Shown: piece by piece, positions 1 through 64,000 of the stretch
How the letters are laid out: every line of letters starts with the position of its first letter
How positions within the stretch are numbered: position 1 is the first letter of the stretch
Source of the DNA: Pseudomonadota bacterium
GTDB lineage: Bacteria > Pseudomonadota > Gammaproteobacteria > Steroidobacterales > Steroidobacteraceae
Length of the DNA: 64,000 nucleotides
Reading direction: 5' to 3'
Assembly: GCA_025351005.1 (NCBI GenBank)
Contig: JANXWS010000040.1
Location: forward strand, 62,001 to 126,000
The notes under the pieces: model-generated
What the model saw: the letters and a program-made list of their open reading frames with translations, nothing else
What the model was told of the DNA's origin: nothing
The model's database searches: none
Position numbers and translations under genes: made by a program

Positions 1-1112
1 TCCGTGAGCGCGCTCCGCGCGCGCGCGACCTCGGCGCGCCGGGCCCCGGCGTCGAACAGCGTGAGCGCGGCGGCCGGCCCGACGGCCCACAGTCGGTTTG
101 GCGCGGACAGCCAGTCGGCCGCGCCGCTGCTTTCAAAGCCGCCGGCTGCCGTCAGCGTCAGGCGCGGGAAGTAGGCCGCCCGTGCGACGCCGATCGCGGC
201 ATTGGCTGCGGCCGTGCGGCGCTCGGCGGCGGCGACGTCCGGGCGCCGCTCGACGAGCGTGGAGGGCACGGCAACCGGGATGTCCGGCAGCGGCGGCAGG
301 GTCGCAGCCGCCGGCATCGCCAGGCCCGGTGCCGGTTCACCGACGAGTCGCGCAATCGCGTGTTCGAGCAGCGCGCGGCGCGCCGCGACGTCCGTCAGCT
401 GCGCCGCGGCCGTATGGAGCTGCGTCTCGGCACGGGCGACGTCCAGTCCCGACGCGATGCCGCCGTCGTGGCGTGAACGCGCGAGGCCGAGCGCCTTCTG
501 GTACGCGGCGACCGTGTCCAGCAGCAGGCTCGTCTCCAGATCGAGACCGCGAAGCGTCAGATAGTCACCGGCGAGCTCCGCCTCGAGGCTGAGGCGCACC
601 GACGCGAGGTCGGCGGCTGACGCCTGGGCGCTCGCGCGACCGATCGTCGCCAGGTTGCGCATGCGGCCCCACAGGTCGAGCTCGTAGGACGCAGTGCCCG
701 CGGCGACATTGTCCCGGTACTCTGCCGGCTGCGCGGCCGAACGCAGCGGGCGGCCGTCGGACTGCCGGTTGCGGGTGGCGAATGCGCCGGCGCCGACCAG
801 CGGAAAGAGCCCGCTGTTCGCCTCGGCCGCGAGGGCGCGCGCTTCAGCGTAGCGTGCGGCCGCCGCGGCGAGGTCCGGGCTCGAGCGCTCCAGGCGCTCT
901 TCCAGAGCGTCGAGCGCTGGCTCGCCATAGAGTTCCCACCACGCTCCTCTCGGCAGCGCATCGGCCGGCGCCGCCTGCAGCCACTCGCCCATCGCGCCAT
1001 AGCTCGCGGGCGGCGCCACGACCGGCGGTCGATAGGGCGGCGCGAGCGCGCAGCCGCCGACGGCGGCGTATGCGGCGAGCGCCGGAAGCGCGGCCCTGTG
1101 CAAGCGGCTCAC
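1..1112 (-). CDS. RND efflux outer-membrane lipoprotein (NodT/OprM type), partial
   Basis: This is the outer-membrane channel of a tripartite RND pump; the 3' end lies beyond the left edge, leaving about 370 codons. The start is a GTG at 1110-1112 that overlaps the stop of the adaptor gene in a GTGA junction, so the two are translationally coupled. The N-terminus is a lipoprotein signal with the lipobox VGGC (Cys21). Two typical family segments are visible: SYELDLWGR before the first channel helix repeat, and VERRPDVAAAERR about 70 residues before the cut. The gene is last in the leftward order pump, adaptor, channel. Family and role are secure; the substrate cannot be read from the sequence. 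Confidence 0.9.
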   Translation of the reverse strand, partial: MSRLHRAALPALAAYAAVGGCALAPPYRPPVVAPPASYGAMGEWLQAAPADALPRGAWWELYGEPALDALEERLERSSPDLAAAAARYAEARALAAEANSGLFPLVGAGAFATRNRQSDGRPLRSAAQPAEYRDNVAAGTASYELDLWGRMRNLATIGRASAQASAADLASVRLSLEAELAGDYLTLRGLDLETSLLLDTVAAYQKALGLARSRHDGGIASGLDVARAETQLHTAAAQLTDVAARRALLEHAIARLVGEPAPGLAMPAAATLPPLPDIPVAVPSTLVERRPDVAAAERRTAAANAAIGVARAAYFPRLTLTAAGGFESSGAADWLSAPNRLWAVGPAAALTLFDAGARRAEVARARSALT

Positions 1113-2287
1113 GGCGGTGCGCCACTGGCCGGGGCCACGGCCAGTCGTACGGTATCGCCGTCGCTGAGGCTGTCCGGCGGGCTGTCGATCACCCGGTCGA
1201 GGGCGGTGATGCCGCCGACGACCTCGAGCTCCGTGCCGAAGTCGCGTCCGACGGTGATCGGGCGCAGCGCTACCTTGTTGTCCCGGCCGAGGACCGCGAC
1301 CCGGAGGCCGTCCTGGCGGAACACGACCGCGCTGACCGGCACCCGCAGCGGGCTCCCGCGGTCGTCGAGCGCGAAGCGCACTTCCACGTACGACCCCGGC
1401 AGCAGCAGGCCGCGCGAGTTGTCTGCCTCGAGCTGCACCAGCATCGTGCGGGAAGCCTCGTTGATCGCCTGCGATGAATTCGTGACCGTCGCGGGCACCG
1501 CCTCGTCCGGCCGCTCCGGCACGCGCAGCCGCGCGGCACCACCCCGGCGCAGGAGCGCGGAATAGGACTGCGGCACGTCGACGTAGATGCGCAGCTTCCG
1601 GGCGTCCGCGACCCGGAACAGCTCCTGGCCGTTGCTCGCGCCGGCGTTGATCAACGCGCCGATGTCCGTGCGGCGGGCCGTCACGACGCCGGCGAACGGC
1701 GCGACGATCGACTTGAACGACGCCGTGGCCCGCAGGCGCGCGACGTTCGCCTCGGCGGCGACGACGATCGCCTGCTTGGCTGCATGATCGCCGGCCTTCT
1801 CGTCCGCCTCCTGTCTCGACACCGAATCCGACTGCAGCATGCGCGCCCAGCGCGTTGCAGTCGTCTGCGCCAGCTGCTCGTTGGCCTGCGCCGTCGCGAG
1901 ATCGGCCTGCGCCTGCAGCAGCTGCTGGTCGAGCTCCGGCGTCTCGATCGTCGCCAGCACCTCGCCGGCCCTGACGCGAGCGCCGATGTCGACGTTCCAG
2001 CTCTTCAGGTAGCCGTTGACCCGCGCGTAGATCGGCGCGTCGATGAAGGCCCGTACGGTGCCGGGCAGCACGATCTCGCGCACCGCCGGAACCGCGTGCA
2101 GGGTCGCGAGGCTGACGGTCGGGATCGCCTGCTGCTCGGTCCAGTGCCGCACCGCCGCCTGCTCGTAAAGTCGCAGCCCGATGCCGCCGACCGCCGTCAC
2201 GAGCGCGACCAGGAGTGCGACACGGCCGATCACGCGCAGGCGGCCGCGCAGCACCGGGGTGATCGGCGCGCCGTCCGGGTCAGCCAT
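1109..2287 (-). CDS. RND efflux periplasmic adaptor (HlyD/MFP family)
   Basis: A 392-residue membrane-fusion protein that bridges the inner-membrane pump and the outer-membrane channel. A single N-terminal membrane anchor lies at about residues 21-40, with no lipobox. A biotinyl-lipoyl-like half (ARVRAGEVLATIETPELDQQ) precedes a coiled-coil hairpin rich in Ala, Gln and Glu, and the second lipoyl half (IVAPFAGVVTARRTDIGALI) follows. The C-terminal beta-barrel and membrane-proximal domain is intact. The ATG start lies 12 bp after the pump gene, and the stop overlaps the channel gene start by 4 bp, so the three genes form one operon. Confidence 0.93.
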   Translation of the reverse strand: MADPDGAPITPVLRGRLRVIGRVALLVALVTAVGGIGLRLYEQAAVRHWTEQQAIPTVSLATLHAVPAVREIVLPGTVRAFIDAPIYARVNGYLKSWNVDIGARVRAGEVLATIETPELDQQLLQAQADLATAQANEQLAQTTATRWARMLQSDSVSRQEADEKAGDHAAKQAIVVAAEANVARLRATASFKSIVAPFAGVVTARRTDIGALINAGASNGQELFRVADARKLRIYVDVPQSYSALLRRGGAARLRVPERPDEAVPATVTNSSQAINEASRTMLVQLEADNSRGLLLPGSYVEVRFALDDRGSPLRVPVSAVVFRQDGLRVAVLGRDNKVALRPITVGRDFGTELEVVGGITALDRVIDSPPDSLSDGDTVRLAVAPASGAPP

Positions 2288-2299
2288 GGTGAGCCCCCG

Positions 2300-5200
2300 T
2301 CACGACCGGGATGCCGCCGGCGCTTCGGGACCGGGCACGATCGATCCGGAACGAGGCGGCACGTCCGGCCCGGGCGCGGCGGCCGATCGCTGCGGCCGCG
2401 AGTGCGCGATGCCGAACACGACCGGCACGACGAACAGCGTCGCGACCGTCGCGAACGCGAGGCCGCCGATGACGGCGCGGCCGAGGGGCGCGTTCTGCTC
2501 GCCGCCCTCGCCGAGCGCGAACGCCATCGGCGTCATGCCGATCATCATCGCGAGCGCCGTCATCAGCACCGGCCTGAAGCGGACGAAGCCTGCCTCGAGG
2601 CCGGCGGTGACCGCATCGGCACCGGCGGCGAGCCGCTCGCGGGCGAAGCTGACGACCAGGATGCTGTTCGCGGTCGCGACTCCCATGCACATGATCGCGC
2701 CGGTCAGTGCCGGCACCGACAGCGTCGTGTGGGTCGCGAACAGCATCCAGACGATGCCGGCGAGCGCCGCCGGCAGCGCGCCGACGACGATCGCCGGATC
2801 GATCCACGACTGGAAGTTGACCGTGATCAGCAAGTAGATGAGCACGATCGCACCGAGGATCCCCCACAGCAGGCCGGCGTAGGACGTGTACATCGTCTCC
2901 ACCTGGCCGCGCAGCGCCACCGCCGAGCCCTTCGGCACGTCGCCGGCGCTGGCCGCGAGGATGCGCTCGATGTCCTGCGATACGGCGCCAAGGTCGCGCC
3001 CCTGGGCGGCGGCGAAGATGTCGAAGGTGGGCTGCACGTCGTAGTGCGACACCACGCCCTCGCCCTGCGTTCGGGTGAACGTCGCGAGCCCGCCGAGGAC
3101 CTGCGCCGTCGTGCCGGTACCGCCGCTTACCGGAATGGTGCCCAGCGCCGCGAGACTGTCGATCCGGTATTGCGGCGTCTGCACGACGACCGGATAGGAG
3201 ACGTGGTTGTTCGGGTTCACCCAGAAGCTCGGCGCCGTCTGGGCGCTGCCCGACAGCGACACGAGGACGCTGGCGGCCACGTCCCGCTCGGTGAAGCCGA
3301 GCTCCTGCGCGCGCGTCCGGTCAACGATGACCCGCAGCTCCGGCTGATTGACCGGCTGCTGGATGCGCGCGTCCGTGACGCCCGAGACGTGCCGGAGCCG
3401 CTCGAGCAGCGCGACCGCGTAGGCGCGGTTCGCGTCGCGCTTGAAGCCGATCACCTTGACGTCGATCGGCGCCGGCAGGCCGAAGTTGAGGATCTGCGTC
3501 ACGATGTCGGCCGGCAGGAATGCGAACGTTGCCGCCGGAAACGCCCGCGGCAGCCTTTCTCTCAGCAGCCGCACGTAGTCCGCGGTGGCGCGGTGCCCCG
3601 GCCTGAGGTTGATCAGGATGTCGGCATCGGCCGGGCCGATCGGCGCCGAGTTGCTGTAGGTGATGTTGATGCCGCTGACCGGCAGTCCGATGTTGTCGAC
3701 CACGCCGCCGAGATCGCGCGGCGGAATCAGGTAGCGCACCAGGCCCTCGATCTGGTCGCACAGGCGCGCGGTTTCCTCGATGCGGGTGCCGGTCTGGGCC
3801 CGGACCTGCATCTTGATCTGGCCGGCGTCCACCGATGGGAAGAAGTCGGCGCCGAGGAACGGTACGAGCACGAAGGACGCGCCGACGATGCCGCCGGCGC
3901 CGAGCAGGAAGCCGCGCCGGTGCATCGTGGCCAGTCGCAACAGGTCGAAGTAGCCCTTGCGGGCAGCCGCGAAGCGGCGCTCGAATTCCTGCTGGAACCG
4001 CACCAGTGGGCCGGACCAGCCGGACTGGCGCGCGCCCGGCGCATGCAAGGCCATCACGTACTGCGTATGGCCTGAGGCATGCGGGTGGACGCTCGAATGC
4101 GGCCGCAACAGGTACTTGGCGAGCGTCGGCACCAACGTGCGCGACAGCAGGAACGACGCCACCAGCGCGAACACCACCGCCTCGGCGAGCGGCACGAACA
4201 GGTAACGCGCCACGCCCTGCAGGAAGAACATCGGCACGAATACGATGCAGATCGACAGCAGCGAGAACAGGGCCGGCACGATGATCTGGTTGCCGCCGTC
4301 GAGGATCGCGGTGGTGACGTCCTTGCCCTGCTCGAGGTGCCAGTTGATGTTCTCGATCGTGACCGTGGCGTCGTCGACGAGGATGCCGACGGCGAGCGCC
4401 AGCCCGCCCAACGTCATCACATTGATCGTCTCGCCGAGCGCCGACAGCCCGATGAGCGACGACAATATGGCGAGCGGTATCGAGACCGTGATGATCAGCG
4501 TCGAGCGCCAGCTGCCGAGGAACACCAGGATCATCAACGCCGTCAGGCACGCCGCCAGCACGGCCTCGGCGGCGACGCCCGTCACGGCCGCCTTGACGAA
4601 CACCGACTGGTCGCCGACCTGGTCGACGCGGAGTTCCGGCGGCGCGCCGGCCATGATCTTCGGTAGCAGCGCCTTGACATGGCTGATGATGTCGAGCGTC
4701 GATACCGCGCCGTTCTTCTGGATAGTCGTCAGCACCGCACGGTGCCCGTCGACGCGGACCAGGTTCTGTTGCGGCGAATAGCCGTCGCGGACGTGCGCGA
4801 CGTCGCGCAGATAGATCGTGGCGCCGTCGACCGCCTTGACCGGCAGGTCATTGAGATCCTCGAGCGCCGTCGGGCTCGCGTTCAGGCGCACGTTGTACTC
4901 AAACACGCCAACCTTGGCGGTACCGGCGGGCAGGATCAGGTTCTGGGCAAGGATTGCGTTGGTCACGTCGGCGGGCGACAGGTTCCTGGCGTGCAGGGCG
5001 TCTGGATCGAGGTCGACCATGACCTGGCGCGCCTTGCCCCCGTACGGCGAGGGGACCGTCGCGCCCTCGACTTCCGCGAGCTGCGGCCGGATGAAGTTGT
5101 TCGACAGGTCGAAGAGCTGTTGGTCCGACAGGGTCTGCGACGACAGCGCGAGCTGCAGGATCGGCACGCTCGAGGCGTTGTAGGAGAGGATCTGCGGCGG

Positions 5201-5575
5201 CGTGATGCCCGGGGGCAGACGCTTCAGCACCGTCTGCGCGACGGCAGTGACCTGCGCGATCGCGCCGTCGACCCGCACGTGCGGGTGGAAGAACACTTTC
5301 ACCACGCCGACGCCCGGCAGCGACTGCGACTCGATGTGATCGATGTCGTTGACCGTCGTCGTGACCGACCGCTCGAAGTAGGTGATGATCCGGTCGGAGA
5401 TTTCGGCTGGCGGCAGACCGTTGTAGGTCCACACGACGCTGACCACCGGGAGCTTGATGTCCGGAAAGATGTCGACCGGCGTCCTGAGGATCGCGAGCGG
5501 CCCGAACAGCAGGATCGCGATCGCCAGCACGAAGAATGTGTAGGGCCTGCCGAGCGCAAGCCGGATGATCCACAT
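2300..5575 (-). CDS. RND efflux pump, inner-membrane permease
   Basis: A 1091-residue proton-driven RND transporter of normal family length. TM1 is at about residues 10-30, a large periplasmic loop runs to about 335, then a TM2-6 block, a second periplasmic loop and the TM8-12 block. The proton-relay aspartates are in GILVDDATVTIENI at 401-402. This TM4 motif departs from the usual VDDAIVVVENV of drug pumps, so the protein is a diverged RND branch and drug export should not be assumed. The HME-type metal-pump TM4 signature is not evident either. It is the first gene of the pump operon and lies downstream of a two-component system on the same strand, which probably controls it. Confidence 0.93.
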   Translation of the reverse strand: MWIIRLALGRPYTFFVLAIAILLFGPLAILRTPVDIFPDIKLPVVSVVWTYNGLPPAEISDRIITYFERSVTTTVNDIDHIESQSLPGVGVVKVFFHPHVRVDGAIAQVTAVAQTVLKRLPPGITPPQILSYNASSVPILQLALSSQTLSDQQLFDLSNNFIRPQLAEVEGATVPSPYGGKARQVMVDLDPDALHARNLSPADVTNAILAQNLILPAGTAKVGVFEYNVRLNASPTALEDLNDLPVKAVDGATIYLRDVAHVRDGYSPQQNLVRVDGHRAVLTTIQKNGAVSTLDIISHVKALLPKIMAGAPPELRVDQVGDQSVFVKAAVTGVAAEAVLAACLTALMILVFLGSWRSTLIITVSIPLAILSSLIGLSALGETINVMTLGGLALAVGILVDDATVTIENINWHLEQGKDVTTAILDGGNQIIVPALFSLLSICIVFVPMFFLQGVARYLFVPLAEAVVFALVASFLLSRTLVPTLAKYLLRPHSSVHPHASGHTQYVMALHAPGARQSGWSGPLVRFQQEFERRFAAARKGYFDLLRLATMHRRGFLLGAGGIVGASFVLVPFLGADFFPSVDAGQIKMQVRAQTGTRIEETARLCDQIEGLVRYLIPPRDLGGVVDNIGLPVSGINITYSNSAPIGPADADILINLRPGHRATADYVRLLRERLPRAFPAATFAFLPADIVTQILNFGLPAPIDVKVIGFKRDANRAYAVALLERLRHVSGVTDARIQQPVNQPELRVIVDRTRAQELGFTERDVAASVLVSLSGSAQTAPSFWVNPNNHVSYPVVVQTPQYRIDSLAALGTIPVSGGTGTTAQVLGGLATFTRTQGEGVVSHYDVQPTFDIFAAAQGRDLGAVSQDIERILAASAGDVPKGSAVALRGQVETMYTSYAGLLWGILGAIVLIYLLITVNFQSWIDPAIVVGALPAALAGIVWMLFATHTTLSVPALTGAIMCMGVATANSILVVSFARERLAAGADAVTAGLEAGFVRFRPVLMTALAMMIGMTPMAFALGEGGEQNAPLGRAVIGGLAFATVATLFVVPVVFGIAHSRPQRSAAAPGPDVPPRSGSIVPGPEAPAASRS

Positions 5576-5927
5576 TCAGGCGTCCCTCGGTCGCGCATCG
5601 GGCCGCTGCCCGACGCGGGCCGCGCCGTCAGCGGCGGGCTCGGTGGCCGCCCGGCCGGACCGACCGCCGGCCGAATCCAAAGGTTCGGCGCGCCGGTTCG
5701 CCGACGCGCAACAAGCAGCCTCCGCCGCGTACTCTTGCGGGCGCGGGCTCACCGGCCGTCTGGATGGCGTCTCGTGGGGGGACACCGGGTGCGACTATGG
5801 GGCTCGGCGGCCCTTTCGTCGGCACCGGGCGTTTGCTCACCGTGTCCTGCCGGCACTACGGAAACGGTCTGTTACAGTTCTTCATGGCCGCGGTCGTGAT
5901 CGCGGTCCCGACCGGCACCGGATTGGG
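5576..5927. other. Intergenic region upstream of RND operon, likely promoter
   Basis: This 352-bp gap separates the histidine kinase gene from the RND operon, with both sides on the minus strand. No credible coding sequence was seen. It must hold the pump promoter unless the whole set is one transcript. The only lower-GC pocket is near 5855-5885 and contains the small palindrome CTGTTACAG (5869-5877), a possible half of a response-regulator site. No second copy was found, so no operator is claimed. Confidence 0.4.
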
Positions 5928-7271
5928 CTACGCCGGGGGCGCTTCCGGCAGCGTGATGCGAACGATGAGGCCGGTCGGCAACGCGTCCTGCAACTCGATT
6001 GATCCGCCGTGCGAGAGCACGATCGAGCGGGCGATGGACAGCCCGAGGCCCATGCCCTGGCTGTCGCGGTCGCGCGCCGCAGCCGATCGGTAGAACGGCT
6101 CGAACACCTTCTCCTTCTCATCGGCAGGAATGCCGGGGCCCGCGTCCTCAATCTCGACGAGGTAGCCGGATATGGCGTGACCACTCAGACGCACGCGCGT
6201 CCGGCCGCCGTACTTGGCCGCATTGGCGACGACGTTCGTCAGGGCACGCATCAGGGCCTGTGGCTTGCAGCGATAGCGGCTGCGCGGCGGTCCCTGGTAC
6301 GTCACCTCGCCGCCGACGTCCGCGACCAGGTCGCAGACTGTCTGCAGCGCGAGGTCCAGGTCGACGCTCTCGGAGCTCTCCGCGTCGTCGACGCCACGCA
6401 CGAACGACAGCGTCGACGCCAGCATCGCCTCCATCGCGTCGATGTCCGCCAGCATCCTCGGCGCCTCGTCCTCGATCCGGCCGGTCTCGATCCGCAGGCG
6501 AAGCCGCGTCAGCGGCGTGCGCAGGTCGTGACTGATCGCACCCAGCATCAGCGTGCGATCCATCAGCAGCCTCTGCAGGCGCACCTGCATCTGGTTGAAG
6601 GCCCGGATGGCGCGTTTCAGCTGCGCCGGTCCCTGCGCCGGGAATGGCGGCGCCTGCACGTCGAGGCCGACGCGCTCGGCGGCATGCGCGAAACGCATCA
6701 GCGGCGCGTTGACGGTCCAGGTGAGCCATGCCCACAGCCCGGACAGCACGAACACGAAAAAAGACACGATCGCCGCCTGCTCGACGTATCCCAGCCGATG
6801 CTCGTCGCCGACCGGCGCGACGACCGACAGCAGGCCGCCGCCGCGCAGGCGAATCTCGATGCGCCGCATCTCGAGCGGTGCGACACCCCCCAGCGCGACG
6901 ACGCGCACGTCCGCCGGGGGCTTGCCGAGCTTGACGGCCAACTGCCGCTGCAGGTCCGCGTCGAGCGCCTCGCCGTTCTTCGTCGCCGCCGCGATCTCCC
7001 GGTCCGGACCGAAGCGGACCTGGAAGCGGGGGTCATCGAGCCGTCGCGCGAACGCGGCCCGTTGGTCGTTGCTCGCGGCCTCGAGCAGCCGCACGGTGAC
7101 GTCGAGTTTCCCAATCGCCTCCTGCGGGCGCAGTTCGAGCTGCCACGCCGGCAGCAGCACGACGTACAGCATGGCTGCGAGCGCCTGCGACAGCGCGAGG
7201 CCGAGCAGCACGATGCCGGCCACCTGTCCGCGAAAACCCGCCGGCAGCAGACGCGCGGGCGAGAACTTCAC
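5928..7271 (-). CDS. Two-component sensor histidine kinase
   Basis: A 447-residue membrane kinase that would phosphorylate the OmpR-type regulator encoded just upstream. TM1 is at about residues 17-40, a periplasmic sensor loop of about 125 residues follows, TM2 is at about 165-187, then a HAMP linker. The phosphoacceptor H-box ISHDLRTPLTRLRLR places the His at 248. The ATPase domain has the N-box (NVVANAAKYGG, about 346), G1 (EDAGPGIP) and G2 (GMGLGLSIA). The start is GTG at 7269-7271, overlapping the regulator stop by 4 bp. Overall form resembles EnvZ/QseC-type kinases with a small loop. The signal is unknown; location suggests control of the adjacent RND pump. Confidence 0.92.
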   Translation of the reverse strand: MKFSPARLLPAGFRGQVAGIVLLGLALSQALAAMLYVVLLPAWQLELRPQEAIGKLDVTVRLLEAASNDQRAAFARRLDDPRFQVRFGPDREIAAATKNGEALDADLQRQLAVKLGKPPADVRVVALGGVAPLEMRRIEIRLRGGGLLSVVAPVGDEHRLGYVEQAAIVSFFVFVLSGLWAWLTWTVNAPLMRFAHAAERVGLDVQAPPFPAQGPAQLKRAIRAFNQMQVRLQRLLMDRTLMLGAISHDLRTPLTRLRLRIETGRIEDEAPRMLADIDAMEAMLASTLSFVRGVDDAESSESVDLDLALQTVCDLVADVGGEVTYQGPPRSRYRCKPQALMRALTNVVANAAKYGGRTRVRLSGHAISGYLVEIEDAGPGIPADEKEKVFEPFYRSAAARDRDSQGMGLGLSIARSIVLSHGGSIELQDALPTGLIVRITLPEAPPA

Positions 7272-7987
7272 TCGGACCGGACTTCGGAGGTAAAGATGTA
7301 GCCGCCCGCGCGCACCGTCTGGATCAGCGCGGGGTCACGCGGGTTGTCCTCTATCTTCCGCCGCAGGCGACTCACCTGGATGTCGATGCTGCGATCGAAC
7401 GGTGCCTGCGCCCGCCCGCGCGTCAGGTCCAGCAGCTGATCGCGGGTCAGGATCCGGTTGGGGTGTTCGCAGAACGCGACCAGCAATTCGAACTCGGCGC
7501 CGGTGAGTGGTACGCGGGTGCCATCCGCGGCAAGCAGGCGGCGCGACCCCAGGTTCAGCAGCCACCCGGCGAAGCGCAGCAGCGACGGACGCCCGGATGG
7601 CGATGCGGACGGCAGCGCTTGCGTGCGCCTCAATATCGCCTTGATGCGCGCGACCAGCTCTGGCGTGCTGAAGGGCTTGGTCAGGTAGTCATCGGCACCG
7701 ATTTCGAGCCCGACGACGCGCTCGATCTCGCTGCCGCGGGCCGTCAGCATGATGATCGGCACGTCGCTCCCCGCGCGCAGGCGCCTGCAGAGGCTCAACC
7801 CGTCCTCGCCCGGCAGCATGACGTCGAGGATCAGGAGGTCGATGCGACTGACCGCGAGCGCACGGTCCATCTCGCGGCCGTCGCGGGCCGTGCTGACCCG
7901 GAAGCCGTTGCTGCGGAGAAAATCGGCGACCATGCTCCGGATGTCGGGGTCGTCCTCCACGAACAGGATATGCGCGGCAAGGTCCAT
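7268..7987 (-). CDS. OmpR-family response regulator
   Basis: A 239-residue regulator with an N-terminal receiver domain and a C-terminal winged-helix DNA-binding domain. The acidic pocket is EDD near residues 11-13, the phosphorylated Asp is D55 in LILDVMLPGED, and the conserved Lys is in DYLTKPF. The winged-helix part contains LTGAEFELLVAF and SRLRRKIEDNP, typical of OmpR/PhoB. I chose the ATG at 7985-7987; a TTG eight codons upstream would give a poorer N-terminus. It overlaps the kinase gene start by 4 bp. Kinase and RND operon follow on the same strand, so the pump is the likely target. Confidence 0.92.
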   Translation of the reverse strand: MDLAAHILFVEDDPDIRSMVADFLRSNGFRVSTARDGREMDRALAVSRIDLLILDVMLPGEDGLSLCRRLRAGSDVPIIMLTARGSEIERVVGLEIGADDYLTKPFSTPELVARIKAILRRTQALPSASPSGRPSLLRFAGWLLNLGSRRLLAADGTRVPLTGAEFELLVAFCEHPNRILTRDQLLDLTRGRAQAPFDRSIDIQVSRLRRKIEDNPRDPALIQTVRAGGYIFTSEVRSE

Positions 7988-8324
7988 AGGTAGTCCAGCG
8001 GCAACGGACAATTGCTCGGTCCCGGCACCTGGTCACGACGGCCGACCCGGAGCGTGGCACCGACGGTCGTCGCTTCGCGCGACGTCTCGTCCGCGACCCG
8101 GCGCCGAAGCCCGGACGATCCGATTGTGGCAGACGGGCGGCGGGCCATTGTATCGGCCGGTAGAAAATCGCGCGGTCGACGCGGGTCGTCGGCAGCGGGC
8201 CGTACCGGGGAGGGGCCTGCGAGCCGCCCGCGCCCTCCGGCACGGCGCCCCGGCAGGCCTGCCGCGGACGGCCGGCGCGGGACGTGTGTAAGATGCCGGT
8301 TCGCCGCACGACGCAGGATCAGGG
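7988..8324. other. Divergent intergenic region, regulator / M49-like peptidase
   Basis: This 337-bp gap lies between two divergently read genes and has no plausible ORF. For the rightward gene, TAAGAT at 8288-8293, preceded by TG (extended minus-10 form), is the best promoter element. For the leftward gene, ATTGTA at 8147-8152 (TACAAT on the minus strand) is a candidate minus-10. No clear minus-35 boxes or inverted repeats were found. Confidence 0.35.
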
Positions 8325-10100
8325 ATGTCCACGGCACGCCGGCAATCTAACGCTGCCCCGTTCGCAGCCCCGAAGGACTTCAAATTGCAGAACACCCGCA
8401 CGCTGCCGGCCGTCCTTGCGGTCATTGTCGCTCTCGGACTTGCTGGGGCACCCATGGCGCGCGTCCAGGCGGGCCAGGCGCCGTCCGCACCTGCAGCGCT
8501 CAAGGACACCACCGTGTCCGCCGACCTGCCGGGCGAACTCGCCAGGTTCCAGCGCGTCCACATGCGCTACCAGCCGAAGGGACTGAGCGCGCGCGAACGC
8601 CGCATGGTCGAGAAGCTGGTCGCGGCCTGCCGCTATCTCGATGATCTGTTCTGGGAGCAGAGTGATCCGGAAGGGGCGCTGCTGTACCGGGCGCTGCAAG
8701 CCGACGCGAGTCAGCAGGCGCGCGACGTGCGCCGGTTCCTGCGCATCAACGGTGGCCGCTACGACCTGATTCGCGAGGACGCGCCGTTCATCGGCACGGC
8801 GCGTCCGCCGCCCGGTCGCAACCTCTTCCCGGCCGACCTCGGCCTGCCTGAGCTCGATCGCTACGTCAGCGCTCATCCCGGGCAGAAGGCCGCACTCTAC
8901 GATCCGTACACCGTCATCCGCCGCCAGGGCACGGCGCTCGAGGCCGTCCCCTACCACGTCGCGTACCGCGCATGGCTCGGACCGATGGCGAGGTTGCTGC
9001 GCGAGGCGGCGGCACTGTCGGATGACGCGGCGTTCGCACGCTATCTTCGACTGCGCGCCGATGCGCTGCAGAACGACGACTATTTCCAGAGCGCGCTCGC
9101 GTGGCTCGACCTCGAGAATCCCAGGATCGACCTGATTTTCGCGCCCGAGGAGACGTATCTCGACCACTTGCTCGGCGTCAAGGCATCGTACGGCGCGGCG
9201 GTGCTCATACGGGACGAGACCGAGAGCCGCAGGCTCGAAGTGTTCCAGAACTACGTGCCGGACATCCAGGATGCGCTGCCGCTGGCCGCCGCCGACCGCC
9301 CGTCCAAGAAGGGTCTGCGCTCGCCGATGGAAATCGTCGACGCTCCGTTTCGGGCCGGCGACCTGCGTCACGGCTACCAGGCTGTCGCCGACAACCTGCC
9401 TAATGATCCGCGGGTGCACGAGCAGCGCGGCTCGAAGAAGATCTTCTTCAAGAACTTCCACGAAGCGCGGGTCCAGTTCGTCGTGCTGCCGATCGCGAAG
9501 CGGCTGCTGCGCGCGGACCAGGCGGACATCGTTTCGGCGGAGGGCTACCTGGTGACCGAGGTGCTGCACGAGATAGCACACGGCCTCGGGCCCGCCTTCT
9601 CCCGGCTTGGCGATCGCAAGGTGGACATCCGCGAAGCGATCGGCGCGACCTTTGGCGGCCTCGAGGAGGCCAAGGCTGACATCGTCGGGCTCTACGGGCT
9701 GGCCTGGCTGGTCGATCACGGCGTCGTGCCGCGCGCGAAGCTCGACGGCTACTACGCCTCGCACGTCGCCGGCATCTTCCGGAGCGTTCGTTTTGGCGTC
9801 GGCGAGGCGCATGGCCGCGCCGAGATGATGGAATTCAACTACTTCACCGAGAACGGAGTCATCGCGCTCGACCCGGCAACCGGTCGCTACGGCATCGAGT
9901 TTACGAGGATGCGTGCCGCAATCACGGGCCTCGCGCGCGAGCTGCTCGAGCAGGAAGCGACTGGCGACCGTGGCCGCGCCGACGCCTGGTTCGCCCGCTA
10001 CGGCGCCATGCCGCGCGAGCTCTCAACCGCGCTCGAGGCGGCGAGCGACGTGCCGGTGGACGTCGATCCGGAATCGGATTTCGCCGAAAATCGCCGCTGA
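8325..10100 (+). CDS. Exported M49-like zinc metallopeptidase (dipeptidyl-peptidase III related)
   Basis: A 591-residue protein with the zinc motif HEIAH (415-419) and, 28 residues later, LEEAKAD (446-452), which supplies the third ligand. HEXXH followed by EEAKAD is the arrangement I associate with the M49-like family also fused to a Nudix domain in plants. Classical DPP III has HELLGH with one extra residue, so this is a related but distinct branch. A hydrophobic segment (about residues 28-42) followed by an AQA-type site suggests export. The ATG at 8325 gives a long n-region. A TTG at 8385 with GAAGGA 8 bp upstream would give a neater signal peptide. Substrate unknown; solitary gene. Confidence 0.8.
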   Translation: MSTARRQSNAAPFAAPKDFKLQNTRTLPAVLAVIVALGLAGAPMARVQAGQAPSAPAALKDTTVSADLPGELARFQRVHMRYQPKGLSARERRMVEKLVAACRYLDDLFWEQSDPEGALLYRALQADASQQARDVRRFLRINGGRYDLIREDAPFIGTARPPPGRNLFPADLGLPELDRYVSAHPGQKAALYDPYTVIRRQGTALEAVPYHVAYRAWLGPMARLLREAAALSDDAAFARYLRLRADALQNDDYFQSALAWLDLENPRIDLIFAPEETYLDHLLGVKASYGAAVLIRDETESRRLEVFQNYVPDIQDALPLAAADRPSKKGLRSPMEIVDAPFRAGDLRHGYQAVADNLPNDPRVHEQRGSKKIFFKNFHEARVQFVVLPIAKRLLRADQADIVSAEGYLVTEVLHEIAHGLGPAFSRLGDRKVDIREAIGATFGGLEEAKADIVGLYGLAWLVDHGVVPRAKLDGYYASHVAGIFRSVRFGVGEAHGRAEMMEFNYFTENGVIALDPATGRYGIEFTRMRAAITGLARELLEQEATGDRGRADAWFARYGAMPRELSTALEAASDVPVDVDPESDFAENRR

Positions 10101-10111
10101 TTGCCACCGCG

Positions 10112-10999
10112 TCAGGGCCTCGTCACCCTGACCGCCAGCACGCCGTCGGCTGCGGGCTCCGCCGAGAATCCTGCGCGTCGCAGCCGGACGGCCACCTCGG
10201 CAGCCAGCTCGCGCCCGCTTGCGCGCCGATTGGGCGTGCCGGTGTAGTGATAGAGACTGCCACGCTGGCGGAGCACGCGAGCGAGCTGGTCGTAGAAGGC
10301 TTGCGAGTAGAGCTCGCCGGCGATCCCGAAGCGCGGCGGGTCGTGCAACACGGCGTCGACCGACGCCGGCGCCAATGCCGCGATCCGCTCGGCGACGTCG
10401 CCGGGCGTCAACGTCAGCGTTGCAAGTTCGGCGGCCGGCGACGGACCGTCCGGTGACCAGGGATTGAGGCTCCGCAACCACAGCACGTCCGGGCTCTTCT
10501 CGTAGGAAGCCACGTGCCGGGCCCCGCCGGCGAGGCACCAGGCGGCGAAGTAGCCGAGGCCGCCACAGGTATCGAGGATGCGCTTGCCGCGCGGCGCGAC
10601 CAGCGCGACCTTGCGTTCGGCATCGGCGTACGGCGAGACGCGCATGGTCGGCAGCATCTTGATGCCGTCGATCTCAAAGGTCGGTGCGCCCCACTTCGTC
10701 GGTACCAGCTTGGTCAGGGACGTCGTGAAGCGCGCGACCGGCTGGAAGCCTCCCTCCGTCCAGTGATAGATCGTCCGCGCGCGGCAGGCCTCGAGAAACG
10801 GAAACCGCCGGCCGTCCCACGACCAGCCGTCCGTGCCCACCATGACCGTGGTTGTCGAGCGATCGAGGTCGAGCGAGCAGGCGATGGTCGACCTGCCGCG
10901 GGTCCTCGCGGCAACGAGTGCGTCGTGCACGGCGGTGGTCAGGAGCGGCCCGGCGCGCCCGCTCACCGCGACTCGCTCCCAGGGCCGGTTAGCCGCCAC
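10112..10999 (-). CDS. SAM-dependent methyltransferase resembling COG2521 (archaeal-type)
   Basis: A 295-residue Rossmann methyltransferase. Motif I is ILDTCGGLGYFAA (about 141-153), the acidic residue ending strand 2 is in ASYEKSP, and motif IV is VLHDPPRFGIAGELY (about 218-232). The combination DTCxGLGY, a downstream LNPWS and HDPPRF..AGELYS matches my memory of COG2521, described as predicted archaeal methyltransferases. The 120-residue N-terminal region has no motif I recognise. The target is unknown, but HDPPRF is unlike the NPPY/DPPY of adenine and cytosine N-methylases. It lies convergent to the M49-like gene with an 11-bp gap. Confidence 0.8.
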   Translation of the reverse strand: MAANRPWERVAVSGRAGPLLTTAVHDALVAARTRGRSTIACSLDLDRSTTTVMVGTDGWSWDGRRFPFLEACRARTIYHWTEGGFQPVARFTTSLTKLVPTKWGAPTFEIDGIKMLPTMRVSPYADAERKVALVAPRGKRILDTCGGLGYFAAWCLAGGARHVASYEKSPDVLWLRSLNPWSPDGPSPAAELATLTLTPGDVAERIAALAPASVDAVLHDPPRFGIAGELYSQAFYDQLARVLRQRGSLYHYTGTPNRRASGRELAAEVAVRLRRAGFSAEPAADGVLAVRVTRP

Positions 11000-11445
11000 C
11001 AGCGACCCTTCGACCGCGCCCGGAGCGCCAGCGGACGGACCGCGACGCGCACGAGCGTGACGCCGCGCTCCATTCCGGCCTGCCTGCGCGATCCGGCGCC
11101 CAGCTTCGGGATCGCCCGCGCCACGCCGTGGTGCGGGCCGGCAGCCGCAGCACCGAAATGCCCCGTATTCATCCGCACAGCTTGTCGGAGCGCCGCGCGT
11201 CTCGCCACTCCGCCGCAGCGATCAGGAGGCCGCCCGGCTGCAGATGCGTGCCGCAGGCGAAATTCCGCTACGCTCCCCGCTCACCCGGAACGAGTTGCCG
11301 GGCGATGCCAGGCAAGGCAGCACCGCATGCGACCGACACCGCCCGCGCTCGCTTTCATGCCCGGCCCCCGCTGGGTCACCGCGTCTGCGACGCCCACCGC
11401 CCTGGCCCGCGGCCTCGCCACCGCCGCAGATCGGGCGCTGCCGTC
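11000..11445. other. Intergenic region, no gene recognised
   Basis: These 446 bp separate the methyltransferase start (leftward) from the preferred start of the next rightward gene. Open frames cross it but their translations are Arg/Pro/Ala-rich and look like high-GC noise. The frame of the next gene is open back to 11128, so part of this stretch might be coding if translation starts earlier. No hairpin, repeat or promoter was convincing. Confidence 0.3.
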
Positions 11446-13113
11446 ATGCGCATGACCCCATCGCCGGGCCGCGACCTAGCGGCGCTCGAGCGCCTGCGGA
11501 CGCGTTTCGGCGGCGGCGCGGCCGAGCTCAAGGTCCTGCGGCTGCGGCGCCTGGCGCGGGCGCAGCTGCGCACAGCGGCCCAGCTGCTGCGGCTGCACGA
11601 GGTGCTGTGTTTCCTGCGCGCCTACCCGGACGACGCCCGCGTCCTGCTGCAGGCCCGACGCATGCTCGCCGGCTTCGCGCGGCGCCGCGACCTCGCGCGG
11701 CACGGGGCGGCGCTGATCGACACGGGCATCGCCGGTACCACGATTCGCTATCGCTTCTTCTGGCCGACGGCCCGCTGGCTCGCGGCACGCTGGCCGCAGG
11801 CGATCCGACTGGACCGCACCGATGACGATGCAGCGACGCGGCTCGCCCAGGCCCTGCCGCTGCTTGCGCCGCGCGCGGCGGCCGAATGGCTGCAGGAGGC
11901 GAAGCTGCCGGCATTCGAGGCCCTGGACCGCCTCCGCGGCCGGCGCCAGGCGACCGACGCGGTCTGCCTCGTCGACCTGATCGAGCGTTTCGCGGGCGAT
12001 GCATTCACCCGCGAGGCCTTCGCCGATGCGATCGACGCCACTTATCTGCTCGCGCCGGTCGCTGGTGGTCCGACGCGCACGCACGCCCATTTCCGGTTCG
12101 GACCGTTTGCATTCCAGTCGCAGGCGCTGCGGCGCGAGCGGCCCGACCTGCGCGAGGAGCTGGCCCATCCGCCGCGCGCCGTGCGCGTGCTGCCACGGCG
12201 CCGGGGCGCGGCGCTGATCGCGCTCGCGCGCGCGGCCATGGTGACGCGCGCACGCGACCTGATGGCGTTCGAGTACGGCTCCCCCGAGGAGGTCCGTCTC
12301 ATCGACGACGGCGATGGCCTCGCGTTTGCGCTCTGTGGCGTCGTCGCGGAGCGCCGCCAGGTGTTGCCGGCGATCTTTGCCGGCCTGATGCTGAAAAACG
12401 GCGTCCCTGTCGGCTATGTGCAGCTCGACGTGCTCGGACCGCACGCCGCCGTGTCGTTCAACCTGTTCGAGACCTTCCGTGGCGGGGAGGCGGCGCTGCT
12501 GTTCGCGCGCGTGCTCGCGGTCGCCCGGCACGTGTTCGGCGCCACGCGCTTCAGCATCGAACCCTACCAGCTCGGTCACGGCAACGACGAGGGCATCGAA
12601 TCCGGCGCCTGGTGGTTCTACCACAAGCTCGGTTTCCGGCCGGCCGACGCGCGCTGCCGCCGGCTCGCGCGCGCGGAGATCGTCCGGATGCGCGCGAACC
12701 GCCGCCATCGCTCTTCGGCGCAGACGCTGCGGACGCTCGCGACCCGGCACCTGTATTTCAGCGAGGAGGCCGGCGTGCGGCCCGCCCTGCCGCCGCTCGT
12801 GGCGCGGCTCTCGGGCGCCACGTCCCGTCTTGCTGCGGCCGGTGGCGGCGCGGCCGGTGCTCGCGCCTGCGAGGCGCGCGCCTGCCGCCTCACCGGGCTG
12901 CGGTCACTGGCGGGATTCTCGCGGGTGGAGCGGCTGGCGTGGCAACGATGGGCGCCGCTGATGGCCTCGTTGCCGCAGATCGCGCGCTGGCCGGCTGCGG
13001 AGAAGCGCGAGCTCGTCGCGCTCGTCCGAGCGAAGGGCGCGGCCGGTGAACTCGGGTTCCTGGTCCGTTTCGCCGCCCACCCCCGGCTGCGGCGGGCACT
13101 GCTCGGCCGGTGA
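11446..13113 (+). CDS. Conserved-looking protein of unknown function with acetyltransferase-like segment
   Basis: I do not recognise this 555-residue protein. It is Arg- and Ala-rich, apparently cytoplasmic, and shows no signal peptide or membrane span. The central part (roughly residues 270-410) has a pattern like GNAT acetyltransferases: a core strand with GVPVGYVQLDVLG, a helix and VFGATRFSIEPYQLGHGNDEG, then GAWWFYHKLGFRP, close to the FY..LGF ending of GNAT domains. A clear acetyl-CoA P-loop (Q/RxxGxG/A) was not found, so activity is unproven. The start is one of two ATGs (11446 or 11452); an earlier in-frame start at 11128 is possible but adds a Pro/Arg-rich extension. Confidence 0.65.
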   Translation: MRMTPSPGRDLAALERLRTRFGGGAAELKVLRLRRLARAQLRTAAQLLRLHEVLCFLRAYPDDARVLLQARRMLAGFARRRDLARHGAALIDTGIAGTTIRYRFFWPTARWLAARWPQAIRLDRTDDDAATRLAQALPLLAPRAAAEWLQEAKLPAFEALDRLRGRRQATDAVCLVDLIERFAGDAFTREAFADAIDATYLLAPVAGGPTRTHAHFRFGPFAFQSQALRRERPDLREELAHPPRAVRVLPRRRGAALIALARAAMVTRARDLMAFEYGSPEEVRLIDDGDGLAFALCGVVAERRQVLPAIFAGLMLKNGVPVGYVQLDVLGPHAAVSFNLFETFRGGEAALLFARVLAVARHVFGATRFSIEPYQLGHGNDEGIESGAWWFYHKLGFRPADARCRRLARAEIVRMRANRRHRSSAQTLRTLATRHLYFSEEAGVRPALPPLVARLSGATSRLAAAGGGAAGARACEARACRLTGLRSLAGFSRVERLAWQRWAPLMASLPQIARWPAAEKRELVALVRAKGAAGELGFLVRFAAHPRLRRALLGR

Positions 13114-13136
13114 CGCGCCGTCGGAAGCAGTGACGC

Positions 13137-13838
13137 TCAGAGGACGCCGAACACCTTCTTGATCAGGGCGCTGCCCTGGCCGAGCGGGTCCTGCCGGATC
13201 GCCCGCTCCTCGTCGGCGATCACGCTGAACAGCCCGTCGAGCGCGCGGCCGCTGACATATTCGTTGATGTCCGCGTCGCTGCCGCTGATGAGGCCCAGCT
13301 CCGCCGCCTTGCCCGCGTAACGGTTGTAGAGGGATGCCAGTTCGAGGCGGGCCGTGGCGCGGGCGACGATCGGCCGGAACTTCGCCTTGAGCTCGTCCGC
13401 CGACGTCCGCCGGAAGTACTGCGTGCCGGCGTCTTCGCCGCCGGTCAGGATCTGCTTCGCGTCCGTGACCGTCATGCTGCGCAGCGCCTTCTTGAATGTC
13501 GGCCCGGCCGCGGCGACGGCGGCCTCGGCGGCATGGTTCATCGCCGACTGCAGGGCGTCTGCGTCGCCGCCCATGCCGAGCAACCGCAGTGCGGATTCGG
13601 TCCGGGCGAGCGCCGGCGGCAATGGAATCGCAACCTTGGGGTTGCCGAGGAAGCCGTCGGCGGCGCCGAGCTGGCTCACGGCGCGGTCGATTCCCTGCGA
13701 CAGTGCCGCGCGCAGGCCGCCCGCGGCATCCCTGGACGTCAGCGAATCGAGACCGGCGGCCAGCGCCGGCAGGCTGCCGAGAAGCGCAAGCAGGCAGGCG
13801 CAGCCGCGACCGGCGCGCGCGAGCGTGGCGGATCTCAT
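13137..13838 (-). CDS. DUF4197 family protein, exported
   Basis: A 233-residue protein with a cleavable signal peptide (hydrophobic core ACLLALLGSLPALA, cleavage near ALA-AG). The mature part matches DUF4197 as I know it: ALSQGIDRAVSQLG near the start, then VAIPLPPAL, an AAEAAVAAAGPTFKKAL block, MTVTDAKQILTGGEDAGT, YFRRTSADEL and a GLISGSDADINEYV loop before the C-terminal ALDGLFSVIADEE. The family is small, alpha-helical and of unknown function in proteobacterial envelopes. The ATG at 13838 is preceded by GGAGG with 6 bp spacing, which decides it over a TTG five codons upstream. It lies upstream of icmF on the other side of a small gap and shows no clear functional link to it. Confidence 0.88.
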   Translation of the reverse strand: MRSATLARAGRGCACLLALLGSLPALAAGLDSLTSRDAAGGLRAALSQGIDRAVSQLGAADGFLGNPKVAIPLPPALARTESALRLLGMGGDADALQSAMNHAAEAAVAAAGPTFKKALRSMTVTDAKQILTGGEDAGTQYFRRTSADELKAKFRPIVARATARLELASLYNRYAGKAAELGLISGSDADINEYVSGRALDGLFSVIADEERAIRQDPLGQGSALIKKVFGVL

Positions 13839-13919
13839 CGGGGACCTCCGCAAGCCAGGGCCGCAGCGCGGCGATGGCGCATGCTACCGCACGGACGGTG
13901 GCCGTGGACCGCGTCGGTG

Positions 13920-16900
13920 CTACATGCTGCGCCGGTACTCGCCGCCGACGTCGTAGAGCGCGTGGCTGATCTGACCGAGCGAGCCGTACTTGACGGCCCC
14001 GAGCAGCGCCTCGAACAGGTTGCTGTGCGCCCGGGCGGCCGCCTGCAGCGTGCGCAGGCTGTCGGGCGAGCGGGAGTTCCGCGCCGCGCGAAAGGCCTCG
14101 ACGTTGGCGATCTGCTGCTGCTTCTCCTCCAGCGTCGAGCGGATCAGCTCGATTGCGGTCGTGATCTCGCCGCCGCGGTCCTTGGCGAGGAACGTGTTGA
14201 CGCCGATCAGCGGCAGCGAGCCGTCGAACTTCTTGTGCTCGTAGTAAAGGCTCTCGTCCTGGATCTTGCCGCGCTGGTACATCGTGTCCATCGCGCCGAG
14301 CACCCCACCGCGTTCCGAAATCGCCTCGAACTCGCGGTACACGGCCTCCTCGACCAGGTCAGTCAGCTGGTCGATGAAGAAGCTCCCTTGCAGCGGGTTC
14401 TCGCAGATGTTGATGCCGAGTTCCCGGTTGATGATCAACTGGATCGCGACTGCGCGTCGCACCGACTCCTCGGTGGGTGTAGTGATCGCCTCGTCGTAGG
14501 CGTTCGTGTGCAGCGAGTTGCAGTTGTCGAGCAGTGCATACAGCGCCTGCAGCGTCGTGCGGATGTCGTTGAACTGAATCTCCTGCGCGTGCAGCGACCG
14601 CCCGGAGGTCTGGATGTGGTACTTCATCATCTGGCTGCGCGTGTTGCCGCCATAGCGTTCGCGCATCGCGCGTGCCCAGATGCGCCGTGCGACCCGGCCG
14701 ATGACGCTGTACTCCGGGTCCATGCCGTTCGAGAAGAAGAACGAAAGATTCGGCGCGAACTGGTCGATCTTCATGCCCCGCGCGAGGTAGTACTCGACGA
14801 TCGTGAAACCGTTCGAGAGCGTGAACGCAAGCTGCGAGATCGGGTTGGCACCGGCCTCGGCGATGTGGTAGCCGCTGATCGACACCGAGTAGAAATTCCG
14901 GACCTTGCGCTCGACGAACGACTGCTGCACGTCGCCCATCATGCGCAGCGCGAACTCGGTCGAGAAGATGCAGGTGTTCTGCGCCTGGTCCTCCTTGAAG
15001 ATGTCCGCCTGCACCGTGCCGCGAACGACGGACAGCGTCTCGGCCATGATCCGCTCGTAGGTCTCGCGTTCGACGAGTTCGTCGCCGCTGACGCCGAGCA
15101 GCGCGAGGCCGAGGCCGTCGTGGCCTTCGGGGAGCGCGCCCGTGTACGCCGGCCGCGCCCCGCCGTCGTAGAGCTGCGCGATCTTGCGTTCGGCCGCGGT
15201 CCAGCGGCCGGCGTCGGCGCGCAGGTATTTTTCGACCTGCTGGTCGATCGCGGTGTTCATGAACATCGCGAGGATCAGCGGCGCCGGGCCGTTGATCGTC
15301 ATCGACACCGACGTGTGGCTCGCGCACAGGTCGAAGCCCGAGTACAGCTTCTTCATGTCGTCCTGCGTCGCGATGCTGACGCCGGAGTTGCCGACCTTGC
15401 CGAAGATGTCGGGCCGCGTATGCGGGTCCTCGCCGTACAACGTCACGGAGTCGAACGCGGTCGACAGCCGGGTCGCCTTCTGGCCCCGTCCCAGGTAGTG
15501 AAAGCGCCGGTTGGTGCGCTCGGGAGTGCCTTCACCGGCGAACATCCGGATCGGGTCCTCGCCGGTGCGCCGGTAGGGGTAGATGCCGGCCGTGTACGGG
15601 TACGAGCCGGGCAGATTCTCCTTCAGCAGGAACCGCAGCCGCTCGCCCCAGCTCTCGTAGTGGGGCGCCGCCACCTTCGGGATCGGCTGGTGCGACATCG
15701 ACTGGGCGTAGTTGTCGCCCTGCACGGCCTTGCCGCGGACGGTATAGGAGTACTGGGGATCCGTGACGGCCTTGACCCGCTCCGGCCAGCGCCGGAGCTG
15801 CGCGACCGACTCGGCGGGCAGGCTCGCGAGCGCGTCGTTGTATCGCTGGCGGAGCGTCAGCACCGCTCGCTCCGAGGAATCGGCGAGTGCCGCCGCCGGA
15901 TACGGCGCGAGCGGCGCAGGCAGTTCCGGATCCGCCAGCTCCCGCAGCGCCTCCCACACCGACTGGGCGCGGTTCGCGACCTCGTCCTGCTGCTCGACCT
16001 CGCGGTTGACTGCGCGACCGCGCTCGGCGATCTCGGCCAGGTAGCGCACCCGGTTTCCCGGGATCAGTACCGTCGCCCGTGGTTCGCGGACGCCGGTGCC
16101 GACGTCCGGCGTCCACTTGGAGGCGTTCAGGTTCAGCTTCTGGCGCAGCAGCCGGCACAGGTTCGCGAACATCCACGTGATGCCGGGGTCGTTGAACTGG
16201 CTCGCGATGGTCGCGTAGACCGGGACGTCCTCGTCGCGCAGGTCGAACTTGACGTGATTGCGGCGCCACTGCTTGCGCACGTCGCGCAGCGCGTCCTGCG
16301 CACCACGCCGGTCGAACTTGTTGAGCACGACCAGATCGGCGTAGTCGATCATGTCGATCTTCTCGAGCTGGCTCGCCGCGCCGTAGTCGGAGGTCATCAC
16401 GTACACCGGCAGGTCGACCAGGTCGACGATCGACGAGTCCGACTGCCCAATGCCGGCGGTCTCAACCAGCACCAGGTCGAAGCCCTGGCCCTTCAGGAAG
16501 CCGATGCAGTCCTTCAACATCGGACTGGTCGCCGCGTGCTGGCGCCGCGTCGCGAGCGAGCGCATGAACGTGCGCGGCGAACGGAGCGAGTTCATCCGGA
16601 TGCGGTCGCCGAGCAGTGCGCCGCCACTGCGGCGTCGGGTAGGGTCGACCGCGAGCACGGCGATGCGCATCGCCGGGAAAGACGTCAGGAACCGCTGCAC
16701 CAGCTCGTCGACGACCGACGACTTGCCCGCGCCGCCCGTGCCGGTGACGCCGACGACCGGCGTCTGCCGGCCGGCGAGCTCCCAGCGCCGGCGCAGCCTG
16801 CCGAGCTCGGCCTCGGGGATCGCGGCCTCCTCGATCGCCGACAGCATCCGGCCGATCGCAAGCTCGTCGTCCGGCCGCACGTCGATCGGCACCGCGGTGG

Positions 16901-17381
16901 GCGCGCGTCGGGCGCGCGCCCGCTGCATCAGGTCCTCGATCATTCCGACCAGGCCCAGATGGGCGCCGTCGTTCGGGTGGTAGATGCGCTCGACGCCGTA
17001 GCTCATCAGCTCCGCGATCTCCTCGGGAGTGATCGTGCCGCCGCCGCCGCCGAACACGCGCACGTGCGCCGCGCCGCGCTCGCGCAGCATGTCGACCATG
17101 TAGCGGAAGAACTCGTTGTGGCCGCCCTGGTAGGAGGAGACCGCGATCGCGTCGGCATCTTCCTGCAGCGCCGCGCGCACGATGTCCTCGACCGCGCGGT
17201 TGTGGCCGAGGTGAATCACCTCGCCGCCCTGCGCCTGAATCAGGCGGCGCATCACGTTGATGGCCGCATCGTGGCCGTCGAACAGCGATGCGGCCGACAC
17301 AAACCGCAGCGGCGATGCGTCGGCGGTGGCCGCCGCGGCGGCGCTCGACGGGGCTCTGGGACCGTGGGCGACTCGATTCAT
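13920..17381 (-). CDS. icmF: Fused isobutyryl-CoA mutase IcmF (B12-dependent)
   Basis: This 1153-residue fusion carries, in order, a B12-binding domain (DGHDAA at 35-40 with the cobalt-ligand His37), a MeaB-like G-protein chaperone domain (P-loop GTGGAGKSS at 214-222, NKFD at 354-357) and a mutase TIM barrel (from about 560). That order is diagnostic of IcmF; methylmalonyl-CoA mutases have B12 binding at the C-terminus and no built-in GTPase. The substrate segment YPYTAGIYPYRRTGEDP (from about 594) follows the Icm form, not the PWTIRQY of methylmalonyl-CoA mutase. It interconverts isobutyryl-CoA and n-butyryl-CoA, possibly also isovaleryl/pivalyl-CoA, using adenosylcobalamin. The gene is divergent from an AraC-type regulator. 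Confidence 0.95.
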   Translation of the reverse strand: MNRVAHGPRAPSSAAAAATADASPLRFVSAASLFDGHDAAINVMRRLIQAQGGEVIHLGHNRAVEDIVRAALQEDADAIAVSSYQGGHNEFFRYMVDMLRERGAAHVRVFGGGGGTITPEEIAELMSYGVERIYHPNDGAHLGLVGMIEDLMQRARARRAPTAVPIDVRPDDELAIGRMLSAIEEAAIPEAELGRLRRRWELAGRQTPVVGVTGTGGAGKSSVVDELVQRFLTSFPAMRIAVLAVDPTRRRSGGALLGDRIRMNSLRSPRTFMRSLATRRQHAATSPMLKDCIGFLKGQGFDLVLVETAGIGQSDSSIVDLVDLPVYVMTSDYGAASQLEKIDMIDYADLVVLNKFDRRGAQDALRDVRKQWRRNHVKFDLRDEDVPVYATIASQFNDPGITWMFANLCRLLRQKLNLNASKWTPDVGTGVREPRATVLIPGNRVRYLAEIAERGRAVNREVEQQDEVANRAQSVWEALRELADPELPAPLAPYPAAALADSSERAVLTLRQRYNDALASLPAESVAQLRRWPERVKAVTDPQYSYTVRGKAVQGDNYAQSMSHQPIPKVAAPHYESWGERLRFLLKENLPGSYPYTAGIYPYRRTGEDPIRMFAGEGTPERTNRRFHYLGRGQKATRLSTAFDSVTLYGEDPHTRPDIFGKVGNSGVSIATQDDMKKLYSGFDLCASHTSVSMTINGPAPLILAMFMNTAIDQQVEKYLRADAGRWTAAERKIAQLYDGGARPAYTGALPEGHDGLGLALLGVSGDELVERETYERIMAETLSVVRGTVQADIFKEDQAQNTCIFSTEFALRMMGDVQQSFVERKVRNFYSVSISGYHIAEAGANPISQLAFTLSNGFTIVEYYLARGMKIDQFAPNLSFFFSNGMDPEYSVIGRVARRIWARAMRERYGGNTRSQMMKYHIQTSGRSLHAQEIQFNDIRTTLQALYALLDNCNSLHTNAYDEAITTPTEESVRRAVAIQLIINRELGINICENPLQGSFFIDQLTDLVEEAVYREFEAISERGGVLGAMDTMYQRGKIQDESLYYEHKKFDGSLPLIGVNTFLAKDRGGEITTAIELIRSTLEEKQQQIANVEAFRAARNSRSPDSLRTLQAAARAHSNLFEALLGAVKYGSLGQISHALYDVGGEYRRSM

Positions 17382-17559
17382 GTGGACCCCCGAAAAGACG
17401 ACTCAGGCACCGACGATCGCCGCCGGCTCGCACGCGCACCGTGCGGCCGCCCCATTCGGCTGGCGCTTCGGCTGTCGGCGCCGAGGCGGGACTGCCGCTG
17501 GAGAATAGTCAGGAATATAGCTAACTTGCACGTCCCCACCGGTGTCCCCGCCCGTCAGC
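17382..17559. promoter_or_regulatory. Divergent promoter region icmF / AraC regulator
   Basis: The gap is GC-rich except for an AT-rich pocket at about 17502-17527 that contains AATATAG and GCTAACTTG. On the minus strand this offers TATATT as a minus-10 for icmF. It is the natural place for the AraC-type regulator to bind. I did not find a convincing direct repeat, so no operator is marked. Confidence 0.4.
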
Positions 17560-18678
17560 ATGAGTGATCGAAAAAGCCACCGGCCACCACCGGCGGACGC
17601 GTTCCGCGGCCGCGCCGGCGGCAGTGCCGTCAAGGGCACGATCGCGATCTACTTCGTTCGCGCCGTGGTGGCGGCCGTCGGCGCGCGCGGGCAGGACGCC
17701 GCACCGCTCTTGCGCGAGGCGGGCATCCTGCCCGGACTCCTCGACGCACCGCAGTCTAGGGTCTCGGCAACCCAGTATTCTGCACTCTGGCGGCTCGTGA
17801 TCCGCCGGCTGGATGACGAGTTCTTCGGGCAGGACTCGAGGCGCATGAAGGCGGGCAGCTTCGCGCTGCTGTGCCGCTCGGTGGTGCACTGCAGCACGCT
17901 GCGTTCGAGTCTTCACCGCGCCACGCGCTTCTTCAGCGTGCTGCTCGACGACGTCAGCGTCGAACTCGATGAGCACGACGGCCGGGCACGCCTCACTCTG
18001 CACCAGCATCCGCCCGAGCGCGCGCCGGCGGTCTTCGGGCACGAGACGCTGCTCGTGATGGTGCATGGTCTCGCCTGCTGGCTCGTCGGGCGGCGCCTCC
18101 CGATCGTGAGCGCCGCGTTCGCGTTCGCGGAACCGGCGCAGAGCGCCGAGTATCCGGCGCTCTTCGGCGGCGCGCTGCGTTTCGCCGAACCGCGGACCGT
18201 GCTGGAATTCGAGTCCAGGTTCCTGGACCTGCCGGTCGTGCAGAATGAGCGCACCGCGAAGGAGTTCCTGCGGGTGGCGCCCGAGAACATCCTCGTCAAG
18301 TACAAGAACAGCCAGGGTCTGACGGCGCGCATCCGCCGCCGGCTTCGCCAGGCACTGTCGGATGGACCTCCGGCGCTCGACTCGATTGCCCGTGAGCTCA
18401 ACACCGCGCCAGCGACACTGCGACGCCGGCTGAAGGCCGAGGGCCAGTCCTACCAGGCGATCAAGGACGACCTGCGTCGCGACCTGGCGATCAGCTACCT
18501 GACTTCGAGCCAGCTAAGCGTCGCGGAGATCGCCGACCAGCTCGGCTACCTCGACACCAGCGCCTTTCACCGTGCGTTCCGCAAGTGGACCCGCAGCTCG
18601 CCGGGCGCTTACCGCCGTGCGGCCGTCAGCACAATCGACTCGCCGCTCGCGCCGGCCGGTGAGACCAGGTCGCCGTGA
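17560..18678 (+). CDS. AraC-family transcriptional regulator (ArgR/OruR-like, Arabinose_bd N-domain)
   Basis: A 372-residue regulator. The N-terminal 200 residues resemble the Arabinose_bd domain of OruR/VirS-type regulators (LLREAGI near the start, LLCRSVVHCSTLRSSL in the middle). The C-terminal third is the AraC double helix-turn-helix: LDSIARELNTAPATLRRRLKAEG for the first helix pair, then LAISYLTSSQLSVAEIADQLGY and DTSAFHRAFRKWTRSSPGAYR for the second, the strongest family signature. The ATG at 17560 is preferred over a GTG six codons earlier. It is read divergently from icmF across 178 bp, so icmF is its most likely target; this is inferred only from position. Confidence 0.9.
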   Translation: MSDRKSHRPPPADAFRGRAGGSAVKGTIAIYFVRAVVAAVGARGQDAAPLLREAGILPGLLDAPQSRVSATQYSALWRLVIRRLDDEFFGQDSRRMKAGSFALLCRSVVHCSTLRSSLHRATRFFSVLLDDVSVELDEHDGRARLTLHQHPPERAPAVFGHETLLVMVHGLACWLVGRRLPIVSAAFAFAEPAQSAEYPALFGGALRFAEPRTVLEFESRFLDLPVVQNERTAKEFLRVAPENILVKYKNSQGLTARIRRRLRQALSDGPPALDSIARELNTAPATLRRRLKAEGQSYQAIKDDLRRDLAISYLTSSQLSVAEIADQLGYLDTSAFHRAFRKWTRSSPGAYRRAAVSTIDSPLAPAGETRSP

Positions 18679-18744
18679 GCGCCGCGGCGCGACTCCCCGC
18701 TCGTGCGCTACGGTACGGCGCCGGCCGAAGACACCGACAACCCG

Positions 18745-19347
18745 TCAAAAACTCCACGTCACTCCGACCGACATCAGGTCAAGGCTGCCGTTGCCGGTGC
18801 TGATGCGCTCGACCTCCGCACGGGCCGCGAGGCTCCGCACGCCCAGCCGGACTCCGGCCCCGTAGCCGACGTGGGTCGCGGATGCGCTGTAGTGGAACGG
18901 AGGGACACACAGAAAGCCTGGCGGGCAATTGGTGATCTGGCCGCTGGCGGAGGTGTCGAGCCTCGCCGGCCCGGCCTTCGCAAAGACGGCGAGCGGACCC
19001 AGCGGCAGGTAGGCCACGCCGAACATCGCCACTGCCCTTGCTTGCGCATCGACCTGCCACTGCACGCCGGCCTGCGTGACGGTGCGGCTAGGGTGGCCGA
19101 AGTCGATGTACTCCACCTCGGCCCCGACGAATGATACCGGCCGCAGACCGGCCAGTACCTTCCACGCGCCGCGATGCTCGTCGAAGCCCGCGAGTGCGAA
19201 CGAGCCCGCATTGTCGATCGCCACGCGCGACTGGCCGATGCCGCCGCCGACGTACAGGCCGAGCGGATCTGCGGTGGCCGCAGGTGCTGCGACCAGAGCC
19301 ACGATTGACGCGATGGCAGCGAGGGTCGGGATCGGGGGAACGTTCAT
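18745..19347 (-). CDS. Outer-membrane beta-barrel protein (OmpA/opacity-like)
   Basis: A 200-residue protein with a signal peptide (hydrophobic core LAAIASIVALVAAPAATA) followed by the alternating aromatic and glycine pattern of an 8-strand barrel: GLYVGGGIGQSRV as the first strand, then VLAGLRPVSFVGAEVEYIDFG, and a final strand LDLMSVGVTWSF ending in Phe, as outer-membrane barrels do. The extracellular loop NCPPGFLCVPPFHY has two Cys that could form a disulfide. The ATG at 19347 with GGAG about 8 bp upstream decides the start. No transport function can be assigned. Confidence 0.8.
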   Translation of the reverse strand: MNVPPIPTLAAIASIVALVAAPAATADPLGLYVGGGIGQSRVAIDNAGSFALAGFDEHRGAWKVLAGLRPVSFVGAEVEYIDFGHPSRTVTQAGVQWQVDAQARAVAMFGVAYLPLGPLAVFAKAGPARLDTSASGQITNCPPGFLCVPPFHYSASATHVGYGAGVRLGVRSLAARAEVERISTGNGSLDLMSVGVTWSF

Positions 19348-19547
19348 GGTTTCACTCCGGGCTGCGTCGTGCAACGCGCGATCGCGTGCTGCGTTGACCG
19401 TCCGGTTCGCCCGGCCGTCGCTGCGCCACGGCGCCCGCGTGCCGCCCTCGTGGCGCACGGCGGCCGGGCGGGTACGTTAAACTCAGGCGTGCCGTGGCGC
19501 CAGTGGCGAGCGTTTGGACGCCTGCTCGACGTCGGGAGGAGTCGGCA

Positions 19548-19826
19548 ATGCTGAAAGCAGTTCCCACGGTGCAGGTCGACAATGCCCGCGTCGTGGTCAC
19601 GGAATGGCGCTTCCCACCGGGCGCCGAGACCGGGTTCCACGTGCATGCCCACGACTACGTGGTCGTGCCGCTGACGAGCGGCACGTTGCGGCTCGACGAA
19701 GCCGACGGCAGCCGCGACGCACAACTGCGAGCCGGCGTCTCCTACGCGAGACCGGCCGGGATCGCCCACAACGTCATCAACGTCAACGACCACGACTTCG
19801 TCTTTGTCGAGGTCGAGCTGCGCTGA
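19548..19826 (+). CDS. Small cupin-domain protein
   Basis: A 92-residue single-domain cupin. The metal-binding motifs are visible as PGAETGFHVHAHDYVVVPLTSG (His, His and a following acidic/His set) and the second motif GIAHNVIN with a His ligand. Small stand-alone cupins of this size are often sensors or simple isomerase-like proteins, but no reaction can be inferred. The ATG at 19548 follows GGGAGGAG with good spacing and excludes an earlier in-frame ATG. Downstream, convergent, lies the ahpF remnant; there is no operon partner on its own strand. Confidence 0.85.
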   Translation: MLKAVPTVQVDNARVVVTEWRFPPGAETGFHVHAHDYVVVPLTSGTLRLDEADGSRDAQLRAGVSYARPAGIAHNVINVNDHDFVFVEVELR

Positions 19827-19875
19827 GCAGGCTGTGCTCGCCATCCGGCGGCGATGACGGAGCCGAGCGCGAGGC

Positions 19876-20037
19876 TCAGGCGGCGGCCGGCAGCGGCGAG
19901 AGCGCCGTGATCTCGCCGAGCAGCTCGAGCATCTCGCGCGAGCGGTCGCTGTCGTCCTGCGCGGCGGCCAGTTCGACCGGCTGCGCCAGCCGCTGCAGAT
20001 ACTGCTGCAGCTGTCCCTTCAGGTTTGCGTCGAGCAT
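19876..20037 (-). pseudogene. ahpF: N-terminal remnant of ahpF (53 codons)
   Basis: Directly behind ahpC on the same strand lies a 53-codon frame that starts with ATG (20035-20037) and ends with TGA (19876-19878). Its translation begins MLDANLKGQLQQYLQRL, continues with QPVELAAAQDDS and ends LLGEITALSPLPAAA. This follows the first 50 residues of AhpF (MLD.N.K.QL..YL..L..PVEL.A..DDS....E..ELL.EI..LS). The remaining 470 residues of AhpF, including both CxxC sites and the FAD domain, are absent; the sequence runs into the 3' end of the cupin gene. I read it as a decayed or deleted reductase gene. It could still be translated as a short peptide, though the ribosome site is weak. Confidence 0.75.
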
Positions 20038-20112
20038 GAGTGGTCCGGCGCGTGTGGTGTACAGGTCGCCCGGGCTCGCGCTCTGCGTCGCGCAGCCGGT
20101 CGCCGACCCGAG

Positions 20113-20676
20113 TCAGATCTTGCCGACCAGCTGCAGCGACGGCGCCAGAGTCGGCGCGCCCGGGGTCCACTTCGCGGGGCAGACCTCGCCGGCGTGTGAG
20201 GCGACGTACTGCGCCGCCGTGACCTTGCGCAACAGTTCCCTGGCGTCGCGGCCGATGCCGTTGTCGTGCACCTCGATCGTCTTGATCCTGCCTGCCGGGT
20301 CGATGACGAAGGTGCCGCGCAGCGCGAGGCCCTGCTCTTCGATCAGGACCTCGAAGTTACGCGCGAGCGTTGCCGTCGGGTCCCCGATCAGCGGGTATCG
20401 CACCCTGCTGATGGTGTCGGACGTGTCGTGCCACGCCTTGTGCGCGAAATGAGTGTCGGTCGACACGGCATAGAGATCGACACCGATCTTCTGGAACTCG
20501 TCGTAGTGGTCGGCGAGGTCGCCGAGTTCGGTCGGACAGACGAACGTAAAGTCGGCCGGGTAGAAGACGATGACCGACCACTTCCCCTTCAGGTCCTCGT
20601 GCGTGACGGGCACGAACTTGCCGTTGTGGTACGCGGTAGCCTTGAAGGGCTTGATCTCGGTGTTGATGAGGGACAT
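20113..20676 (-). CDS. ahpC: Alkyl hydroperoxide reductase AhpC (typical 2-Cys peroxiredoxin)
   Basis: A 187-residue peroxiredoxin, exactly the usual AhpC length. The peroxidatic Cys is in [15 protein letters not shown] (Cys47) and the resolving Cys in GEVCPAKW near residue 166. It reduces H2O2 and organic peroxides in the cytoplasm. Its usual electron donor AhpF is present only as a short remnant next door, so another reductant must serve it. GAGGA lies 7 bp before the ATG. An OxyR-type palindrome is located about 90 bp upstream. Assignment is secure. Confidence 0.97.
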
Positions 20677-20760
20677 GGACGGATTCCTCGGGCCGGTTGG
20701 AGAACGGCGACGATGCTGGCAGCGCCCGGGGAATTAATGAAATGGATTGATGTAATGATA

Positions 20761-20781
20761 GCGATAGGTGTGGCCTATCGC
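20761..20781 (-). promoter_or_regulatory. OxyR-type operator upstream of ahpC
   Basis: A perfect 8-bp inverted repeat GCGATAGG-N5-CCTATCGC lies 85-105 bp upstream of the ahpC start. Its core reads ATAG-N7-CTAT, the half-motif of the OxyR consensus. A second, poorer copy in the correct 22-bp phase (ATGG...TAAT, 20742-20756) precedes it. The location just upstream of a likely ahpC promoter fits activation by oxidised OxyR. The oxyR gene itself is not in this window. Confidence 0.6.
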
Positions 20782-20850
20782 CTTGGCCGCCCGGCGCACG
20801 ACGCGCACCGGAGACCTGCTTGCCCGCGGCCGGCAGCGGCGCCGGTGCGT

Positions 20851-21798
20851 CTAGGCCGCCGGCCGGCTGATCTTCGGCAGGGCCGGGCGGGTCGCCAGCG
20901 CGGTGGCCATCAGCCGCTCGACCATCGCGCGCGTCGCGGAGTCGAGCGGCAGGCGCGGCGGCCGCGTCAGTTCGCCGCCTCGCCCGACCAGGCGCTCGCA
21001 CAGCTTGATGCACTGCACTAGGTCCGCGCGCGCATCGAGGTGCAACAGCGGCAGGAACCAGCGGTAGATCGCGAGGGCCTCGTCGTAGCGCCCGGCACGC
21101 GCGAGCCAGAACATCGCCTCGGCCTCGTGCGGAAAGGCGTTGCAGAGCCCGGACACCCAGCCGACCGCGCCGACCAGCACGCTCTCGAGCACTACGTCGT
21201 CGAGGCCCGCGAACAGCACGAAGCGCCCGCCGACCGCCGCAACCAGGTCGGTGAAGCGGCGCGTGTCGCCGGAACTCTCCTTGAACGCGACGATCGTCTC
21301 GACGTCGGCGAGCGCGGCCAGCATCTCCGGGGTCACGTCGGTGCGGTAGATCGGGGGGTTGTTGTAGACCATGACCGGGAGATCGAGCGCCGTCGCCACG
21401 CTGCGGAAGTGATGGACCGTCTCGAAAGGCGTCGCGCTGTAGACCATCGCCGGCATCAGCATGATGCCGTCGGCGCCGAGGCGCCGGACCTCGCGCCCGA
21501 CGTCGATCGCGAACGCGCTCGTGTACTCGGCGATGCCGCACAGCACCGGCACGCGCCCCGCGGCAGCCGCAACCGCGGCCTCGAGCACGTCAAGCTTCTC
21601 GACGCGCGACAGCGAGCAGTTCTCGCCGACGGTGCCGTTGACGACGAGGCCCGAGACACCATCGGCGATCAGCCGCTTGACGACCCTGGCAGTCGCCTCG
21701 AGGTCGATGCCGTAGGAGCGGTCGTCCCGGTACTGGACCGTGACGGCCGGGAATACGCCGGCCCAGGTCACGCGTTGCTTGCGATCGTTCGGACTCAT
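20851..21798 (-). CDS. DapA-superfamily (class I) aldolase/lyase, not DapA itself
   Basis: A 315-residue TIM-barrel protein of the DHDPS/N-acetylneuraminate lyase superfamily. The Schiff-base Lys is in VAFKESSGD and the catalytic Tyr in VMVYNNPPIYRTD. The substrate-binding segment reads NGTVGENCSLS where DapA has GTTGE: the second Thr is Val, so lysine biosynthesis activity is unlikely. A pyruvate- or keto-acid-dependent aldolase or dehydratase is more probable. The ATG at 21798 is preceded by AGGAGG, which fixes the start. It sits upstream of ahpC on the same strand with a 174-bp gap holding the OxyR-like site, so they are separate units. Confidence 0.88.
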   Translation of the reverse strand: MSPNDRKQRVTWAGVFPAVTVQYRDDRSYGIDLEATARVVKRLIADGVSGLVVNGTVGENCSLSRVEKLDVLEAAVAAAAGRVPVLCGIAEYTSAFAIDVGREVRRLGADGIMLMPAMVYSATPFETVHHFRSVATALDLPVMVYNNPPIYRTDVTPEMLAALADVETIVAFKESSGDTRRFTDLVAAVGGRFVLFAGLDDVVLESVLVGAVGWVSGLCNAFPHEAEAMFWLARAGRYDEALAIYRWFLPLLHLDARADLVQCIKLCERLVGRGGELTRPPRLPLDSATRAMVERLMATALATRPALPKISRPAA

Positions 21799-22038
21799 TC
21801 GTGGCCTCCTGCAGGAGTCGGGAGTATGGCGCGGATCGGCGGGTTGTTCACGACCGCCTGCGGGCTGCGCGAGCCGGACTGGCCCCGGTCGCCCGGTCGT
21901 ACGCGCCCGCCGGCCGGGTCCTGGCCGTTGCCCGACCATCACGGTCGACGCTGGGACCGGCGCGCCGAGGGGTGTATTCTCGCCGCGTTCTGCGTTCACG
22001 GCTGCCGGCACTCAAGATCAAAACGAAGGGAGACGCAG

Positions 22039-22548
22039 ATGACGGAACTCAAGCAATGCGCGATCGTCCTCGCCAGCCTTGTGATCCTGATGGGCTGCAC
22101 GCGCGGCATGCCGCCGGCCGACGTCGCCGCGGACCAGGCGGCGCTCCGGGCCGTCAATCCCGCGTGGATCAAGGCGTACAACGCGGGCGACGCCGATGGC
22201 CTCTCCTCGTTGTACACGGAGGACGCGGTCTGGAATCCGCCCGGTTCGCCGCCGATCCGCGGGCGCGCCGCGATCCGCGACTTCTTCAAGAAGGACACGG
22301 CAGGCACGGCCGCGGCCGGGCTCAGCTTCACCATGAGCCCCGCGACCGAGATCGGCATCTCGGGGGATCTTGGGTGGGAGTGGGGAACCTTCACCGCAAC
22401 CGACAAGACCGGTGCGACCGTCGATGCCGGCAAATACCTGACGGTCCACGAGCGCAAGGATGGCAAGTGGATGATCATCCGCGACATCTACAATTCGGAC
22501 CTGACCCCGGCCGCTCCACCGGCGCCGGCCGCGGCAACTGCGAAGTAG
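22039..22548 (+). CDS. SnoaL/DUF4440-like lipoprotein
   Basis: A 169-residue envelope lipoprotein. The signal peptide ends in the lipobox LMGC (Cys20). The mature part is an NTF2-like fold of the SnoaL/DUF4440 type: an N-terminal helix ADQAALRAVNPAWIKAYNAGD, then SLYTEDAVWNPPGSPPIRGRAAIRDFF, and a C-terminal sheet with TVHERKDGKWMIIRDIYNSD. That ending (KDGKW.I..D.YNSD) is typical. The family binds small ligands or acts as a ketosteroid isomerase-like enzyme; no active-site assignment is possible. GGGAG lies about 8 bp before the ATG. It stands alone on its strand. Confidence 0.85.
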   Translation: MTELKQCAIVLASLVILMGCTRGMPPADVAADQAALRAVNPAWIKAYNAGDADGLSSLYTEDAVWNPPGSPPIRGRAAIRDFFKKDTAGTAAAGLSFTMSPATEIGISGDLGWEWGTFTATDKTGATVDAGKYLTVHERKDGKWMIIRDIYNSDLTPAAPPAPAAATAK

Positions 22549-22859
22549 CCGGTCCTGTCGAGGCCGGTCGCCTGAGGCGGCAACGGCGGCAGGACCCGGC
22601 CGGGCCCGCCGGCCCGCGGCCCGGATTCCGCTCGACGCGGCAACCCGTGACGGCGTCTCCTGCAAGGACGACGTCGACGTCGAAGCGTTCATCCGGGACT
22701 GCAGAATGCGGTGCCGCCACCACGCGACGGCGCGCGACAACTCGCCGCTGCCGCCGTGACAAGTCCCCGTATTTCGGCTCACGGCGGGAACAGGTACCTT
22801 AGGCAGGGATCGGACCAGACCCGGGGCCGGGCGTGCGGCTCCGCGGAAAGAAGCACCGT
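22549..22859. other. Intergenic region before cytochrome b561
   Basis: These 311 bp have no plausible gene. The AT-richer part near 22757-22803 is the likely promoter region for cytochrome b561. No repeat or hairpin stood out. Confidence 0.3.
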
Positions 22860-23432
22860 ATGGGCCAGATTCTGAACTTCGATTCCGGCCGCACCATCGT
22901 CGCGGCCGACTACTATGACCGGGGCACCATCATCCTTCACTGGGTGACGGCCGCGCTGGTGGGACTGACGTGGACGCTTGGCCAGTGCATCGATTTCTTC
23001 CCCAAGGGCGCGCCGCGAACCGCCGCGCGATCGGTCCACATACTGATCGGCGCGACGCTGGTCCTGCTGCTGGTCGCCCGACTGGCCTGGCGCATCGGCT
23101 GGGGACGGCGGCTGCCGCCGGCGGGCAGTGGCGCCCTCGCCCGGACCGCGACCTATACGCACGTCATCCTGTACATGCTGCTGGCTGCGACTCTACTGCT
23201 CGGCGTCGCGAACGCGTGGATTCGCGGTGACACGATTACCGGCCTGTTCAAGATACCCTCGCTCGCACCGGGCGACGAGGTCTTGAAGGCGCTCGTCGAG
23301 GACTGGCACGGCACGGCCGCCGACTTGGTCGTCGCGGTCGCCGGCCTGCATGCCGTCGCCGGCCTGTACCATCACTTCCGGCTGCGCGACGGCGTCCTGC
23401 GCCGGATGCTGCCGATGCGCGACCGACGCTAG
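22860..23432 (+). CDS. Cytochrome b561
   Basis: A 190-residue integral membrane b-type cytochrome with four predicted transmembrane helices. Candidate haem ligands are the His in [13 protein letters not shown] (helix 1), [14 protein letters not shown] (helix 2), [13 protein letters not shown] (helix 3) and [11 protein letters not shown] (helix 4), the usual arrangement for bacterial CybB/YceJ-type proteins. The family passes electrons from quinol and can act as a superoxide:quinone oxidoreductase. The ATG at 22860 is favoured over an ATG nine codons upstream by GGAAAG at suitable distance. It is followed on the same strand by threonine aldolase after 62 bp, with no obvious functional link. 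Confidence 0.92.
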
Positions 23433-23494
23433 ACCGTGGCCGCGCCGAAGCCGATCCGGCCTGCCGCGGCCGAACGACAAGGGCCGAGACTCGC

Positions 23495-24529
23495 ATGAAG
23501 ACTGCGGATTTCATCGACGTTCGAAGCGACACCGTCACCCGTCCGACCGCCGCAATGCTCGAGGCGATGATGCGGGCGCCGGTCGGCGACGACGTGTTCG
23601 GCGAAGACGAGACGGTCAACGAGTTGCAGCGCAGGACAGCCGACCTGTTCGGCATGCAGGCCGCGTTGTTCTGCCCTACGGGCACGATGACGAACCAGAT
23701 CGCCATCAAGCTGCACACGCAGCCCGGTGACGAGGTGATCTGCGACCAGCTGGCGCACGTGTACCTCTACGAGGGCGGGGGCATCGCAGTCAATTCGCAG
23801 GCCTCGGTGCGGGTGCTGCAGGGCGACCAGGGTCGCTTCACCGCCGCACAGGTTCGCGACAACGTGAACCGGCGCAGCGACTCGCATTTTCCGTGGACCC
23901 GCCTGGTCACGATCGAGAACACCGTCAACCGGGGCGGCGGCTGCTGCTGGGATCTCGGCGAGTTGCGACGCATCCGCAAGGTCTGCGACGCCGAGCGGCT
24001 GGCGCTGCACCTGGACGGCGCACGGCTCTTCAATGCCCTCGCCGCGACGCAGGCGACGCCGCAGCAGTACGGCGAGCTGTTCGACACGGTCTCGGTCTGC
24101 CTTTCTAAGGGGCTCGGCGCGCCGGCCGGTTCCGTGCTGCTCGGGACCCGCGAGCACATCGGTCGGGCACACCGGCTGCGGAAGGTCATGGGCGGCGGCA
24201 TGCGACAGGCCGGCTATCTCGCGGCGGCGGGCCTGTACGCGCTCGACCACCACGTCGAGCGGCTGCCCGAGGACCACCGCAAGGCCCGCACGCTCGCGAC
24301 CGAGCTCGAGCGCCTGCCCTTCGTGGCAACCGTGTTCCCCGTGCAGACGAACATCGTGATCTTCCGGCTGGACGCGCGGGCCAGCGGCGACGCATTTCTC
24401 GCGCACCTGCTCGACCACGGCGTCAAGGCAAGCAGCATCGGGCCGCAGCTGATCCGGTTCGTGTTCCACCTCGACGTCAGCGAGGACCAGCTCGGCAAAC
24501 TGGTCGCCGCGACACGAGGCTTCGGCTGA
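23495..24529 (+). CDS. ltaE: Low-specificity L-threonine aldolase
   Basis: A 344-residue PLP-dependent fold-type I enzyme that splits L-threonine and L-allo-threonine to glycine and acetaldehyde. The N-terminus [16 protein letters not shown] and [15 protein letters not shown] are the family signature; the aldehyde/PLP pocket is in [11 protein letters not shown] and HLDGARLFN. The PLP-binding Lys is K205 in [34 protein letters not shown] is also strongly conserved. Length and termini are normal. An SD of poor quality precedes the ATG. No regulatory site was seen. Confidence 0.95.
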
Positions 24530-25075
24530 TCGGCGCCGCGCCCGCCCGGTCCGCTGGCCGCCGAGGACGCGGGAGCGATGCAGGCTGCCGCTTGAGATGC
24601 TTGTGCGCTCGACGGTGCGGATCGTGACGTCGGCAGTCTCGTCGGCTGCAAACGTCATGCGGCCCGACACCTCGAGAACAAGCGCGCATCGGAACTCGTT
24701 CGCTGACAATCAGAATCCCCCGACGCCTGGCGTTGAATCGATGCCCGCCGCAGCACCGACGTCCGGCGCATCGCCAGTTGTTCGACCACGAGTCGGCCTG
24801 CGCCAGCCGGTCGCCAGGCTCCCGGGTCCGACGACTCTGGTGGTGGTTGCGGTGCAGCGCCGGGACCGACATGCAGAATCCCCGCCGGGCGGGATTTCCC
24901 GAGTCCGATTCCCGCGGATCAGCGCTGACGATCGTGCCCGTCTGACTGGCTCGGCCCGCCTCCGGCGCCGGCCCCGGTGGCGACCCGTCAGCGCTTGCGG
25001 ACCGCGACTTCGCCCGCATCGGGGCCGGCAATGCGCTATGGTGTGCACTCACGATGCGGGGAGCACCAAGGTCCT
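24530..25075. other. Long intergenic region, no gene recognised
   Basis: At 546 bp this is the longest non-coding gap outside the riboswitch region. Open frames on both strands cross it, but their translations are low-quality and none has a ribosome site with a sensible N-terminus. One imperfect hairpin occurs at about 24876-24897 (AATCCCCGCC pairing with GGCGGGATT); it lacks a T-run on either strand, so it is not a simple terminator. No tRNA-like cloverleaf could be folded by eye. Confidence 0.3.
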
Positions 25076-25210
25076 ATGGCAAAGCCAAACTATCACCACC
25101 TGAAGAAACAGCGCGAGGCGGCGAAGAAACGCGAACAGCAGGAAAAGCTCGTCAAGCGTCAGCGCATCCCAGCCGCACCTGAAGCCGACCCGACGAAGAG
25201 CGTGCCATGA
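25076..25210 (+). CDS. Small Lys/Arg-rich protein (44 aa)
   Basis: A 44-residue, strongly basic, probably helical protein (MAKPNYHHLKKQREAAKKR at the start). About one third of residues are Lys or Arg with scattered Glu and Gln, as in short RNA- or ribosome-associated helices. I have seen similar short proteins in other proteobacteria without an assigned role. It is followed by a second tiny gene through an ATGA overlap, which supports real translation of both. Codon use is less GC-extreme than its neighbours because Lys AAG/AAA codons dominate. Confidence 0.65.
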   Translation: MAKPNYHHLKKQREAAKKREQQEKLVKRQRIPAAPEADPTKSVP

Positions 25211-25311
25211 GCAAGGGAATGGAGCGTCGCAAGGAAACAAAGAAGAAGCCGGCCAAAACCGCCGACGAGAAGCGGCTGGCGAAACGCGAAAAGCAGGCGC
25301 AACGACGCTGA
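25207..25311 (+). CDS. Tiny Lys/Arg-rich protein (34 aa)
   Basis: A 34-residue basic protein starting MSKGMERRKETKKKPAK and ending KREKQAQRR. The ATG at 25207 overlaps the TGA of the previous gene (ATGA), a translational-coupling arrangement that would be unlikely by chance for two such short frames. Composition (K, R, E, A, Q) matches its partner, so they probably act together or are paralogous helices. Function unknown. No terminator hairpin with a T-run follows before the RNA-binding protein leader. Confidence 0.6.
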   Translation: MSKGMERRKETKKKPAKTADEKRLAKREKQAQRR

Positions 25312-25489
25312 CGCGCGCGGCCACGATAGTCCGGCCTGGGCCCAGGCCCTGTGTTAGACTCGCCGTCGATCGTTGCCCGTCCGTATGAATCAGGCGCCTA
25401 GCGCGCACTGCACGCAGCCGAATTGACCTCGATCAGGTGACACGATGCACCGGTCGGGCGCTGCCGGGGAATGAACCCCCCTTCCGTTT

Positions 25490-25580
25490 CTTGACCGTCA
25501 TGCGCGTGTCTTGCGCGTCCGTCGCGGATGACATCCGCGCGCATGCGTTTGTCTACAGTCCACTCAGGTATTTCACCATC
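25490..25580 (+). promoter_or_regulatory. Structured 5' leader of RRM protein gene
   Basis: Within the 269-bp gap before the RRM gene two nested hairpins can be drawn. An outer one pairs CATGCGCG (25499-25506) with CGCGCATG (25538-25545). An inner one pairs GCGGAT (25524-25529) with ATCCGC (25533-25538); they compete for one base. A TTAGACT minus-10-like box at 25354-25360 could start a leader of about 220 nt. Long structured leaders are usual for cold-inducible RNA-binding proteins, so a thermosensing or autoregulatory role is plausible but not shown. Confidence 0.4.
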
Positions 25581-25874
25581 ATGGCTAAGATTTACGTTGG
25601 TAACCTCCCTTTCACCGCCACCGAGGAATCCGTGCGCAAGCTGTTCAGCACGCATGGTCCCGTCACGTCAGTGGCGCTGCCGACCGATCGCGAGACCGGG
25701 CGTCCCCGTGGCTTCGGCTTCGTCGAGATGTCGACCGCCGACGCGGCGACCGCGATCGGCGCGCTGAACGGTCACTCGATGGAAGGCCGTCCGCTGCGCG
25801 TCAACGAGGCGCAGGACAAGCCCCAGTCCCAGAATCGTTCCGGCGGCGGTTTCCGCTCGGGCGATCGCTGGTAA
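25581..25874 (+). CDS. RRM-domain RNA-binding protein
   Basis: A 97-residue single-RRM protein. RNP2 is KIYVGNLPF at residues 3-11 and RNP1 is RGFGFVEM at about 43-50, both complete with their aromatic residues. The C-terminal tail is short and rich in Gly, Ser, Arg and Asn (QSQNRSGGGFRSGDRW), like the glycine-rich RNA-binding proteins of cyanobacteria and proteobacteria that accumulate in the cold. It would bind single-stranded RNA in the cytoplasm. The ATG at 25581 gives the canonical MAKIYVGNL start; an in-frame ATG well upstream does not. A strong terminator follows. Confidence 0.93.
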   Translation: MAKIYVGNLPFTATEESVRKLFSTHGPVTSVALPTDRETGRPRGFGFVEMSTADAATAIGALNGHSMEGRPLRVNEAQDKPQSQNRSGGGFRSGDRW

Positions 25875-25929
25875 CGGGAACGCGGAGCGCTTCCAGCCGC
25901 GGACGTCCGCGCTGCGCATCCGCGATGAT

Positions 25930-25964
25930 GGCCCGTCCGGCACCGCCGGGCGGGCCATTTTTTT
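25930..25964 (+). terminator. Rho-independent terminator after RRM gene
   Basis: A 12-bp stem, GGCCCGTCCGGC (25930-25941) with GCCGGGCGGGCC (25945-25956), has one G-U pair and a 3-nt loop. It is followed by A and seven T residues. It lies 56 bp after the RRM stop codon and is the best terminator in the window. Confidence 0.92.
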
Positions 25965-26082
25965 GTGCCCGGCGCGGCGCTGGCGCGAGCGCCGCGCCAT
26001 GCGGCCGATCGACACACCGGCAACGGCCCGCCGATCAAACGAACCACGCCCTATACTGAGGGCCCGCCCACCGGAAGCCGCC

Positions 26083-26286
26083 GTGTCGACCGAAGTCCGG
26101 ATCGAAGTGATCGAGAGCAAGATTGCGCATCTCGAGCAGGCACTGCAGGAGCTCTCGGACGCGATGTACCGGCAGCAGCAGTGCCTGGATGCGCAGCAGG
26201 CCCACTACCGGCTCCTCGTCGAGCGCATCGGCGCGACCGAGCCGCGTGCCGCCGCGACGACGACCGAGATACCGCCGCACTATTGA
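26083..26286 (+). CDS. slyX: SlyX family protein
   Basis: A 67-residue coiled-coil protein. IEVIESKIAHLEQALQELSDAMYRQQQCLDAQQ has the heptad pattern of SlyX, and the C-terminal PPHY is the conserved SlyX ending. The start is a GTG at 26083; upstream in-frame codons give an unrelated Arg-rich stretch. A TATACT box at 26052-26057 may be its minus-10. SlyX function is unknown; its presence supports a gammaproteobacterial or related origin. Convergent with the acyl-CoA synthetase gene 13 bp away. Confidence 0.88.
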   Translation: MSTEVRIEVIESKIAHLEQALQELSDAMYRQQQCLDAQQAHYRLLVERIGATEPRAAATTTEIPPHY

Positions 26287-26299
26287 GACGCAGTGGCCG

Positions 26300-28204
26300 T
26301 CAGCCCTGCGGCGCCGCCAGAACCCGCCGGATCTCCTCGAGCGCGGCCGGATCCTCGATCGTCGTCAGGTCGCCAGGATCCCGTCCTTCGGCCATCGCCT
26401 GGATGGAGCGCCGCAGCAGCTTGCCCGAGCGGGTCTTCGGCAGCAGCGTCACGAAGTGCACCGCGGAGGGCCGCCCGATCGCGCCGAGCTCGCGGTCGAC
26501 GGTCTTCAGCACTTCCTCGCGTAGTTGCGCGGTCGAGGCCGCGGTGGCGAGCGAGGCGATGTCACGGACGACCGCGAAGGCGACCGGCGACTGACCCTTG
26601 ATCGGGTCGGCGACGCCGACGACCGCGACCTCGGCAATGCCCTTGTGCGCCTGCACGGCCTCCTCGATCTCGCGCGTGCCGAGACGATGGCCGGCAACGT
26701 TGATGACGTCGTCCGTCCGGCCCAGGACGAAGTAGTAGCCGTCGTCGTCCTTGAGCGCCCAGTCGAACGTCGAGTACGTCTGGCGCCCCGGGAAGGTCGC
26801 GAAGTAGGTTTCGACGAAGCGCCGGTCGTCCCGCCAAAGCGTGCTCATGCAACCGGGCGGCAGCGGCGGCTCGAGCGCGAGCACGCCCTTCTCGTTGACG
26901 CCGGCTTCCTCGCCGCTCGTCGCGTTGAGCAGGCGCACGTCGTAGCCGTACACCGGAAACGACGGGCTGCCGAACTTCCGCGGCGCGTCCTCGACTCCGG
27001 GCTGTGCCGACAGGATCGGCCAGCCGGTCTCGGTCTGCCAGTAGTTGTCGACGATAGCGACGCCGAGGTTGTCGGCGGCCCAGTGCGCGGTCGGCTCGTC
27101 GAGCGGCTCGCCGGCGAGGAACAGGTACCGCAGGCTCGAGAGGTCGTGGCGCTTCAGGTACGCATCGTCCTGCTTCTTCAGCACGCGGATCGCCGTCGGC
27201 GAGCTGAACATCGTGCAGACGCGGTACTTCTCGACGATCTGCCACCAGATCCCGGGGTCCGGCCGGATCGGCAGGCCCTCGTACAGGATCGTCGTCGAGC
27301 CGTTGATCAATGGCCCGTAGACGATGTACGAGTGGCCGACGACCCAGCCGACGTCGCTGGTCGTGAACATCGTCGCGCCCGGCGCAACGCAGAAGATGCT
27401 GCGCATCGACGACGCCAGCGCGACCGCGTAGCCGCCGGTATCGCGCTGCACGCCCTTCGGCTTGCCGGTCGTACCGGAGGTGTAGAGGATGTAGGAGGGC
27501 TCGGACGACTCGAGCCACGCGCAGGGCACCGCCGCGCGCTCATGCCGCGCCCGCAGCGTCGCATAGTCGAGGTCGCGGCCCGGCCGCAGGCGCATGCCGG
27601 TTCCGAGTCCGCGATCGACCACGACCACGCTCGACAACCGGTGCTGCGCGAGATCCAGCGCCTCGTCGACGAGCGGCTTGTAGGCGATCGTGCGCCCGCC
27701 GCGCATGCCGCCCTCGGCCGTGAACAGTACCTTTGGCTGCGCGTCGTCGATGCGGGTGGCGAGGCTCGCCGGCGCGAAGCCACCGAACACGACCGAGTGG
27801 ATCGCGCCGAGCCGAGTGCAGGCCAGCATCGCGATGGCCGCTTCCGGAACCATCGGCATGTAGATCAGCACACGGTCGCCGGGCCCGACCCCGAGCTCGC
27901 GCAGCACGGCCGCGCACCGATTCACCTCGGCATGAAGTTCGCCGTAGCTGTAGATCCGCTCGCGTCCGGTCTCGGTCGAGATGTAGATCAGCGCCGCCTG
28001 GTCGCGGCGCGTGGCCAGGTGGCGGTCGAGCGCGTTGTGGCAGATGTTCGTGTGGCCGCCGACGTACCAGCGGGCGAACGGCGGCCGCGAGTAGTCGAGC
28101 ACGGTGTCGAACGGTCTCTGCCAGTCGATCAGTGTCGACTCCCGGCGCCAGAACGACTCGCGGTCGGCGAGCGAGGCGCGATGGTGATCCTGGTAGCGTC
28201 CCAT
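26300..28204 (-). CDS. prpE: Propionyl-CoA synthetase (PrpE type)
   Basis: A 634-residue AMP-forming acyl-CoA synthetase of the acetyl/propionyl-CoA synthetase group. The N-terminal ACAS segment (FWRRESTLIDWQRPFDTVLD) and NICHNALDRHL are PrpE-like. The AMP-binding P-loop is YILYTSGTTGKPKGV, the adenine motif YWQTETGWPI, the hinge region YYFVLGRTDDVINVAGHRLG, and the acetylation-site Lys is in PKTRSGKLLRR. It makes propionyl-CoA from propionate, CoA and ATP, feeding the methylcitrate enzymes encoded at 39-42.6 kb. The ATG at 28204 starts a standard PrpE N-terminus. It stands apart from the prp operon. Acetate or another short acid remains possible. Confidence 0.9.
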   Translation of the reverse strand: MGRYQDHHRASLADRESFWRRESTLIDWQRPFDTVLDYSRPPFARWYVGGHTNICHNALDRHLATRRDQAALIYISTETGRERIYSYGELHAEVNRCAAVLRELGVGPGDRVLIYMPMVPEAAIAMLACTRLGAIHSVVFGGFAPASLATRIDDAQPKVLFTAEGGMRGGRTIAYKPLVDEALDLAQHRLSSVVVVDRGLGTGMRLRPGRDLDYATLRARHERAAVPCAWLESSEPSYILYTSGTTGKPKGVQRDTGGYAVALASSMRSIFCVAPGATMFTTSDVGWVVGHSYIVYGPLINGSTTILYEGLPIRPDPGIWWQIVEKYRVCTMFSSPTAIRVLKKQDDAYLKRHDLSSLRYLFLAGEPLDEPTAHWAADNLGVAIVDNYWQTETGWPILSAQPGVEDAPRKFGSPSFPVYGYDVRLLNATSGEEAGVNEKGVLALEPPLPPGCMSTLWRDDRRFVETYFATFPGRQTYSTFDWALKDDDGYYFVLGRTDDVINVAGHRLGTREIEEAVQAHKGIAEVAVVGVADPIKGQSPVAFAVVRDIASLATAASTAQLREEVLKTVDRELGAIGRPSAVHFVTLLPKTRSGKLLRRSIQAMAEGRDPGDLTTIEDPAALEEIRRVLAAPQG

Positions 28205-28559
28205 GTGGTTCGGCTCCTGCATGCACGGTGCCGGTCGACCACCGACAGCGGTGTCGCCGTTGCTGCGGCTGCGCTGCATCGACACTAGCACGCTGGCCCC
28301 GTGTCGCGATTTCGACCAACGGCTATGGCGCCTGCATCGGGGGCAACCGCACGGCTGCGGCTTCTACGTACGGGTAACGCAGGCTGCGGAACGCCGGGCA
28401 TCGGAGCGGGGTCGCATCGGGAGGTTGCGCGCGGCGTCGACGACGCGCACCGCTCGCGCCTGCGGCTCCGCGCTCGAGCCCGTCCACCGGCGCGAGTCGC
28501 TTCCGGCACCGCGGCGCGCTAGGCTCGCTCCCCAGTCCGGCCCGTCCCTGGAGCAGTCC
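28205..28559. other. Divergent intergenic region prpE / tryptophanase-like gene
   Basis: 355 bp with no recognisable gene. It should carry promoters for both divergent genes. GC content stays high and no clear minus-10, operator palindrome or leader peptide could be picked. In enterobacteria tnaA has a Trp-bearing leader peptide (TnaC); nothing like it was seen immediately upstream. Confidence 0.3.
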
Positions 28560-29936
28560 GTGAAGACCATCATCGAGCCATTCCGGATCAAGGCGGTGGA
28601 GCCCATCCGCATGACGACGCTGCAGGAGCGCCGCCGGCTGCTCGAGACGGTGTCCTGGAACCTGTTCGGTCTCGCGTCCGAGGACGTCATGATCGACCTG
28701 CTGACCGATTCCGGCACGAGCGCCATGAGTGCCGAGCAGTGGGCGGCGGTGATGCGCGGCGACGAGTCGTACGCCGGCTCGCCCTCCTTCTACCGCTTCG
28801 AGGCGGCGGTCCGCGAGCTGATGCCCTTCCGGCACGTGATTCCGACCCACCAGGGCCGCGCCGCGGAAGCGATCCTGTTCTCGATCGTCGGCGGGCCCGG
28901 GCGGATCATCCCGTCGAACACGCACTTCGACACGACGCGCGGCAACATCGAGGCAACCGGCGCGACCGCGCTCGACCTGCTGGTCGCCGCGGGCCACGAC
29001 CCGGAGAGCCTGCACCCGTTCAAGGGCAACATCGACCTCGACCTGCTCGAGGAGCTGCTGCGGACCTCTGCGGCACAGGTGCCGCTCGTGATGCTGACGG
29101 TGACCAACAACGCGGGCGGCGGCCAGCCCGTCAGTCTCGCCAACATCCGCGGCGCCGCGACGGTCGCGCACCGGCACGGCAAGCCGCTGTTCATCGACGG
29201 CTGCCGTTTCGCGGAGAACGCCTGGTTCATCAAGTGCCGCGAACCCGACCAGGCCGGGCGCAGCGTGCCTGACATAGTCCGCGACATGTTCGCCGTGGCC
29301 GACGGCATGACCATGAGCGCCAAGAAGGATGCCTTCGCCAACATCGGCGGCTGGCTTGCGCTCAACGACGACGCGCTCGCGGTCGCCGCGCGCAACCGGC
29401 TGATCCTGACCGAAGGGTTTCCGACCTACGGCGGGCTCGCCGGGCGCGACCTCGAGGCGATCGCCGTCGGCCTGCACGAGATCATCGACGAGCAGTACCT
29501 GCGGTACCGGGTCCGTACCAACGAGTACATCGGCGAGAAGCTGGTCGCGCTCGGGGTGCCGATCGTGCGCCCGGTCGGCGGTCACGCGGTGTTCGTCGAC
29601 GCGCGCCGGCTGCTGCCGCACATCCCGCCGCTCCAGTACCCCGGCCAGGCGCTGGCCGTCGCGCTCTACGAACTGGGCGGTATCCGCGCCTGCGAGATCG
29701 GCACGGTGATGTTCGGGCTCAAGCCGGACGGCACCGAGCGGGCGGCCGACATGGACCTCGTGCGCCTCGCGATGCCGCGTCGTGTGTATACGCAGTCGCA
29801 CGCGGACTACGTCGTCGAGGTGTTCGAGGAGATCGTGCGGACGCGCGCCAGCCTGCAGGGGTTGCGGATCGCCTCGCAACCGGCACGGCTGCGGCATTTC
29901 ACGGCGCGCTTCCGGCCGCTCGCCGGCGCTTCGTGA
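28560..29936 (+). CDS. tnaA: Tryptophanase-like beta-eliminating lyase
   Basis: A 458-residue PLP enzyme of the tryptophanase / tyrosine phenol-lyase family. The PLP Lys is the second Lys of MSAKKD (K256). Three positions that separate the two activities all match tryptophanase: Asp124 in FDTTRG (tyrosine phenol-lyase has Thr), Ile380 in CEIG (the lyase has Arg), and His446 in LRHFTARF (the lyase has Phe). Predicted reaction: L-tryptophan to indole, pyruvate and ammonia. Other stretches (PIRMTTLQ, GGLAGRDLEA, PVGGHAVFVDARR) are closer to the lyase, so it is an intermediate branch. The GTG at 28560 follows GGAG and keeps the conserved EPFRI start. Its stop overlaps the RluA-family gene. Confidence 0.85.
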   Translation: MKTIIEPFRIKAVEPIRMTTLQERRRLLETVSWNLFGLASEDVMIDLLTDSGTSAMSAEQWAAVMRGDESYAGSPSFYRFEAAVRELMPFRHVIPTHQGRAAEAILFSIVGGPGRIIPSNTHFDTTRGNIEATGATALDLLVAAGHDPESLHPFKGNIDLDLLEELLRTSAAQVPLVMLTVTNNAGGGQPVSLANIRGAATVAHRHGKPLFIDGCRFAENAWFIKCREPDQAGRSVPDIVRDMFAVADGMTMSAKKDAFANIGGWLALNDDALAVAARNRLILTEGFPTYGGLAGRDLEAIAVGLHEIIDEQYLRYRVRTNEYIGEKLVALGVPIVRPVGGHAVFVDARRLLPHIPPLQYPGQALAVALYELGGIRACEIGTVMFGLKPDGTERAADMDLVRLAMPRRVYTQSHADYVVEVFEEIVRTRASLQGLRIASQPARLRHFTARFRPLAGAS

Positions 29937-30853
29937 TCAGCGCGCCGGCCGCGAGCACGCTGCACCTGCCGCCCGGCCCTTGGGCGACGGTGCTCGACGG
30001 CCTGTGCGCCCGCTTCGCCGCGATTCCGCGTCACACCTGGGCCGAGCGGTTCGCGCGCGGCCGCGTGCAGGACGGCGTCGGCCAGCCGTTGGCACCCGAT
30101 GCGCCGTATCGCGCCGGGCTTGCGGTTCGCTACTACCGGGAAGTCGCCTGCGAATCTCCGCTGCCGCCCGGGGAGTCCGTGCTGTACGCGGACGAGCACC
30201 TGGTCGTCGCCGACAAGCCGCACTTCCTGCCGGTCATGCCGTCGGGCGGCTGGGTCCGGCAGACCCTGCTGGCTCGCGTTGCAGCCGCGCTAGGCAACGA
30301 CGCGCTCGTGCCGCTGCACCGGATCGATCGCGGTACCGCCGGGCTCGTGCTGTTCTCGGCGAATGCGACGACGCGGGCCGCGTACCAGGCGCTGTTTCGC
30401 GAGCGGCGCATCACGAAGGCCTACGAAGCGCTGGCCGCGCCGCTGCCCGGACTGGTCTTCCCGCTGCTGCGCCGCAGCCGGCTCGAACGCGGCGCACCGT
30501 TCTTCCGCATGCGGGAAACACCGGGTGAACCGAACTCCGCGACCAGCATCGATGTGCTCGAGCGCGGCGCAGAGGTGTGGCGGTACCGGCTCGTGCCGGT
30601 GACCGGCCGCACGCACCAGCTGCGCGTGCATCTCGCCGCGCTCGGTGCGCCGATCCGCAACGACCGTTGTTACCCGGCGTTGTTACCGGCAGCCCCCGAT
30701 GACTATGCGCGCCCGCTCGCGCTGCTCGCGCGCTCGCTCGAGTTCGTCGATCCGTTGAGCGGGGGGCGGCGGCGGTTCACGAGCGCTCGCGACCTTGGTC
30801 CGGTCGTCGGCGCCGCTCCCGATCCCGCCGCCGGGAGGGAAGGCGACGCCTAG
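29933..30853 (+). CDS. RluA-family RNA pseudouridine synthase
   Basis: A 306-residue pseudouridine synthase. The catalytic motif is LHRIDRGTAGLVLFS with Asp132, in place of the common HRLDRxTSG. The C-terminal RTHQLRVHLAALGAPI.ND is the second family signature. The N-terminus is not a clear S4 domain (WAERFARGRVQDG resembles its end), so target choice between rRNA and tRNA cannot be made. The GTG start overlaps the tryptophanase-like stop (GTGA), so the two are co-translated, an odd pairing with no known functional tie. Its stop shares a CTAG with that of the convergent CBS gene. Confidence 0.9.
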   Translation: MISAPAASTLHLPPGPWATVLDGLCARFAAIPRHTWAERFARGRVQDGVGQPLAPDAPYRAGLAVRYYREVACESPLPPGESVLYADEHLVVADKPHFLPVMPSGGWVRQTLLARVAAALGNDALVPLHRIDRGTAGLVLFSANATTRAAYQALFRERRITKAYEALAAPLPGLVFPLLRRSRLERGAPFFRMRETPGEPNSATSIDVLERGAEVWRYRLVPVTGRTHQLRVHLAALGAPIRNDRCYPALLPAAPDDYARPLALLARSLEFVDPLSGGRRRFTSARDLGPVVGAAPDPAAGREGDA

Positions 30854-31488
30854 CCGGCCGAGGCCCGCGTCGGTGCGGGCGTCGAGGAAGGCCAGTCCGG
30901 GCCGGCTGCGCCCTTCGCCGGACTGCCCGGACCGGCCCCGTAACCGGGCGCCGCCTGCAGCGCCGCGGCGAGCTGCGCCCGCGACAGGATGCCGCAGACG
31001 ACCGGGTCGGGGCCGTTCGAGAAATTCTCGACGACGAGGAAGTGTGACTCGCCGGTGGCGGCGAACGTGGCCTCGACGTCGCCGACGTGCGCGAGCGCGA
31101 GCGACTGGTGGCGAATCGTCTTCAGGGAAGAGAACGCCGTCATGATGTCCTCGACCAGCACGTCGCGGCGCGGGCACGCCTCGCGGTCGCCTTGCCCGCC
31201 GCGCAGGACCTGCATCGGCTTCTCGCTCTGGATGTCGTAGGTGGTGATCAGGCCCGACACCATGCCGTCGTCGACGACGACGAGCGCCCGCACGCCGAGC
31301 CGCATCATGTCGTGAAGCGCGACGTCAATCTGTGTCGTGCGGCTGACGGTCATCGGACGGACCGCCGAGTAGTCGGTGAGCAGCTCGAGCGCAGGGCTGT
31401 CGCGCGAGATCGGCCGCGACGAATCGGCGTGCTCGACGAGCCGGGCCGGCGTCGCGTTGGCGGCGAAGTCCAGAATGTCGTAGGGCAC
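30850..31488 (-). CDS. CBS-domain pair protein
   Basis: A 212-residue cytoplasmic protein made of two CBS repeats. The first is about residues 44-90 (RPMTVSRTTQIDVALHDMM..GVRALVVVDDGMVSGLITTYDI), the second about 110-175 (VEDIMTAFSSLKTI...SHFLVVEN...VVCGILSRAQL). CBS pairs bind adenine nucleotides and usually regulate other proteins. Between the repeats is a short Gly/Arg loop with a Cys. The C-terminal tail is Pro/Ala/Gly-rich. The GTG start follows GGAGGTGG, a strong ribosome site. No partner gene sits beside it. Confidence 0.85.
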   Translation of the reverse strand: MPYDILDFAANATPARLVEHADSSRPISRDSPALELLTDYSAVRPMTVSRTTQIDVALHDMMRLGVRALVVVDDGMVSGLITTYDIQSEKPMQVLRGGQGDREACPRRDVLVEDIMTAFSSLKTIRHQSLALAHVGDVEATFAATGESHFLVVENFSNGPDPVVCGILSRAQLAAALQAAPGYGAGPGSPAKGAAGPDWPSSTPAPTRASAG

Positions 31489-31819
31489 AAACCACCTCCA
31501 GCAAGTCGGTCCGTCGAGCGGTGCAGGCGCGTGCCGCCGGCGCGTCGCCCCGCCAGTATCAGGCCGAGGGCCTCGCCCGCAATCACCCTGACTGTCGCTG
31601 ATCGGCGAACCCGCCGAGCGTGATTGATCTCACAGATGCCGGCGTCGCGGCGCGCGGCCCGCGCCGTGCGACGGGAACAAGACCCGGTTCCGGGCATTTA
31701 GTCAAACGCCGGCTCGCGCGGGCGCCGGCGCGGCGCGGATGCGGGGCGGGCGGGACCGCGACGATATGCGACACTGCCGGCCCCGGACCCCGTGCCGACG
31801 ACCGCAGAGCGACGCCACC
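31489..31819. other. Divergent intergenic region CBS / dipeptidase
   Basis: This 331-bp gap holds promoters for both divergent genes and a CRP-like site at 31619-31634, listed separately. A lower-GC patch TTTAGTCAAACG lies near 31697-31708. No gene was recognised. Confidence 0.35.
31619..31634. promoter_or_regulatory. CRP/FNR-family-like operator
   Basis: CGTGA-TTGATC-TCACA matches the CRP consensus TGTGA-N6-TCACA in 9 of 10 defined bases and stands out in GC-rich surroundings. It lies 131 bp upstream of the CBS gene and 186 bp upstream of the dipeptidase gene. Either could be the target. Confidence 0.45.
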
Positions 31820-33133
31820 GTGAACCACCCGACGCTGCCAGCTATCGTCCTGTTGCCGTTGCTGCTCGCTGCCACGTGCCTGCCGGTGCGCGCGGCGACG
31901 CCACCGGACGACTTCCGGGCACGCGTCGCGGCGGTGCTCGTGGCGACGCCGCTGATCGACGGTCACAACGACCTCGCCTGGGAGATCCGCTCGCGCTACG
32001 GCAGCGACCTCGCGGCCATCGATCTCAGGGCCGACACGTCGCGGCTGCCCGCGCCGCCCGGCGAGGGGCCGCTGATGACGGACATCCCGCGGCTGCGGAG
32101 CGGGCACGTCGGTGGCCAGTTCTGGTCGGTCTACGTGCCGGTCGAGAAGGCGGGGTTCGAGGCCGTACAGATGACGCTCGAGCAGATCGACCTCGTGAAA
32201 CGCATGGCGGGGCGTTATTCGGCGGACCTCGAGATGGCCTACACCGCGGCCGACGTCCGCCGCATCCACCGGGCCGGCCGGGTCGCCTCGTTGATTGGCA
32301 TCGAGGGCGGCCACCAGATCAACGCCTCGCTCGCAGTGCTGCGCCAGATGTACGACCTCGGCGCGCGCTACATGACGCTCACCCACAGCACGCGCACCGC
32401 GTGGGCCGATTCTGCAACCGACCGGCCCGAACACCGCGGCCTGACCCCGTTCGGCAGGGAGGTGGTCCGCGAAATGAACCGCCTCGGGATGTTGGTCGAC
32501 CTGAGTCACGTGTCCGCGGACGTCATGAAGGCCGCGCTCGCGGCGAGCGAGGCGCCGGTGATTTTCTCGCACTCCTCGGCGCGCGCGCTGGTCGATCATC
32601 CGCGCAACGTCGACGACGACGTGCTCAGGCTGGTCACCGTGAACGGCGGCGTCGTCATGGTCAATTTCGCGCCAGGGTACGTGTCGCCGGATGCCTTCCG
32701 ATGGGACGCCGATCGCGCCGCGGAGAAGGCGCGATTCGAGAGTCCGCCGTTCGGCGGCCTGTACATCGGGCAGCCGGACCGCAGCGCCGCAGCGCTCGCG
32801 GCGTGGGACCAGGCCCACCCGAAACCGCAGGCGACGCTGGCGCAGGTGGCCGACCACATTCAACACGTGCGCGAAATAGCCGGCATCGACCATGTCGGCA
32901 TCGGCTCCGACTTCGACGGCATCCCGGACACGCCACGCGGGCTCGAAGGGGTCGACTGTTACCCGGCGCTGCTCGCCGAGCTGATGCGCCGCGGCTGGAG
33001 CGACACGGACGTCGCCAGGCTCGCCGGCGGTAACGTGCTACGGGTCATGGAGGAGGCCGAACGGGTCGCCGCACGTCTGCGGGCGGGCCGGCCGCCATCG
33101 ACCGCGAACGTCGAGCTGAAGGCCGCGCACTGA
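31820..33133 (+). CDS. Membrane dipeptidase (peptidase M19, renal dipeptidase family)
   Basis: A 437-residue exported binuclear-zinc dipeptidase. Metal and active-site segments in order: LIDGHNDLAW (His-x-Asp), GIEGGHQI (bridging Glu), LTHSTRTAWADSA, VDLSHVSADV, VIFSHSSARAL and GIGSDFDG. These are the complete M19 set. The signal peptide (AIVLLPLLLAATCLPVRA) ends in a signal-peptidase I type site; a Cys lies inside but does not form a good lipobox. It would hydrolyse periplasmic dipeptides, some family members accepting D-residues. The GTG at 31820 is the only start that gives a compact signal peptide. Confidence 0.93.
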   Translation: MNHPTLPAIVLLPLLLAATCLPVRAATPPDDFRARVAAVLVATPLIDGHNDLAWEIRSRYGSDLAAIDLRADTSRLPAPPGEGPLMTDIPRLRSGHVGGQFWSVYVPVEKAGFEAVQMTLEQIDLVKRMAGRYSADLEMAYTAADVRRIHRAGRVASLIGIEGGHQINASLAVLRQMYDLGARYMTLTHSTRTAWADSATDRPEHRGLTPFGREVVREMNRLGMLVDLSHVSADVMKAALAASEAPVIFSHSSARALVDHPRNVDDDVLRLVTVNGGVVMVNFAPGYVSPDAFRWDADRAAEKARFESPPFGGLYIGQPDRSAAALAAWDQAHPKPQATLAQVADHIQHVREIAGIDHVGIGSDFDGIPDTPRGLEGVDCYPALLAELMRRGWSDTDVARLAGGNVLRVMEEAERVAARLRAGRPPSTANVELKAAH

Positions 33134-33275
33134 TCCGGGCGGCGTCGCGCTGCTCTGCCGCGGCACGGGTCGGCACGACGCCTCCCGGATCTGCGAGAAT
33201 CCGGGCCCCGGCCTGCCGCCGGCTCCGGTCGAGGCCGGGCCGCGCGTCCCGACCCGTCCATCGCCGAGCTGCGCC

Positions 33276-34217
33276 ATGTCCGATTACACTTTCGCTTTCC
33301 AGACCTCGACCACGCACGCGGGCTTCCTGAAGGTGCCGTCGCTTGCGTCCCGGCCGGACGCGCGTTTCGTGGTCGCCGGCATTCCGTGGGACGGCGCGAC
33401 GAGCAACCGCCCGGGGGCGCGCTTCGGCCCCTACGAGATCCGTCGGGCGAGCCACATGCTGTGCGACGGCACGCACCCGCTGTTCCACGTCTCGCCGATG
33501 TCGGCCACCGCCGACGCCGGCGACCTGACCCTGCCCAACACGTCGCTGCCGGCGATGCGCGCGGCCCTCGCGCCGCAGGCTGCCGCGCTGATCGCCAGGC
33601 ACCACATGGCGTGGCTCGGCGGCGACCATTCGGTCACGCTGTCACTGCTCCGCGCCTACCGCGCGCACCTTGGCCGGCCGCTGGCGCTCGTGCATTTCGA
33701 CGCGCACTGCGACACCTGGAGCGATCACTTCGGCGAGCCCTCGGGGCACGGCACCTGGGTGTACGAGGCGCTCGCGGAGGGATTGATCGATCCGGAGCGG
33801 ACCGTGCAGATCGGCATTCGGTCGTCCGCCGTGCGCGACACCAGTCGCTACGTCGCCGACCGCGGCGGCCTCATCTATACGGCCCGCGAGCTGCGCGGTC
33901 TCGAGAACCCGACCCAGCTGCGGGGCGTGATCGAGACGGTCCGGCAGCGCCTCGGCGCCGGCGGACTGGCGCCGATCTACCTGTCACTGGACATCGATTG
34001 CCTCGATCCCGCCTTCGCGCCCGCGACCGGCACGCCGGAGCCCGGCGGCCTGACGACTGCGCAGGTGCTGACGCTGCTCGAGGAGTGGCACGACCTGGGC
34101 TTCGTCGGCATGGACCTGTGCGAGGTCGCCCCGCCCTACGACCACGCCGAGCTGACGAGCAACGTCGCGGCGACTCTGGTCTGGACCTACCTGAGCGGGC
34201 AGTGCAGCCGAAGCTGA
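33276..34217 (+). CDS. Agmatinase-family ureohydrolase
   Basis: A 313-residue arginase/agmatinase-fold enzyme. Binuclear manganese ligands are in WLGGDHSVTLS, HFDAHCDTW and SLDIDCLDPAFAPATGTPEPGG. The last block with GTPEPGG is the agmatinase form; the DAHCDT block has Cys where agmatinases usually have Thr. Agmatine to putrescine and urea is the best guess, but guanidinobutyrase or proclavaminate-amidino-type activities use the same fold. The N-terminus GIPWDGATSNRPGARFGP is standard. Convergent with the Tus-like gene, 10 bp apart. Confidence 0.85.
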   Translation: MSDYTFAFQTSTTHAGFLKVPSLASRPDARFVVAGIPWDGATSNRPGARFGPYEIRRASHMLCDGTHPLFHVSPMSATADAGDLTLPNTSLPAMRAALAPQAAALIARHHMAWLGGDHSVTLSLLRAYRAHLGRPLALVHFDAHCDTWSDHFGEPSGHGTWVYEALAEGLIDPERTVQIGIRSSAVRDTSRYVADRGGLIYTARELRGLENPTQLRGVIETVRQRLGAGGLAPIYLSLDIDCLDPAFAPATGTPEPGGLTTAQVLTLLEEWHDLGFVGMDLCEVAPPYDHAELTSNVAATLVWTYLSGQCSRS

Positions 34218-34227
34218 AGCGGCCGCG

Positions 34228-35121
34228 TCAGGGCGAGCGTCCGGTCGGCAGGTAGCGGTAGACCGGCAGCGTCGAGAGGTACGGCCGCGGCTCGATCTTG
34301 GACCGCCGTCGCCGTGGCGGGCGCTCGGCCAGTTCAGACGCTGCCGGCGGATAACGGACGAGCGGAATTTGCGTGCGCTTGCCGAGTGCGAACAGCAGCG
34401 GCAATTCGGCGGCGACCTGGATCCGGCCCCGGCCGCGACGGTCCAGACCGTCAAAGGTCACGTTGGCGCGCACGTTCTCGTAATGATCCCGCACCAGCGC
34501 GAGATGCGTCTCGCGTGCCGCCAGCCGCTCGAGCCGTGCCCGATCGGCGACGGCGCCCGGGCCGTCGGCATTGGCGAGCAGCTCGGCGATCCGCTCGACC
34601 GGTTTGCGGTAGACACTGCGGGTCCGCGCGCGGGTGTAGACGACCTTGGCCGGATGGCCGGTCAGGATCGGGATCCTCCGGTAGGCGGCCAGCAGGTTGA
34701 GGTCGCTGCGCCGCAGGTTGCGGAGCACCACGCGGATCACCGGCAGCACTCGCGTTGCCGCTGCGGCGCCGGCGCGCAACGGCACCCGCATCCTGATTCG
34801 CTGCAGCGGGGCGCAAATCGACTTGAGCTCGCTCTTTGCGGTATTGACCGACTCCGCCAGCAGCAGCGCATCTCGCGAGGCGCCGATCACGCCGAGGCAG
34901 ACGACCGACGATCCCGGATCGTCCTCCATGCCCAGATCGATCGCGGCGTACGCTCGGCACGCGCGCTCGATCGCGTTGCGGTCCGACTCCGCGCCGGCAA
35001 TGCTGACCCAGCCGCGGCCGTGCGCGAGGGCCTGGACGAGTTGTTGCAGCCGGCGCTCGACGTCCCGCAGCGCCGCGGCGACCGCCTCACGTGCCCGATC
35101 GATATCCACGGGGTCGATCAA
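34228..35121 (-). CDS. Tus-like DNA replication terminus-binding protein (candidate)
   Basis: A 297-residue, strongly basic protein that I align, from memory, along its whole length with E. coli Tus (309 aa). The best block is LNLLAAYRRIPILTGHPAKV followed by YTRARTRSVYRKPVERIAELL, against Tus LITLNAYRTLTVLHDPATL and ANKHIIKNLHRDEVLAQLE. Weaker matches are an N-terminal helix pair, ESVNTAKSELKSI against INKLKTTFEHI, and a terminal PRPYLSTLPVYRYL strand. Tus binds Ter sites and halts replication forks from one side. No signal peptide, helix-turn-helix or nuclease motif was seen. The start is TTG at 35121 after AAAGGG; an in-frame TGA lies two codons upstream. GTG at 35109 is an alternative. 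Identity is probable, not proven. Confidence 0.62.
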   Translation of the reverse strand: MIDPVDIDRAREAVAAALRDVERRLQQLVQALAHGRGWVSIAGAESDRNAIERACRAYAAIDLGMEDDPGSSVVCLGVIGASRDALLLAESVNTAKSELKSICAPLQRIRMRVPLRAGAAAATRVLPVIRVVLRNLRRSDLNLLAAYRRIPILTGHPAKVVYTRARTRSVYRKPVERIAELLANADGPGAVADRARLERLAARETHLALVRDHYENVRANVTFDGLDRRGRGRIQVAAELPLLFALGKRTQIPLVRYPPAASELAERPPRRRRSKIEPRPYLSTLPVYRYLPTGRSP

Positions 35122-35152
35122 GATTCATACCCTTTCCCGACTATCCGCAAGC

Positions 35153-35182
35153 ATTATACATACACCGTACAGCACGCATCAA
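35153..35182 (-). promoter_or_regulatory. Promoter of the Tus-like gene
   Basis: On the minus strand, TTGATG (35177-35182) and a perfect TATAAT (35153-35158) are 18 bp apart, giving a transcript start near 35146 and a leader of about 25 nt. It is the best consensus sigma-70 promoter seen in this window. The minus-10 lies inside one of the two 16-bp sites, so a protein bound there would block it. Confidence 0.7.
35154..35169 (-). promoter_or_regulatory. 16-bp site, copy A (candidate Ter/operator)
   Basis: TTATACATACACCGTA on the plus strand is the exact reverse complement of copy B at 35255-35270. It overlaps the TATAAT box and spacer of the Tus-like gene promoter, as TerB overlaps the tus promoter in E. 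coli. Confidence 0.6.
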
Positions 35183-35254
35183 AACCAACCCTACAACCCC
35201 CACACCCATAAACCCCCTCCCAATCTATCAAACCAGCCAGCAACAAAAAGATTA
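35170..35254. other. G-depleted spacer between the inverted sites
   Basis: The 85 bp between the two 16-bp sites are C- and A-rich on the plus strand. From 35177 to 35235 there are 59 consecutive bases without a single G, in a genome of about 70% GC. Several short C-runs with A/T gaps occur (AACCCCC, CCCATAAACCCCC). No ORF crosses it sensibly. Confidence 0.8.
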
Positions 35255-35270
35255 TACGGTGTATGTATAA
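35255..35270 (+). promoter_or_regulatory. 16-bp site, copy B (candidate Ter/operator)
   Basis: TACGGTGTATGTATAA is a perfect inverted copy of site A. Its TATAAC (35266-35271) may be the minus-10 of the rightward riboswitch transcript, with a start near 35278; no good minus-35 was found. GTATGTATAAC resembles the E. coli Ter core GnATGTTGTAAC but is one base shorter. Confidence 0.6.
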
Positions 35271-35324
35271 CATCGTCCGCCGCGACTTGTACGAAATCGG
35301 CGCCAGCCGTAGGATCGCCGCGCT

Positions 35325-35510
35325 GAAGGTGCCGGCCCGCTCACGCGGTCCGGAGAATTGGGAAGCCGGTGCGATACCGGCGCTGCCCCCGCAACGGTAA
35401 TGAAGCGCTGAGCTCGGCGAGATGACCACCGGCCCCCGACGGGACCGGGAAGGTGCCGAGCCGGTCCGACGTTCGCATCGGACCGCTTCAGAGCCCGGAA
35501 ACCAGCCTTT
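35325..35510 (+). ncRNA. Cobalamin riboswitch
   Basis: The conserved core is at 35360-35400: GGGAAGCCGGTGCGATACCGG, then CGCTGCCCCCGCAACGGTAA, matching the B12-box region of cobalamin riboswitches, including the GGTG..A..CC hairpin. The 3' part AGAGCCCGGAAACCAGCC (35490-35507) matches the conserved closing segment. AAGG near 35326 can pair with CCTT near 35506 as the closing helix. An internal hairpin CGGTCCGA/TCGGACCG lies at 35462-35484. Adenosyl- or methylcobalamin binding would lower downstream expression. No B12 transport or synthesis gene follows: after it come only short frames and a convergent gene. Confidence 0.9.
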
Positions 35511-35525
35511 GGCAACTGCCCTGAT

Positions 35526-35544
35526 CGATCGCGGTGGGCGATCG
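35526..35544 (+). promoter_or_regulatory. Hairpin after riboswitch, candidate expression platform
   Basis: CGATCGC-GGTGG-GCGATCG is a perfect 7-bp stem with a 5-nt loop, 16 bp after the aptamer. It lacks a T-run, so it is more likely part of a switching structure or a pause element than a terminator. Confidence 0.4.
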
Positions 35545-35650
35545 CATGCGGTGACCGGCGCACCTGGGACCCCGAGGTCGCGCCGCACCAGCTGCACTGC
35601 CCCCGCGTCTGTCGGGTCTGACCGTTCTCGTCATGACACGGGGAGTGCAC

Positions 35651-35743
35651 ATGGACCGGAAGATGGAATGCCCAAGCCTGCTTCGCGCCGGAGCCCGATG
35701 CGCGTCGCTCACCTCATCCGCGGAGGTGGGCCGTGTCGCGTGA
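35651..35743 (+). CDS. Candidate 30-aa peptide after riboswitch
   Basis: A short frame, MDRKMECPSLLRAGARC and onward to RVA, starts 6 bp after GGGGAG. It overlaps the start of the next frame by 11 bp. There is no family resemblance. It could be a leader peptide whose translation couples to the following frame, or chance. Confidence 0.25.
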   Translation: MDRKMECPSLLRAGARCASLTSSAEVGRVA

Positions 35744-35960
35744 ATGCGCCCGCGTGCGCGCCCTGCAACAATCCGAGCGCCTGCGCCACGTGCTGCAGTC
35801 CTACGATCGCATCGAGCTGATGGGCTACGCGATCACCAAGGCTGCCGCACCGGTTGAACTCGCAGCCGGCGAGCCGCCCGACACACGCGACGACGTCGGC
35901 AGTCTTGCGACGGAGGGGATCGCTGCACACCACGCGGCACGAGAGTTGCCAGACGGCTGA
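35733..35960 (+). CDS. Hypothetical protein after cobalamin riboswitch (75 aa)
   Basis: A 75-residue frame opened by GTG at 35733 with GGAGG 6 bp upstream, the best ribosome site downstream of the riboswitch. The first half (VRALQQSERLRHVLQSYDRI, ELMGYAITKAAAPVEL) has a normal, helix-forming composition and high GC at third codon positions, as real genes here do. The second half is less convincing. It has no membrane span, metal-binding cluster or known domain. If real, it is the only target of the B12 riboswitch. A competing frame (35668-35820) encodes a Cys-rich tail and is less likely to be coding. Confidence 0.4.
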   Translation: MSRECARVRALQQSERLRHVLQSYDRIELMGYAITKAAAPVELAAGEPPDTRDDVGSLATEGIAAHHAARELPDG

Positions 35961-36002
35961 CGGGACCGGCCGGAGATACCGCCCGCTCCCCGGCCGCGCG
36001 AG

Positions 36003-37691
36003 CTACGGTTCGCCCGTGAGGTCTTCCTCCCAGAACTCCTGCGGACGGCGTTCGGCCTCCGGCGTGCGCCCGAGCTCCTGGCGGCGAAGGTCCACCCGGC
36101 GGATTTTTCCGGAGATCGTCTTCGGCAGTTCGGCGAACTCGATCCGTCGGATACGCTTGTACGGAGACACCCTCGCGCGGATGTGCGCGAGGATGCTCTT
36201 CGCGGTGGCGGTGTCGGGCGCGTGCCCCGCGACCAGCACCACGTAGGCCTTCGGCACCGCGAGTCGGACCGGGTCCGGGCTCGGCACGACCGCCGCTTCG
36301 GCCACCGCCGGGTGTTCGATCAGGACGCTCTCCAGCTCGAAGGGACTGATGCGGTAGCCGGACGACTTGAACACGTCGTCGGTGCGGCCGACGTAGGTGA
36401 TGTAGCCCGCGGCGTCACGCGTGGCGACATCGCCGGTGTGGTAGAACCCGCCGCGCATCGCGTCGGCGTCGCGCTCCGGGTCATCGAGGTACGCCTGCAT
36501 CAGGCCGAGCGGACGCTTCGACAGGTCGAGGCAGATCTCGCCCTCCTCGCCACGCGTGCCATCGGGCGCGATCAACGCCACCTCGTAGCCCGGCAGCGCG
36601 CGTCCCATCGACCCCGGCTTCAGCGGCTGGCCGGGGGAGTTACCGATCTGCGCGGTCGTCTCGGTCTGCCCGAATCCGTCGCGGATCGTCAGCCCCCATG
36701 CAGCCCGCACCTGTTCGATCACCTCCGGGTTGAGCGGCTCGCCGGCGCTCGCCAGCTCGCGCAGCACGACCGGCCAGGCCTTGAGGTCCTGCTGGATCAG
36801 CAGCCGCCACACGGTCGGCGGCGCACAGAACGTCGTCACGCGGCAACGCACCAGCTGGTCGAGCAGCGCGCGCGCGTTGAAGCGGTCGTACTGGTACGCG
36901 AGCACCGTCGCCTCGGCGTTCCACGGCGCGAAGAAACATGACCACGCGTGCTTCGCCCAGCCGGGAGAACTCAGGTTCAGGTGCACGTCGCCGGGCCGCA
37001 GCCCGAGCCAGTACATCGTCGACAGGTGGCCGACCGGGTAGCTCTGTTGCGAGTGCGCGACCAGCTTCGGCCTGGCGGTGGTGCCGGACGTGAAATAGAG
37101 GAGCAGCAGATCGTCGGCACGCGTGGTGGCCGTGGATCGGAACTGCGTCGATGCGGTGGCGGTGTCGGCGTAGGACAGCCAGCCGTCGACCGGGGCGTCG
37201 ACGGCGATGCGGACCGGAGCCGGCGGCAGCGTCGCGAACCGATCCGTCAGCGCCGCGTGGGCGATCACGGCCTTGACCCGCCCGCGCGCCATCCGGTCGG
37301 CAAGGTCGTCCGCCTGCAGCAGCGTCGTCGCCGGGATCATCACGCCGCCGAGCCGGATCACCGCCAGCATCGTCTCCCACAGCGGCACGACGTTGCCGAG
37401 CAGCATCAGGACGCGGTCGCCGGGACCGACGCCGTGCGCCGCGAGGAAGCCCGCGACCTGGCGGCTGCGGCCGGCCAGCGTCGCAAAGGACAGCGACAGG
37501 TCGTTCCCGGCGTCGTCGACGACCCGCAGCGCCGTACGGTCGCGCGTGGCAGCCACTGGGTCGAAGTAGTCGTGCACCCAGTTGAACTCGTCGAGCCTCG
37601 GCCACTGGAACTCCTGGCGGGCGCGAGCCCAGTCCGCGCGCAACAGCAGCAGTTGGTCGCGGCATCGCAGGAACTCGTCGCTAGCTGGCAT
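36003..37691 (-). CDS. AMP-dependent acyl-CoA synthetase (medium-chain type)
   Basis: A 562-residue acyl/aryl-CoA ligase. The N-terminal FNWVHDYFDPVAA is typical of the ACSM-like (medium-chain) group. The P-loop is LLYFTSGTTARPKLVAHS, the adenine motif DGFGQTETTAQIG, the hinge GYITYVGRTDDVFKSSGYRISP and the catalytic Lys is in LPKTISGKIRR. Substrate cannot be set by sequence; medium-chain, branched or aromatic acids are possible. It is last gene of the leftward prpBCD-thiolase operon, 46 bp after the thiolase. The ATG at 37691 is preceded by GGAGAGAG. Confidence 0.92.
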   Translation of the reverse strand: MPASDEFLRCRDQLLLLRADWARARQEFQWPRLDEFNWVHDYFDPVAATRDRTALRVVDDAGNDLSLSFATLAGRSRQVAGFLAAHGVGPGDRVLMLLGNVVPLWETMLAVIRLGGVMIPATTLLQADDLADRMARGRVKAVIAHAALTDRFATLPPAPVRIAVDAPVDGWLSYADTATASTQFRSTATTRADDLLLLYFTSGTTARPKLVAHSQQSYPVGHLSTMYWLGLRPGDVHLNLSSPGWAKHAWSCFFAPWNAEATVLAYQYDRFNARALLDQLVRCRVTTFCAPPTVWRLLIQQDLKAWPVVLRELASAGEPLNPEVIEQVRAAWGLTIRDGFGQTETTAQIGNSPGQPLKPGSMGRALPGYEVALIAPDGTRGEEGEICLDLSKRPLGLMQAYLDDPERDADAMRGGFYHTGDVATRDAAGYITYVGRTDDVFKSSGYRISPFELESVLIEHPAVAEAAVVPSPDPVRLAVPKAYVVLVAGHAPDTATAKSILAHIRARVSPYKRIRRIEFAELPKTISGKIRRVDLRRQELGRTPEAERRPQEFWEEDLTGEP

Positions 37692-37737
37692 GTCTCTCTC
37701 CGCCGCCCAGGGCATCCGGTCGTGGCGATCGCGACGC

Positions 37738-38934
37738 TCAGGCCCGCTCGAACACAGCCGCGAGTCCCTGGCCGCCGCCGATGCACATCGTCTCGAGCCC
37801 GTAGCGCCCGCCGCGGCGGTGCAGCTCGCGTACCAGGCTCGCGAGGATCCGGGCGCCGGTCGCGCCGATCGGGTGCCCGAGCGAGATGCCGGAGCCGTTG
37901 ACGTTGAGCCGGTCGAGGTCATTCCAGCCCCAGCCGGCGAGCACCGCCAGCACCTGCGGCGCGAACGCCTCATTGAGTTCGACCAGGTCGATGTCGTCCC
38001 AAGCGAGGCGGTTGCGGGCAAACAGCCGCGCGACCGCCGGCACCGGCCCGAGGCCCATGCGCGAGGGCTCGCAGCCGGCGGCCGCCCAGCTGTGGAACCA
38101 CGCGAGCGGCTCGAGTCCGAGCGCCGCGAGCCGGTCCTCGGCCACCACCAGGCAGGCGGCGGCCGCATCGTTCTGCTGGCTCGCATTGCCGGCCGTGACC
38201 ACGCCGCCCGGCTCGACGGGCGGCAGCGCCGCGAGCGCTGCGAGGGTGGCATCCGCACGGAAGCCCTCGTCCCGCGCGAAGAGCAACGGCTCGCCGCGTC
38301 GTTGCGGCACAGGCACCGGCACCAGCTCGTCGTCGAAGCGGCCGGCCGCCCAGGCCGCGGTCGCGCGCTGGTGGCTCATGAGCGCGTAGCGATCGCACTG
38401 CTCGCGCGAGATACCGTGGTCGCGCGCCAGGTTCTCGGCGGTCTCGATCATGCCGCTGATCGCGCCGAAGCGCGCGACCGGCTGCGACATCACGCGGCTG
38501 CGTGCCAGCCGGTCATGCAGCACCGAGGGACCGGCGCGTGCGCCGCGGCGCAGGTCGGTGCTGTAGTACTCGACGTTGCTCATGCTCTCGACGCCGCCCG
38601 CGATCACGACGTCGGCCGCGCCGGTCTGCACCATCAGCGCGGCGTCGATGACCGCCTGCAGGCCGCTGCCGCAGCGCCGGTCGAGCTGGTAGCCCGGCAC
38701 GGTTGCCGGCAGGCCTGCTGCCAGCGCCGACCAGCGTGCGATGCACGGCGCCTCGCCGCCCGGGTAGCCCTGTCCCATGACGACATCGTCGATGCGGGCC
38801 GGATCGATCGCCGCGCGCTCGACGAGCTCCCTGATGATCACGGCGCCGAGCTCGCCGGCCGGCACGTCGGCGAGCGCGCCCATGAACTTGCCGACCGGCG
38901 TACGCAGCGGGGATACGATGGCGGCGCGGCGCAT
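37738..38934 (-). CDS. Acetyl-CoA acetyltransferase (thiolase)
   Basis: A 398-residue thiolase with all three signatures: nucleophilic Cys88 in LDRRCGSGLQAV, GISLGHPIGATGAR with the catalytic His, and the C-terminal CIGGGQGLAAVFE with the second Cys. NEAFAPQ is also present. Degradative (3-ketoacyl-CoA) or biosynthetic direction cannot be decided. Its place between prpD and an acyl-CoA synthetase in one operon suggests that it releases propionyl-CoA or acetyl-CoA from an activated acid that the neighbours then dispose of. Length and start are normal. Confidence 0.93.
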   Translation of the reverse strand: MRRAAIVSPLRTPVGKFMGALADVPAGELGAVIIRELVERAAIDPARIDDVVMGQGYPGGEAPCIARWSALAAGLPATVPGYQLDRRCGSGLQAVIDAALMVQTGAADVVIAGGVESMSNVEYYSTDLRRGARAGPSVLHDRLARSRVMSQPVARFGAISGMIETAENLARDHGISREQCDRYALMSHQRATAAWAAGRFDDELVPVPVPQRRGEPLLFARDEGFRADATLAALAALPPVEPGGVVTAGNASQQNDAAAACLVVAEDRLAALGLEPLAWFHSWAAAGCEPSRMGLGPVPAVARLFARNRLAWDDIDLVELNEAFAPQVLAVLAGWGWNDLDRLNVNGSGISLGHPIGATGARILASLVRELHRRGGRYGLETMCIGGGQGLAAVFERA

Positions 38935-39016
38935 GGGGTCCTGCGGGGCTAAATGGCGCGCCGCCAGTGTACGCGCACGGTGAGCCCGCGCTCACCTGCC
39001 CGGCCGGGCGCCGCGA

Positions 39017-40465
39017 CTAGTGCGGCGTGACGAGCGCGGCGACGAACTCGTGCACGGGAAGCGCATCGAGGCGGGCCGGGTCCGCGCACATCGACTTGAT
39101 CGCCGCGGCCTGCTTCGCGGGGAAGTGCGCCGCGACCGACTCCTCGAACTTCCGCACCAGCAGCGGGTAACCCTCGCTGCGGCGCTTGCGGTGCCCGATC
39201 GGGACGTCGACCTGGACGCGCCGGGTCGAGCCTCGCCCGAAGAACACCTGCACTGCGTTGCCGATGTGGCGCTTGTCCGGCTCGTAGTACTCACGCGTGA
39301 ACGCCGGGTTCTCGCGCACCTCCATCTTCGCGCGCAGCGCATCAACGCGCGGATCATGCGCCACCGCGTCCTCGTAGTCGGCGGCGGTCAGGCGCCCGAA
39401 GATCAGCGGCACCGCGACCATGTACTGGATGCAGTGGTCGCGGTCGGCCGGGTTCGCGAGCGGCCCGGTCTTGTCGATGATGCGTACCCCGGGCTCCTGC
39501 GTCTCGATGACGATCCTCTCGATCTCGCCGAGGCGGTCGATGACCTCCGGGTGCAGCGTCATCGCCGCCTCGACCGCTGTCTGCGCGTGGAACTCCGCCG
39601 GGAAACTGATCTTGAACAGCACGTTCTCCATCACGTAGCTGCCGAAGCCCTGCTTGAAGAGGAGCGGCTTCCTGAAGGCGACGTCGTAAAACCCCCAGGT
39701 CGGCGCCGTCAGCGCCGACGGATAGCCCATCTCGCCGGTGAGGGCGATCAGCGCGAGGCGCACGCCGCGGCTGGTCGCATCGCCTGCGGCCCAGCTCTTG
39801 CGCGAGCCCGTGTTCGGCGCGTGTCGGTAGGTCCTGAGCGCACCCCCGTCGATGAACGCGTTCGAGACCGCGTTGATGACCTGCTCGCGGCTGCCACCCA
39901 GCATCGCCGTCACGATCGCCGTCGTCGCGACGCGCACGTTCAGCACGTGGTCGAGGCCAACCTTGTTGTAGGCGTTCTCGAGCGCCGTCACGCCCTGGAT
40001 CTCGTGCGCCTTGATCATCGCGGTCAGCAGGTCGCGCACCTGGAGCGGTGCCTTGCCCTCCGCACGGTTGCGCCGCGACAGGTAGTCGGCCACGGCCAGG
40101 ATGCCGCCGAGGTTGTCCGACGGGTGGCCCCATTCGGCCGCGAGCCACGTGTCGTTGAAGTCGAGCCAGCGGATCATCGCGCCGATGTTGAACGCCGCCT
40201 GCACCGGATCGAGCTCGTAGCTGGTGCCCGGCACCCGCGCGCCGCCGACCATCGTCGCACCAGGCACGACCGGCCCGAGGAGCCTGGTGCAGGCGGGGTA
40301 GCCGAGCGCCTGGAAGCCGCAGGCGAGCGTGTCGAGCAGGCAGTAGCGCGCCGTGGTGTAGGCGACCTCGCTCGTCACCTGGTAGGCGGTCGCGTACGCG
40401 GCGATGTCGACCAGCACCCGGTCAGGGTCGGGGCGTTTCGCCGACTTGTGGTCGTGGCTGGACAT
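39017..40465 (-). CDS. prpD: 2-Methylcitrate dehydratase PrpD
   Basis: A 482-residue MmgE/PrpD-family dehydratase that converts 2-methylcitrate to 2-methyl-cis-aconitate. Diagnostic stretches are [66 protein letters not shown] and [19 protein letters not shown]. Iron-sulfur cysteines are not needed, so this pathway uses PrpD and not AcnD/PrpF. The next step (hydration to 2-methylisocitrate) needs an aconitase encoded elsewhere. The ATG at 40465 gives the standard N-terminus; 23 bp separate it from prpC. Confidence 0.95.
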
Positions 40466-40488
40466 GCGGGCGCTCTCCGGATGCGGGG

Positions 40489-41655
40489 CTAGTGCCGGTC
40501 CTTCAGTGCCACGAACGGGCGTGGCTCGGGGCCGGTGTAGTTCGCGCTCGGCCGGATGATCTTGCCGTCCTCGCGCTGCTCCATGACGTGCGCGCACCAG
40601 CCCGTCGTGCGCGAGATCACGAACAGCGGCGTGAACATCGCGGTCGGCACTCCCATCAGGTGGTAGCTGACCGCGCTGTACCAGTCGAGGTTCGGGAACA
40701 TCTTCTTGGCGTCCCACATCACGGACTCGATGCGTGCCGCGACCTCGAACATGCGGCTGTCGCCCGCGAGCCCGGCAAGCCGCTTCGCCACGCGCTTGAT
40801 CACCTCGTTGCGCGGGTCGGCGAGCGTATAGACGGGGTGGCCAAAGCCGATCACCAGCTCCCTGGCCGCCACCCGCCGGCGGATGTCGGCCTCGGCCTCG
40901 GCCGGCGTCGCATAGCGGCTCTGGATCTCGAACGCCATTTCGTTGGCGCCGCCGTGCTTCGGTCCGCGCAGCGCGCCGATCGCGGCCGTGACCGCCGAGT
41001 ACATGTCGGCGCCGGTGCCCGCCACCACCCGCGCGGCAAAGGTGCTCGCATTAAACTCGTGCTCGGCGTACAGGTTGAGCGACGTGTGCATCGCCGCGAC
41101 CCACTCGGCGGCCGCCGGCCGGCCGTGCAGCAGGTGCAGGAAGTGACCGCCGATCGAGTCGTCGTCGGTCGTCACCTCGATTCGCCGGCCCGAGTGGCTG
41201 TAGTGGTACCAGTAGCACAGTGCCGAGCCGAGGCAGGCGACCAACTGGTCGGCGATGTCACGGCCGCCCGCCGCAGAGTGATCATCCTTCTCCGGCAGCG
41301 CGCAGCCGAGCACCGACACGGCGCTCCGCATCACATCCATCGGGTGAGTCGACGCCGGCAGCACCTCGAGCACCTGGCGCACGATCTGCGGCAGGTCGCG
41401 CAGCGAGCGCAGCTTGCACTTGTAGGCAGCGAGCTCGTGCACCGTCGGCAGCGTGCCGTGGATCAGCAGGTGCGCTATCTCCTCGAACTCGGCGTGCTCG
41501 GCCGTCTCGAGGATGTCGTAGCCACGGTAATTGAGGTCGTTGCCCGTGCGCCCGACGGTGCAGAGCGCGGTGTTGCCCGCCAGCACCCCGGACAGCGCCA
41601 CCGATTTCTTGGGCTTCGGCGCCGCGGCCACTGGTTCAGTCGTTGCGTCCGGCAT
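40489..41655 (-). CDS. prpC: 2-Methylcitrate synthase PrpC
   Basis: A 388-residue citrate-synthase-fold enzyme that condenses propionyl-CoA with oxaloacetate. The N-terminal [19 protein letters not shown] with [10 protein letters not shown] is characteristic of PrpC. Catalytic residues are in [42 protein letters not shown] and the closing Asp region. Its length is short like PrpC/type II-small citrate synthases. It is encoded between prpB and prpD, which decides methylcitrate over citrate synthase. The ATG at 41655 follows AGGAGAGAG; an earlier in-frame start adds only Arg-rich residues. Confidence 0.95.
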
Positions 41656-41700
41656 CGCTCTCTCCTCGCCAGGCTGGGCGCGGCGCGCCGCCCGCAACCG

Positions 41701-42594
41701 TCACTTCGCGAACAGCTCGTCGAGTGTCCTCTCGTAGTCGTGGTAGCCGAGCACGTCGTAGAGTTCGGCTCGTTGCTGCATCCGGTCGATGACGCCCTGC
41801 TGCGTGCCCTTTTCCCTTATCTCGGTGTAGACGGCGAGCGCGGCCTGCGACATCGCCCGGAACGCCGACAGCGGATAGAGCGCGAGCGCGATCCCGGCGC
41901 TTTCGAGCTGCCGCACCGTAAAGAGCGGCGTCTTGCCGAACTCGGTCAGGTTCGCGAGCACCGGCACGCGCACTGCGGTCGTTAACTGCCGGTACTCCTC
42001 GAGCGTGGTCAGCGCCTCGGCGAATATCATGTCGGCGCCGGCCTCGACGTAGGCGAGCGCGCGCTCGACGGCCGCCTGCTGACCCTCGACCGCGTGCGCG
42101 TCGGTGCGCGCCATGATCACGAACTCGCCGTCGGTCCGGCCGTCGACGGCCGCCTTGATCCGGTCCGCCATCTCTTCCTTGGGCACCAGCGCCTTGCCTG
42201 GACGGTGCCCGCAGCGCTTCGCCTGCACCTGGTCCTCGAGATGCAGGCCCGCGGCACCCGACTGGATCAGGTCGTGACAGGTGCGGGCGATGTTGAACGC
42301 CGCGCCCCAGCCGGTGTCGGCGTCGACGAGCAGCGGCAGGTCGGTCGCGGACGTGATCCGGCGGACGTCGTCGCAGACGTCGTTCAGCGACGTGATGCCG
42401 AGGTCGGGCAGCCCGAACGACGCGTTTGCGACTCCCGCCCCCGACAGGTAGATCGCGCGAAAGCCGGCGCGCTCGGCGAGCAGGGCGCTGTAGGCGTTGA
42501 TGGTGCCGGCGACCTGCAGCGGCCGCTCCGCGGCGAGCGCGGCCCTGAGCCGGGTGCCGGCGGATACGGGTGTACGGGAACGGGGCTGCTTCAT
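41701..42594 (-). CDS. prpB: 2-Methylisocitrate lyase PrpB
   Basis: A 297-residue isocitrate-lyase superfamily enzyme that splits 2-methylisocitrate to pyruvate and succinate. Magnesium-binding DADTGWG and the catalytic Cys loop in [11 protein letters not shown] are present; [18 protein letters not shown] and [11 protein letters not shown] are also diagnostic. It is the first gene of a five-gene leftward operon (prpB, prpC, prpD, thiolase, acyl-CoA synthetase). No PrpR regulator gene lies next to it. The ATG at 42594 is chosen; an earlier start adds eight residues. Confidence 0.95.
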
Positions 42595-42937
42595 GGCGGG
42601 ATCCTGCTGCAGTTCCACGGCGAGCGTGCAAAGTATCGCATGCCGTTGAGGGCTGCCTTTTCTCGGGTAAGAGTGATGTACCTATTGCATTGGCCCCGGA
42701 CTTTGCGAAGGTGCGAGGTCTGCCGCGAAAGATTCCTTGCCGGACCGACGGCACCGTCACTGCGCAGCGCGGGACGGCGGGCGCCAGATCCACGTCAGTC
42801 ACCGCATCGTCGAGCGCGGCGACCGCAGCGGCGCGCGTTACCGCCCCTCGACCGACGGCTGCCGATCCGCAGCGACGGACGGCGCGTCGTTGCCCGGTGA
42901 CCGCGGGCAGCGAAACCGCCCGTGCGCCCTGCACCGG
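42595..42937 (-). promoter_or_regulatory. Upstream region of prpBCD operon
   Basis: This 343-bp gap upstream of prpB is the likely promoter region; no gene was recognised in it. A lower-GC patch spans about 42655-42690. A 7-bp inverted pair GCAAAGT (42628-42634) and ACTTTGC (42700-42706) flanks that patch and may be regulator half-sites. No sigma-54 GG-N10-GC promoter, expected for PrpR control, was identified. Confidence 0.4.
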
Positions 42938-45736
42938 TCAGTGTTTCGCGACCGGGCCGCCATCGTCGCCGACGAGCTCGAGCCGGCGCGGACCGAGAGC
43001 CCGGATCGATTGCTCGATCTTGGCTCGGTCGCCGACGATGACGATCTTCAGCGACGCGGGATCTAGGTAGCGGCCGGCGAGCGCCGTGACCCGCTCGCCC
43101 GTGACCGCATAGACCTGCGCCGGCAATCCGGCGTAAGTGTCAGCCGGCAAGCCGTAGACGAAGAGGTCGGCGACGGTCTGCGAGGTCTGCTCCGGGGTCT
43201 CGAACAGTCCCGCCAGCGACTGGGCGAAGGAGGCCTGCGCTCCCTTCAGTTCCGCTTCGGTCGGCGGCACGGTGCGCATCGCATCGAGCTCTTTCAGGAA
43301 CGCCTCGAGACCGGGCGCACTGACGTCCGTGCGGATGCCGGAGCTGGCCGTGAAATACCCGGCCTCGCGCCCGAAGCGGAAGGCCGAGCCTGCGCCGTAC
43401 GTATAACCGTGCTCCTCGCGAAGGTTCATGTTGAGGCGGCTCGAGAACAGGCCGCCGAAGACGTTGTTCATGACCTCGAGCGCCGCGTAGTCCGGCGTGG
43501 AACGCGCGACGCCGGGCAACCCGAGCCGGATCATGCTCTGTGGCGAGCCGGGCCGGTCGAGCAGCAGCATCCGGGCGCCGGGCTCGAAGTGCACCGGCGG
43601 CGGCTCGGCACCCTTGTTCGCGACCGAGCGCCACTCGCCGAAGGCCGTCGCGGCCAGCGAGCGCGCCTCGGCGGGCGTGACGTCGCCAGCGAGCACGAGC
43701 GCAGTCGTTGCCGGCAAGTAGTGCTGTCGCCAGAGGCGCTTCAGGTCCAGGACGCTGACGCGGCGGTTGCCGGCGCGCGTGCCCGCGTCCGGATATCCAT
43801 AACGCTGCCCGCCGCCATAGAGGGCGTGCAGCAGCACGACCCGGCTCGCCTCGCGCGGATCGCGTGTCGCCTGTTGCAGCTCGCCGTCGCGGAGCGACCG
43901 GACGCGCTCGACGTCCTTGGCATCAAAACGCGGATGCCCGACGACGTCTGCCAGCAGCTCGAGCGCCGGCCGCAGGTTGGGTTTCAGAACCGTCAGCGTC
44001 GCGATCGCCCGGTCGCGACCCGACTGGGTGCCGAGGTTGGCGCCGGCCTGCGCGGCGTCGTCCGCGAGCTGCGCCGCCGAGCGCCGCAGCGTGCCCTCCT
44101 GGAGCATCTCGGCCGTGAACGCCGCGAGGCCCGGGCGGTCGACCGGGTTCGCGCTCGTGCCGGCGAAGGTCACCACGCTCGCCGCAACGACCGGCAGCTG
44201 GTGCTGCTCGACGACGAGGACGGTGAGGCCATTGTCGAGCTTGAACTGCGCTGCGACCGGCAGGCTGATGCCGGGCACCGCTCCGGGCGGCGGCACTGCC
44301 GCCCGCCACGGCTCCTCCGGCATCGAGCCGCCCGCCGTCGTAGCCGCCACCGACGCGGCGCGCGGCACATCGTGCAGCACCTTCTCGCCGGGCACGCAGT
44401 AGACGACGACCCGCGCCGAGCGCTGCAGGCGCGCCTGTGCCGTGCGCTTCACCGTCGCAGGCGTCGCCGCGTCGTACCGGCCCAGGTCGCGGGCCAAGAA
44501 GCCGGGATCGTTGAGGAACTGGTTGTACAGGTTCAGCTGGTCGGCGACGCCGCCGAAGCCGCCGAGGCGCTCGAGCTGCCCGAGCATCTTGGTCTCGATG
44601 ACGTTGCGCGCCCGCTCGAGCTCGCCCGCGCTCGGACCTTCGGTCCGGAAGCGGTCGAGTTGTTCGTCGATCGCAGCCTCGAGGCGCGCCGCGTCGACAC
44701 CCGGCTTGGCGGTAGCCTCCAGCATGAGCACGGAGCCAAGCCGGAGGTTCTGGGTCTGGACCGTGACGTCGAGCGCGACCTGCCGTTCATGCACCAGGGC
44801 CTTGTAGAGCCGCCCCGACCTCCCGCCGCCCAGCACCTGCGCGATCACGTCAGACTCGGCATCGCCCGGCTGGAAGATCGGATCCATGATCCAGGCCATG
44901 TACACGCGCGGCAGCTCGACCTGGTCGGCGACCACTACCCGCCGCTCGGTCGTGATCGGCGGCGTGAGCGCGGCCGGCGACGGCACGGCCCGTCCCGCCG
45001 GGATCGTCCCGAAGTATTTCTCGACGAGCCGGCGGGCCGTGGCGAACTCGATGTCGCCGGCGATCACGAGGCTCGCGTTGCTCGGCGTGTAGTACTCGCG
45101 CGAGAAAGTCCGCACGTCGTCGATGCGCGCCGCCTCGATGTCCTCGTGCGAGCCCATCACATCGGCGTGGTACGGATGCCCGACCGGGAACAGCTGGTGG
45201 AATATTTCCTCCTCGGCCAGCCCGTACGGGGCACCCTCGATGCTCTGACGCCGCTCGTTGCGGACGACGTCGCGCTGGTTCTCGAGTCTTACCGAATCGA
45301 GCCCCTCGAGCAGGTAACCCATGCGATCGCTCTCGAGCCAGAGCGCGAGCTCGAGCTGGTTCGATGGCAGGGTCTCGAAGTAGTTGGTGCGGTCGAAGTC
45401 CGTCGTGCCGTTCGCATCGCTGGCGCCGGCCGCTTCCAGGAAACGGAAATGCGCCTTGGAACCGACGTGCTTCGAGCCCTCGAACATCATGTGCTCGAAG
45501 AGGTGCGCGAAGCCGGTCCGCCCGGCCGTCTCGTTGGCGGGACCGACGTGGTACCAGACGTTCACCGCCACCAGCGGCAGCCGGTGATCCTGGTGGAGGA
45601 TCACGTCGAGCCCGTTCGCGAGCTTGAACTTCTCGTACTTGAGCTCGACGGCGCCTACGGACGCGGCGGTTGCCGGGCCGGAGCCGGCCGCCAGGATCGC
45701 CAGGGCGAGCAACCACGCGCCAGTAGTGCGGTGCAT
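42938..45736 (-). CDS. Exported M16 zinc metallopeptidase, two-domain
   Basis: A 932-residue pitrilysin-family peptidase with a signal peptide (LLALAILAAGSGPATA). The N-terminal half has the inverted zinc motif HLFEH (78-82) and the downstream Glu in the QRDVVRNERRQ segment. The second half (from about residue 490, QFKLDNGLTVLVVEQHQLPVV) repeats the fold but lacks HxxEH, as is usual for the partner half. Substrate-grip motifs such as RLNMNLREEHGYTYGAGS are intact. It would act in the periplasm or outer envelope on peptides. The ATG at 45736 follows GAGGAA. No accessory genes accompany it. Confidence 0.93.
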   Translation of the reverse strand: MHRTTGAWLLALAILAAGSGPATAASVGAVELKYEKFKLANGLDVILHQDHRLPLVAVNVWYHVGPANETAGRTGFAHLFEHMMFEGSKHVGSKAHFRFLEAAGASDANGTTDFDRTNYFETLPSNQLELALWLESDRMGYLLEGLDSVRLENQRDVVRNERRQSIEGAPYGLAEEEIFHQLFPVGHPYHADVMGSHEDIEAARIDDVRTFSREYYTPSNASLVIAGDIEFATARRLVEKYFGTIPAGRAVPSPAALTPPITTERRVVVADQVELPRVYMAWIMDPIFQPGDAESDVIAQVLGGGRSGRLYKALVHERQVALDVTVQTQNLRLGSVLMLEATAKPGVDAARLEAAIDEQLDRFRTEGPSAGELERARNVIETKMLGQLERLGGFGGVADQLNLYNQFLNDPGFLARDLGRYDAATPATVKRTAQARLQRSARVVVYCVPGEKVLHDVPRAASVAATTAGGSMPEEPWRAAVPPPGAVPGISLPVAAQFKLDNGLTVLVVEQHQLPVVAASVVTFAGTSANPVDRPGLAAFTAEMLQEGTLRRSAAQLADDAAQAGANLGTQSGRDRAIATLTVLKPNLRPALELLADVVGHPRFDAKDVERVRSLRDGELQQATRDPREASRVVLLHALYGGGQRYGYPDAGTRAGNRRVSVLDLKRLWRQHYLPATTALVLAGDVTPAEARSLAATAFGEWRSVANKGAEPPPVHFEPGARMLLLDRPGSPQSMIRLGLPGVARSTPDYAALEVMNNVFGGLFSSRLNMNLREEHGYTYGAGSAFRFGREAGYFTASSGIRTDVSAPGLEAFLKELDAMRTVPPTEAELKGAQASFAQSLAGLFETPEQTSQTVADLFVYGLPADTYAGLPAQVYAVTGERVTALAGRYLDPASLKIVIVGDRAKIEQSIRALGPRRLELVGDDGGPVAKH

Positions 45737-45863
45737 GTCGGGTTCCTCGGCGGCGGGCTTGCCGCAGTGAAGGCCGCGCAGCATGTCAAGGCGGGCCGTG
45801 GTTGTCGAGATCGGCGGGTCTCCCGCCGCCCCGGTCGACCGGCGGCCGGCACGCCGGCGCGGC

Positions 45864-46790
45864 TCACTTCCGGTAGATGACGAGTTCGGACGGCGGTGTC
45901 ACGCCGTAGATCTGCGCGAAGTTGCCCTGGTTGATGGCGAGGCTCAGCTGGCCGCGCGAGTCGATGAACGCGAGCGGCCGGCCGGGCGGCACGTCGCCGA
46001 AGGTCGCGACAAACGGCACCGTCAGGTCCTCGCCGGCGACCCGCAGGCGCACCGGCTCCCCGGCCGCATAGCCCATCTGCTGGAACGTGTCGCGATCGAT
46101 GTTGGTGACGAGGTTGCCGTAGGGCCCGTCGAGGGCGACGACACTGCCGCGCACGCCGCGTTCATCAACGACCGCGCGCGACAGCTCGAGACGCGCCAGA
46201 TCCGCCACCGGCGGCCCGACCAGCGTCCAGTCATCGCCGCGCGCGAGGTGCCCCGCGACCGGCGAGAAGACATCGCGGCCGTGGAAGGTCGACGAGGCCG
46301 AACGGCCGAGCAGCCAGCGGGCGTTGCGGATCTCGCGGGCAGCCTCCAGGCCGTCGCGGTCGACGACCTGAGTGACCAGGCCGTTGTCGGGCAGCACGAA
46401 ATACTGTTGCCGCCGCGTCTTGACGACGATCGGCCGCCGGCTGGTGCCGACACCCGGGTCGATGACGGTCACGAACACCGTGCCCGCCGGGTAGTACGGC
46501 GCCGTCCGCGCCAGCAGCCGCGCACCGTCGACGATCGAGTACGGCGTCACCTGGTGGGTAAGGTCGATGATCTGCGCATCCGGCGCGAGGCTCAGCATCA
46601 CGCCCTTGCAGATAGCGACGGCGTCGTCGACCGAGCCGAAATCGCTCAGGAACACGATGAGCGCTCGGGCCGGCCGGACCGGCCGTGCCGCGCCGTGGCC
46701 GCACGGCGCTGCCAGCAGCAGTCCGAGGCTGACGAAGACGGCGGCAAGAGCACCGCGGCATTGCTCGCGCTCGACTCTATCGGGCTGCAT
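45864..46790 (-). CDS. Exported SAM hydroxide adenosyltransferase family protein (DUF62)
   Basis: A 308-residue member of the S-adenosyl-L-methionine hydroxide adenosyltransferase / fluorinase fold family. FLSDFGSVDDAVAICKG (with the catalytic Asp), VIDPGVGTSRRPI, LPDNGLV and FHGRDVFSPVAGHLA are the known motifs. Relatives split SAM into adenosine and methionine. Unusually, a hydrophobic N-terminal segment (ALAAVFVSLGLLLAAPCGHG) precedes the domain and looks like a signal peptide, putting the enzyme outside the cytoplasm where SAM is scarce. The ATG at 46790 is the nearest good start. It is divergent from the asparaginase-like gene. Confidence 0.85.
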   Translation of the reverse strand: MQPDRVEREQCRGALAAVFVSLGLLLAAPCGHGAARPVRPARALIVFLSDFGSVDDAVAICKGVMLSLAPDAQIIDLTHQVTPYSIVDGARLLARTAPYYPAGTVFVTVIDPGVGTSRRPIVVKTRRQQYFVLPDNGLVTQVVDRDGLEAAREIRNARWLLGRSASSTFHGRDVFSPVAGHLARGDDWTLVGPPVADLARLELSRAVVDERGVRGSVVALDGPYGNLVTNIDRDTFQQMGYAAGEPVRLRVAGEDLTVPFVATFGDVPPGRPLAFIDSRGQLSLAINQGNFAQIYGVTPPSELVIYRK

Positions 46791-46969
46791 GGGCGCCGCG
46801 TACCTCGGCCGCGATGGGGGTTGCGGGTCGTAACCTGACACGGAAGTCTGCCGGGACCAGCGTCCGGCGGCAATCGGCCGCCATCGTCGGCGGGGCCCCG
46901 GCCGCGGTCCGGCGCCCTTGCGACGCCTTCGCAAAACCGGCACGTTAGGCGGCAACGAGGCGACTCTCC

Positions 46970-47458
46970 ATGTCCTTCACGATATTCACCACCGGCGGCA
47001 CGCTCGACAAGGTCTACTTCGATGCCAAGGGCGGCTATGAGGTGGGAGCACCGGTGGTACGCGACATCCTCGAGCACGGCCGCGTGACGGAGCCGGTGGC
47101 GATCATCGAGCTGCTGCGCAAGGACAGCCTCGAGATGACCGACGCGGACCGGGAGCTGGTCCGCCGGGCCATCGCCGCCTGCGACACCGGCGGCGTCGTC
47201 GTCACGCACGGTACCGACACGATGGTCGACACCGCCCGCGCGCTGGGCGCGATCACCGGCAAGACGATCGTCCTGACCGGCGCGCTGCAGCCGGGGAGAT
47301 TCGCGGACAGCGACGGACCGTTCAACCTCGGCATGGCGATCGCCACCGTGCAGACCGCACCGCCCGGCGTCTACATCGTCGCCAACGGCCGTGTCTTCGA
47401 CGCGCGGCGGGTGCGCAAGAACCGGGAGCGCAACTGCTTCGAAGCGACCGACTCCTAG
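46970..47458 (+). CDS. Single-domain asparaginase-like protein
   Basis: A 162-residue protein matching only the N-terminal domain of L-asparaginase: the first catalytic Thr in FTTGGTLDKVYF and the second in VVVTHGTDTMVDTA, then KTIVLTGALQP and GPFNLGMAIA. The C-terminal asparaginase domain, which completes the active site in tetramers, is absent and the protein ends soon after RVFDARRVRKNRE. Short proteins of this kind recur in proteobacteria as I recall, so it is probably a complete family and not a truncation. Activity cannot be assumed. The ATG lies after a weak AGG-type site. Confidence 0.85.
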   Translation: MSFTIFTTGGTLDKVYFDAKGGYEVGAPVVRDILEHGRVTEPVAIIELLRKDSLEMTDADRELVRRAIAACDTGGVVVTHGTDTMVDTARALGAITGKTIVLTGALQPGRFADSDGPFNLGMAIATVQTAPPGVYIVANGRVFDARRVRKNRERNCFEATDS

Positions 47459-47515
47459 CCGCAGCCACGCGGGCGGTCCGGTCTCGCGCCGGACCCCGCC
47501 GAGCGAGCGTCCACG

Positions 47516-48247
47516 ATGATTCATCCCTTCCACCCGGCGCTACCGTGGCCCGTACGACTCGAGATCGGGCTCCGGCTCGCGTGGATCCGGGCGACGGTGC
47601 CGAGGCTCCCGCCGCCGCCCGGGCCGCACGGCGTCGTCGACGGCAAAGCCCCGGCCCTGAGCCTCGTCGGCATTGGCGACTCGATCGTCGCCGGCATCGG
47701 CGTGCGCGAACAGGCGGGCAGCCTGATCGCGCAGGTCGCCGCCCGCCTCGCGCGCGGTGGCCGCGCGGTGCGCTGGGTCAGCATCGGGCTGGCCGGCGCC
47801 ACCGCGCCCGCGCTCCCGACGCTGCTCGAGGCCGCCGGGCACGAGCGCCCGGAGCTGGTGCTCGTGTCGTGCGGCGTCAACGACATCGTCCGCGGCCAGC
47901 CTGCCGCCGACTTCGCAGCCGCGCTCGAGGATCTTTACCGGCGCACGCGCGCAGCATGGCCCGCAGCACGCATCGTCCACGTCGGCATCCCGCCCCTTGG
48001 GCAGTTTCCGGCCCTGCAGGGCCGGCTCGGCCGCCGGCTCGGCGCCCATGGCGACCTGTGCATCGCCGCTGCGCACGCGGCGGCGGAACGCAGCGGCACG
48101 CTCTACTCGCCGTTCCCGTCGGCGGTCAACCGCGCGGCGTTCGCGCGCGACGGTTTTCATCCCAATGAGAGCGGCTGCGCTGCCTGGGCGGATGCGGTCG
48201 CCGCGACGATCGCGGCCGGCGCCGTGCCGGCTGGCCGGCGAGGTTAG
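47516..48247 (+). CDS. SGNH/GDSL hydrolase
   Basis: A 243-residue SGNH-fold esterase or lipase. Block I is SLVGIGDSIVAGIGV (catalytic Ser in GDS), block II is a Gly in LAGATAP, block III is VSCGVNDIVRG (Asn) and block V is ARDGFHPNESG (Asp and His). There is no clear signal peptide; the N-terminal LEIGLRLAWIRATVPRLPPPP may be a membrane-associating helix. Substrate unknown. It follows the asparaginase-like gene by 57 bp on the same strand and may be co-transcribed. Its stop overlaps that of the convergent MttB gene. Confidence 0.9.
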   Translation: MIHPFHPALPWPVRLEIGLRLAWIRATVPRLPPPPGPHGVVDGKAPALSLVGIGDSIVAGIGVREQAGSLIAQVAARLARGGRAVRWVSIGLAGATAPALPTLLEAAGHERPELVLVSCGVNDIVRGQPAADFAAALEDLYRRTRAAWPAARIVHVGIPPLGQFPALQGRLGRRLGAHGDLCIAAAHAAAERSGTLYSPFPSAVNRAAFARDGFHPNESGCAAWADAVAATIAAGAVPAGRRG

Positions 48248-49779
48248 GGCTCGCCGCTGCCGATCTCGGCGCGACGCCGCGCCACGTAGGCGTCGAGCTC
48301 CTCGCGGATCGCGGGGTCGAGCAAGGGTTCCTCGTACTCGCTGAGCGCCCGCTTCCAGATCTCCGTGGCGCGCGCGCTCGCGTCGGCGCTGCCGGCGAGC
48401 TCCCAGTTGCCATGGTTCTGCCAGTTCGAGACGAGCGGCTGGTAGAACGCGTGCTGGTAGCGCTCCATCGTGTGCGGCTCACCGAAGTAGTGGCCGCCGC
48501 TCGGCACACCGCGGATCGCCTCGAAGCCGAGCTCAGCCGCGTTGACCACGACCGGCTGCAGGAACTCCATGATCAGCTGCAGCATCTCGACGTCGAGCAC
48601 CAGTTTCTCGAACGACGCGGTCAGCCCGCCCTCCTGCCAGCCCGCGGCGTGATAGACGAGGTTGCCGTGGCCGAGAACCGCCCCCCACAGAGACATCTCG
48701 GTCTCGTAGGCACCCTGAGCGTCGGCGACGTTGGAGGCGCTCGCATTCGAGGTGCGATACGGCAGCCGGTAGCGGCGCGCCAGCTGGCCGCTCGCGACGT
48801 TCGCCCTGGCATTCTCCGGCGTGCCGAACGCCGGGGCGCCCGAGCGCAGGTCGACGTTCGAGGTGAACGCGCCGTACATCACCGGCGTACCTGGCCGCAC
48901 GACTTCGGCGAGCACCACGCCGAACAGCGCCTCGGCGTTCTGCTGCGCCAGCGCCGCGGCGAGCGACACCGGCGCCATCGCGCCCATCAGCGTGAACGGC
49001 GTGACGACCACCGGCTGGCCGTGCTCGGCCATCGTCATCAGGCCGTCCGCCATCGCCTCGTCGAAACGGCGCGGGCTGTTGACCGAAATGATGGTCATGA
49101 CCCCCGGGCTCGCGGCCAGTGCCTCGGGCGCGACGCCGCGCGCGATCGCCATCATGTGGATGCCGTCGCGCGCCCGGCCAGCGCCGATGGCGGTGCAGTG
49201 GTACGCCAGGTCGGAGTAGACGAGGTTGGCGCGGTAGGCGTCGAGGTGCCGGGAGTTTGCCGGCAGCTCGGTAGGTGCGCAGACCTGGTTGCCGATCAGG
49301 TGGATGGCGTTGAAGTAATGCGCCAGCCGGATGAAGTCGCAGTAGTCGCGGTAGTTTCCAGGCCGGCGGCCGCGCTCGCGGTCGTGCACGTTCGGCGGGC
49401 CGGCCACCAGGCCGAAGTTGATGTGGTTGCCGCCGAGCGTGACCTGGCGAGCGGGATTGCGCGGCGTCAGCGTAAACGACGACGGCGCCCGTGCGAGCGC
49501 GTGCGCGACCAGGCCGCGGTCGAGCCGCACGATGCCGGTCGCGTCGTCGACGTCGGCGCCGGCGGTCCGCAGCACGGCACGCGCCCGCGGTGACATGAGT
49601 TCTATTCCGAGTTCTTCGAGGATGCGCAGCGACGTGAGGTGGATCGCCTCCAGCTGGTCGGCCGACAGCAGCTCCATCGGCGCATACGGGTTGACGACCG
49701 CCCGCCATGGCAGCTGCGGCAGCGGCCCGCCGCTGCTGCGGCGGCCGCGCCCTCCCTCGCGACGGCGTGTCGGGTCCAT
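48244..49779 (-). CDS. MttB-family (non-pyrrolysine) methyltransferase
   Basis: A 511-residue member of the trimethylamine methyltransferase superfamily. Typical stretches are LSADQLEAIHLTSLRILEELGIEL near the N-terminus and, later, GAFTSNVDLRSGAPAFGTPE, YRTSNASASNVADAQGAYE and GGLTASFEKLVLDVEML. There is no in-frame amber codon, so it is of the pyrrolysine-free type; such proteins include glycine betaine and other quaternary-amine methyltransferases that pass the methyl to a corrinoid protein. No corrinoid protein, reactivase or second methyltransferase lies nearby. Demethylation of a quaternary amine is therefore only a suggestion. It is divergent from the second RND operon. Confidence 0.88.
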   Translation of the reverse strand: MDPTRRREGGRGRRSSGGPLPQLPWRAVVNPYAPMELLSADQLEAIHLTSLRILEELGIELMSPRARAVLRTAGADVDDATGIVRLDRGLVAHALARAPSSFTLTPRNPARQVTLGGNHINFGLVAGPPNVHDRERGRRPGNYRDYCDFIRLAHYFNAIHLIGNQVCAPTELPANSRHLDAYRANLVYSDLAYHCTAIGAGRARDGIHMMAIARGVAPEALAASPGVMTIISVNSPRRFDEAMADGLMTMAEHGQPVVVTPFTLMGAMAPVSLAAALAQQNAEALFGVVLAEVVRPGTPVMYGAFTSNVDLRSGAPAFGTPENARANVASGQLARRYRLPYRTSNASASNVADAQGAYETEMSLWGAVLGHGNLVYHAAGWQEGGLTASFEKLVLDVEMLQLIMEFLQPVVVNAAELGFEAIRGVPSGGHYFGEPHTMERYQHAFYQPLVSNWQNHGNWELAGSADASARATEIWKRALSEYEEPLLDPAIREELDAYVARRRAEIGSGEP

Positions 49780-49936
49780 CGTCGTTCCTTGCCGGGCCGT
49801 CGGACCCCGGTGCCGGTCACGGCAGCGCGCGCCGTTGCCGGGTACCCCGGCGCTCGCGAATTCCAGCTCGGGCGGCGGCCGGACGCCATCGGCGCGAGGT
49901 CCGACCGTTCAGTTATAAGGCAATGATCACAAATGA

Positions 49937-49965
49937 TTTTGGAGTTCGTATTGCTGCGTTATAGT
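49937..49965 (+). promoter_or_regulatory. Probable promoter of second RND operon
   Basis: In an AT-rich pocket (49912-49970), TTTTGG (49937-49942) and TATAGT (49960-49965) are 17 bp apart, about 90 bp before the adaptor start. A partial direct repeat AATGATCAC / AATGATTTT precedes it (49922-49940) and could be a regulator site. Confidence 0.45.
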
Positions 49966-50056
49966 GTACGCCAACGGGCATCACTGCCCCGCTGGACGCT
50001 CGGTGACGAGTCCGCGGGAGCGGAACGGTCCCGTCACTCCAACGCGAGACATCAGC

Positions 50057-51235
50057 ATGACCCGCAGTGCCCGGTGCGCGCCGATCGTATCGATGCTTGC
50101 TGTCGCAGCGGCAGCCGCGGGCCTCGCGGCCTGCGGCCATGGCGGGCCACCGTCGTTCCCGCCACCCGGCGTCAGCGTCGCCACCGTCGTCAAGAAGCAG
50201 GTCGTCGAGTGGGACGAGTTCAGCGGCCGGATTGAAGCGATCGAGTCGGTCGAGCTGCGGCCGCGGGTCGCCGGCTACCTGGCCGGCGTGCACTTCAAGG
50301 AAGGCGGCGAGGTCCGGAAGGGCGATCTGCTGTTCACCATCGACGACCGCGAGTACCGCGACGGCGTGGACAGCGCCGCCGCCAATCTCGCGCGCGCGCA
50401 GGCGCGCCTGGATCTCGCGCAGACGGAGCTCGCCCGCACCGAGAAGCTCGCCGCCATGCACGCGGCCGCGGGCGAGGAGCTCGAGCAGCGCCAGGGCGAG
50501 CTCAAGCAGGCGAGCGCGGACCGCGACGCGACGGCCGCCCAGCTGCGCCAGGCGCGGCTCAACCTCGGCTTCACGCGCATCACGGCACCGATCGCCGGCC
50601 GCATCGGCCGCGCCGAGGTCCGCCCCGGCAACCTGGTCGCGCCCGGGAGCACGCTGCTCGCGACGCTGCTCTCGATCGATCCGGTGTATGTAGCCTTCGA
50701 AGGCGACGAACGCGTCTACCTGAAGTACCAGCAGCTCGCGCGCGACGGCAGCCGAGCGAGCTCGCGCGACGTCCGCAACCCCGTGCGCGTCGGGCTCTCC
50801 TCCGAGGACGGCTTCCCGCACCAGGGCGAGATGGTGTTCGTCGACAACCAGCTCGATCCGGCGACCGGCACGATCCGCGCCCGCGCGTTGCTGCCGAACG
50901 GCGACCGCTCGCTGACGCCGGGACTGTACGCGCGCGTGCAGCTGCTGGGCAGCGGCGCCCGCGAGGCGCTGCTGATCCACGACCGCGCGGTACTGACCGA
51001 CCAGGACCGCAAGTACGTGTACCTGCTCGGACCGAACAACACGGCCGTGCGCCGGGACGTCACGCTCGGGCCGGCGATCGAGGGCCTGCGCATCGTGACC
51101 CACGGTCTCGCCGCCGGCGACCAGGTCGTCGTCAACGGCGTGCGCAAGATCTTCGTGCCGGGCCAGCCGGTCACCCCGTCGACGGTGCCGATGGACCAGC
51201 CCGAGCTGCAGCCCCCCGCCCCGGCCGGCCGCTAG
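50057..51235 (+). CDS. RND efflux adaptor lipoprotein (AcrA/MexE type)
   Basis: A 392-residue periplasmic adaptor. The signal peptide ends with the lipobox LAAC. A first lipoyl half (RPRVAGYLAGVHFKEGGEVRKG), a coiled-coil hairpin (ARAQARLDLAQTELARTEKL), the second lipoyl half (RITAPIAGRIGRAEVRPGNL) and the beta-barrel and membrane-proximal domains follow. RVAGYL...V.FKEG.EV is the AcrA/MexE pattern. First gene of adaptor-pump-channel operon, 13 bp before the pump gene. The ATG at 50057 gives the compact lipoprotein signal; earlier starts do not. Confidence 0.94.
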   Translation: MTRSARCAPIVSMLAVAAAAAGLAACGHGGPPSFPPPGVSVATVVKKQVVEWDEFSGRIEAIESVELRPRVAGYLAGVHFKEGGEVRKGDLLFTIDDREYRDGVDSAAANLARAQARLDLAQTELARTEKLAAMHAAAGEELEQRQGELKQASADRDATAAQLRQARLNLGFTRITAPIAGRIGRAEVRPGNLVAPGSTLLATLLSIDPVYVAFEGDERVYLKYQQLARDGSRASSRDVRNPVRVGLSSEDGFPHQGEMVFVDNQLDPATGTIRARALLPNGDRSLTPGLYARVQLLGSGAREALLIHDRAVLTDQDRKYVYLLGPNNTAVRRDVTLGPAIEGLRIVTHGLAAGDQVVVNGVRKIFVPGQPVTPSTVPMDQPELQPPAPAGR

Positions 51236-51248
51236 CGGCACCCCGCCA

Positions 51249-54200
51249 ATGGACCTGTCGCGCTTTTTCATCGACCGGCCGATCTTCGCCGCGGTCCTGT
51301 CGATACTGATCTTCACGGCCGGCCTGATCGCGATTCCGAACATCCCGGTCAGCGAGTACCCGTCGGTGGTGCCACCGTCGGTGCAGGTGCGCGCGATCTA
51401 TCCGGGCGCGAGCCCGACCGTGATCTCGGAGACCGTGGCCGCGCCGCTCGAGGAGGCCATCAACGGCGTCGAGGGCATGATCTACATGAAGTCGGTGGCC
51501 GGCTCCGACGGCGTGATGCAGCTCGACGTCACGTTCAAGATCGGCACCGACATCGACCTCGCGGCCGTGCAGGTGCAGAACCGCGTCGCCCAGGCGGCAC
51601 CGCGGTTGCCGGACTCGGTCCGCGCGCTCGGTGTCACGACCCAGAAGCAGTCGCCGGTGCTGACGATGGTCGTGCACCTGACCTCGCCCAACCACGAGTA
51701 CGACGCCCTCTATCTCGCCAACTACGCGAGCCTGCACATCCGCGACGAGCTCGCGCGGCTGCCCGGCGTCGGCGCGACGTTCGTATTCGGCGCAGGCGCC
51801 TACGCGATGCGCGTCTGGCTCGACCCGGCCGCCGTCGCCGCCCGCGGCCTGACCGCGAGCGACGTCGTCAATGCGATTCGCGAACAGAACGTGCAGGTGT
51901 CGGCCGGCTCCCTCGGCGCGCCGCCGCAGGCCCGCGAGGCCGACCTGCAACTGTCCGTCAACGCCCGCGGCCGCCTCGTCAGCCAGGAGGAATTCGGCGG
52001 CGTCGTCCTCAAGACCGGCCCGCACGGCGAGGTGACGCGCCTCGCCGACGTGGCACGCATCGAGCTCGGCTCCTCGGACTACTCGCTGCGCTCGCTGCTC
52101 AACAACGAGCAGGCGGCCGCGATCGGCATATTCGAGTCGCCCGGCGCCAATTCGATCGCGCTCTCGAACACCGTCCGCGCCCGGATGCAGGAGCTGTCGC
52201 GGCAGTTTCCGGCCGGCGTCAAGTTCCAGGTCGTCTACGACCCGACGGTAGCGGTGCGCGACTCGATCAAGGCCGTGATCCAGACCTTGCTCGAGGCGAC
52301 GCTGCTGGTCGTGATCGTGGTGCTCGTGTTCCTGCAGACCTGGCGCGCCTCGATCATCCCGCTGCTGGCGGTGCCGATCTCGATCGTCGGCACCTTCGCG
52401 ATGCTGTGGCTGCTCGGCTTCTCCGTCAACGTGCTGACGCTGTTCGGGCTCGTGCTCGCGATCGGCATCGTGGTCGACGACGCGATCGTGGTGGTCGAGA
52501 ACGTCGAGCGCAACATCGAGGAAGGCCTCGGCGCCCGCGAGGCCGCGCACAAGGCGATGAGCGAGGTCTCCGGCCCGATCGTCGCGATCGCGCTGGTGCT
52601 GACCGCGGTGTTCGTTCCGATCGCGTTCCTCGGCGGTGTCACCGGCCAGTTCTACCGCCAGTTCGCCGTCACCATCGCGATCTCGACCATCATCTCGGCG
52701 ATCAACTCCCTGACGCTGTCGCCGGCGCTCGCGGCGACGCTGCTCCGGCCGGCCGGAGCCCGCAAGGACCTGGTTGGGCGCGCCATCGAACGCGCGGCCG
52801 GCGGATTCTTCGCGGGCTTCAACCGGGTCTTCAGGAACTCGGCGGGCCGCTACGCCCACCGCATCGAGGGCATCACGGCGCGTCCGGGACGGATGCTGGT
52901 CGTCTACGCGGTGCTGGTGATCGCGACTCTGGCCGCGTTTCGTGGCGTGGCGACCGGCTTCGTGCCGACCCAGGACAAGCAGTACCTGTTCGGCGTCGCG
53001 CTCCTGCCGGAGGGCGCATCACTCGACCGCACCCAGCGGCTGGTCGAGCGCATGACCACGATTGCGGTCAAGACGCCCGGCGTCGCGAGCGTGGTCGCGT
53101 TCCCAGGGCTGAACGGCGTGCACTTCACCAACACGCCGAACGCGGCGACGATGTTCATCGGCCTCAAGCCTTTCGACGAGCGCCCGGAAACCGCGGCCGA
53201 GATCGCCGGCGCGCTGTCGGGGCAATGGAGCCAGCTGCGCGAGGGACTGGGCTTCGCCTTGATGCCGCCGCCGGTGTTCGGGCTCGGCAACGCGGCCGGC
53301 TTCGAGATGTACCTCGAGGACCGGGCCGCGCTCGGCTACGGCGAACTCAATACCCAGGTACAGGCGCTCGCCGGTGCGTTGCGGCAGACACCGGGCTTCG
53401 ACCCGTACTCGGTCTTCAGCGCCTACCAGGCCGACGTACCGCAGCTCGAGGCGGTGGTCGACCGGACGCGCGCCAAGCAGCAGGGCGTGCCACTGACCAA
53501 CGTGTTCGACACGCTGCAGATCTACCTGGGCTCGGCCTACGTCAACGACTTCAACCTGTTCGGCAAGACCTACGGGGTCTACGCGCAGGCCGACTCGCAG
53601 TACCGCCGCACGCCCGCGGACCTCGGCAACCTGAAGACGCGCAACGCCACCGGCCAGATGGTGCCACTCGGCAGCGTCGTCGACGTCCGACCGGCATTCG
53701 GTCCGGACCCGGTGATTCGCTACAACGGCTATCCGGCCGCCGATCTCTCCGGCGGCGCGGACGCGGCCCGGATGTCCTCGGCCCAGGCGATCGCCAAGGT
53801 CCGCGAGATCGCCGCACGCCTGCTGCCGAACGGCATGACCTACGAGTGGAGCGGGCTCACCTACCAGCAGATCACCCAGGGCAACGCGGCGATGCTCGTC
53901 TTTCCGCTGTGCGTCATGCTGGTCTTCCTGGTGCTGGCCGCGCTCTACGAGAGCTGGTCGCTGCCGCTTGCCGTGATCCTGATCGTGCCGGTCGCAATGC
54001 TGGCCGCGATGGGCGGCATCTGGCTCACCAACCTCGTGCACGGTCTCTGGCTCGCGGTAGCGCCGCCCAAGGGGCCACCGACCTTCCTCGACAACAACAT
54101 CTTCACGCAGATAGGCCTGGTGGTGCTGATGGGCCTGTCGTGCAAGAACGCCATCCTGATCGTCGAATTCGCCCGCGAGCTCGAGCGCCGCGGCCGCAGC

Positions 54201-54467
54201 ATCACGCAGGCGGCGATCGAGGCCTGCCGGCTGCGGCTGCGCCCGATCCTGATGACCAGCTTCGCGTTCATCATGGGAGTCGTGCCGCTGGTGTTCGCCG
54301 GGGGTGCGGGCGCCGAGGTCCGGCACGTGATGGGCATCACCGTGTTCTTCGGCATGCTCGGCGTGACGTTCTTCGGCCTGTTCCTGACGCCGGTCTTCTA
54401 CGTCGTGCTGCGCACGCTCGTGACGCGCCGCGAGGCTGCCGCCGCCGGAGCGCCCGCCGATGCATGA
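51249..54467 (+). CDS. RND multidrug efflux pump, inner-membrane permease (HAE-1, MexF-like)
   Basis: A 1072-residue hydrophobe/amphiphile exporter of normal HAE-1 length. MDLSRFFIDRPIFAAVLSIL opens TM1. The TM4 proton-relay aspartates are in IGIVVDDAIVVVENVERN, the canonical drug-pump motif. TM6 is followed by the short FYRQFAVTIAISTIISAINSLTLSPAL segment, and the C-terminal half ends PVFYVVLRTL. Sequence texture (PIPVSEYPSVVPPSV-like start) is close to MexF/AcrB-group pumps. It exports drugs, dyes or organic acids using the proton gradient with the adaptor and channel encoded on each side. No dedicated regulator adjoins the operon. Confidence 0.96.
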   Translation: MDLSRFFIDRPIFAAVLSILIFTAGLIAIPNIPVSEYPSVVPPSVQVRAIYPGASPTVISETVAAPLEEAINGVEGMIYMKSVAGSDGVMQLDVTFKIGTDIDLAAVQVQNRVAQAAPRLPDSVRALGVTTQKQSPVLTMVVHLTSPNHEYDALYLANYASLHIRDELARLPGVGATFVFGAGAYAMRVWLDPAAVAARGLTASDVVNAIREQNVQVSAGSLGAPPQAREADLQLSVNARGRLVSQEEFGGVVLKTGPHGEVTRLADVARIELGSSDYSLRSLLNNEQAAAIGIFESPGANSIALSNTVRARMQELSRQFPAGVKFQVVYDPTVAVRDSIKAVIQTLLEATLLVVIVVLVFLQTWRASIIPLLAVPISIVGTFAMLWLLGFSVNVLTLFGLVLAIGIVVDDAIVVVENVERNIEEGLGAREAAHKAMSEVSGPIVAIALVLTAVFVPIAFLGGVTGQFYRQFAVTIAISTIISAINSLTLSPALAATLLRPAGARKDLVGRAIERAAGGFFAGFNRVFRNSAGRYAHRIEGITARPGRMLVVYAVLVIATLAAFRGVATGFVPTQDKQYLFGVALLPEGASLDRTQRLVERMTTIAVKTPGVASVVAFPGLNGVHFTNTPNAATMFIGLKPFDERPETAAEIAGALSGQWSQLREGLGFALMPPPVFGLGNAAGFEMYLEDRAALGYGELNTQVQALAGALRQTPGFDPYSVFSAYQADVPQLEAVVDRTRAKQQGVPLTNVFDTLQIYLGSAYVNDFNLFGKTYGVYAQADSQYRRTPADLGNLKTRNATGQMVPLGSVVDVRPAFGPDPVIRYNGYPAADLSGGADAARMSSAQAIAKVREIAARLLPNGMTYEWSGLTYQQITQGNAAMLVFPLCVMLVFLVLAALYESWSLPLAVILIVPVAMLAAMGGIWLTNLVHGLWLAVAPPKGPPTFLDNNIFTQIGLVVLMGLSCKNAILIVEFARELERRGRSITQAAIEACRLRLRPILMTSFAFIMGVVPLVFAGGAGAEVRHVMGITVFFGMLGVTFFGLFLTPVFYVVLRTLVTRREAAAAGAPADA

Positions 54468-55902
54468 CGCGGGCGCCCATTCCCCGCCTCGTGCCCGCGC
54501 GGCGCTGGGGGCGTTGGTGCTGCTCGCTGCCACCCTGCCTGCGTGCACGCTCGGTCCCCGCTACGTGAAGCCCGACGTGCCGCTGCCGGCGTCGTTCGGC
54601 GAGGCAGACGCCAGGGCCTTCGACAGCGCACACGCACCGGCGTCCGCTCTCTGGCACTCCTTCGGCGACCCGGTGCTCGACCAGCTGATCGACCGGGCGC
54701 TCGCCCGCAACACGACGCTCGAACAGGCGCTGGCGCAGGTCAACGAGGCGCGTGCGCTGCGCGGCCTCGAGGCTTTCGCGCTGCTGCCGACGATCACCGC
54801 CTCGGCCGACCGCAATACCACCAAGCCGAGCTCCCTCGACCCGTTCAGTTTTCCCGGCATCGGCAGGGTCACGACCTTCCAGGCCGGCTTTGACGCGTCC
54901 TGGGAGGTTGACCTGTTCGGCGGACTGGAGAGCGCACGCCGCGTGGTGCGGGCGCAGGAGGCGGCGGCCGTGGCGACGCTCGAGGCGGCGCGCCAGTCGG
55001 TCATCGCCGAGGTCGCGCAGGCCTACTTCAGCCTGCGTGCCGAGCAGGAGCGGCTGCGCGTACTGGTGCGCAGCGTCGCCAACCTCGACGAGAACCAGTC
55101 GCTGCTCGAGCACCGCCTCGCGGCAGGTCGCGGCACCGACCTCGACGTGCTGCGCTCGCGGGCGCTGCTGCTCGGCGCGAGCGCCCGCGTCCCCCAGACC
55201 GAGGCCGCGGTCACGCGCGACGAACAGCGGCTCGCGGTTCTGACCGTCCAGCCGCTCGCGGACCTGCGGACCGTGCTCGGCGAGCCGCGGCCGCTGCCAC
55301 CAATGCCGGTGCTGGTCGCGGTCGGGACACCGGAGGCCTGGCTGCGGCGGCGGCCCGACGTACGCGCGTCCGAACGCCGGCTCGCCGCCGCAACCGCCGC
55401 GGTCGGTATCGATGCGGCGGCGTTCCTGCCGACGCTGACCCTGCTCGGTGGCTTCGGCTGGACCGCCCAGGCGGCGCAGGACATCGGCAGAACGGCGGCC
55501 GAGCGCTGGAACTATGGTCCGTCGCTGTCGTGGAGCTTTCTCGACATCGGCCGGGTCCGCCAGCGCTGGCGCGCCTCCAGAGCGCGCGCGGCGGGCGCAG
55601 TCGCGGCCTACCAGGAGACGGTGCTGCGCGCGCTCGAGGAGACGGAGAACGGGCTCGCCGGTTACCGGGCCGCGAACCGCGCCGCTCTCACGCTCGGCGA
55701 GGCGACCGCGGCGGCGCGCGCCGCAACCGGGCTCGCCCGCGCCCGCTTCGACGCCGGTGCCACCGACGTGCTCACGGTGCTCGACACCGAGCGCAGCCAG
55801 CTCGACCTCGAGGACCAGCTGGCCACCGCCGAGTCGCAGCGCGCGACCGCGCTCGCCGCCCTGTACAAGGCGCTGGTCGGCGACTTCGCCGCGTCGCCTT
55901 AA
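54460..55902 (+). CDS. RND efflux outer-membrane channel lipoprotein (OprN/NodT type)
   Basis: A 480-residue TolC-fold outer-membrane factor. The signal peptide carries the lipobox LPAC, followed by TLGPRYVKPDVPLPASF, a very typical start. Paired repeats are visible: WEVDLFGGLESARR and later SLSWSFLDIGRVRQR, with WLRRRPDVRASERRLAAATAAVG between. It overlaps the pump gene by 8 bp. Together with the two preceding genes it forms a complete tripartite pump. Confidence 0.95.
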   Translation: MHDAGAHSPPRARAALGALVLLAATLPACTLGPRYVKPDVPLPASFGEADARAFDSAHAPASALWHSFGDPVLDQLIDRALARNTTLEQALAQVNEARALRGLEAFALLPTITASADRNTTKPSSLDPFSFPGIGRVTTFQAGFDASWEVDLFGGLESARRVVRAQEAAAVATLEAARQSVIAEVAQAYFSLRAEQERLRVLVRSVANLDENQSLLEHRLAAGRGTDLDVLRSRALLLGASARVPQTEAAVTRDEQRLAVLTVQPLADLRTVLGEPRPLPPMPVLVAVGTPEAWLRRRPDVRASERRLAAATAAVGIDAAAFLPTLTLLGGFGWTAQAAQDIGRTAAERWNYGPSLSWSFLDIGRVRQRWRASRARAAGAVAAYQETVLRALEETENGLAGYRAANRAALTLGEATAAARAATGLARARFDAGATDVLTVLDTERSQLDLEDQLATAESQRATALAALYKALVGDFAASP

Positions 55903-55953
55903 CCTGCGAGCGTGCCGGCGAGCGCCGGCCTGCGGCGCGACCGGGCGCAGGAT

Positions 55954-56514
55954 TCAGGGGCGGGCATTGGCCGCGACCCAGGCCGCGAACGTGCGCATGA
56001 ACTGCTCGAGGAACGTGCGCGTGCCGTCGGCCGTGATCCGGCATTCGGCGTCGACGATCTTGTCGGCGCCGCCGATATAGGCCTCGGGCTGCGCCATCGT
56101 CGGTACGTTCAGCGCCACGAGTGACTGGCGGAGGTGATGGTTGGCGCCGAAGGCGCCCATCGCACCGGGCGAGACGCTGACGACGGCGCCCGGCTTGCCG
56201 CTCCACGCGCTCTGTACGTAGGGGCGCGAGCCGACGTCGAGCGCGTTCTTGAGTACGCCAGGGACCGAGCGGTTGTACTCGGGCGTGACGAACAGCACGG
56301 CGTCGGCTGCCCTCAGCCGCTCGCGGAATTCCGTCCAGGCGCGCGGCGGGTCGGCTTCGAGGTCCTGGTTGTAGAGCGGCAGGCCGCCGATGTCGAGGTT
56401 CCCGAGCCGCAGCGACGGGGGCGCCAACGCCGCGAGCGCCAGTGCGAGCCGGCGGCTCACGGAAGCCTTGCGCAGGCTACCGACCAGTACCGCAACGTCC
56501 CGGACAGCGTCCAT
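55954..56514 (-). CDS. NADPH-dependent FMN reductase
   Basis: A 186-residue flavodoxin-fold reductase. VLVGSLRKASVSRRLALALA near the N-terminus is the phosphate-binding loop for FMN; LPLYNQDLEADPPRAW and VLFVTPEYNRSVPGVLKNALD (TPEYN) are diagnostic of the NADPH:FMN/azoreductase-like YieF/ChrR group. Quinones, chromate or azo compounds are possible acceptors. The ATG at 56514 is preceded by GGAGG. Convergent with the RND channel gene, and on the same strand after the TetR gene with a 107-bp gap, so possibly co-regulated with it. Confidence 0.92.
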   Translation of the reverse strand: MDAVRDVAVLVGSLRKASVSRRLALALAALAPPSLRLGNLDIGGLPLYNQDLEADPPRAWTEFRERLRAADAVLFVTPEYNRSVPGVLKNALDVGSRPYVQSAWSGKPGAVVSVSPGAMGAFGANHHLRQSLVALNVPTMAQPEAYIGGADKIVDAECRITADGTRTFLEQFMRTFAAWVAANARP

Positions 56515-56621
56515 TCTTGCGCCTCCATCCTGCAGCCTGCCTGCGCTCGCGGCGACGGTGGTCGGGCCGGCGCCGCTGCGTCGAGGCAGCAAGCAGCCTT
56601 GCCCGCCGGCCGATCATGCCG

Positions 56622-57302
56622 CTAACGGCGCGCCCGGCGGGGAGCCGCGGCCGCCTCGCCCACCCGTCGCCGCGCGACCGCCGCGAAGCCCGCCGCCATG
56701 AACGGCGCAAAGCGCGCGCGGACGCCGTCCGAGTCCGTCGAGCGGCACAGCTGCCCCGACAGGCGGTCGAGCCGGCCGGTCTCCGCGAAGGTCAGCGTCA
56801 GCGCACCGGTCAGGAAGTGGTAACCCCAGTAGACGTCCCGCGGATCCGCGTCGGGCAGCGCCGATTGCAGTGCCTCGATGAACTTGTGCACCACGGGATC
56901 GAAGTTGCGAGTCATCAGGACCGCGAATTCCGGCGAGTTGTTGACCTGGGCGAGCAGCGCGAAGTAGCTCTTCCAGCCGCGCCCGCCGCGGGCCATGCGT
57001 TCGAACAGTGGCTCCATGAACGAGTTGACGACCTGCTCGAGGTCGAGCCGGCCGCGGCCGCGCCGGGTCGCCTCGAGGCGCTCGAGGCGCTCGACGTTGA
57101 TCTCCTCGGCGCGCCGCTCGAACACGGCCGTCAGCAATGCTCGCTTGCTGCCGAAATGATAGCTGACCATCGCCACGTCGACGCCGGCGGCCTCCGTTAT
57201 GTCGCGGATCGAGACGCCGTGGTACCCACGCTTGGCGAACAGCCGTTCCGCCGCATCCAGCAGCCTGTCCTTGGCGGAGCGCCCGGTCTTGCGGTTCGGC
57301 AT
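56622..57302 (-). CDS. TetR-family transcriptional repressor (PsrA-like C-domain)
   Basis: A 226-residue regulator. The helix-turn-helix is RLLDAAERLFAKRGYHGVSI, continuing RDITEAAGVDVAMVSYHFGSK (about 13-54). The C-terminal ligand domain (WKSYFALLAQVNNSPEF...VYWGYHFLTGALTLTFA) resembles the domain of PsrA, a fatty-acyl sensor. An acyl or acyl-CoA ligand is therefore plausible, supported by the acyl-CoA synthetase two genes away on the other side. It is divergent from the TonB-dependent receptor gene with a 29-bp palindromic site between them. The ATG at 57302 is natural. Confidence 0.92.
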   Translation of the reverse strand: MPNRKTGRSAKDRLLDAAERLFAKRGYHGVSIRDITEAAGVDVAMVSYHFGSKRALLTAVFERRAEEINVERLERLEATRRGRGRLDLEQVVNSFMEPLFERMARGGRGWKSYFALLAQVNNSPEFAVLMTRNFDPVVHKFIEALQSALPDADPRDVYWGYHFLTGALTLTFAETGRLDRLSGQLCRSTDSDGVRARFAPFMAAGFAAVARRRVGEAAAAPRRARR

Positions 57303-57407
57303 GTGGGTTTGCGCTGCAGCAGAAACGGCCGCGATTGTCCCTGATTTTGTCTGGTTCCCGCAACAGGCTTGCGTCGGCGGTCCCGACCTGTCTACTATTC
57401 ATCAAAC

Positions 57408-57436
57408 GTTCAATGAAATTTCAACGATCATTGAAC
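57408..57436. promoter_or_regulatory. Palindromic operator between TetR and TonB receptor genes
   Basis: A perfect 9-bp inverted repeat, GTTCAATGA (57408-57416) and TCATTGAAC (57428-57436), has an 11-bp spacer and lies in an AT-rich pocket of the divergent intergenic region. TACTATTC (57392-57399) just before it could hold the receptor promoter. Position and symmetry fit a TetR-family operator for autoregulation and control of the receptor. Confidence 0.7.
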
Positions 57437-57475
57437 ACGATGTTGACGAACAGCGTCATTCTCTTTGGGGGCATC

Positions 57476-59752
57476 ATGAACAAAGCCAGCAGCCTGACGG
57501 CACTGTCCGTCGCCGCCATCGTTGCGATTGCGGCGTCGCCCGCGCCGGCGCGCGCGCAGACCGCCGCCGCCGACTCGGACAAGATCGAGGCCGTCGTCGT
57601 CACCGCGCGGCGGCGCACGGAGAACCTGCAGGACGTGCCGGTCGCGGTCACCGCGGTCACGGCCGACCAGCTGCAGGCTGCCGACGTCCAGACGCTCGAG
57701 GACATGAACGCCTTCGCGCCGAACGTCAAGATCAGCGTCGGACGCGCCACCAACAGCACGATCAATGCCTACATCCGCGGCGTCGGTCAGAGCGACCCGT
57801 TGTGGGGCTTCGAGCCGGGTGTCGGCGTCTACATCGACGACGTCTACCTCGCGCGGCCGCAGGCAGCACTGCTCGACGTCTATGACGTCGACCGCATCGA
57901 GGTGCTGCGCGGACCGCAGGGCACGCTGTACGGCAAGAACACGATTGCCGGTGCCATCAAGTACGTGACCCACGACATCGAGGGGCCGGCGACCGGCAGC
58001 GTCTCCGCCACGGTCGGCAACTACGACGAGCGCGACCTGAAGGCGAGCGTGTCCGCGCCGCTGACCGACCACCTCTACGTCGGCGCCGCCGTCGCGTACC
58101 TGACCCACGACGGCTACGGCCATGTCGTCAACGACGGTTTGCCGCGCGCCTTCGACGCCGTCGGCCAGGGCGTCTCGACCAAGGACCTGTTCGCCGCCCG
58201 CGGCAGCATTGAGGTCACCTGGGGCGAGGACTCGAAGCTGAAGTTCAGCGGCGACACCGTCCACGACAACTCGAACGCCGCCGGCGGTCAGCGCCTCAAC
58301 AACTTCATCTTTCCGGCATTGCCCAGCCGCTACGACACCCGCACCGACATGCCGGTCAACCAGGATCAGTTCCTCGTCAGCGGCGGAGCCGTCACCTACA
58401 CGCAGAGCATCGCCAAGGACGTCGGCCTGAAGCTGATCGGTTCCTACCGCGAGGGCGAGGGGCACCAGTTCATCGACTTCGAGGAGCTGAACCTGAACGT
58501 CTTCCAGGTGCCGGCCAGGTACAACGATCACCAGGGGACCGGCGAGGCGCAGCTCAACTGGGCCAGCGAGCACTTCAAGACCGTCAGCGGGCTCTACTAC
58601 TTCAAGGGTACGGCCTGTGGCGCCTTCGACGCCTCGCTCGGCGGCATCCCGCTGACGCAGCTGACCAGGGGTTGCGTCGACACGACCTCGAAGGCCGTGT
58701 ATGTGGACACCACCTGGGCGGCGACCGATCGCCTCAACGTCAGCGCCGGCGTGCGCTGGAACCAGGACGACAAGACGGCCTCGGTGTACGTCGCGCAGTA
58801 CCTCGGCCGGCTGCCAGCCAACCAGACCCTGTTCAATCCGGCCATCGTTCCGAGCAGCTTCCTGCTGCTCGGCGTCCAGACCAACTACACCAACAGCCGG
58901 CGCTTCTCCAACGTTTCGCCGCGGCTCGGCACCGACTTCCATTTCACCGACCAGGTGATGGGCTATGTCAGCTACAGCCGCGGCTTCAAGAGCGGCGGCT
59001 TTGACATGCGCGGCAACCAGGCGGCCGACCCGTCCACCGTGAACGGCTACGACGCCGAGACCGCCGACAACTACGAGGCCGGCATCAAGTCGACGCTGGT
59101 GGACGGAAAGCTCGAGCTGAACGCGGCCGTGTTCTACACGCCCTACAAGGACGTCCAGATCACGACGCAGCAGTTCAACATCGTCGCCGGCAATCCGACC
59201 AACGTGACGGCGGTGCTGAACGCCGGCAAGCAGATGAACGAGGGCTTCGAGCTCGAGTCCGTCTGGCGCCCGATCCAGCCGCTGACGCTGACGCTGAACT
59301 TCGGCTTCCTCGACTCGCATTTCCAGGACTTCCTGGTCGGCTGCACGCCGGCCGCGGCCGGTTGCACCGTGAACGCGACCGCCTTCAACCGGCCGATCAA
59401 CGCGCCGCGCTGGTCCGGTGCGGCGGCGGCGCAGTATCGCTGGACGGTGGCGGGCGGCTCGCTGCTCAGCCACGTCGGCTACCAGTACCGGTCGTTTACC
59501 AAGGTCGCCAACACGACCGACAGCCTGACCGACCAGCCCGCCTACGGCGTGCTCGATGCGGGTCTCGCGTACACGACCGCGAACAACGCCATCCGCGTGG
59601 CGCTCGACGGCAAGAACCTGGCCGACAAGGCCTACCGGGTGGCCGGCTACGACTTCGGCAACATCGGCCAGGGCGCATTCGGCGGCATCAGCCAGATCGG
59701 CTTCTACGGCCCCCCGCGCACGTACTCGCTGACGGTCAGCTACCGCTTCTGA
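57476..59752 (+). CDS. TonB-dependent outer-membrane receptor
   Basis: A 758-residue receptor. The signal peptide (SVAAIVAIAASPAPARAQ) is followed by a TonB box in IEAVVVTARRR. The plug contains NLQDVPVAVTAVTADQL, VGVYIDDVYLARPQAALLD and VEVLRGPQGTLYGKNTIAGA-like text (VLRGPQGTLYGKNTIAG), all typical. The 22-strand barrel ends FYGPPRTYSLTVSYRF with a terminal Phe. This plug type is common in sphingomonad and gammaproteobacterial receptors for hydrophobic or aromatic compounds, not classic siderophore receptors, but the ligand is unknown. Controlled probably by the divergent TetR. Confidence 0.94.
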   Translation: MNKASSLTALSVAAIVAIAASPAPARAQTAAADSDKIEAVVVTARRRTENLQDVPVAVTAVTADQLQAADVQTLEDMNAFAPNVKISVGRATNSTINAYIRGVGQSDPLWGFEPGVGVYIDDVYLARPQAALLDVYDVDRIEVLRGPQGTLYGKNTIAGAIKYVTHDIEGPATGSVSATVGNYDERDLKASVSAPLTDHLYVGAAVAYLTHDGYGHVVNDGLPRAFDAVGQGVSTKDLFAARGSIEVTWGEDSKLKFSGDTVHDNSNAAGGQRLNNFIFPALPSRYDTRTDMPVNQDQFLVSGGAVTYTQSIAKDVGLKLIGSYREGEGHQFIDFEELNLNVFQVPARYNDHQGTGEAQLNWASEHFKTVSGLYYFKGTACGAFDASLGGIPLTQLTRGCVDTTSKAVYVDTTWAATDRLNVSAGVRWNQDDKTASVYVAQYLGRLPANQTLFNPAIVPSSFLLLGVQTNYTNSRRFSNVSPRLGTDFHFTDQVMGYVSYSRGFKSGGFDMRGNQAADPSTVNGYDAETADNYEAGIKSTLVDGKLELNAAVFYTPYKDVQITTQQFNIVAGNPTNVTAVLNAGKQMNEGFELESVWRPIQPLTLTLNFGFLDSHFQDFLVGCTPAAAGCTVNATAFNRPINAPRWSGAAAAQYRWTVAGGSLLSHVGYQYRSFTKVANTTDSLTDQPAYGVLDAGLAYTTANNAIRVALDGKNLADKAYRVAGYDFGNIGQGAFGGISQIGFYGPPRTYSLTVSYRF

Positions 59753-59831
59753 GGCGGACGACTCCCGTCCCGCGACGGCGCCGTCAGCGCGCCGCGGGCC
59801 GGCTTCGGGCGGCAGGCTCCGCGAGGACACC

Positions 59832-61382
59832 ATGTCGTGGTTCGAGACCCCGCTGCCGCTGCTGCCCGAGCTGATCGCGCTCAACGGGCGCTGGCGAGGT
59901 GCGCAGCCGGCCTTCGTCGACGGCACCGTGACCCTGTCCTGGCGCGAGTTCGCCGACACGACCGCGCGGCTCGCGAACGGCCTCAGTGCACTCGGCGTCC
60001 TGCCGCGCCAGCGGGTCGCGGTGCTGATGGACAACCGCCTCGAGACGGCGGTCGCGCTCTTCGGGATCATCCGGGCGGGCGCGGTCGCCGTCCCGCTCAA
60101 CGTCTCGATCACCGACGAGGCCGTCGCCGGCATGTGCGGCGACGCGGATACGGTCGCCGTATTCGCCTCGGCCGAGCATTGCCGTCGGATCGACCTGCTG
60201 CGCGCGCGCGGCGCAATCGCGGCACGCCACTTCGTCGGCTGCGACGTGCCGGCGAGCGGCTGGACAGAGATCGGCTCGCTGCTGGCCGGCCGGTCGGCCG
60301 TGCCGCCCCCGGCCGCGATCGGCCCGGACGACGAGTGCAACGTGATCTACAGTTCCGGGACCACGGCGCTGCCCAAAGGCATCGTGCACACGCACGCCTG
60401 CCGGATGAACTGGGCGTACGACTGCGCGCTGGCGCTGCGCTATTACAGCGGCTGCCGCACGCTGTGCTCGCTCGGCCTGTTCTCGAACATCAGCTGGGTC
60501 GCGATGCTGTCGACGATCCTGGTCGGTGGCACCGTCGTCGTGCTCAGGGCCTTCACGCCGGCGGCCGCGCTCGAGACGATCGAAGCCCAGCGCATCACCC
60601 ACGGCACGTTCGTGCCGCTGCAGCTCGAGCGCCTGCTCGGCTGCCCGGAGCGTGGACGCTTCGACACCGGCACGCTCGACACGCTGATGTGCTGCGGCTC
60701 GCCCCTCGCTGCGGCCGTCAAGCGGCGCTTCGCGGTGGAGTTCGACTGCCACCTGATCGAGCTCTATGGCCTCACCGAGGGCGTCGTGACGATCCTCGCG
60801 CCGGAGGACTTCGACGCCAAGATCGAGTCCGTCGGCAGACCGGTGCTGGGCACCGACATCCGGATCGTCGACGAGGACGGCCGCGAAGTGCCGGCAGGGG
60901 TGACCGGCGAGATCGTCGGCCGCAGCCGCCTGATCATGGCGGGCTACCACGGGCGCGACGACGCGAGCCGCGATGCAACCTGGACCGACACGGCCGGTCG
61001 CCAGTGGCTCAGGACCGGTGATCTCGGGCGGCTCGACGACGACGGTTTCCTGTACGTCGTCGACCGCAAGAAGGATATGATCCTGTCGGGCGGCCAGAAC
61101 ATCTATCCGGCCGACATCGAGTCCGTGCTGCGCGAGCACCCCGCGGTGGCCGAGGTGGCGGTGATCGGCGTGCCGAGCGTGCGCTGGGGAGAGACGCCGG
61201 TCGCGGTAGTGGTGGTCCGCGACCGCCTCGTGGCCACCGCCGACGAGCTGCTCTCCTGGACCAACGCGCGCGTCGGCAAGCAGCAGCGCATCGCGGCGGT
61301 CGAGTTCAGGGAATCCCTGCCACGCAATCCCAACGGCAAGGTCCTGAAGCGCGACCTGAGGGCTGAGTATGCGCGTGCCTGA
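59832..61382 (+). CDS. AMP-dependent acyl-CoA synthetase
   Basis: A 516-residue ligase of the acyl/aryl-CoA superfamily. The P-loop is VIYSSGTTALPKGIVHTH, the adenine motif IELYGLTEGVVTI, the hinge LYVVDRKKDMILSGGQNIYPADIE and the catalytic Lys in LPRNPNGKVLKRDLR. The group includes long-chain, aromatic and steroid-acid CoA ligases. The gene follows the TonB receptor by 79 bp and precedes an MFS transporter, suggesting uptake across both membranes and CoA activation of an unidentified acid, under a TetR with acyl-sensor-like domain. Confidence 0.92.
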   Translation: MSWFETPLPLLPELIALNGRWRGAQPAFVDGTVTLSWREFADTTARLANGLSALGVLPRQRVAVLMDNRLETAVALFGIIRAGAVAVPLNVSITDEAVAGMCGDADTVAVFASAEHCRRIDLLRARGAIAARHFVGCDVPASGWTEIGSLLAGRSAVPPPAAIGPDDECNVIYSSGTTALPKGIVHTHACRMNWAYDCALALRYYSGCRTLCSLGLFSNISWVAMLSTILVGGTVVVLRAFTPAAALETIEAQRITHGTFVPLQLERLLGCPERGRFDTGTLDTLMCCGSPLAAAVKRRFAVEFDCHLIELYGLTEGVVTILAPEDFDAKIESVGRPVLGTDIRIVDEDGREVPAGVTGEIVGRSRLIMAGYHGRDDASRDATWTDTAGRQWLRTGDLGRLDDDGFLYVVDRKKDMILSGGQNIYPADIESVLREHPAVAEVAVIGVPSVRWGETPVAVVVVRDRLVATADELLSWTNARVGKQQRIAAVEFRESLPRNPNGKVLKRDLRAEYARA

Positions 61383-61450
61383 GGAAGAACCGGCGTGAAG
61401 CGGGTGTCGCGATAGCAGCCAACCGTCCCGCCGCCGGCTACTCGCGGTAC

Positions 61451-62671
61451 GTGCTGGCCGTGCTGCTCGCCGTCTACATCTTCAATTTCATCGACCGCAT
61501 CATCATCGGCATCCTGGCGCCGCTGATCAAGGCGGACCTGCACCTCACCGACACCCAGCTCGGTCTGCTCGGCGGGACGGCGTTCGCGTTGCTCTACACA
61601 GCGCTCGGCATCCCGATCGGCTGGCTCGCCGATCGCACCGGGCGCGTCTGGATCATCACGCTGGCGCTGTCGCTGTGGAGCCTGCTGACCGCGGCCTGCG
61701 GCGTGGCGCAGGGATTCAGGCAGCTCTTCCTCGCGCGCCTCGGTGTCGGCATCGGCGAGGCCGGCGGCGTCGCGCCGGCCTATTCGCTGCTCGCCGATTA
61801 CTTCCCGCCGCAGCAGCGCGCGCGCGCGCTCGGCGTGTACGCATTCGGCATCCCAATCGGCAGCGCCGCAGGGCTGGTGCTCGGCGGCCTGCTGGCGTCG
61901 CGCCTCGACTGGCGCATGACCTTCGTCGTGGTCGGCATGGCCGGGCTGCTGTTCGTGCCGTTGCTGCGCCTGACCGTGCGCGAGCCCGTTCGCGGCGGGT
62001 TCGACTCCGCCACGCCCGCGGCCGCGCCACCGCTCGGCGAGGTCGTGCGCCGGCTCGCCGGCAAGCGCGCGTTCTGGGGACTATCGCTGGCGGCCGCGTC
62101 GAGCTCCATCGCGGGCTACGGGATCCTGTTCTGGATGCCGTCGTTCCTGCTGCAGAGCTACCACTTCACGCTCGCGGAGGTCTCGGTCTTCCTCGGCGCG
62201 ATCATCCTGGTCGGAGGCATGGCGGGTGTCTGGCTCGGCGCCGCGCTCACCGATCACTTCGGCACGCGGCACCGGTCGGCGTTCGCGCTGGTCCCGGCGC
62301 TCGCGCTGCTGCTCGCCGTTCCGTGTTATGCGTTCGGCGTGCTGGTGCGGCCGCCCGGATGGGGACTCGCGGTGTTCGCGCTGCCGGTCGCGCTCGGCCT
62401 GGCGTGGCTCGGACCGGTGACCGCCGCGATCCAGCACCTCGTGCCACCCGGCATGCGGACGCTCGCCTCGTCGGTGTTCCTGTTCATCAACAACCTGATC
62501 GGGCTGGGGCTCGGCTCGCTGCTGATCGGCGCGCTGTCGGATCATTTCCGGGCACGCTACGGCCCGTCTGCGCTCGGCTACGCGATCCTCGCCGTGCTCG
62601 GCTGCTACCTGCTCAGCAGCGCGTTGTTCGCGCTGAGCTCTCAATCGGTCCGCCGCGACTGGGAAGGCTAG
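61451..62671 (+). CDS. MFS transporter
   Basis: A 12-helix major facilitator of 406 residues from the GTG at 61451. IFNFIDRIIIGILAPLIKADL, then LGLLGGTAFALLYTALGIPI and the loop WLADRTGRVWII (MFS motif A) are clear, as is GIGEAGGVAPAYSLLADYF. Homologues of this branch usually have about 20 residues before the first helix. The frame is open upstream (AANRPAAGYSRY) but has no ATG, GTG or TTG. A good ribosome site (GAGGAAG, 61381-61387) precedes a GTG at 61395 that is in another frame and stops after six codons. The true start is therefore unresolved. Confidence 0.85.
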   Translation: MLAVLLAVYIFNFIDRIIIGILAPLIKADLHLTDTQLGLLGGTAFALLYTALGIPIGWLADRTGRVWIITLALSLWSLLTAACGVAQGFRQLFLARLGVGIGEAGGVAPAYSLLADYFPPQQRARALGVYAFGIPIGSAAGLVLGGLLASRLDWRMTFVVVGMAGLLFVPLLRLTVREPVRGGFDSATPAAAPPLGEVVRRLAGKRAFWGLSLAAASSSIAGYGILFWMPSFLLQSYHFTLAEVSVFLGAIILVGGMAGVWLGAALTDHFGTRHRSAFALVPALALLLAVPCYAFGVLVRPPGWGLAVFALPVALGLAWLGPVTAAIQHLVPPGMRTLASSVFLFINNLIGLGLGSLLIGALSDHFRARYGPSALGYAILAVLGCYLLSSALFALSSQSVRRDWEG

Positions 62672-62681
62672 CGGCCCTGCC

Positions 62682-62975
62682 CTACTCGATCCCGTAGTGC
62701 TGCGTCAGGTAGTTGACGATCGGCGCGACGTCTTCCTCGCGCACCGGCGCACCCATGACCTTGATCATCTTGCGGACCTCGGCTTCCCACGCGGCCCGGT
62801 TCATGAACGGCGAATTCATGCCGATGTAGTCGACGCTGTGGCAGGCGGAGCAGCTGGCACGCACGGTCGCAGCCTCCGGACCGTCCCGCAGCTGCAGTTG
62901 CGACTCGTCGGCCCGCGCGATCGCGAGCGGGCCGAGTCCGAGCAGCACCAGGGACACCCACGGCAGCGGTTTCAT
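62682..62975 (-). CDS. Small c-type cytochrome, sulfite dehydrogenase subunit (SorB-like)
   Basis: A 97-residue exported monohaem cytochrome c. Signal peptide VSLVLLGLGPLAIARA, haem motif CSACH (VRASCSACHSVDYIGMN) and an axial Met candidate in KMIKVMGAP. It follows the molybdenum sulfite oxidase gene by 10 bp. The pair matches SorAB sulfite:cytochrome c oxidoreductase, where this subunit takes electrons from the molybdenum subunit to the respiratory cytochromes. The ATG at 62975 gives the compact signal peptide; an upstream in-frame start only adds polar residues. Confidence 0.88.
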   Translation of the reverse strand: MKPLPWVSLVLLGLGPLAIARADESQLQLRDGPEAATVRASCSACHSVDYIGMNSPFMNRAAWEAEVRKMIKVMGAPVREEDVAPIVNYLTQHYGIE

Positions 62976-62985
62976 GCGTCGGCCC

Positions 62986-64000
62986 TCAGGTGATGTCGAT
63001 GCCGATCTTGTGGAAGACGTTGTTGTGGTAGCCCGGCGCATTGAAGATGAGTTCGCCAGTCTGCGACGCGCCGAGCGCGTTGCTGGCGCGCGCCTGCAGC
63101 GCGAGCGGCCCGCGGACCCGTGGAGTGAACGCGAACTGCCACGGCCTGAACGAGTACCGGCCGAGATCCGCGCCGAGGTCGGCTGCCTGCCAGGTGCGGC
63201 CGTCGTCGAGCGAGCACTCGACGCGGCGAATGCCGTAGCCGCCGTCCCAGGCGATGCCCTTGGCGACCACCGCCTGTCCGGCGCGGAAGCGCTGGCCGTC
63301 CGTGAGGTTCGTGATCAGCGAGTTGACGACCATCTCGGTGACCGGTGTCGTCGTCTCCGACTCCTGCGACACGAACCGGTCCACACTCGCGAACTTGCCT
63401 TTGGGGATGCGGTAGGCGGTGTTGACCCAGAAACTCTTCAGCGGCGTCGTCAGCGCCGTGATGCTGACGACCTGCTTCATCCAGTAGGTCGCGGTCCACC
63501 CGGGCACGATGATGCGCGCCGGGAAGCCGTTCCAGTGCGGCAGCGGCGCGCCGTTCATCTCGTAGGCAACGAGCGCATTCTCGTCGAGCGCCTTCCAGGT
63601 CGGGATGCTCTTGACGAAGTCCGGCGTGCCCTCGAGCAGCGGCGTGTCGGCGCCGTCGAATGCGATCTCGACTGCCTCCTTCCTGAGGCCGACGCGGGCG
63701 AGGATGTCCTTGAGGCGCGCGCCCTTCCAGCGGGCGTTGCCCATCGCGCCGTAGCCCCACTCGACGCCCGGCACGTGCGGGTCCGACAGGCCGCGGCGGT
63801 TGCCCGCGCACTGGCAGACGGCCACCACCTCGGCCGCTTCGAAGTCGCGCTTGAGCTGCTCGAGCGACAGCGTCAGGCTGCCGCTCGCACCGTCGCCACC
63901 GACGCCGAGGCGCCACGCCGCCGCATCGACGGTGGGGATGTTGGCGAGGTGCCAGCGCACGAAGAACCTGTCGTTCGGCGTGAGGACGTCGCCCAGGTAG
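62986..64000 (-). CDS. Molybdopterin-dependent sulfite oxidase/dehydrogenase (SorA-like), partial
   Basis: The right edge cuts the N-terminal part; the frame stays open to 64000 with YLGDVLTPNDRFFVRWHLA, so the GTG-initiated form at 63960 is not the real start. The molybdenum-ligand Cys lies in AVCQCAGNRRGLSDP; CAGNRR is the sulfite oxidase motif. VEWGYGAMGNARWKGARL and GYGIRRVECSLDDGRTW (dimerisation domain) follow. About 338 codons are seen. It oxidises sulfite to sulfate in the periplasm and passes electrons to the adjacent cytochrome. Any twin-arginine signal would be outside the window. Confidence 0.93.
   Translation of the reverse strand, partial: YLGDVLTPNDRFFVRWHLANIPTVDAAAWRLGVGGDGASGSLTLSLEQLKRDFEAAEVVAVCQCAGNRRGLSDPHVPGVEWGYGAMGNARWKGARLKDILARVGLRKEAVEIAFDGADTPLLEGTPDFVKSIPTWKALDENALVAYEMNGAPLPHWNGFPARIIVPGWTATYWMKQVVSITALTTPLKSFWVNTAYRIPKGKFASVDRFVSQESETTTPVTEMVVNSLITNLTDGQRFRAGQAVVAKGIAWDGGYGIRRVECSLDDGRTWQAADLGADLGRYSFRPWQFAFTPRVRGPLALQARASNALGASQTGELIFNAPGYHNNVFHKIGIDIT

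Follow-up and report, generated by a model that had tools for sequence, protein, structure and literature searches.

Ter sites in Escherichia coli form widely spread arrays, and plasmid R6K, whose terminus consists of two opposed Ter sites tens of base pairs apart, relies on its host's Tus. Excerpts of a review describe this single plasmid terminus as blocking forks from both sides (PMC10331603). In Type I Tus fork traps an innermost Ter adjoins tus, and narrow Tus traps span 56 kb in Edwardsiella tarda and 18 kb in Dickeya paradisiaca; E. tarda needs no more than two sites, and its skew flips at their midpoint (excerpts of PMC8707476). In Bacillus subtilis, terI lies only ~0.1 kb from terII with opposite polarity and the RTP gene is autoregulated through a ter site in its own promoter (excerpts of PMC13220808 and PMC10331603). 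Using PF05472, Galli et al. 2019 report, in the excerpted text, resident tus only in Enterobacteriales, on chromosome 2 of Pseudoalteromonas and in Aeromonadales, and infer a recent domestication of tus from plasmids (PMC6549158). Among the matches listed in open-licence PubMed Central, none describes a Tus promoter trap with paired sites, and none places Tus in the group considered here.

The window, by which we mean the whole 64,000-nucleotide stretch of Steroidobacteraceae DNA analysed, contains a conserved system in which a diverged Tus is joined to an apparent fork trap of almost point-like width. It resembles E. coli Tus/Ter in having a protein that is homologous by profile and a site overlapping the tus promoter, and differs in that the protein lies beyond the reach of PF05472, the site sequence is another one, and two opposed sites stand ~100 bp apart instead of in widely spread arrays. 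As in the Type I traps described in the excerpts, an innermost site is next to tus, but here both innermost sites are at the gene and only ~0.1 kb is spanned. The layout is convergent with that of terI and terII: in the sources excerpted, two RTP dimers sit on each ter and RTP has no kinship with Tus (PMC13220808, PMC10331603), whereas the window encodes a Tus homologue with short asymmetric sites, and its protein matched no RTP profile (PF02334) in Pfam up to E 10. It also differs from R6K, whose terminus is on a plasmid.

The tus-like gene and its protein

The features of the locus are collected in Table 1. The original prediction had named a 297-aa reading frame, a TATAAT promoter, a 16-bp site overlapping it and an exact inverted copy 101 bp away, and all four were confirmed in the sequence. 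The promoter, the one such found, has 10 of 12 matches, and shuffled sequences give 0.1. A cobalamin riboswitch starts 40 bp from the distal site (35310-35524, plus strand, 89.5 bits) and is followed by a 75-aa reading frame (35733-35960) that belongs to no Pfam family.

Table 1. Features of the tus-like locus, in window coordinates
Feature	Position	Strand	Description
tus-like gene	34228..35121	minus	297-aa ORF, predicted TTG start; family profiles
sigma-70-like promoter TTGATG-18-TATAAT	35153..35182	minus	reads into the tus-like gene
gene-proximal Ter-like site	35154..35169	minus	TACGGTGTATGTATAA on the minus strand; shares bases with the -10 hexamer (TATAAT); conserved in relatives
distal Ter-like site	35255..35270	plus	TACGGTGTATGTATAA on the plus strand; exact inverted copy of the gene-proximal site
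interval between sites	35170..35254	none	85 bp; inferred stopping place for both forks

Searched alone, the window protein finds no Tus match in Pfam, NCBIfam or the PDB, and no Pfam family of any kind up to E 10. The alignment with Tus given in the original prediction was reproduced by family profiles but not by the single protein. We compared three of them: A1, the window family (11 sequences); A2, E. coli Tus with 6 plasmid Tus proteins; and A3, 9 chromosomal proteins matching PF05472, with no window-family sequence among them. The A3 members were drawn from 14 PF05472 matches, with L027 (closest to E. coli Tus), L034 (short, with an apparently broken frame), L038 and L039 (unrelated reading frames by eye) and L040 omitted. 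A1 aligns with A3 end to end over 277 columns (hhalign, 99.9%, E 4.2e-32), A3 with A2 at E 2.7e-12, and A1 with A2 directly only weakly (26%, E 7e-4), all three being E-values of single comparisons. A search of the window's genome with A3 has the window gene as its sole match (E 1.6e-34). The best matches of A3 in the PDB are Tus structures (E 0.005-0.008, with 1ecr on top at E 0.005), and A1 found no Tus structure there. The chain from A1 through A3 to A2, together with the match of A3 to the window gene, points to a Tus homologue beyond the reach of PF05472, and common descent over most of the protein is supported by these comparisons. The original idea of a Tus-like protein gains support from the A1-A3 alignment (E 4e-32) and from that genome search.

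All nine A3 members match PF05472 at E<=1, six of them above the cut-off, as do 3 of the 11 window-family members at E<=1, with a best value of 2.7e-4. Across 369 genomes of the class, PF05472 gives 14 matches at E<=0.01, 8 of them above the cut-off. None reaches the cut-off in the genomes of 60 relatives, where 3 of the 4 best matches, all below it, are window-family genes. PF05472, which had been named for comparison, thus misses the window protein itself, and the three relatives that it does detect score under the cut-off. Since neither the window protein nor any of the 60 genomes gives a match above the cut-off, we call the protein a Tus homologue outside PF05472 as drawn rather than a member of that family.

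Used as a query against the same 60 genomes, the window protein has matches at E<=0.01 in 13. Ten of these, among them the window's own, are genus genomes (out of 15); the others are G057 (2e-14) and, weakly, G029 and G047 (E 0.0015). The A1 profile matches 10 of 296 genomes of the order, those outside the genus being G057, G467 and G643, and no relative was found among viral contigs. Tus-like genes of family f185 (L211-L218) occur in 8 genomes among a 398-genome draw of the phylum. Two Tus-like copies look broken, L218 (in G329) with its match split across two frames and L034 (in G376) with a short frame.

An AlphaFold model built from only two sequences, the window protein and L003, has a pLDDT of 44.8 and a pTM of 0.40, a quality too low for setting it against the Tus structure. 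The cytosine pocket for the C(6) lock of E. coli Tus consists of F140, H144, G149 and L150. In alignment A5, which is uncertain in this region, the L150 column holds Leu in the window protein and the other three hold different residues. Since the lock residues show no clear conservation in the window protein, its arrest chemistry may differ.

The paired sites and their conservation

The two 16-mers (TTATACATACACCGTA) are exact inverted copies whose starts are 101 bp apart, leaving 85 bp between one arm and the other. At up to 3 mismatches the window has no further copy, against 0.02 expected, and none of 100 shuffled sequences had two. Likewise, the longest perfect inverted repeat upstream of the tus-like gene is 16 bp, and 30 shuffles gave at most 10. 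The window's own assembly (G000; 2.7 Mb, 90 contigs, 86% complete) holds the same two 16-mers and no others at up to 3 mismatches, with one for the reversed-pattern control. The site had been read as a Ter core one base shorter, and GTATGTATAAC does resemble the Ter core GTATGTTGTAAC, but the E. coli Ter consensus is unmatched at the pair: at up to 3 mismatches it has 4 matches in the window against 3.2 expected, none of them at the pair. On the gene strand, G+T make up 84% of the interval (35170-35254; z 6.2), and its several runs of G might fold into a quadruplex. In relatives, some intervals are G+T-rich (L009), some are A+C-rich (L012 and, by eye, L199) and others are unskewed.

In the genus, 8 of the 10 genomes with the gene, counting that of the window, have both arms upstream of it (L004, L005, L007, L008, L009, L010, L012 and L013). 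Their longest exact arms measure 16, 16, 10, 10, 9, 10, 18 and 12 bp, respectively, with 43-85 bp between arms. One arm only is present at L006, whose contig begins ~300 bp upstream, and at L011. Compared with 30 shuffles each, arm length is far above in the window, L005 and L012 and above by one base in L007 and L008, and it does not exceed the shuffle maximum in L009, L010 and L013. For L007, L008, L009, L010 and L013 the case for a pair is the common core in a common position and not the length of the arms. This core is TATACATAC in the genus, with TATACATGG in L012 and L013. Gene and pair are both missing from 5 of the 15 genus genomes.

Further sites occur at a distance from the gene. G006 has an extra exact site on a short contig, and G008 has two opposed sites 6.5 kb apart (L188 and L189, at C6 55567 and 62080), one exact and one with a mismatch. 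The skew along this C6 stretch shows no flip. A degenerate close pair stands elsewhere in G008, whose gene has one arm only (L190, C33 25971-26058).

Pairs recur in five Tus lineages beyond the genus. G467, from another family, has an 18-bp pair near-identical in sequence to that of the window, 107 bp apart; pairs of other sequence are found in G643 (18 bp), in the three genomes of family f45 (13-15 bp) and in G229 (15 bp), and 2 of 6 plasmid tus genes have one (15-16 bp). No pair was found at E. coli tus, at the other four plasmid tus genes, in G057 (L014, L198) or in G773 (L219), and no wide pair at the eight f185 loci; one of these, L213, has a 12-bp pair 25 bp apart, with shuffles reaching 10. 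By eye, L213 and L215 have a common single upstream motif, GATAACGGTATA. The plasmid tus genes of Pseudoalteromonas agarivorans and Vibrio alginolyticus (L042 528-725, L045 441-663) have an upstream inverted pair, TGCATGATGGTCTA; in excerpts of the review PMC10331603, the ter site of the Pseudoalteromonas secondary chromosome carries a question mark. Of the 8 genus contigs compared, 5 have a gene for an AhpC-type peroxiredoxin no more than 15 kb from the pair (L059 1793-2446, with counterparts in G014, G009, G004 and G000).

GC skew, site polarity and dif

We located the best single plus-to-minus GC-skew switch per contig in 8 of the 10 gene-bearing genus genomes. G005 and G012 were left out, their contigs being only 7-9 kb long, and the contigs of G008 and G002 were read from 120 kb and 50 kb on, respectively. 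In roughly every second genus contig read, the switch coincides with the pair. Relative to the pair, the switch lies at +409 bp in G006 (172 kb read), -268 bp in G009 (97 kb), +395 bp in G004 (91 kb) and +392 bp in G014 (56 kb, weak), and at -671 bp in G002, whose contig ends 2.6 kb after the pair. It is far off in G000 (+15.1 kb, weak), in G008 (-16.2 kb, no real flip) and in G001 (-26.4 kb), where the split is as strong as in G004. The distance is thus within 0.4 kb in 4 of 8 contigs, within 0.7 kb in 5, and 15-26 kb in 3. The fraction of positions scoring at least as well as the pair is 0.0098 in G006, 0.011 in G009, 0.0099 in G004, 0.033 in G014, 0.16 in G002, 0.19 in G000, 0.67 in G008 and 0.026 in G001, and a rough Fisher combination across all eight, misses included, gives 2.8e-5.

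The flanking genes differ between G006, G009 and G014 on one side and G004 and G008 on the other, and the switch is still at the pair in both G004 and G006; G008 has the downstream flank of G004 yet shows no flip. Coding-strand bias and strand-corrected third-position skew change within ~2 kb of the pair in G006, G009, G004 and G014, and 40 kb off in G000, ~12 kb in G001 and 27 kb in G002; neither shows a switch in G008. KOPS-like octamers were too few to read. The wider proposition that every Tus-like locus sits at a terminus was rejected, as the pairless G377, G163, G277 and G175 show no flip in the sequence read.

Family f45 consists of three genomes of 1.4-1.6 Mb (G232, G088 and G338), in which the exact half-site GGTTATGGGATAA occurs 6, 5 and 7 times, 18 in total; at up to one mismatch there are 21 copies, against 5 for the reversed pattern. 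Two copies per genome form the promoter pair, 89-203 bp from start to start, and this innermost pair is backed by more sites tens to hundreds of kilobases out. These outlying sites are oriented as Ter sites should be: all 12 exact copies beyond the promoter pairs are on the minus strand where the skew is positive and on the plus strand where it is negative. The count comprises 4 of 4 in G232 (nearest 20-kb samples), 2 of 2 and 3 of 3 on the trap contigs of G088 and G338, and 3 of 3 on other contigs, where polarity was predicted before the local skew was read; three one-mismatch copies were left out. By chance this would be expected once in 4096 if the copies were independent, and shared ancestry reduces that independence. 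In G232, a single contig, the pair lies at 324 kb, where the 20-kb sample has a skew of -0.02, between positive and negative stretches and nearly opposite the other skew flip at ~1.1 Mb; the switch is 2.0 kb from the pair in G088 and 24 kb in G338. The f45 sites run minus to the left and plus to the right of the terminus, like TerB of E. coli, which lies on the plus strand at the high-coordinate side of dif.

A clear dif was found in the trap contigs of G001 and G229 only, and in both it lies outside the innermost sites, by 23 kb and 12 kb, respectively. This departs from the rule, reported in excerpts of PMC10331603, that dif lies between the innermost sites. The cumulative skew of G001 reaches its maximum less than 1 kb from dif but 24 kb from the pair, so in this genome the flip is apparently not set by the trap. 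In G229 the pair provides the only exact site copies and the skew is weak. A dif-like match inside the interval of G338 is at chance level (18.5 against 18.0 for the reversed control), and dif-like patterns with 1-2 mismatches occur on other contigs in several genomes, for example G006:C9 and G000:C49.

With respect to the original prediction, the notion of a fork trap is supported by the f45 polarity and by the skew switches found at the pair in about half of the genus contigs, but not by the window's own genome, whose skew is too weak (left -0.003, right -0.017). The genome scan that had been suggested for the 16-mer likewise returned just the pair in the own assembly, and it was in f45 that copies with replichore polarity appeared.

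A probable fork trap at the tus promoter and its alternatives

We consider it probable that the locus is a diverged Tus-Ter fork trap whose innermost two sites lie ~100 bp apart at the tus promoter and whose gene represses itself. The gene product is predicted to bind both 16-bp promoter sites, to arrest forks and to act as its own repressor. By analogy with E. coli Ter, each site would block the fork arriving at its GTATG end. Because these blocking ends face each other, either fork would pass the first site that it meets and be stopped at the second, and termination would be confined to the roughly 100 bp between the sites. Protein bound at the gene-proximal site would lie over the -10 hexamer and should therefore repress the gene that encodes it as well. 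A block to forks from both sides and a regulatory switch had been offered as alternatives; the two are not exclusive, and the best reading is both.

The strongest alternative, which we nevertheless regard as unlikely, is a Tus homologue that serves as an autorepressor only, binding two operators, perhaps with looping, at a locus whose place at the terminus is inherited and where forks are no longer arrested. The position of both sites in the promoter region, one of them over the -10 hexamer, would suit such a repressor, as would the lack of a further 16-mer in the own assembly, the weak skew of that genome, the missing flip of G008 and the flip of G001 near dif instead. An operator pair alone, however, fits poorly with a switch no more than 0.4 kb from the pair in G006, G009, G004 and G014, two of which (G004 and G006) have different flanks, with the extra good sites away from the gene in G006 and G008 and with f45 copies that, away from the gene, keep replichore polarity in 12 of 12 cases.

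Considerably less probable still is a terminus-resident gene whose protein is a Tus relic without site recognition, the sites being bound by another factor. The presence of one arm only at the gene in 2 of 10 gene-bearing genus genomes could be read in this way, but the sites go with the gene: the exact core TATACATACNNCGT occurs in 7 of 10 genus genomes with the gene and in 0 of 5 without it (at one mismatch, counts in several genomes are near those of the reversed-pattern control). Moreover, the site changes where the protein diverges, as in G001 and G012, whose proteins are 44-45% identical to the window's and whose site is CCATGTATAG. That the repeats delimit a small mobile element or form a hairpin by chance is highly improbable: an exact inverted pair does flank 85 bp of odd composition, but it is single in its assembly, has a chance expectation of 0.02 in the window and is kept in place upstream of orthologues despite different intervals and spacings, a conservation that speaks against mobile-element ends.

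The diverged fork trap remains our preferred reading, and the pair marks where the chromosome arms meet in several related genomes, so that both forks may stop near one point. A broader proposal, on which we are close to evenly divided, is that a point terminus at the tus promoter is an old layout in Gammaproteobacteria, that Bacillus arrived at it independently with RTP, and that the wide trap of E. coli is derived. Two opposed Tus-Ter complexes ~100 bp apart would then make the promoter of the terminator gene the end of replication; this view draws on several gammaproteobacterial families and on plasmids.

The window protein falls below the PF05472 profile on which, according to the excerpted text, Galli et al. 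2019 relied (PMC6549158), and several genomes have a member of its family at the terminus. If the proposed mechanism is true, the trap is narrow enough to fix the meeting point of the forks, and the purpose of a fork trap could be tested directly by deleting or relocating a single 200-bp element. New protein-site pairs of this kind could also serve as orthogonal fork barriers in laboratory work.
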